In this document: piece by piece, positions 1-23,210 of the stretch
Layout of the letters: every line of letters begins with the position of its first letter
Position numbering within the stretch: position 1 is the first letter of the stretch
Source of the DNA: an uncultured Collinsella sp.
GTDB lineage: Bacteria; Actinomycetota; Coriobacteriia; Coriobacteriales; Coriobacteriaceae
DNA length: 23,210 nt
Direction of reading: 5' to 3'
NCBI GenBank assembly: GCA_934650975.1
Contig: CAKUFW010000027.1
Span: forward strand, 1-23,210
The notes under the pieces: generated by a model
The model's database searches: none
What the model saw: only the letters and a program-made list of their open reading frames with translations
What the model was told of the DNA's origin: nothing
Translations under genes and position numbers: made by a program

Positions 1-16
1 ATATCGATAGGTGCCA
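1..16 (-). CDS. Start of an unidentified gene, truncated by the left edge
   Basis: Read on the minus strand, an ATG at 16-14 is preceded by a strong ribosome binding site (GAGGAGG, 6 nt spacing, plus positions 24-30). Only the first five codons (M-A-P-I-D) lie in the window, so the product cannot be identified. It follows the feoB terminator in the same direction but has about 140 bp of its own upstream DNA, including AGTTAACCAC at 32-41, a 10-mer also found upstream of the first feoA. This suggests, by inference only, a separately transcribed gene that shares a regulator with the iron operon. Confidence 0.5.
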
Positions 17-31
17 TAGCAAGCCTCCTCT

Positions 32-43
32 AGTTAACCACCA
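32..43 (-). promoter_or_regulatory. Possible metalloregulator half-site upstream of the left-edge gene
   Basis: The sequence AGTTAACCACCA shares its first ten bases with the inverted repeat arms at 3227-3236 and (reverse complement) 3265-3274 upstream of feoA. It sits immediately before the ribosome binding site of the left-edge gene. The recurrence is seen; operator function is inferred. Confidence 0.25.
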
Positions 44-63
44 CTTACTTTACACCATCCCCC

Positions 64-160
64 ACCTGCCAAAAAGGGACAGGTTTATTTTGGTCGGTTT
101 TATCTGCGGAAACGCCACATCTCAACTTATGGTGCAGACTAACCTGACCCCATTGCACCA
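64..160. other. Two small inverted repeats between feoB and the left-edge gene
   Basis: Positions 64-84 form an imperfect hairpin (ACCTGCC / GACAGGT around a run of A) and positions 130-136 / 154-160 form a perfect 7-bp inverted repeat (TGGTGCA / TGCACCA) with a 17-nt spacer. They lie between the feoB terminator and the next minus-strand gene start, where a promoter is expected. No protein family or known RNA was recognised. Confidence 0.3.
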
Positions 161-193
161 AAAAGCCCGAGTATCGCGAGGATACCCGGGCTT
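159..193 (-). terminator. Rho-independent terminator of the feo operon
   Basis: On the minus strand a 13-bp stem (AAGCCCGGGTATC with GATACTCGGGCTT, one G-U wobble, 5-nt loop) is followed directly by a run of five T. It begins about 30 nt after the feoB stop codon. Confidence 0.8.
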
Positions 194-222
194 CATGGAA
201 AGGGGCTGGTCCTTATTTGGAC

Positions 223-2550
223 TTAGACGGAAACAGCGGCGGAAGCGGTGTTGGTCTCGTCCTCGTCGGTCCAGACATGCTTGGGCATGGGACGGAAGAT
301 CTGGAAGAGCATCCCAACCAGCAGCACGATGGCGACAACCGTCCAGACACCAAACTGACCCAGAACAAGCAGGTTGTAGAACTGGTTGATGAACAGGCCG
401 ATCACCCAAGCGAAGGCGCACTCGTAGCCAATAGCGATTGCAGTCCACTTGCCGGAGTCCATCTGATTGCGGATGGTGCCCATAGCGGCGAAGCACGGAG
501 CACAGAGCAGGTTGAAGGCACCAAAGGAGACGCAGGCGCCCATGGTCGGGAACATGCCGGCGAACGCGGTCCACAGGCTCGGGTCGGTCTCGGCAGCGTC
601 AGCAACGGACAGCAGCGAACCGGCGGTGGCGACGACGTTCTCCTTGGCAACGAGGCCCGAGACGGTCAGCGCGGTTGCCTGCCAGGTGCTAAAGCCGAGC
701 GGTGCGAAGATCCAAGCGACCAGGTTGCCGAGCATGGCGAGCACGGAGTAGTCCATAAACTCCTCGGGAATACCGTCCATGGCAGGCAGGAAGCCAAAGG
801 CGCCGTTGTAGCTGCCGAAGTTGGACAGGAACCACACCACGACGGTAGAAGCGAAGATAACCGTGCCGGCCTTCTTGATAAAGGCCCAGCAGCGCTCCCA
901 CACATGCAGCGCCCAAGAACGGATCGCCGGGAAGTGGTAGGCAGGCAGCTCCATGACAAACGGCGTGGGACGGCCGGCGAAGAGCTTGGTCTTCTTGAGC
1001 ATCAGGCCCGAACCGATGACGGCAAAGACGCCCAGGAAGTAGAAGAGCGGGCTGATCCACGCAGCGGTGGTGGAAGAGTCGCCGATGATGGAACCCATAA
1101 GCAGGGCGATGATCGGCAGCTTAGCGCCACAGGGGATGAACGTGGTGGTCATGACCGTCATGCGGCGGTCCTTCTCGTTCTCGATGGTCTTAGTGGCCAT
1201 GACACCGGGGACGCCGCAGCCCGAGGACACGAGCATGGGGATGAAGGACTTACCGGACAGGCCAAAGCGGCGGAATACGCGGTCCATGATGAAGGCGACG
1301 CGGGCCATGTAGCCGCAGTCCTCCAGGAAGGACAGCATCACAAAGAGCAGGAACATCTGCGGCACGAAGCCGAAGATGGCACCCAGGCCGCCGACGATAC
1401 CGTCACAGACGAGCGAGTCGACAAGACCGCCGTCCTCGGTGCCGCCCGCCACGAGGGCATCGTGCACCATGGTGGTAATGCCGGGGACATAGGGGCCATA
1501 CTGCGCCGGGTCGACCGAATCGGCGTCGTCGCCCGCAGCCTCGACGGCTGCGTCGTAGGCATCGCGGCCCTGGCCGAGCACGTACCAGCCATCGGTACCA
1601 AAGAGCTGGTCATTGGTGAAATCGGTCACCGTGCCGCCCAGGGTGGAAACGGCAATGTAGTACACGCAGAACATTATGACCACAAAGATCGGCAGGCCCA
1701 GGATACGGTTGGTAACCACGCGGTCGATCTTCTCGGAGGTGCTCATCTTGGCAGGAGCCTTGGTCATGCACTCGTCGATGATGTGGGCGATGACGCCGTA
1801 GCGCTCGCCGGTGATGATGGATTCGGCGTCGTCGTCGCAGTCCTGCTCGCACTGGGCGACCAGCTGCTCCACGCGAGCGGCCTTCTCCTTGGTGAGGTTG
1901 ATGAGCTTGCAGGCGTCCGCATCGCGCTCGAACAGCTTGACGGCGTAGTAGCGACGCTTGTTGGCGGGGACGCTCGCCGGCAGGTTGTTCTCGATGTGGG
2001 TCAGAACGTCCTCGATGGAAGAGTCGAACTTGTGCTCCGGCACCTGGCCCTTGGTAGCAGCGGACTTCTTGACCTGATCGAACAGTTCCGTGATGCCCTT
2101 GTTCTTAAGAGCCGAGATCATCATGACCGGGCAGCCGAGCTTCTTGGAAAGCTTGTCGGTGTCGATCTTATCGCCGTTCTTCTCGACCAGGTCGGCCATG
2201 TTGAGGGCGACAACCACGGGCAGACCGGTCTCGATGACCTGAAGCGCCAAGTACAGGTTGCGCTCGAGGTTGGTGGCGTCGACCACCTGGACGACGACAT
2301 CGGGCTCGCCGCTCATGAGGTAATCGCGCGAGCACTGCTCCTCGGGGCTGTAGGGGGAAAGCGAGTAGATGCCGGGGAGGTCCGTAATCGTGACGCTCTT
2401 GTCACTCAGGAGTTTGGCCTCCTTTTTCTCAACCGTGACACCGGGCCAGTTGCCAACATAGCCGTTGGCGCCGGTGATCAGGTTGAAAAGCGTGGTCTTG
2501 CCGCAGTTGGGGTTACCCGCCAGCGCGACATGGATCTGAGAATCCGCCAT
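223..2550 (-). CDS. feoB: FeoB ferrous iron transporter
   Basis: Imports Fe(II) across the cytoplasmic membrane. The 775-residue protein has the usual FeoB order: an N-terminal G-protein domain with a P-loop at about residues 12-20 (GNPNCGKTT), switch region G-V-T-V-E at 37-41, DLPG at 57-60 and NMAD at 117-120, then a helical spacer and a polytopic membrane domain from about residue 280. The membrane part includes the conserved stretch GCGVPGVMATKT. An acidic, Asp/Ala-rich extracytoplasmic loop lies near residues 330-360. The ATG at 2550 follows GGAAGAAGGA. It is the third gene after two feoA genes, with a 125-nt gap that holds its own promoter-like sequence. Length is close to that of E. 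coli FeoB, and no truncation is seen. Confidence 0.97.
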   Translation of the reverse strand: MADSQIHVALAGNPNCGKTTLFNLITGANGYVGNWPGVTVEKKEAKLLSDKSVTITDLPGIYSLSPYSPEEQCSRDYLMSGEPDVVVQVVDATNLERNLYLALQVIETGLPVVVALNMADLVEKNGDKIDTDKLSKKLGCPVMMISALKNKGITELFDQVKKSAATKGQVPEHKFDSSIEDVLTHIENNLPASVPANKRRYYAVKLFERDADACKLINLTKEKAARVEQLVAQCEQDCDDDAESIITGERYGVIAHIIDECMTKAPAKMSTSEKIDRVVTNRILGLPIFVVIMFCVYYIAVSTLGGTVTDFTNDQLFGTDGWYVLGQGRDAYDAAVEAAGDDADSVDPAQYGPYVPGITTMVHDALVAGGTEDGGLVDSLVCDGIVGGLGAIFGFVPQMFLLFVMLSFLEDCGYMARVAFIMDRVFRRFGLSGKSFIPMLVSSGCGVPGVMATKTIENEKDRRMTVMTTTFIPCGAKLPIIALLMGSIIGDSSTTAAWISPLFYFLGVFAVIGSGLMLKKTKLFAGRPTPFVMELPAYHFPAIRSWALHVWERCWAFIKKAGTVIFASTVVVWFLSNFGSYNGAFGFLPAMDGIPEEFMDYSVLAMLGNLVAWIFAPLGFSTWQATALTVSGLVAKENVVATAGSLLSVADAAETDPSLWTAFAGMFPTMGACVSFGAFNLLCAPCFAAMGTIRNQMDSGKWTAIAIGYECAFAWVIGLFINQFYNLLVLGQFGVWTVVAIVLLVGMLFQIFRPMPKHVWTDEDETNTASAAVSV

Positions 2551-2599
2551 TCAATCCTTCTTCCTTGTGTGCCCGCGCTGCTTTCTCCACACGGGCTGG

Positions 2600-2645
2600 A
2601 TAATGTGCTTCAAAGATGCTGCGTTAAGTTAGAAAAACCTAACTT
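2600..2645 (-). promoter_or_regulatory. Candidate feoB promoter with a DtxR-like dyad
   Basis: Arms AAGTTAG (2626-2632) and CTAACTT (2639-2645) form a perfect 7-bp dyad with a 6-nt spacer. Extended by two bases, the left half-site TTAAGTTAG differs at one base from the DtxR/IdeR half-site TTAGGTTAG, although in the classical box the halves are only about 1 nt apart. On the minus strand a -35-like TTAACG overlaps the dyad and a -10-like CATTAT follows after 16 nt (plus 2622-2627 and 2600-2605). This arrangement would allow iron-dependent repression of feoB separately from the feoA genes. Operator function is inferred. Confidence 0.4.
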
Positions 2646-2675
2646 TATCTGCAGAAATGTGCGCCGCGGGCCCTT

Positions 2676-2897
2676 TTACTGGACCTCGACGACGGCGGCC
2701 TCCTCCTTGCGGATGGAAAGCTCGTAGCCGCGCACGTTGATCTCGACCGGATCTCCGAGCGGTGCGACCTTCACGACCTTAAACGACGTGCCCTTGATGA
2801 GCCCCAGGTCCATAAGGTGGCGGCGAAGCGCGCCCTCACCGTGAAGCTTGACGATGGTAGAGCTCTCGCCCACCTTAACGTCACCCAACGTCTTCAT
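2676..2897 (-). CDS. feoA: FeoA family protein (second copy)
   Basis: A 73-residue SH3-like FeoA-domain protein, the small cytoplasmic partner thought to assist FeoB. The family hallmark is the segment around residues 25-45, R-R-H-L-M-D-L-G-L-I-K-G-T, where FeoA proteins carry LxxLGhxxG. It starts with ATG behind a GGGGG-type ribosome binding site and lies 40 nt after the other feoA. It is only distantly similar to that copy, so the two are old paralogues and not a recent duplication. It is separated from feoB by 125 nt. Confidence 0.93.
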   Translation of the reverse strand: MKTLGDVKVGESSTIVKLHGEGALRRHLMDLGLIKGTSFKVVKVAPLGDPVEINVRGYELSIRKEEAAVVEVQ

Positions 2898-2937
2898 TTA
2901 CTTGTCCCCCTTTCAGTACTTGCAAAAATACCGTCGA

Positions 2938-3180
2938 CTAACCGACGGTCATGATGTGCATGGCCACCTTGGAATCGATGCCAAAGCGGGCACCCAGCAC
3001 GGTAACGATGATGTTGGCGCCACTCGAGCTCACCACGTGAATCTCGCTACCCTCGACAAAGCCGAGGTCCTTGAGGTGGTGCTTCATGTCCTCGTTGCCC
3101 TTTACACGAGACACGCGCACGGTTTCGCCCGCCTTCACCATCGAAAGCGGCATGGCCGGCATCTGCGGTCCGCTAGACAT
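2938..3180 (-). CDS. feoA: FeoA family protein (first copy)
   Basis: An 80-residue FeoA-domain protein and the first gene of the feoA-feoA-feoB operon. The family core is visible at about residues 33-45 (K-H-H-L-K-D-L-G-F-V-E-G-S). Compared with the second copy it has a longer, Met/Pro-rich N terminus (M-S-S-G-P-Q-M-P). The ATG at 3180 follows TTAGGAG. The upstream DNA contains a large perfect inverted repeat likely to be regulatory. Tandem FeoA proteins before FeoB are known in several anaerobes. Confidence 0.93.
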   Translation of the reverse strand: MSSGPQMPAMPLSMVKAGETVRVSRVKGNEDMKHHLKDLGFVEGSEIHVVSSSGANIIVTVLGARFGIDSKVAMHIMTVG

Positions 3181-3223
3181 GACTGGGCTCCTAACATCGA
3201 ATCGTCCTTAACATCGGCGCAGT

Positions 3224-3277
3224 AAAAGTTAACCACGTCTATGTTCGCCTTAGTAAACTAGCACGTGGTTAACTTTT
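3224..3277 (-). promoter_or_regulatory. 15-bp perfect inverted repeat upstream of the feo operon
   Basis: Arms AAAAGTTAACCACGT (3224-3238) and its exact reverse complement (3263-3277) flank a 24-nt spacer. Each arm contains the self-complementary GTTAAC, and their centres are 40 bp apart, close to four helical turns. The block lies 44-97 bp before the first feoA start. A pair of metalloregulator sites is the likeliest reading; an RNA hairpin is possible. No clear -35/-10 pair was found inside. Confidence 0.45.
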
Positions 3278-3320
3278 TGAAAAGGGTTCCTATTCAGTTT
3301 TCGAAAAAGTTTCCTATGTG

Positions 3321-3363
3321 AAACAAAGAAGGCGCCGCAAAGGTTACCCCTTTGCGGCGCCTT
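3321..3363 (-). terminator. Rho-independent terminator of the HPr gene
   Basis: A perfect 15-bp stem (AAGGCGCCGCAAAGG at 3329-3343 with its complement at 3349-3363) and a 5-nt loop follow the HPr stop by about 50 nt. On the minus strand it continues into the T-rich CTTTGTTTC. On the plus strand CCTTTTG also follows, so it may act in both directions. Confidence 0.85.
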
Positions 3364-3415
3364 TTGATACCAATAAATGTGACAAAGGAGTTATCCCTTT
3401 GCCGCATCGTTGCGC

Positions 3416-3664
3416 TTAGAGCGAGAGATTTCTGATCGACGTGACGCAGGAGGCCTCGTCCACGCCCGAAACGCGGAAGACGATGTTCTCGCCGCACTCA
3501 CCGTAGAGGGCCATGAGTCCCATAACGTCGCGACCGTCGGTATGGCGGTCGCCGATGCTGACCGACACGTCGCTGCGGTGCCTGGCAATGATATCGTAGA
3601 GCAGCGCAACCGGGCGGGCATGCAGTCCCAACGGATCTTTAATCGTCTTTGTAAACTCGACCAT
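3416..3664 (-). CDS. ptsH: HPr-family phosphocarrier protein with Asp46
   Basis: An 82-residue HPr-like protein that would relay phosphate from enzyme I to sugar-specific PTS components. The active site GLHARPV places the phosphorylatable His at residue 15, as in the family. The segment G-R-D-V-M-G-L-M aligns with the K-S-I-M-G-V-M block of Firmicute HPr, so the regulatory Ser46 is replaced by Asp. The ATG at 3664 was chosen because it gives the canonical numbering and follows GGGAGGGG; an upstream in-frame start at 3709 would add 15 residues unlike HPr. No other PTS gene is adjacent, so a specialised HPr paralogue cannot be excluded. Confidence 0.88.
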   Translation of the reverse strand: MVEFTKTIKDPLGLHARPVALLYDIIARHRSDVSVSIGDRHTDGRDVMGLMALYGECGENIVFRVSGVDEASCVTSIRNLSL

Positions 3665-3718
3665 GTCCCCTCCCGCGGCATCGCACATTCGGCCGGCAAA
3701 CCCAACCACGTGGTAGTT

Positions 3719-3749
3719 ATTGTACCGTTAGATGCCTGCCGAGAGGCAT
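3719..3749 (-). promoter_or_regulatory. Candidate promoter region of the HPr gene
   Basis: On the minus strand TACAAT (plus 3719-3724) is a good -10 hexamer about 55 nt before the HPr start. Upstream of it a 6-bp dyad ATGCCT / AGGCAT (3732-3737 and 3744-3749) overlaps where the -35 should be, and no good -35 match is seen. The palindrome CCACGTGG (3706-3713) covers the expected transcription start. Confidence 0.3.
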
Positions 3750-3761
3750 TTCGGATATCCC

Positions 3762-3990
3762 GTGGGCAAAAAGTGGCAAATATGAGTACTGTCACCATTT
3801 TAGTAGCAGCAAAATCGAGCCTAAATTGGGCGATTTGGACGATTTTCAAGGCCTGAAAGGCACCAATTCGCGTCTATAGGGGGTTCGCTACCGTTTGCAA
3901 ATTTCATTTTTGGCTTTTTTCGCTCAAAACAGGCCAAAGGATATGGCACCTCTTTTGCAACAGTACTCATATTTGGCATTTTTTGCCCAC
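3762..3990. mobile_element. MITE-like element with 31-bp terminal inverted repeats
   Basis: The ends 3762-3792 and 3960-3990 are inverted copies matching at 29 of 31 bases, both starting GTGGGCAAAAA and ending AAATATGAGTACTGT. They enclose 167 bp of AT-rich DNA with no credible gene. The base composition differs clearly from the surrounding GC-rich genes. No obvious target-site duplication was found: the flanks read TATCCC and CGGGTT, which slightly extend the inverted repeat. It sits between the HPr promoter and the permease terminator. The alternative is a large cis-regulatory structure. Confidence 0.5.
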
Positions 3991-4018
3991 CGGGTTCAAA
4001 AATCAGGTCGCAAAGCGC

Positions 4019-4047
4019 AAAAGGAGGGGCCCGAAGGGCCCCTCCTT
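4019..4047 (-). terminator. Rho-independent terminator of the amino acid permease gene
   Basis: A perfect 12-bp stem (AAGGAGGGGCCC, 4021-4032, with its complement at 4036-4047) and a 3-nt loop (GAA on plus, TTC on minus) lie about 50 nt after the permease stop. The minus-strand transcript ends in TTTT. Confidence 0.88.
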
Positions 4048-4094
4048 AGGAAAGGGAATCGATTTATCCCACAGCCGAAGATAAACCCTAGCCG

Positions 4095-5570
<1,476 letters not shown>

Positions 5571-5590
5571 TCATCCGTTATATCTCATCT

Positions 5591-5625
5591 AAAACCGTCC
5601 GGGCTGCAAGCGCAATCGCGGACGG
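5591..5625 (-). terminator. Terminator-like hairpin between ebgC and the permease
   Basis: CCGTCCG (5595-5601) and CGGACGG (5619-5625) form a 7-bp GC-rich stem with a 17-nt loop, followed on the minus strand by TTTTAG. A second small hairpin (CGTCC / GGACG, 5694-5707), followed by TTTGCTTT on the minus strand, lies 5 nt after the ebgC stop. Only about 32 bp separate the larger hairpin from the permease start, so it might instead be a leader or attenuator of that gene. Confidence 0.45.
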
Positions 5626-5711
5626 CGCACCTGCTAAGGGGAATGGGGAAAAGGGAGTCAACAAAGCCATCCCCCTTAACGGCGCAAAGCAAACGTCCAG
5701 GTGGACGAATA

Positions 5712-6167
5712 CTACTTGTTGGGGAAGGAATAACCTTCGACCGTCACGTGAAGCACGGTGACGCGGGGATCCGTGGTATCGGCGAGGGCGCGATATGCCT
5801 CGTCGATCTCGACGACGGCAACGCCGCCGGCAGGAATCGTCACCTTTTCCCCCGCCCCCTCAAAGCGCTCGCGATCATCGATGTCACTGTAAGCGCGGGT
5901 GCAAGTGAGGTCAGCCTTGGGGGCAACCTCGACGGTGAGGTCACCATCGAGCGGAGCGAGCACGGCATGATAGCGACGGTGACCGACCAGATCGGCGGTT
6001 GCGGCCTCGCGGGCATAGACCCACCAGTACACCAACGAGTCGCCGATGGAGTAAGCCACGTCGTGCTGCAGGTCGGCAACGCCGTCGAGCGCCTGACCGG
6101 TACGCATCCACTTCTTGACGGACTTCATCTGAGCGTCGAAATCAGCGCGCGAGTTAAAGACATGCAT
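5712..6167 (-). CDS. ebgC: EbgC-like beta-galactosidase accessory subunit (YhcH/YjgK/YiaL family)
   Basis: A 151-residue cupin-like protein of the YhcH/YjgK/YiaL (DUF386) family. The early pattern of a cap region, the central H-R-R-Y-H-A-V-L and the later P-A-G-G-V-A-V-V-E match EbgC, the small subunit needed for full activity of the Ebg beta-galactosidase in E. coli. Only three nucleotides separate it from the ebgA stop, and its ribosome binding site (AAGGAGG) overlaps that stop codon, which indicates translational coupling. The family identification is firm; the subunit role is taken from the E. coli pair and this gene order. Confidence 0.9.
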   Translation of the reverse strand: MHVFNSRADFDAQMKSVKKWMRTGQALDGVADLQHDVAYSIGDSLVYWWVYAREAATADLVGHRRYHAVLAPLDGDLTVEVAPKADLTCTRAYSDIDDRERFEGAGEKVTIPAGGVAVVEIDEAYRALADTTDPRVTVLHVTVEGYSFPNK

Positions 6168-6170
6168 GAC

Positions 6171-9194
<3,024 letters not shown>

Positions 9195-9212
9195 TCATCG
9201 TAGTGATTCTTG

Positions 9213-9226
9213 TGCAACCGGTTGTC
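9213..9226. promoter_or_regulatory. LacI-family operator 1
   Basis: TGCAACCGGTTGTC, centred on the palindrome AACCGGTT typical of LacI-family sites. It lies just downstream of the -10 hexamer of the ebgA promoter, covering the expected transcription start. Confidence 0.85.
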
Positions 9227-9229
9227 CAT

Positions 9230-9259
9230 ATCTTACGGGCGATGCAAAATACTGTGCAA
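9230..9259 (-). promoter_or_regulatory. ebgA promoter
   Basis: On the minus strand TTGCAC (plus 9254-9259) and TAAGAT (plus 9230-9235) are spaced by 18 nt, giving a plausible sigma70-type promoter. The -35 lies inside operator 2 and the start region inside operator 1, so bound repressor would occlude RNA polymerase on both sides. Confidence 0.6.
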
Positions 9260-9268
9260 CCGGTTGTC
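9255..9268. promoter_or_regulatory. LacI-family operator 2
   Basis: TGCAACCGGTTGTC, identical to operator 1 over 14 bases. Its centre lies 42 bp away, four helical turns. It overlaps the ebgA -35 hexamer. Confidence 0.85.
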
Positions 9269-9299
9269 CGCTGAACGGTCGATTTCGCCGGATTAACGG

Positions 9300-9313
9300 T
9301 GCAACCGGTTGTA
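9300..9313. promoter_or_regulatory. LacI-family operator 3
   Basis: TGCAACCGGTTGTA, the same palindrome with one base changed at the end. Its centre lies 45 bp from operator 2, upstream of the ebgA promoter and about 240 bp before the repressor gene. Confidence 0.82.
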
Positions 9314-9468
9314 CAACCCCCGCACTTATGTCACCCTGAGTATCAACACGCAGCGCAAAACAGCGTCCCAGGGCCCGCAGACAACTGCCGCGGCCACTCC
9401 CGCCCCATCTTTGCAAGACATGTTCAACAGCAGCTTGGATGTGAAATGCCACCAGTGGCCGGATACTA

Positions 9469-9494
9469 TGAACGCTGTTCAGGCGCACTATAGT
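9469..9494 (+). promoter_or_regulatory. Candidate promoter of the LacI-family repressor gene
   Basis: TATAGT (9489-9494) is a good -10 hexamer about 60 nt before the repressor ATG. A 13-nt dyad TGAAC-GCT-GTTCA (9469-9481) covers the -35 area, which otherwise matches the consensus poorly. It may be an autoregulatory or other operator. Confidence 0.3.
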
Positions 9495-9554
9495 AAGCTG
9501 TATCCGCACCAGCCCATATCAGTGACAACATTGACCGCTTTTCCAGGAGACGCC

Positions 9555-10571
9555 ATGACCCAACCAGTTCGCACCGCACCTACGCTTGCCGAGGTTGCCG
9601 CTGCTGCCGGCGTGTCGCGCTCCACGGCATCGCGCGCGCTCAACGACTCGCCCCGCATTAGCGAGGAAACCAAAAAGCGCGTCCGTGCTGCAGCCAAGGA
9701 AGTCAATTTTGTCCCCAACGCACGCGGTCGAGCACTCGCCGTCGGACGTACGGAAATCATCGCCGTACTCGTGACCGAACCCCTAAGCGAGCTGTTCAGC
9801 GACCCCACGTACAGCGAGTTTTTGAGCGGTATTACCGAGGAGCTCTCTGAATCGTCCTATCTGCCCGTTATCCTGCAGGCATCTTCCGCACACGAGCGCA
9901 ACCGTGCGCGCGAACACTTTGAGCGTCGCTCGTTCGACGCAGTCATCGATGTCTCCCCCTACAAGGGCAGCGAGCTGCTCGAAGTGCTGCGCGAGCTGAG
10001 CGTACCCACCGTGCTGTGCGGCCAGCTCGAGGGCCACCCCTATCGCGATGTGTTCTCGACGGTCTACTCCGACGACGAAGAGGGCGGACACTTTGCGGCA
10101 CTCGCCATGAAAGAGCGCGGGCGCAGAGATATCGTCGCCGTGCTGGGCCCGCAAGACAACCCCGCCGTCATTGACCGCCTGCGCGGCTACCGCGCCGTCT
10201 TGGGTAAAGACCTCCCGGACGAGAACGTTGTCTACACCGGATGGAACAGCGGAGACGGTTATCAGGCCATGCATCAGCTCCTCGCGCGCGAGATCACCTT
10301 CGATGGTGTGCTCTGTGGCTCGGACCGTATCGCAACCGGCGTCATCACCGCACTCAACGAGGCAGGCCTTTCCGTTCCGGCGGACGTATCGGTTGTCGGC
10401 TTCGACGATCACGAGATTGCGGCGCGTTGCGTCCCCGCGCTCACGACCGTCCGCCAGCCCCTGCGCGAGGAAGGCCACATGGCCGCCAACATTGCGCTCG
10501 ACATGATCAAGGGTGCCGAGCCCACCACCACCGTGATGCACATGCAGCTAATCCAGAGAGACTCGCTATAA
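9555..10571 (+). CDS. LacI-family transcriptional repressor of the ebg operon
   Basis: A 338-residue regulator with an N-terminal helix-turn-helix at about residues 9-55 (TLAEVAAAAGVSRSTASRAL then R-I-S-E-E-T) followed by the hinge and a periplasmic-binding-protein-like effector domain. The conserved P-A-D-V-S-V-V-G-F-D-D-H appears near the C terminus. The ATG at 9555 was chosen because AGGAGA precedes it and the HTH then begins at the usual position; the frame is open upstream but encodes nothing HTH-like. It is divergent from ebgA-ebgC with three LacI-type operators between, so it most likely represses those genes and is induced by a galactoside. The effector is not identifiable. Confidence 0.93.
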   Translation: MTQPVRTAPTLAEVAAAAGVSRSTASRALNDSPRISEETKKRVRAAAKEVNFVPNARGRALAVGRTEIIAVLVTEPLSELFSDPTYSEFLSGITEELSESSYLPVILQASSAHERNRAREHFERRSFDAVIDVSPYKGSELLEVLRELSVPTVLCGQLEGHPYRDVFSTVYSDDEEGGHFAALAMKERGRRDIVAVLGPQDNPAVIDRLRGYRAVLGKDLPDENVVYTGWNSGDGYQAMHQLLAREITFDGVLCGSDRIATGVITALNEAGLSVPADVSVVGFDDHEIAARCVPALTTVRQPLREEGHMAANIALDMIKGAEPTTTVMHMQLIQRDSL

Positions 10572-10577
10572 GAAAGT

Positions 10578-10850
10578 GGGACGGGCTTTCCGCTAAACAG
10601 CTGTTGCGGAAAGCCTGTCCCGTTCTAGACGTCGATTATGGAACACGATTTCCGCCTGAAGCTCAACCGGAAACTGTGTCCCGTATTTTTGCTGAATTCT
10701 GGGTCGCGCTTTCCCAGACGACTCCCTTTGGGAAACCGCATCCCGTTCTGGCCGCATATTCCGGGATGCGCTTTCCGCCAGACAGCTCAACCGGAAAGCG
10801 CGTCCCACTCTAAGCGCCGATTCCGGGTTGTAGTTTCCCGGTGCATGACT
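10578..10850. repeat. Tandem array of hairpin units, period 61-62 nt
   Basis: Four units begin at 10578, 10640, 10701 and 10763, each 43-44 nt and separated by exactly 18-nt linkers; a truncated fifth starts at 10825. Each unit runs GGG...TTTCC(G/C)...loop...GGAAA...TCCC, with a 15-bp stem and 13-14-nt loop. Units 1 and 4 pair fully apart from one wobble; units 2 and 3 contain 2-3 mismatches. Linkers are related, with consensus near GTTCTGGACGCCGATTCC. The first unit begins 6 nt after the repressor stop and the array ends before the aspS terminator. No T-run follows, so these are not ordinary terminators. Confidence 0.8.
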
Positions 10851-10877
10851 GCAAGCCTCCAAACATAACGTCACGAC

Positions 10878-10914
10878 ATAAAAAACGAGGGAAGGCGCGC
10901 GTCCTCCCCTCGTT
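10878..10914 (-). terminator. Rho-independent terminator of aspS
   Basis: AACGAGGG (10884-10891) pairs with CCCTCGTT (10907-10914), with further pairing inside the loop. On the minus strand the hairpin runs directly into six T. It lies about 25 nt after the aspS stop. Confidence 0.87.
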
Positions 10915-10938
10915 GCGAGCAATATGTAAGCCGTTCGC

Positions 10939-12726
10939 CTACATCAGGCGCAGGCTGACGTCCTTGAGCTGGGCGCCGCTAACGGCACTCGGGGCGCCCG
11001 ACATAAGGTCGGAGCCGCTGGCCGTCTTGGGGAACGCCATGACGTCGCGAATGGAGTCGGAACCGGTGAGCAGCATGCACACGCGGTCCAGGCCCAGAGC
11101 AAAACCGCCCATCGGGGGCGCACCAAACTTGAGGGCCTCCATGAGGAAGCCAAACTGAGACTCGGCGCGCTCCTCGGTAAAGCCCAGGAGCTTGAGCATA
11201 GACATCTGCATCTCGGCGTTGTGGATACGCATACCGCCGCCGCCGGCCTCAAAGCCGTCCATGACAAAGTCGTAGGTGCAAGAACCGGCTGCCAACGGAT
11301 CGGCCTCGATCTTGGCGATGTCGGTCTCGGTCGGCAGGGTGAAGGGCTGATGCTCGGCAGCATAGGCCTTGCGATCCTCGTCCCAGTGGAACAGCGGGAA
11401 GTTGACGACCCACAGGAAGTCGTGGCCCTCGCGCTTGATCTCGAGCGCGTTGGCCATGTGGGAACGCATGCCGCCCAGGATCTCGTCGGAGAGCAGGCGC
11501 GGGCCGGCAGCGAACATCACAAGGTCGCCGGGCTCGACGTCCATGCGCTCGCGCAGAGCGGCCATCTCCTCGTCCGAGAAGAACTTGACGATGGGGCTGT
11601 TGATGGAGCCGTCCTCGCGGAAGGCGATCCAGGCCAGGCCCTTGGCGCCAAACGTGGAAGCCACGCCGGCGAGCTTATCGATCTTGGCACGGGCCCAGGC
11701 ACCAGCGCCCTTGGCGTTGATGGCCTTGACGACGGAACCCTCCTCGTCCGCGGCGGTCGCGAAGACCTTGAACTTGGAGTTGGCGAACACGTCGGTCAGG
11801 TCGACCAAGTGCATGCCGTAGCGGGTGTCGGGCTTGTCGGAGCCATAGGTGTCCATGGCCTCCCAGTAGTCCATGCGACGCAGCGGCGTGGGCATCTCGA
11901 CACCCATGCGGCCGAAGGCGTCGGACAGGACCTCCTCGAGCGCACTCATGACATCGTTCTGGTCTACGAAGGACATCTCGATATCGACCTGGGTGAACTC
12001 GGGCTGACGGTCGGCGCGCAGGTCCTCGTCGCGGAAGCACTTGGCAACCTGGTAATAGCGCTCGACACCTCCGACCATAAGCAGCTGCTTCAGGAGCTGC
12101 GGGGACTGCGGCAGAGCGTAGAAGTTGCCCGGCTGGATGCGGCTGGGGACGATGAAGTCGCGAGCGCCCTCGGGCGTGGACTTAAACAGGGAGGGCGTCT
12201 CGACCTCCATGAACTCACGGTTGTGCAGCGCCTCGCGAATGGCAAAGGTGAAGTCGGAGCGCAGCTTGAGGTTGGCCATCATCTCGGGACGACGGAGGTC
12301 CAGATAACGATAGCGCAGACGGGTGTCCTCGCTGGTCTCAATGCCGTCCTCGATCTGGAACGGCGGGGTGACGGACGTGTTAAGCACCTCGGCGTGGTCG
12401 GTCAGGACCTCGATCTCGCCGGTCGCGAGCTTGGTGTTGGTGGTTTCCTCACCACGGGCGCGCACGACGCCGTGAATCTTGATGGGCCACTCGGGACGCA
12501 TGGTCTCGGCGATCTTAAAGGCGTCGCCGTCGGAGTGCTCGGGGTCGAAGGTAAGCTGCGTGATGCCCTCGCGGTCGCGAAGGTCGCAGAAAATAAGGCC
12601 GCCGTGATCGCGGCGACGGCTCACCCAACCGGTGAGGGTAACCTCTTCGCCCACGTTCTCGCGGCGAAGCTCGCCGCAGGTACGGGTGTGCATGGAATGC
12701 TCGTCGATGGGACGGGTCTGGCTCAT
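10939..12726 (-). CDS. aspS: Aspartyl-tRNA synthetase
   Basis: Charges tRNA-Asp with aspartate. The 595-residue protein has the bacterial layout: an N-terminal OB-fold anticodon-binding domain (about 13-120, with G-W-V-S-R-R-R-D-H-G-G), the class II catalytic core and an inserted GAD domain (about 300-430). Motif 2 is visible in CFRDEDLRADRQPEFTQVD and motif 3 in GFALGLDRVCMLL near the C terminus. The ATG at 12726 follows TAAAGGAGG; an internal ATG at 12693 is possible but less well supported. His41 in the OB fold matches the residue found in several non-discriminating AspRS enzymes. The gene is single, divergent from serB, with a structured leader. Confidence 0.97.
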   Translation of the reverse strand: MSQTRPIDEHSMHTRTCGELRRENVGEEVTLTGWVSRRRDHGGLIFCDLRDREGITQLTFDPEHSDGDAFKIAETMRPEWPIKIHGVVRARGEETTNTKLATGEIEVLTDHAEVLNTSVTPPFQIEDGIETSEDTRLRYRYLDLRRPEMMANLKLRSDFTFAIREALHNREFMEVETPSLFKSTPEGARDFIVPSRIQPGNFYALPQSPQLLKQLLMVGGVERYYQVAKCFRDEDLRADRQPEFTQVDIEMSFVDQNDVMSALEEVLSDAFGRMGVEMPTPLRRMDYWEAMDTYGSDKPDTRYGMHLVDLTDVFANSKFKVFATAADEEGSVVKAINAKGAGAWARAKIDKLAGVASTFGAKGLAWIAFREDGSINSPIVKFFSDEEMAALRERMDVEPGDLVMFAAGPRLLSDEILGGMRSHMANALEIKREGHDFLWVVNFPLFHWDEDRKAYAAEHQPFTLPTETDIAKIEADPLAAGSCTYDFVMDGFEAGGGGMRIHNAEMQMSMLKLLGFTEERAESQFGFLMEALKFGAPPMGGFALGLDRVCMLLTGSDSIRDVMAFPKTASGSDLMSGAPSAVSGAQLKDVSLRLM

Positions 12727-12747
12727 ACCAGTGATCCTCCTTTATGG

Positions 12748-12789
12748 ATCTGTGCCGCCCCGTGTCGTTCCGGGCGGCGTCGTACAGAT
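12748..12789 (-). promoter_or_regulatory. Stem-loop in the aspS leader
   Basis: ATCTGT (12748-12753) pairs with ACAGAT (12784-12789), and directly inside it GCCGCCC (12754-12760) pairs with GGGCGGC (12772-12778), leaving one 5-nt bulge and an 11-nt loop. The structure ends about 7 nt before the ribosome binding site of aspS and has no T-run, so it is a candidate translational or mRNA-stability element. A -10-like TAAGAT lies upstream (plus 12832-12837), so the hairpin would be transcribed. Confidence 0.45.
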
Positions 12790-12982
12790 TTGCCCAGCCT
12801 GCGTAAACCGCGCAGCCAGACATGGCGTTCTATCTTATCGCATCTGTGTCGATGTGCCGCGAAAAAGTGGCTCCTGCCCAAAGACTTGACGGAGACGAAA
12901 CAATTGACGCGCCGCGGCACCCACCCGCGCTCGTCACGTGCGACAATATGCCCCAATAAAACAGCACTCGGAAAGGCCCGCC

Positions 12983-13618
12983 ATGACTGCACGCCTCATC
13001 GTTATGGATATCGACTCCACGCTCATCAACCAGGAGGTCATCGACCTATTGGGCGAAGAGGCCGGCGTGGGCGAGCAGGTGGCACAGATCACCGAACGCG
13101 CCATGCGCGGCGAGCTTGACTTTAAGCAGGCGCTCGAGGAACGCGTGGGGCTGCTTGCCGGCCTGGACGAGAGCGTGTTCGAGCGCACCTTTGAGCGCGT
13201 GACATTTACCCCCGGCGCGTTGGAGCTTGTGCGCTCGGCACACAGCAAGGGCTGGAAGGTCGGCGTGGTGAGCGGCGGCTTTCACGAGGTCGCCGATAAG
13301 ATCGTGGCTGCCGCGGGTATCGACTTTTGCCTGGCCAATCGTCTGGAGGTCGTGGACGGCAAGCTCACCGGCAAGCTGGCGGCAGGCATTGTGACCAAGG
13401 AGTCCAAGCTCATCCAGCTGCTGGATTGGGCGGTTGAGTGCGGCGTCGACATGGCCCACACGGTCGCTATTGGCGACGGGGCAAACGACATCCCCATGAT
13501 CCAGGCCGCGGGCACCGGTATCGCGTTTTGCGCCAAGCCCAAGACGCGCGAGGCGGCACCGTTTGCCATCGATGAGCGCAACCTGATGCTCGCCATGGAC
13601 ATCATCCTGCGCGACTAG
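12983..13618 (+). CDS. serB: Phosphoserine phosphatase
   Basis: Final step of serine synthesis: dephosphorylates phosphoserine. A 211-residue HAD-superfamily enzyme with motif I M-D-I-D-S-T (Asp9 nucleophile, Asp11 acid/base), motif II V-V-S-G-G-F at about residues 94-99, a conserved Lys in T-K-E-S-K-L, and motif IV GDGANDIPM near residue 165. There is no N-terminal ACT domain, so it is the short form. The ATG at 12983 follows GGAAAGG and puts the catalytic Asp at the usual position. It is divergent from aspS and 116 bp before larB in the same direction, but a dyad and promoter-like sequence lie in that gap. Other serine genes are not nearby. Confidence 0.93.
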   Translation: MTARLIVMDIDSTLINQEVIDLLGEEAGVGEQVAQITERAMRGELDFKQALEERVGLLAGLDESVFERTFERVTFTPGALELVRSAHSKGWKVGVVSGGFHEVADKIVAAAGIDFCLANRLEVVDGKLTGKLAAGIVTKESKLIQLLDWAVECGVDMAHTVAIGDGANDIPMIQAAGTGIAFCAKPKTREAAPFAIDERNLMLAMDIILRD

Positions 13619-13657
13619 CGAGTTAACCTCACAACTCCATCAAATCTGACATATTAG

Positions 13658-13711
13658 ATTTCCGAACAATTTTGCTGTAATGTTCGGAAATAGCCCTTTG
13701 CGTGCTAAACT
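13658..13711 (+). promoter_or_regulatory. Candidate larB promoter with an 11-bp dyad
   Basis: ATTTCCGAACA (13658-13668) and its exact reverse complement (13681-13691) flank a 12-nt spacer. The right arm includes the -35-like TTCGGA (13683-13688), followed after 17 nt by the -10-like TAAACT (13706-13711), about 24 nt before the larB start. The dyad is well placed as an operator for the lar genes, for example for the TetR-type protein encoded downstream. The regulator assignment is inferred. Confidence 0.45.
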
Positions 13712-13734
13712 TTTAAGCGTCGAAGGGAACTCAT

Positions 13735-14517
13735 ATGGACAAACGCGATCTTGAGCAATTGCTAAGTGACGTGGCAGATGGAAATGTTGCACCGGCCGAT
13801 GCCCTCACGCGCATCCAGACGGCTCCGACCGCCGATCTGGGCTTTGCACAGCTCGATCTTTCGCGCGGAGTGCGCCAGGGAGCCGGCGAGGTTGTCTACG
13901 GCGCCGGTAAAACCGCCGAGCAAATTGCCGCCATTATCAAAGCATTACTCGATGCCGGCCAGGAGCGTATCCTGGTCACGCGCTTGGATGCCGAAAAAGC
14001 CGCGCGCACCGCTGAGCTTCTTGGCAACGACATCGACCTGGGATATGTCCCGGACGCCCAGCTCGCCCTGGTGGGTGGCAAGCCCTCCCCCACCGGCAAC
14101 GGACGCATCGTCGTCGCCTGCGCCGGCACGAGCGACCTACCCGTCGCCGAGGAGGCCGCGTTGACGGCCGAGTTCTACGGCAACGAGGTCGATCGCCTCT
14201 ACGACGTGGGTGTCGCCGGCCTGCACCGTCTGCTTGCTCATGCCGAAGAACTTGCCCAGGCGCAGGTGGTCATCGCCATCGCCGGCATGGAAGGCGCCCT
14301 GGCGAGCGTCATCGGAGGCCTTGTGAGCTGTCCGGTCATCGCCGTCCCCACCAGCGTGGGTTATGGCGCGAGCTTTGGCGGCGTGGCCGCACTGCTCGCC
14401 ATGCTCAACTCCTGCGCCAGCGGCGTTTCGGTCGTCAACATCGACAACGGCTTCGGCGCGGCCTATCAGGCAAGTCTTATCAATCATCTGAGCGCCGGCG
14501 CGTCCTGCGCCCGCTAA
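13735..14517 (+). CDS. larB: LarB, nickel-pincer cofactor biosynthesis carboxylase
   Basis: First enzyme of nickel-pincer nucleotide synthesis: carboxylates the pyridinium ring of nicotinic acid adenine dinucleotide and splits the phosphoanhydride. The 260-residue protein has a PurE (AIR carboxylase)-like C-terminal domain with V-V-A-C-A-G-T-S-D-L-P-V-A-E-E-A near residues 125-140, G-M-E-G-A-L-A-S-V-I-G-G-L near 185 and P-V-I-A-V-P-T-S-V-G-Y-G-A near 205. The N-terminal part (D-L-S-R-G-V-R-Q-G-A-G-E-V-V-Y-G) is also typical of LarB. The ATG at 13735 follows GAAGGGAA. It is 10 nt upstream of larC, whose ribosome binding site overlaps the larB stop. Confidence 0.95.
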   Translation: MDKRDLEQLLSDVADGNVAPADALTRIQTAPTADLGFAQLDLSRGVRQGAGEVVYGAGKTAEQIAAIIKALLDAGQERILVTRLDAEKAARTAELLGNDIDLGYVPDAQLALVGGKPSPTGNGRIVVACAGTSDLPVAEEAALTAEFYGNEVDRLYDVGVAGLHRLLAHAEELAQAQVVIAIAGMEGALASVIGGLVSCPVIAVPTSVGYGASFGGVAALLAMLNSCASGVSVVNIDNGFGAAYQASLINHLSAGASCAR

Positions 14518-14527
14518 GGAGCATTTC

Positions 14528-15445
14528 ATGTCAAACCATCAGCACACGCTTATCATCGACGGCACCTCGGGCATCAGCGGCGACATGACCGTCGCGGCCC
14601 TGCTCGACCTGGGCGCCAGCGAGGAGCATCTGCGCGAGCAGCTCGCCACGCTTCCGGTCGGCGGCTTTGAGATTGCCGTGACGCGCGTAAACAAGCATGG
14701 CATCGACGCCTGCGACTTTGACGTTCAGCTGGCAGAGGAGCTCGAGAACCACGACCACGACATGGCCTGGCTCTACGGCAACGAAGCAGCTGTCGAGCAC
14801 ACGCACGAGCACGAGCACCACCATCATGATCATGGCGAGCACGAACACGAGCACTGCCACGAGCATGACCATGAGGCCCACGGTCATGGCCACGAGGGTC
14901 ACCATCACGCCCACCACCATCACCACCGTTCTTTGGCGGACGTCACCGCCATCATCGACGGCTCGCAGCTAAGCGATGGCGCCAAGCGTCGCGCACTCGC
15001 CATCTTTACCGCGCTCGCCGCCGCCGAGGCCAAGGCCCACGGCAAAACGCCCGAGACCGTCATGTTCCACGAGGTGGGCGCCGTCGACTCCATCGTCGAC
15101 GTCTGCTCCGTCGCCATCTGCCTCGATGACCTGGGTATTGAGGACATCGTGGTCGAGTCGCTCTCCGAGGGTCACGGCACCATCCACTGCGCCCACGGCC
15201 TTATGCCCATCCCCGTCCCCGCTGTCGTCAACCTGTGCCAGGCGGGCAATATCGCCCTCACGCCCGCGCCGGTCGCCGGCGAGCTCGTGACGCCCACGGG
15301 CGCCGCCATCGTTGCCGCACTGCGCACGTCCGAGCACCTGCCGGCCCGCTACCGCATCGAGGCCGTCGGCTACGGCGCCGGTAAGCGCCCCTACGAGGGC
15401 TGCTCCGGCACGCTCCGTTGCCTGCTTGTTCACGTGGATGCATAG
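14528..15445 (+). CDS. larC: LarC1, N-terminal half of the nickel-insertion protein LarC
   Basis: LarC is the CTP-dependent cyclometallase that inserts nickel into the pincer cofactor. This 305-residue protein has the LarC start (D-G-T-S-G-I-S-G-D-M, residues 11-20) and a His-rich stretch at 91-133 with 25 His of 43 residues, expected to bind nickel. It also has the conserved H-E-V-G-A-V-D-S-I-V-D, the H-G-L-M-P-I-P-V-P-A segment and the final G-Y-G-A-G-K-R. It stops at T-L-R-C-L-L-V-H-V-D-A, where LarC1 normally gives way to LarC2, the CTP-binding domain. No LarC2 sequence follows in any frame, since the TetR gene starts 2 nt later. The ribosome binding site TAAGGAG overlaps the larB stop. 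Confidence 0.93.
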   Translation: MSNHQHTLIIDGTSGISGDMTVAALLDLGASEEHLREQLATLPVGGFEIAVTRVNKHGIDACDFDVQLAEELENHDHDMAWLYGNEAAVEHTHEHEHHHHDHGEHEHEHCHEHDHEAHGHGHEGHHHAHHHHHRSLADVTAIIDGSQLSDGAKRRALAIFTALAAAEAKAHGKTPETVMFHEVGAVDSIVDVCSVAICLDDLGIEDIVVESLSEGHGTIHCAHGLMPIPVPAVVNLCQAGNIALTPAPVAGELVTPTGAAIVAALRTSEHLPARYRIEAVGYGAGKRPYEGCSGTLRCLLVHVDA

Positions 15446-15447
15446 CC

Positions 15448-15987
15448 ATGGATGCCCGCAAAACCAAAAGCCGCGCCGCCATCGTTGCCGCATTCTCTGA
15501 GCTCCTTCGCGAGGAGGACTACGGCAAGATCACCGTCGGCGACATCATCGCTCGCGCCCATGTGGGTCGGGCCACGTTCTACGGCCTCTTCAAGAGCAAA
15601 GATGACCTACTGTCCGAACTCGTGAGCGACATCTGCACCCACGCCCTCGACGACGATGGCACACCGCTCGATGATCCGCTCGTACAAGTCGAGCATATCC
15701 TCAACAACCTCTGGGAACGCCGCCAGGGCGTACGAGCCCTCGTAGCCGGCGCCGGCTCACGCGTCTTCGCCGACTGCTTACGCAAGACCATCATGTCACG
15801 AGCAGCCGAAACCGTCCCCACCGACCCAAACGGCCCCGCCGCCACCATGGACCGAAGCTTCCTGCTACACCACATAGCCTCAAGCTTCGTAGGAACAGTC
15901 CAATGGTGGGCCTGGCACAACTTCGAAGCAGAAAAAGCCGACGTAGCCAAAGACTACCTATCGGCCATACAACCCCTCTTCAACTAA
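15448..15987 (+). CDS. TetR/AcrR-family transcriptional regulator
   Basis: A 179-residue regulator with an N-terminal TetR helix-turn-helix at about residues 9-55 (I-T-V-G-D-I-I-A-R-A-H-V-G-R-A-T-F-Y-G-L-F-K-S-K) and an all-helical ligand domain ending in G-T-V-Q-W-W-A-W-H-N, a pattern of one TetR C-terminal subfamily. The ATG at 15448 lies 2 nt after the larC stop, so it is probably translated by coupling; the same frame is open 30 nt further upstream inside larC. Being the third gene of larB-larC-tetR, it is the natural candidate regulator of the lar genes, in place of the Crp/Fnr-type LarR of Lactiplantibacillus. The ligand is unknown. The last third uses more A-ending codons than neighbouring genes. 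Confidence 0.88.
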   Translation: MDARKTKSRAAIVAAFSELLREEDYGKITVGDIIARAHVGRATFYGLFKSKDDLLSELVSDICTHALDDDGTPLDDPLVQVEHILNNLWERRQGVRALVAGAGSRVFADCLRKTIMSRAAETVPTDPNGPAATMDRSFLLHHIASSFVGTVQWWAWHNFEAEKADVAKDYLSAIQPLFN

Positions 15988-15998
15988 GCAAGCCTCTC

Positions 15999-16072
15999 AT
16001 CCCAAAGCACCGCCCCACCCCAAGGCGCCACGTATCCCAAAGCGTTACCCGCATCTCAAAGCGCCTAACAAC
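15999..16072. repeat. Degenerate short direct repeats
   Basis: Four consecutive segments of 17-20 nt begin ATCCCAAAGC, ACCCCAAGGC, ATCCCAAAGC and ATCTCAAAGC (15999, 16017, 16034, 16053). They follow the tetR stop and encode nothing. The remaining 78 bp of this gap (16073-16150) is AT-richer and shows no recognisable gene. The repeat may be decayed. Confidence 0.35.
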
Positions 16073-16150
16073 AAAGTGCCCAACACATCCAAATTCAGAT
16101 ATATATGTAGTGTTGCGTGTTGCTTGCTCCAATGCAACTGGATTCCCGCA

Positions 16151-16277
16151 GGGTCCGGCATAGGTTAACTTTCCGCCGCACTCCGCAGAACGCAAGAAGC
16201 TCCCGCCGCACGAAGTGCGCAGCGGGAGCTTCTTGCATGTTCGAGGACGCGGCGGAAAGTTAACCTATGCCGGACCC
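16151..16277. repeat. 127-nt bipartite palindromic element, copy 1 (after larD)
   Basis: Perfect 29-bp outer arms at 16151-16179 and 16249-16277; 12-nt internal segments ACTCCGCAGAAC (16180-16191) and ATGTTCGAGGAC (16237-16248); perfect 15-bp inner arms at 16192-16206 and 16222-16236; tip CGCAC-GAA-GTGCG. Inside the internal segments GAAC can pair with GTTC. It lies between the convergent genes tetR and larD, 24 nt after the larD stop. There is no T-run on either side, so it is not a standard terminator. It is homologous to the element at 18679-18805. Confidence 0.9.
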
Positions 16278-16301
16278 GGACGTTATATCAATTACTTCGG
16301 A

Positions 16302-17033
16302 CTAGAACATGCCCAAGAAACCATGCACAAACAGCGCAGCCACAGCAGCACCGACAAACGGAGCGATGCCGGGAACAAGCAGGCCGTACTTCCAGTTGTT
16401 GTCAGCCTTGTTCTTAATCGGCAGCACCTGATAGGCCATGCGAGGACCAAGGTCACGAGCCTGGTTCATGGCGAAGCCGGTGATGCCACCCATGCCCATG
16501 CCAACGGCCCAAACGATCAGGCCAACGCAGATGGCGAGCATCAGAACGTTCTCGCCGGCGCGGCTAGCGGCAGCAAGGATGGCGCTGATGAACACGAAGG
16601 TGCAGATAGCCTCGCAGAAGAAGTTGCGGGCATAGTTGGTACCCTCGGTGGTGGGGTTGGTCGAGAAAATGTTGCGCTGGGCAATGGGGTCGACGACGCC
16701 CTCGGAAGCCTTGAACTCATCGGCATACATAAACCAAGCGATTACGGCGCCCACAAAGCCGCCGAGCATATCGGCAATCATGAAGGGGATGCAGCTGCTC
16801 CACGGCACCAGGCCTACGATGCACTGGGCAAGCACCATGGCGGGGTTCATGCACACGGCGCCGCCAAAGACAAACAGGCAGACCGAGATGCCAAAAGACC
16901 AGGTGGTGATGGCAAACATGTGGCCAGAGCCCTGATACTTGGTGCCCTTGAGCACGGTATCGCAGTGCACGCCCACGCCAAAGACGATCATGAGGGCCGT
17001 CGCGCCGAATTCGCAGAGGAGTTTGGTAAGCAT
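16302..17033 (-). CDS. larD: LarD-like aquaglyceroporin (lactate/glycerol channel)
   Basis: A 243-residue membrane channel of the MIP family with six hydrophobic segments. The first pore motif is intact (N63-P64-A65 in C-M-N-P-A-M-V-L-A). The second reads N190-Q191-A192-R193 (G-F-A-M-N-Q-A-R-D-L-G-P-R) where NPAR is usual. In Lactiplantibacillus plantarum LarD is a lactic acid channel encoded with larA. Here the gene begins 49 nt after larA in the same direction, which supports the same role. The ATG at 17033 has a modest ribosome binding site (AAGG). A glycerol facilitator is the alternative; the sequence alone does not decide. Confidence 0.85.
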   Translation of the reverse strand: MLTKLLCEFGATALMIVFGVGVHCDTVLKGTKYQGSGHMFAITTWSFGISVCLFVFGGAVCMNPAMVLAQCIVGLVPWSSCIPFMIADMLGGFVGAVIAWFMYADEFKASEGVVDPIAQRNIFSTNPTTEGTNYARNFFCEAICTFVFISAILAAASRAGENVLMLAICVGLIVWAVGMGMGGITGFAMNQARDLGPRMAYQVLPIKNKADNNWKYGLLVPGIAPFVGAAVAALFVHGFLGMF

Positions 17034-17082
17034 AAAACCTTATCTTTCTTGTCGGTTATAAACGATTCGTTTAGGCCGCGCA

Positions 17083-18360
17083 CTAGTGCTGCGCGACGAC
17101 AACGCCCAGGCCATCGGGAATGACGGCCACCTTAGCATCGGCACCCTTCATCTCAAAGGCGAGCTTGAGCGCCTCCTCGATAGTGTTGACCGGCGTCATG
17201 TGCATATCCTTGAGCATCTGGTGATCGCACAGGTCGGTGACCATGATCACAGGGTGATGCGCCAGGATGCGGGCAAAAATCTGGCTCGTCCACTGATCGG
17301 GCAGGGTCTCGTCCTTGGGACGATCGATGCAGGCGCGCTCAAACTCCGCCGGATCGTTGTCGGCGATGTTGTGATAGAAGCCCTCGCCACCGTGACCGTC
17401 GGCACAACCGGCGACGTCGATGATCACACCGCCCTCGGGAAGCGTAGCCTCGGCAGCGCACATGCCCTTCACGGCCTGGTAGATGTTCTGGTCGAGCGGG
17501 TAGCCGCCGTTGGTGGTGATGGCGATCTCGCACTCGACGGGCTCAACGCCGGCAAGGCTCTTCACGAACTCGCAGCCAGCCTCGTGCGCCTTGTGGATGT
17601 CGCCGGCAAAGGAGCCGATGACCTCATGCTTGCCGTTGAGCACCACGTTGAGCACAAAGGCAAGGTGAGCCATCTCGGCGGCGGCGAACATGTCCTCGCT
17701 CACGTGGTTGTGGCACAGGTTGCCGGCACGCGAGTGGGAATCGTTCACAAACTGACCGTTGTGGTTGTACATGATGGTCTTGTAGCTGGCGATGCCAGGC
17801 AGGACGGACTTGCGGCTACCAGAGAAACCGGCAAAGAAGTGCGGCTCAATAAAGCCCTCGGCAAGCAGCAGATCGCAATCGGCGGCAATCTTGTTGATAA
17901 TGCACTCGCCACCAGAAGGCAGGGTGCCGATCTTTTTCATCATGCTGTCGTCAGTCGCGACGTGCATAACGATTTCCTCGTTGGCAACGATCTCCTCGCC
18001 GTACTTGTTGACGAGCTCCTCGTGCGTCGACGGGCGGTGCATGCCCGTAGCAACCAAAATACGCACACGAGCCTCGGGCGCAGCAGCATGAATGTGATGC
18101 AGCAGAATAGGCATCGTCACACGCGAAGGAACCGGACGCGTATGGTCGGAGCTAATGATAACGATGTCCTTCTTGCCAGCACAAAGCTCCTCGAGCGAAG
18201 GCGAGCCATAAGGATTGGCAAGCGACTCTTCTACCAGCTCTTGCTGCGTTTTTGTAGTCTCAAACTCGTTTTGATGACCCTCCATCACACCCGCGAAATT
18301 CTTATCCTCGAGCTCCAGATGCAACGTCTTGTGGTCAAACGGCAGTTCACATTCAAACAA
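17083..18360 (-). CDS. larA: Lactate racemase LarA
   Basis: Interconverts L- and D-lactate using the covalently bound nickel-pincer cofactor. I place the start at TTG 18360, giving 425 residues: it follows GGAAGAGGG by 9 nt and puts every key residue at the same number as in L. plantarum LarA, namely His108, His174, Lys184 (cofactor attachment) and His200 (nickel ligand). Hallmarks are S-S-D-H-T-R-P-V-P-S at 70-79, A-T-G-M-H-R-P-S-T-H-E-E at 104-115 and G-G-Y-P-L-D-Q-N-I-Y-Q in the C-terminal domain. The frame is open 26 codons further upstream without any family similarity. It is the first gene of larA-larD, opposite in direction to larB-larC. Confidence 0.96.
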   Translation of the reverse strand: MFECELPFDHKTLHLELEDKNFAGVMEGHQNEFETTKTQQELVEESLANPYGSPSLEELCAGKKDIVIISSDHTRPVPSRVTMPILLHHIHAAAPEARVRILVATGMHRPSTHEELVNKYGEEIVANEEIVMHVATDDSMMKKIGTLPSGGECIINKIAADCDLLLAEGFIEPHFFAGFSGSRKSVLPGIASYKTIMYNHNGQFVNDSHSRAGNLCHNHVSEDMFAAAEMAHLAFVLNVVLNGKHEVIGSFAGDIHKAHEAGCEFVKSLAGVEPVECEIAITTNGGYPLDQNIYQAVKGMCAAEATLPEGGVIIDVAGCADGHGGEGFYHNIADNDPAEFERACIDRPKDETLPDQWTSQIFARILAHHPVIMVTDLCDHQMLKDMHMTPVNTIEEALKLAFEMKGADAKVAVIPDGLGVVVAQH

Positions 18361-18450
18361 TGACGAGCGCCCTCTTCCTTTCAACTGACACACTAGATAA
18401 ACCGTTGGAAGGATACTCCGCTCACCGATAACAACCAACCACCCACCAAC

Positions 18451-18478
18451 CCATTAACAGAACGTTCACAATTGACAA
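18451..18478 (-). promoter_or_regulatory. Candidate larA promoter
   Basis: On the minus strand TTGTCA (plus 18473-18478) is followed after 16 nt by TAATGG (plus 18451-18456), about 90 nt before the larA start. The spacer contains the palindrome GAACGTTC (18460-18467), a possible operator core. It shares GAAC/GTTC half-sites with the larB dyad but with different spacing, so a common regulator is only a possibility. Confidence 0.4.
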
Positions 18479-18479
18479 G

Positions 18480-18678
18480 TACAAAAAGGCGGCCGCAGCC
18501 CCAAAAGGAACCACGACCGCCGTCCAAAACGCACGAAGCGCCAAATGCATCTCAATCCCGACCGATAAGGCGCTAGGCGCGAAGCGCCGCACGCGCCGCC
18601 GGGACAGATCCCCATCCAAAACGCGCGAAGCGCGCCATTCTTCCCTCAGCCCGTAATCCCCAGAAGACCGAGGACGAA
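18480..18678. other. Non-coding GC-rich stretch with GAA-tipped hairpins
   Basis: Between the larA promoter and the second 127-nt palindrome there is no credible gene. It contains three short hairpins around GAA: near 18530-18542 (related but imperfect), 18572-18584 (GGCGC-GAA-GCGCC) and 18616-18630 (GCGC-GAA-GCGC). Two of them follow the direct repeat TCCAAAACGC. It also holds AAGACCGAGGAC at 18666-18677, which matches the right internal segment of the palindrome next to it at 10 of 12 bases. A decayed copy of that element is a possible explanation. Confidence 0.4.
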
Positions 18679-18805
18679 GGGCCCCGATGGGTTTCCCTCT
18701 GAGCGCATTCCGCAGCACGAAGCCCCCTTATCCGCAGCTCCGAAGGAGCAGGATAAGGGGGCTTCAAGTGCGAGGACGCGCTCAGAGGGAAACCCATCGG
18801 GGCCC
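18679..18805. repeat. 127-nt bipartite palindromic element, copy 2 (after ppc)
   Basis: Perfect 28-bp outer arms at 18679-18706 and 18778-18805; 12-nt internal segments ATTCCGCAGCAC (18707-18718) and AAGTGCGAGGAC (18766-18777); perfect 15-bp inner arms at 18719-18733 and 18751-18765; tip GCTCC-GAA-GGAGC. GCAC in the left segment can pair with GTGC in the right. It begins 23 nt after the ppc stop. Total length equals that of the copy at 16151-16277 and the orientation is the same. Confidence 0.9.
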
Positions 18806-18828
18806 GGCGAGAGCCACAGGGCTATCTA

Positions 18829-21654
18829 TTACCCCGTGTTTTGCAGTCCTGCCGAGACGCCGGTCACAGTCGAAAGAATCAGGCTCATGTACTCAGCCTT
18901 CTTCTCCTCGGCCATCTCGTCCTGGTTCATACGCACCTCGCGAAGGGCGCGAACCTGGGCGATGGACAGAGCGTCGACGTAAGGGTTACGGACGCGGACG
19001 GCGCAGCCAAGCACGCGGCGGCGCTGCAGCGGCCATTCGTCACCGACGATGGCAAGAACCCACTTACGGGTGAGCTGCATCTCGGTGAAGACCTTCTCGG
19101 ACAGATCCTGGCGATCGCCCAGGTGCAGGTACATCTTGGCGATGCGCTGATCGGTCTTAGCGATCGACATCTCGATGTTGTCGATGAACGTGCGGAAGAA
19201 CGGCCACTCCTGGTAGGCAGCCTTGAGCTGGTCAAGATCGCCCAGCTGCTCGCAGGCGGTGCCCAGGCCGTACCAAGCGGCCAGGTTAATGCGCGCCTGG
19301 CTCCAGCTGAAGATCCACGGAATAGTACGCAGGTCGTCGAGCGACTTGGCACCAAGACCGCGCTTGGCGGGACGCGAGCCGATCGGCAGCAGACCGACCT
19401 CGGTCAACGGCGTCACGGTCGAGAACCACGGTGTAAAGTCCTCGGTGTTCAGCAGGTCCAGATAGCGCTCATGGCTTACTGCGTTGAGCTTCTCCGCCAT
19501 ATCCCAGAACTTCTGCGTGGTCTCGGTGTTGGTCTTCTCGACGCTCGGGGCCGACTGAAGCAGCGTTGCGGCAGCAACGGACTCAACATGGCGCTGAGCC
19601 AGCGTGCGGTTGCCGTAACGGGCAAAGATGACCTCGCCCTGCTCGGTGAGCTTAAAGAAGCAGTTGACCGAACCCTTGGGCTGCGCCAGAACGGCCTTGT
19701 TGGCCGGACCGCCGCCACGGCCCACGGCACCGCCGCGGCCGTGCATGAGCACTAGGTCGATATCGTTCTTCTCGGCCCACTTGGCAATGCGCTCCTGCGC
19801 GGAGTGCAGGGCGAGCATGGCCGTGGTAGGACCGGCATCCTTGGAGGAGTCGGAGTAGCCCAGCATGACCTCCATGCGGCGGTTGGTCTGGGCAAGGCGC
19901 TTTTGCACCACGGGCAGCGTGAGCATCTGATCGAGCACGTCGACGCAGCCCTCGAGGTCCTCGAGCTGCTCGAACAGCGGGATCACGTCGAGCTCGGGGA
20001 CATCCTCCTCGTGCGCAAAGGACAGGTGGGCAAGCTCAAAGACGTCGGCCACATGTTGGGCGCTCTTGGTGAACGAGATGATGTAGCGGTGCGCCATCTT
20101 CTTGCCGTAGCGCTTTTGGATGGAGCCGATAGCGCGGAAGGTATCGATGACCTCGCGCGTCATGGGCTGCAGGTCGCCGTGGATACCGTTCTCGTGGATA
20201 TCCTTGAGGGCGCGGGCGTGCACCACGGAGTGCTGACGGAACTCCATCTCGACCATATGGAAGCCGAAGGACTCGACCTGCCAGATGATGGTCTGGACCG
20301 GGCCGTAGGCAGCACGGACGGCACCGCAGGCGGCCAGCGAGCGCTGGACGACACGCAGGTCCTCCAGAAACTCATCGGCACTGTGGTACATGGTGTCGGT
20401 GATGCGGCGCACGGTGGCGTTCAGACGGTCGGCCATGACGAGCATGACGGCGCGATGCGGCTCGTGCTCGGAGATGAGCTCGGCGCGGGCCGTGTACTGG
20501 GCGCTCATCTCGACCTGATGGTTCCACAGGTTCATAAGCTCGGCAGACGGCTTGCTGTAGGCGGCCTCGAGCGTCAGGTTACGACCGATGCGGCGGCACT
20601 TGTCTTCGAGCTTGAGCACCATATGGGTGAAGTACTTGGCGGCGACCTCGCGGCTCACCTTAGCGGTGACGTTGGGGTTACCGTCGCGGTCGGAACCGAT
20701 CCAGCTGCCGGGATGGAAGAACGCCGGGCACAGCGGCGGCACGGTGCCGGCCTTGTCGCCCAGCACCCAGTCGTCAAAGCGACGATAGATGACGGGAATG
20801 ATGTCGAACAGCGTGTTGTCGAAGATGTCGATGATGGTATCGGCTTCCTCGACGGGCGTGGGCTTCTTGAGCGCGATGGGGCTCGTGCGCACCAGGGCGT
20901 CGATCTCCTGCAGCATATGGCGCTCGTTCTCCACCAGGTCGGAGCCGCCCAGACGCGGACGCTCCTCCAGCAGGTTGGAGATACGGCGGATCTTGCCCTC
21001 GACGGCCTTACGACGGGCCTCGGTGGGATGCGCGGTAAAGACGGGGTGGAACTCCAGCTTGCCGAGCAGCTCATTGGCACCCTCGACGCCCATCTCGTCT
21101 ACCAGCTGGTGGTAAGCGACGGTGAGCTCGTTGGCGGGATCGACCTCGGTATCGGTCGACGCGCCGGCCTCGCGCTCGCGCAGCTGGGCCACGCGGTAAT
21201 TCTCCTCCGACAGGTTTGCCAGATGGAAGAAGCTCGTAAAGGCGCGGACGATAACCTGCTGCTTATCGAGCGGCAGACTGTCAATCAGATCGACGACCTC
21301 GCGGAACGCAACGGCGGTGGACTCGTCGGCGGTAGGCACGCCCTGCTCATCAACGGCCTCGTCGGCAGCACGGCTACCGGGGTTGCCGGCATTGGCCGCA
21401 ATCTCGGCCGACAGGATCTTGTCGAACAGGTCCGCGATCTCGGGATCATACTCGCTAAGTACACGACGCTCCAGGCGCAGGAACAGCGCCAGATTGTCGC
21501 GAAGCTCCTCGGGGATCTCGATCTCGGCGAGACGCTCCTTGGACTCGGCATTCGAGCCGATACGGTTAACGAGGCGGTTGACCACGGCAGCGACGCGCGC
21601 CGCGGCTTCGGGTACAGACTGGTTGCTTAGGTTCTCAGCCACGTTTCCTCCCAT
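18829..21654 (-). CDS. ppc: Phosphoenolpyruvate carboxylase
   Basis: Anaplerotic enzyme converting phosphoenolpyruvate and bicarbonate to oxaloacetate. The 941-residue protein carries the catalytic T-A-H-P-T-E-A-R-R, G-S-D-R-D-G-N-P-N, V-M-L-G-Y-S-D-S-S-K-D-A-G and the glycine-rich H-G-R-G-G-A-V-G-R-G-G-G-P, and ends with the conserved Q-N-T-G. Length is slightly above E. coli PPC (883). The start is uncertain: the ATG at 21654 lies only 1 nt after AAGGAGG, whereas a GTG at 21642 follows GGGAGGAAAC and would shorten the protein by four residues. It has a -10 hexamer upstream and is transcribed separately from hisS, whose terminator lies between. Confidence 0.97.
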   Translation of the reverse strand: MGGNVAENLSNQSVPEAAARVAAVVNRLVNRIGSNAESKERLAEIEIPEELRDNLALFLRLERRVLSEYDPEIADLFDKILSAEIAANAGNPGSRAADEAVDEQGVPTADESTAVAFREVVDLIDSLPLDKQQVIVRAFTSFFHLANLSEENYRVAQLREREAGASTDTEVDPANELTVAYHQLVDEMGVEGANELLGKLEFHPVFTAHPTEARRKAVEGKIRRISNLLEERPRLGGSDLVENERHMLQEIDALVRTSPIALKKPTPVEEADTIIDIFDNTLFDIIPVIYRRFDDWVLGDKAGTVPPLCPAFFHPGSWIGSDRDGNPNVTAKVSREVAAKYFTHMVLKLEDKCRRIGRNLTLEAAYSKPSAELMNLWNHQVEMSAQYTARAELISEHEPHRAVMLVMADRLNATVRRITDTMYHSADEFLEDLRVVQRSLAACGAVRAAYGPVQTIIWQVESFGFHMVEMEFRQHSVVHARALKDIHENGIHGDLQPMTREVIDTFRAIGSIQKRYGKKMAHRYIISFTKSAQHVADVFELAHLSFAHEEDVPELDVIPLFEQLEDLEGCVDVLDQMLTLPVVQKRLAQTNRRMEVMLGYSDSSKDAGPTTAMLALHSAQERIAKWAEKNDIDLVLMHGRGGAVGRGGGPANKAVLAQPKGSVNCFFKLTEQGEVIFARYGNRTLAQRHVESVAAATLLQSAPSVEKTNTETTQKFWDMAEKLNAVSHERYLDLLNTEDFTPWFSTVTPLTEVGLLPIGSRPAKRGLGAKSLDDLRTIPWIFSWSQARINLAAWYGLGTACEQLGDLDQLKAAYQEWPFFRTFIDNIEMSIAKTDQRIAKMYLHLGDRQDLSEKVFTEMQLTRKWVLAIVGDEWPLQRRRVLGCAVRVRNPYVDALSIAQVRALREVRMNQDEMAEEKKAEYMSLILSTVTGVSAGLQNTG

Positions 21655-21686
21655 TCCTCCTTCTATGCACGTAACATGCGGTATTC

Positions 21687-21692
21687 ATTATA
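21687..21692 (-). promoter_or_regulatory. -10 element of the ppc promoter
   Basis: A perfect TATAAT on the minus strand about 33 nt before the ppc ATG. No good -35 match is seen at the standard distance. Confidence 0.5.
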
Positions 21693-21800
21693 GGCACTCG
21701 GCAAAAACTTTCGGCGCTGATTGCGCTTTACCACACAAAAGTATTTTCTGCATTGCAAGGGTTTTTGCCCCAAATGGTCGTATTTCTCGGTGGGCGGCAT

Positions 21801-21842
21801 ACGCAAACGGGGGCATTCCGCATATATGCGAAACACCCCCGT
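21801..21842 (-). terminator. Terminator of hisS
   Basis: ACGGGGG (21807-21813) pairs with CCCCCGT (21836-21842); the interior continues as a second helix around GCATATATGC. On the minus strand the hairpin is followed by TTTG, a short T-run. It lies about 58 nt after the hisS stop. Confidence 0.7.
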
Positions 21843-21899
21843 AACAATCGCTCGTCATGAGCAGAGCACGTTTACAGGCCCGCAGCTCAAACTGATGCG

Positions 21900-23210
21900 C
21901 TACAGGCGCTCGCGAACCGCCTCGACAACGTTGTCCAGATTGACAAGCACCTCGTCGTGGCTCTCCATGTCGCGCACCTTGACCTTGCCGGCGGCAAGCT
22001 CGTCGCCGCCCAGGACCAAGATGAGCTTGGCGCCCACCTTATCGGCCTGCTTAAACTGGGCCTTGAGCGAACGGCCCTGGTAATCGGCCTCGGTCACGAT
22101 GCCTGCGGCGCGAAGCTCCTGCGTGATGGCAAAGACGTTCTGACGCAGCTCCTTGCCGGCGTTGGCGACGTAGACGCACGGGGCCTCTTCGGCACCCAAG
22201 TCGCTGCCGAAGGCCTGCAGGGCCAGCAGGGCGCGCTCAAAGCCGACGGCGAAGCCGACGCCAGCCGTGGGCTTTCCGCCCTCGAGCTCAACCAAACCGT
22301 CGTAGCGACCGCCGCCACCGATGGAGCCGACGCCGGCACCAGGGGCCTCGACCTCAAAGACGGTGCGGGTGTAGTAGTCCAGGCCGCGCACCAGGGTGGG
22401 ATCCTCGACATACTCGATACCGGCGGCATCCAGATAGCGCTTGACCTGCTCGTAGTGCTCGCGGCACTCGTCGCACAGGTTGTCGCCCATCAGCGGAGCG
22501 TCGGCCATGATCTCGCGGCAGTGGTCATTCTTGCAGTCGAAGGCACGCAGCGGGTTGAGCTCGGCGCGCTCGCGGCACTCGTCGCACATCTCGTCGGCGT
22601 GGTCGAGGATGAACTGCTTGACCTGCTCGCGATAGGCCGGACGGCACTGGGCGTCGCCCATCGAGTTAATGAGCAGACGAAGCTTGGAAAGATCGAAGCC
22701 CAGGCGCTTGTAGAACTCCATGAGCATGATGATGCACTCGGCGTCGGCTGCCGGATCGGGAGCGCCGAGCCACTCGATACCTACCTGGTGGAACTGACGC
22801 AGACGGCCCTTCTGGGGACGCTCGCCGCGGAACATGGCCTCGGCATAGTAGGCCTTAAACGGCGTGGAACCCTGGGGTACCAGGTTGTTCTCCACGACGG
22901 CGCGCACCACGCCGGCAGTTCCCTCGGGACGAAGGGCCAGGCGCTGCTTGGGCTTGAGCTTGGTGTCGGTGCCCTCGGTAAAGACGCGCTCCAGGTTGGC
23001 GCCGCTGAACACGCGGAACATCTCCTTGCGCACGACGTCGGTCGACTGGCCGATACCGTGAACAAACACGTCTACCTGCTCGATTGCGGGCGTCTCGATG
23101 GGCTTAAAGCCAAACGGCTCGAACACGCCGGCCGCAATCTGCTGCATCTTTTGCCAGGCGCGCATCTCGGCGCCGATAAGGTCGCGGGTTCCCTCCGCCT
23201 TCTGTGCCTG
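21900..23210 (-). CDS. hisS: Histidyl-tRNA synthetase, start beyond the right edge
   Basis: Charges tRNA-His. 436 residues are visible; the frame stays open to the right edge, where it encodes E-G-T-R-D-L, the conserved start of the class II core of HisRS, so only a few N-terminal codons are missing. An ATG at 23165 lies inside this conserved region and is not the start. Motif 2 appears as L-R-P-E-G-T-A-G-V-V-R-A, the histidine-specific motif as R-G-L-D-Y-Y-T-R-T-V-F-E, then G-G-G-G-R-Y-D-G-L and motif 3 G-V-G-F-A-V-G-F-E-R. The C-terminal anticodon-binding domain covers about the last 95 residues. A Cys-rich segment (C-D-E-C-R-E-R and later C-D-E-C-R-E-H) follows the type seen in many Gram-positive HisRS. 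Confidence 0.96.
   Translation of the reverse strand, partial: QAQKAEGTRDLIGAEMRAWQKMQQIAAGVFEPFGFKPIETPAIEQVDVFVHGIGQSTDVVRKEMFRVFSGANLERVFTEGTDTKLKPKQRLALRPEGTAGVVRAVVENNLVPQGSTPFKAYYAEAMFRGERPQKGRLRQFHQVGIEWLGAPDPAADAECIIMLMEFYKRLGFDLSKLRLLINSMGDAQCRPAYREQVKQFILDHADEMCDECRERAELNPLRAFDCKNDHCREIMADAPLMGDNLCDECREHYEQVKRYLDAAGIEYVEDPTLVRGLDYYTRTVFEVEAPGAGVGSIGGGGRYDGLVELEGGKPTAGVGFAVGFERALLALQAFGSDLGAEEAPCVYVANAGKELRQNVFAITQELRAAGIVTEADYQGRSLKAQFKQADKVGAKLILVLGGDELAAGKVKVRDMESHDEVLVNLDNVVEAVRERL

What the first reader, a model, noticed from the sequence alone, without database searches (positions are those of the whole stretch)
16151..18805. Two homologous 127-nt palindromes whose stems have changed in a fully compensated way
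Copies at 16151-16277 and 18679-18805 have the same length, orientation and layout: outer arms of 28-29 bp, 12-nt internal segments, inner arms of 15 bp, GAA tip. The internal segments are conserved (A-Y-TCCGCAG-M-AC and A-W-GT-K-CGAGGAC, with Y, M, W, K as ambiguity codes). The outer arms match at about 17 of 28 positions, yet every difference is compensated, as both copies pair perfectly. Inside the internal segments GAAC/GTTC in one copy is replaced by GCAC/GTGC in the other. Such covariation with invariant internal segments points to a selected structure (RNA, or single-stranded DNA recognised by a protein), not to decay of a repeat. I do not recognise the family.
Basis: seen in the sequence. 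Interest (0 to 1): 0.72.

Follow-up and report, generated by a model that had tools for sequence, protein, structure and literature searches.

The report
Mirror-image hairpins after gut-bacterium genes
Gut bacteria of the Collinsella group carry a family of very stable hairpins just after the end of many metabolic genes; the arms change quickly yet mostly stay mirror images, apparently because one arm is copied onto the other, while a small central mark is kept, and what the hairpins do has not been tested.

Summary
16151-16277 and 18679-18805 are homologous 127-nt nested palindromes with perfect outer stems (29 and 28 bp) and conserved, asymmetric 12-nt internal segments. They belong to a family: 14-17 places (partial and weak ones included) in each of three well-assembled Collinsella genomes, with a shorter ~92-nt form in other Collinsella, related genera and one genus of another family. 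No Rfam family overlaps them above its gathering score.

In gene sense 112 of 133 copies face a stop codon within 40 nt, against 1 of 133 on the other side. Hosts include ppc, glpF, groEL, PFOR, pfkA, fba, pta and asd.

The internal segments and their orientation look selected. The compensated arm changes are better explained by arm-to-arm copying (template switching): doubles outnumber singles overall, run on average near the fourfold-site divergence (varying widely by locus), G-U is no commoner than A-C, and one copy is symmetrised and another inverted.

Best reading: a REP-like mRNA 3'-end element where terminators can otherwise lie; that function is inferred. IS insertions inside copies parallel those in REPs. 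New variant of a known kind.

The parts
16151..16277 (-). Copy 1, nested palindrome downstream of a glpF-like gene; sense strand is minus
16249..16277 (-). Copy 1 outer arm, 5' side in sense, 29 nt
16237..16248 (-). Copy 1 internal segment, 5' side in sense (GTCCTCGAACAT)
16192..16236 (-). Copy 1 inner hairpin (15-bp stem, 5-bp tip stem, GAA/TTC loop)
16180..16191 (-). Copy 1 internal segment, 3' side in sense (GTTCTGCGGAGT)
16151..16179 (-). Copy 1 outer arm, 3' side in sense, 29 nt
16302..17033 (-). Upstream gene of copy 1: MIP family (glycerol facilitator/aquaporin, glpF-like); stop codon 24 nt before the hairpin
18679..18805 (-). Copy 2, nested palindrome downstream of ppc; sense strand is minus
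18778..18805 (-). Copy 2 outer arm, 5' side in sense, 28 nt
18766..18777 (-). Copy 2 internal segment, 5' side in sense (GTCCTCGCACTT)
18719..18765 (-). Copy 2 inner hairpin (15-bp stem, 5-bp tip stem, GAA/TTC loop)
18707..18718 (-). Copy 2 internal segment, 3' side in sense (GTGCTGCGGAAT)
18679..18706 (-). Copy 2 outer arm, 3' side in sense, 28 nt
18829..21654 (-). Upstream gene of copy 2: phosphoenolpyruvate carboxylase (ppc); stop codon 23 nt before the hairpin
18488..18521 (-). Terminator-like hairpin with U tract, starting 158 nt downstream of copy 2 in sense
   Evidence: not found by my own finder

Best explanation
The two palindromes belong to a Coriobacteriales family of 3'-UTR elements. 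Shown: 112 of 133 testable copies lie in one orientation within 40 nt after the stop codon of a coding ORF, in the stretch where some other genes and orthologs have canonical U-tract terminators; at one locus the two kinds alternate between strains with near-identical protein. Supported: the outer arms evolve in concert, best explained by template switching between arms during replication, while the asymmetric internal motif GUCCUCG/CUGCGGA and its orientation are kept. Inferred: the element is transcribed, the hairpin fixes the mRNA 3' end (a barrier to 3'-to-5' exonucleases, perhaps aiding termination), and the internal motif is the recognition site of an unknown RNA-binding protein or endonuclease. 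Arm sequence would not matter; pairing would.
For: Orientation: 112 of 133 against 1 of 133; gaps of 7-33 nt in 118 of the 127 copies with an upstream ORF of 50 or more codons (ORFs not scored there). Terminator slot: 13 of 13 clade ppc genes carry the element, 0 of 10 readable distant orthologs do, and G002 and G021 show a U-tract hairpin soon after the stop; after a lactaldehyde-reductase gene, 6 of 14 clade genomes have a canonical terminator and 6 the element, with 1 recombinant and 1 not comparable. Same genes across genera: groEL in g1, g20, g41; fba in g1, g17; ispG in g18, g19. Concerted arms. Copying events: L163, G009 asd. Inner 3' arms often T-rich: 60 of 130 long copies have 4 or more T in the last 7 nt.
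Against: No expression data: transcription, termination and 3' ends are untested. No U tract follows the outer stem (longest T run in 20 nt is 3 or less in 138 of 140). 20 copies at two loci plus L107 do not face a scored stop codon. A terminator-like site follows within 400 nt in 30 of 115 copies (20 of 115 on the opposite strand; this simple finder missed the window site). The distant ppc gene of G006 and several others have no terminator right after the stop, so the slot is not universal. The ratio of arm change to fourfold divergence differs by locus from about 0.1 to above 10, and in 5 of 16 loci singles exceed doubles. The missing G-U tolerance gives no sign that RNA pairing itself is selected.
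Confidence: 0.6

Rival explanations
1. Classical RNA covariation: point mutations compensated under selection for RNA pairing, without arm copying.
For: 41 of 56 pairs with changes on both sides, above shuffles and slid controls; fixed orientation to the gene; 5 of 16 loci with singles ahead of doubles; several loci far below the fourfold rate.
Against: G-U not commoner than A-C in sense (20 to 27; 23 to 31 raw); doubles exceed singles overall; symmetrised and inverted copies.
Confidence: 0.2
2. A REP/MITE-type mobile palindrome spread by a transposase, with place and orientation set by insertion preference.
For: Dispersed copies; 5 of 40 inner 19-nt segments at two or more loci against 1 of 70 outer segments (loci 7 and 16, probably one locus, account for one inner pair and the outer one); presence/absence differences; Y1 transposases in 22 of 24 Collinsella; IS hits as in REPs.
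Against: Of 22 Y1 loci examined (not all Y1 genes found), 20 show no copy, and the two that do overlap at one place in G015, beside a 167-aa Y1 gene. No clean empty site or target duplication at the two loci looked at. Shared host genes across genera. One orientation.
Confidence: 0.15
3. A dsRNA processing signal: the outer stem is cut by RNase III or a relative, with the internal loop steering the cut.
For: Scored outer stem of 28-29 pairs in 100 of 140 copies, 65 of these perfect, with an asymmetric internal loop; inner length varies.
Against: No RNA data; stem length may be inherited rather than selected; the fold-based length was not usable.
Confidence: 0.25
4. A DNA-level element: cruciform or protein-bound site acting on supercoiling or replication.
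For: Pairing without G-U preference on the sense strand.
Against: Orientation and distance to the upstream stop codon.
Confidence: 0.12

Closest known systems
REP elements / BIMEs (GTAG- and CGTC-tagged palindromes, PMC3733652)
   Same: Dispersed palindromes, mostly downstream of genes; REPs are targets of IS3- and IS110-family insertion (PMC1525189, passages); in E. coli 446 of 4,072 predicted REPs lie within 15 nt of a stop codon (PMC12306157, passages); CGTC REPs also lack a dedicated transposase.
   Different: About 92-135 nt rather than 20-40; 14-17 places per genome; variable arms around a conserved asymmetric internal loop; one orientation to the gene; no constant tetranucleotide tag seen; Collinsella and Coriobacteri- do not occur in that paper's text.
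Intrinsic (Rho-independent) terminators
   Same: Lie after the stop codon; alternate with the element at one locus; inner 3' arm often T-rich.
   Different: No U tract after the outer stem; conserved internal motif; far longer hairpin.
Hairpins kept paired by template switching (PMC8794818)
   Same: Paired changes, loop inversion and arm correction from copying events.
   Different: That paper treats RNA genes such as rRNA and microRNA; here it is a bacterial 3'-UTR family compared with synonymous divergence.
ERIC sequences (recalled)
   Same: Similar size (about 127 bp, recalled), intergenic palindrome.
   Different: Enterobacterial with its own core (recalled; not tested).

Membership tests
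REP (GTAG/CGTC-tagged) | 20-40 bp palindrome with an unpaired GTAG or CGTC tag at one end | tested here: not met
   Elements are about 92-135 nt; by eye the flanks of the aligned and printed copies vary with no constant tag. No statistical motif search of the flanks was run.
REP (GTAG/CGTC-tagged) | Extragenic, mostly downstream of coding regions | tested here: met
   112 of 133 within 40 nt after a scored stop codon
REP mobilised by RAYT | RAYT (Y1) gene flanked by the repeats | tested here: not met
   Y1_Tnp genes in 22 of 24 genomes; of 22 loci around Y1 genes, only L249 and L264 (one place in G015) contain a copy, on one side; the remaining Y1 genes were not examined
REP as IS target | IS3- or IS110-family elements inserted in the palindrome | tested here: met
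   rve-type (IS3-like) element at the tip in L152; HTH_Tnp_1 element at the same point in L157 and, by end sequence, L155; IS110 (PF01548) beside the internal segment in L096, same end sequence in L095
Intrinsic terminator | GC-rich hairpin followed at once by a U tract | tested here: not met
   After the outer stem the longest T run in 20 nt is 3 or less in 138 of 140. For the inner hairpin a T-rich stretch lies inside the outer structure in 60 of 130.
Rfam families incl. Collinsella-1 (RF01700) | Score above the family's gathering threshold | tested here: not met
   No match above threshold overlapping the elements in the window or in the 20 loci given; only weak microRNA-precursor scores
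Template-switch-maintained hairpin | Paired changes in excess of single ones, with overwritten or inverted centres | tested here: met
   Overall yes, but only in 11 of 16 loci; L163; G009 asd
ERIC | ERIC core sequence | not tested
   Considered from memory only

The most novel reading that the evidence does not exclude
A previously undescribed class of bacterial mRNA 3'-end element: a strand-specific internal-loop motif (GUCCUCG/CUGCGGA) read by a dedicated, unknown factor and held at the top of a roughly 28-bp stem whose sequence is free because template switching keeps copying one arm onto the other; it takes the place of canonical terminators at central-metabolism and chaperone genes of Coriobacteriales.
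Probability: 0.35. Interest if true: 0.78.

Novelty: new variant of a known kind. Interest (0 to 1): 0.6.

Why it matters
It gives a clear natural test case for a long-standing question: how long hairpins stay paired while their sequence drifts. It also warns that compensated changes alone, the usual proof of RNA structure, can come from mutation rather than selection. If the 3'-end role is right, it marks an unknown recognition factor acting on central metabolism genes of common human gut bacteria.

Tried and rejected
Rfam: nothing above gathering score on the elements. RAYT mobilisation: Y1 genes are common, but 20 of 22 examined loci have no copy; several have other hairpins. The Y1 gene beside one G015 copy was not pursued. 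Clean insertion sites: none at two loci. Fold-based outer stem length was not usable, because the flanks often pair on outwards up to the cut-off. Viral origin: the strict pattern gave 0 matches in viral contigs. The two non-Collinsella stretches among the 80 listed of 117 (Arthrobacter, a planctomycete) were taken as chance and not inspected. A fixed outer length as a ruler is suggestive only.

Caveats. The 140 copies were collected with the exact sense motif, so constancy of its first bases is by construction, L163 is not among them, and the covariance model was built from motif-selected copies. One search's listing was truncated, so per-locus counts are lower bounds. The rate comparison kept 311 of 418 pairs: pairs with arms under 60% identical, unlike proteins or few fourfold sites were left out. 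Locus 7 has no real upstream gene and supplies 21 of the 29 pairs of the lowest bin; without it there are 290 pairs, 902 doubles, 203 singles, mean 0.109 against 0.135. In the 0.02-0.05 bin arm change (0.13) exceeds fourfold divergence (0.03); above 0.2 it falls below. Spanning trees are not a formal phylogeny. My note says 12 readable asd loci; correct is 10 intact, 1 garbled and 3 not readable of 14. The order of change between terminator and element is unresolved.

Papers. Passages: PMC7771070, PMC8040213, PMC1525189, PMC12306157, PMC2864571, PMC3733652 (also its first part). PMC8794818: outline, abstract and discussion. Others: search listings only. I found no description of this family in searches of the held library, which lacks most subscription papers; supplements were not readable.
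Full report
OBSERVATION. The window holds two 127-nt palindromes at 16151-16277 and 18679-18805. Folding gives -106.6 and -113.7 kcal/mol on the + strand, z about -16. Both lie downstream of minus-strand genes: copy 1 starts 24 nt after the stop codon of a MIP-family (glpF-like) gene, copy 2 starts 23 nt after ppc.

A FAMILY. The strict motif hits 13 of 39 related genomes, all in the window's genus (13 of 24 there), with 0 in the reversed-pattern control. A covariance model from 22 copies finds matches in 21 of 39. In three well-assembled genomes I count 17, 14 and 16 distinct places after merging the two strands; these include partial and weak matches. Order-wide, 34 of 197 genomes match; from the listing, 27 of 35 in the genus, 6 of 13 in other genera of the family and 1 of 149 elsewhere (stricter filters). 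A closer look at 11 genomes found matches in 10, including g17-g20 and g41 of another family. Of 26 loci printed from that search (two of them Collinsella), 24 carry GTCCTCG in sense with a similar 3' segment. Distant copies mostly have a short core, 23-25 nt in 31 of 41. In genome contigs the strict pattern gives 117 stretches; of the 80 listed, 78 are Collinsella (mainly C. aerofaciens, also C. bouchesdurhonensis). Viral contigs gave 0.

POSITION AND ORIENTATION. From the loci held I collected 140 distinct copies with the exact sense motif. Of 133 with at least 250 nt on both sides, a scored coding ORF ends within 40 nt of the sense base in 112 and of the antisense base in 1. Gaps are 7-33 nt in 118 of 127 copies with an upstream ORF. 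The 21 exceptions are 9 copies of one locus, 11 of another, and L107. Host genes by profile search of one representative per locus include ppc, glpF-like, groEL, pyruvate:ferredoxin oxidoreductase, 6-phosphofructokinase, class II aldolase, pta, asd, thrB, ilvE, an Opp/Dpp ATPase, grcA3, a heavy-metal P-type ATPase and lactaldehyde reductase. In other genera: groEL in g20 and g41, fba in g17, ispG in g18 and g19, AdhE-like and glpK in g18, ftsH in g41. That such genes are highly expressed is general knowledge, not measured here.

TERMINATOR SLOT. Of 24 Collinsella genomes searched for ppc, all 13 of the aerofaciens clade carry the element; 0 of 10 readable others do and one (G009) was not read. 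G002 and G021 show a U-tract hairpin soon after the stop; in G006 it lies some 150 nt on, and others show none near. After the lactaldehyde-reductase gene, 6 clade genomes have a canonical terminator (about 50 nt after the stop) and 6 the element; G118 joins an element-like left half to a terminator-like right half, and G001 is not comparable. A second locus has the element in 4 and none in 1 of the 5 genomes that hold the gene. The inner hairpin resembles the terminator at the first locus, and 60 of 130 long copies have 4 or more T in the last 7 nt of the inner 3' arm. No U tract follows the outer stem. My simple finder sees a terminator within 400 nt downstream in 30 of 115 copies against 20 of 115 on the opposite strand; it missed the window site at 18521-18488 found.

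HOW THE ARMS EVOLVE. In the 22-sequence alignment 41 of 56 pairs show changes on both sides (31.1 in shuffles), with 304 such cells against 82.7. Over 311 ortholog pairs with recognisably homologous arms there are 905 compensated double and 261 single changes. On average double changes per pair are near the fourfold-site divergence (0.109 against 0.135 without locus 7), but locus by locus the ratio runs from about 0.1 to above 10, and bins above 0.2 fall behind. On spanning trees the counts are 126 to 50, with 5 others; doubles lead in 11 of 16 loci, and loci 7 and 9 have no doubles. Mismatches are rare (76 of 4039 cells), and G-U in sense is no commoner than A-C (20 to 27 after removing repeats, p = 0.38), whereas selection on RNA pairing should tolerate G-U. 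Two footprints were found: in G012 glpF the 5' segment has been overwritten by the complement of the 3' segment, making a perfect palindrome (L163); in G009 asd the centre, or the whole element, is inverted relative to the gene, while G017 and G022 have the usual orientation. Such events are described for template switching (PMC8794818). Their rarity beside the otherwise constant motif orientation is my argument that the motif is selected and strand-specific.

MODULES AND INSERTIONS. Inner hairpins are shared between loci: 5 of 40 inner 19-nt segments against 1 of 70 outer ones; the outer one and one inner one are loci 7 and 16, probably one locus. At glpF, G013, G024 and G004 have elements inserted at the hairpin tip, with rve domains in G013 and HTH_Tnp_1 in G024. 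In G008, after a gene I read as groEL, an IS110-type element (PF01548) sits in the internal segment; in G015, after a pta-like gene, the same end sequence does, but the frame found beside it is an HTH_Tnp_1 protein, so that insertion may be composite. REPs are known targets of both IS families (PMC1525189, passages).

MECHANISM. Shown: position, orientation, conserved internal motif. Supported: concerted arms by copying. Inferred: the RNA hairpin sets or protects the mRNA 3' end, and a factor binds or cuts the motif. RNase III processing is the strongest rival for the inferred part; a DNA-level role is not excluded. Mobility by a Y1 transposase is not supported by the 22 loci examined.

NOVELTY. 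It works like a REP-type 3' palindrome but fails the REP definition on size and, by eye, on tag. I found no description in the held library. I rate it a new variant of a known kind.

Noticed in passing
L152, L155, L157 (glpF) and L095, L096: Insertion elements sit at the hairpin tip or in the internal segment, suggesting Collinsella IS elements that target this family.
   Followed up: partly
L250, L252, L259, L262, L266: Y1 (RAYT-like) transposase loci contain other, unrelated hairpins, possibly REP-type families of Collinsella.
   Followed up: no
L440 (G008, asd 3' region): The element is replaced by long G and C runs in this assembly, probably a sequencing or polishing artefact at the hairpin.
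   Followed up: no
L303 (G118), 3' of the lactaldehyde-reductase gene: Apparent natural recombinant between an element and a canonical terminator, joined within the similar inner hairpins.
   Followed up: partly
Loci 7/16 (L020, L067, L071, L072, L193, L194, L204, L208, L245): Orthologous copies with no convincing upstream ORF in sense; the upstream DNA is conserved in eight of nine and might hold an unrecognised RNA gene.
   Followed up: partly
window 12738-12821, minus strand: aspS RNA (RF02930) above its gathering score, upstream of an aspartyl-tRNA-synthetase-like gene.
   Followed up: no
window 13735-18438: Lactate racemase gene set (LarA, a nickel-insertion protein, an AIR-carboxylase-family protein) next to the glpF-like gene.
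   Followed up: no
window 10730-10839: Another long imperfect inverted repeat (48-nt arms, 71% complementary) between convergent genes.
   Followed up: no
NZ_OY725717.1: An 899,693-base record labelled a plasmid carries central-metabolism genes and copies of the family; it looks like part of the chromosome.
   Followed up: no
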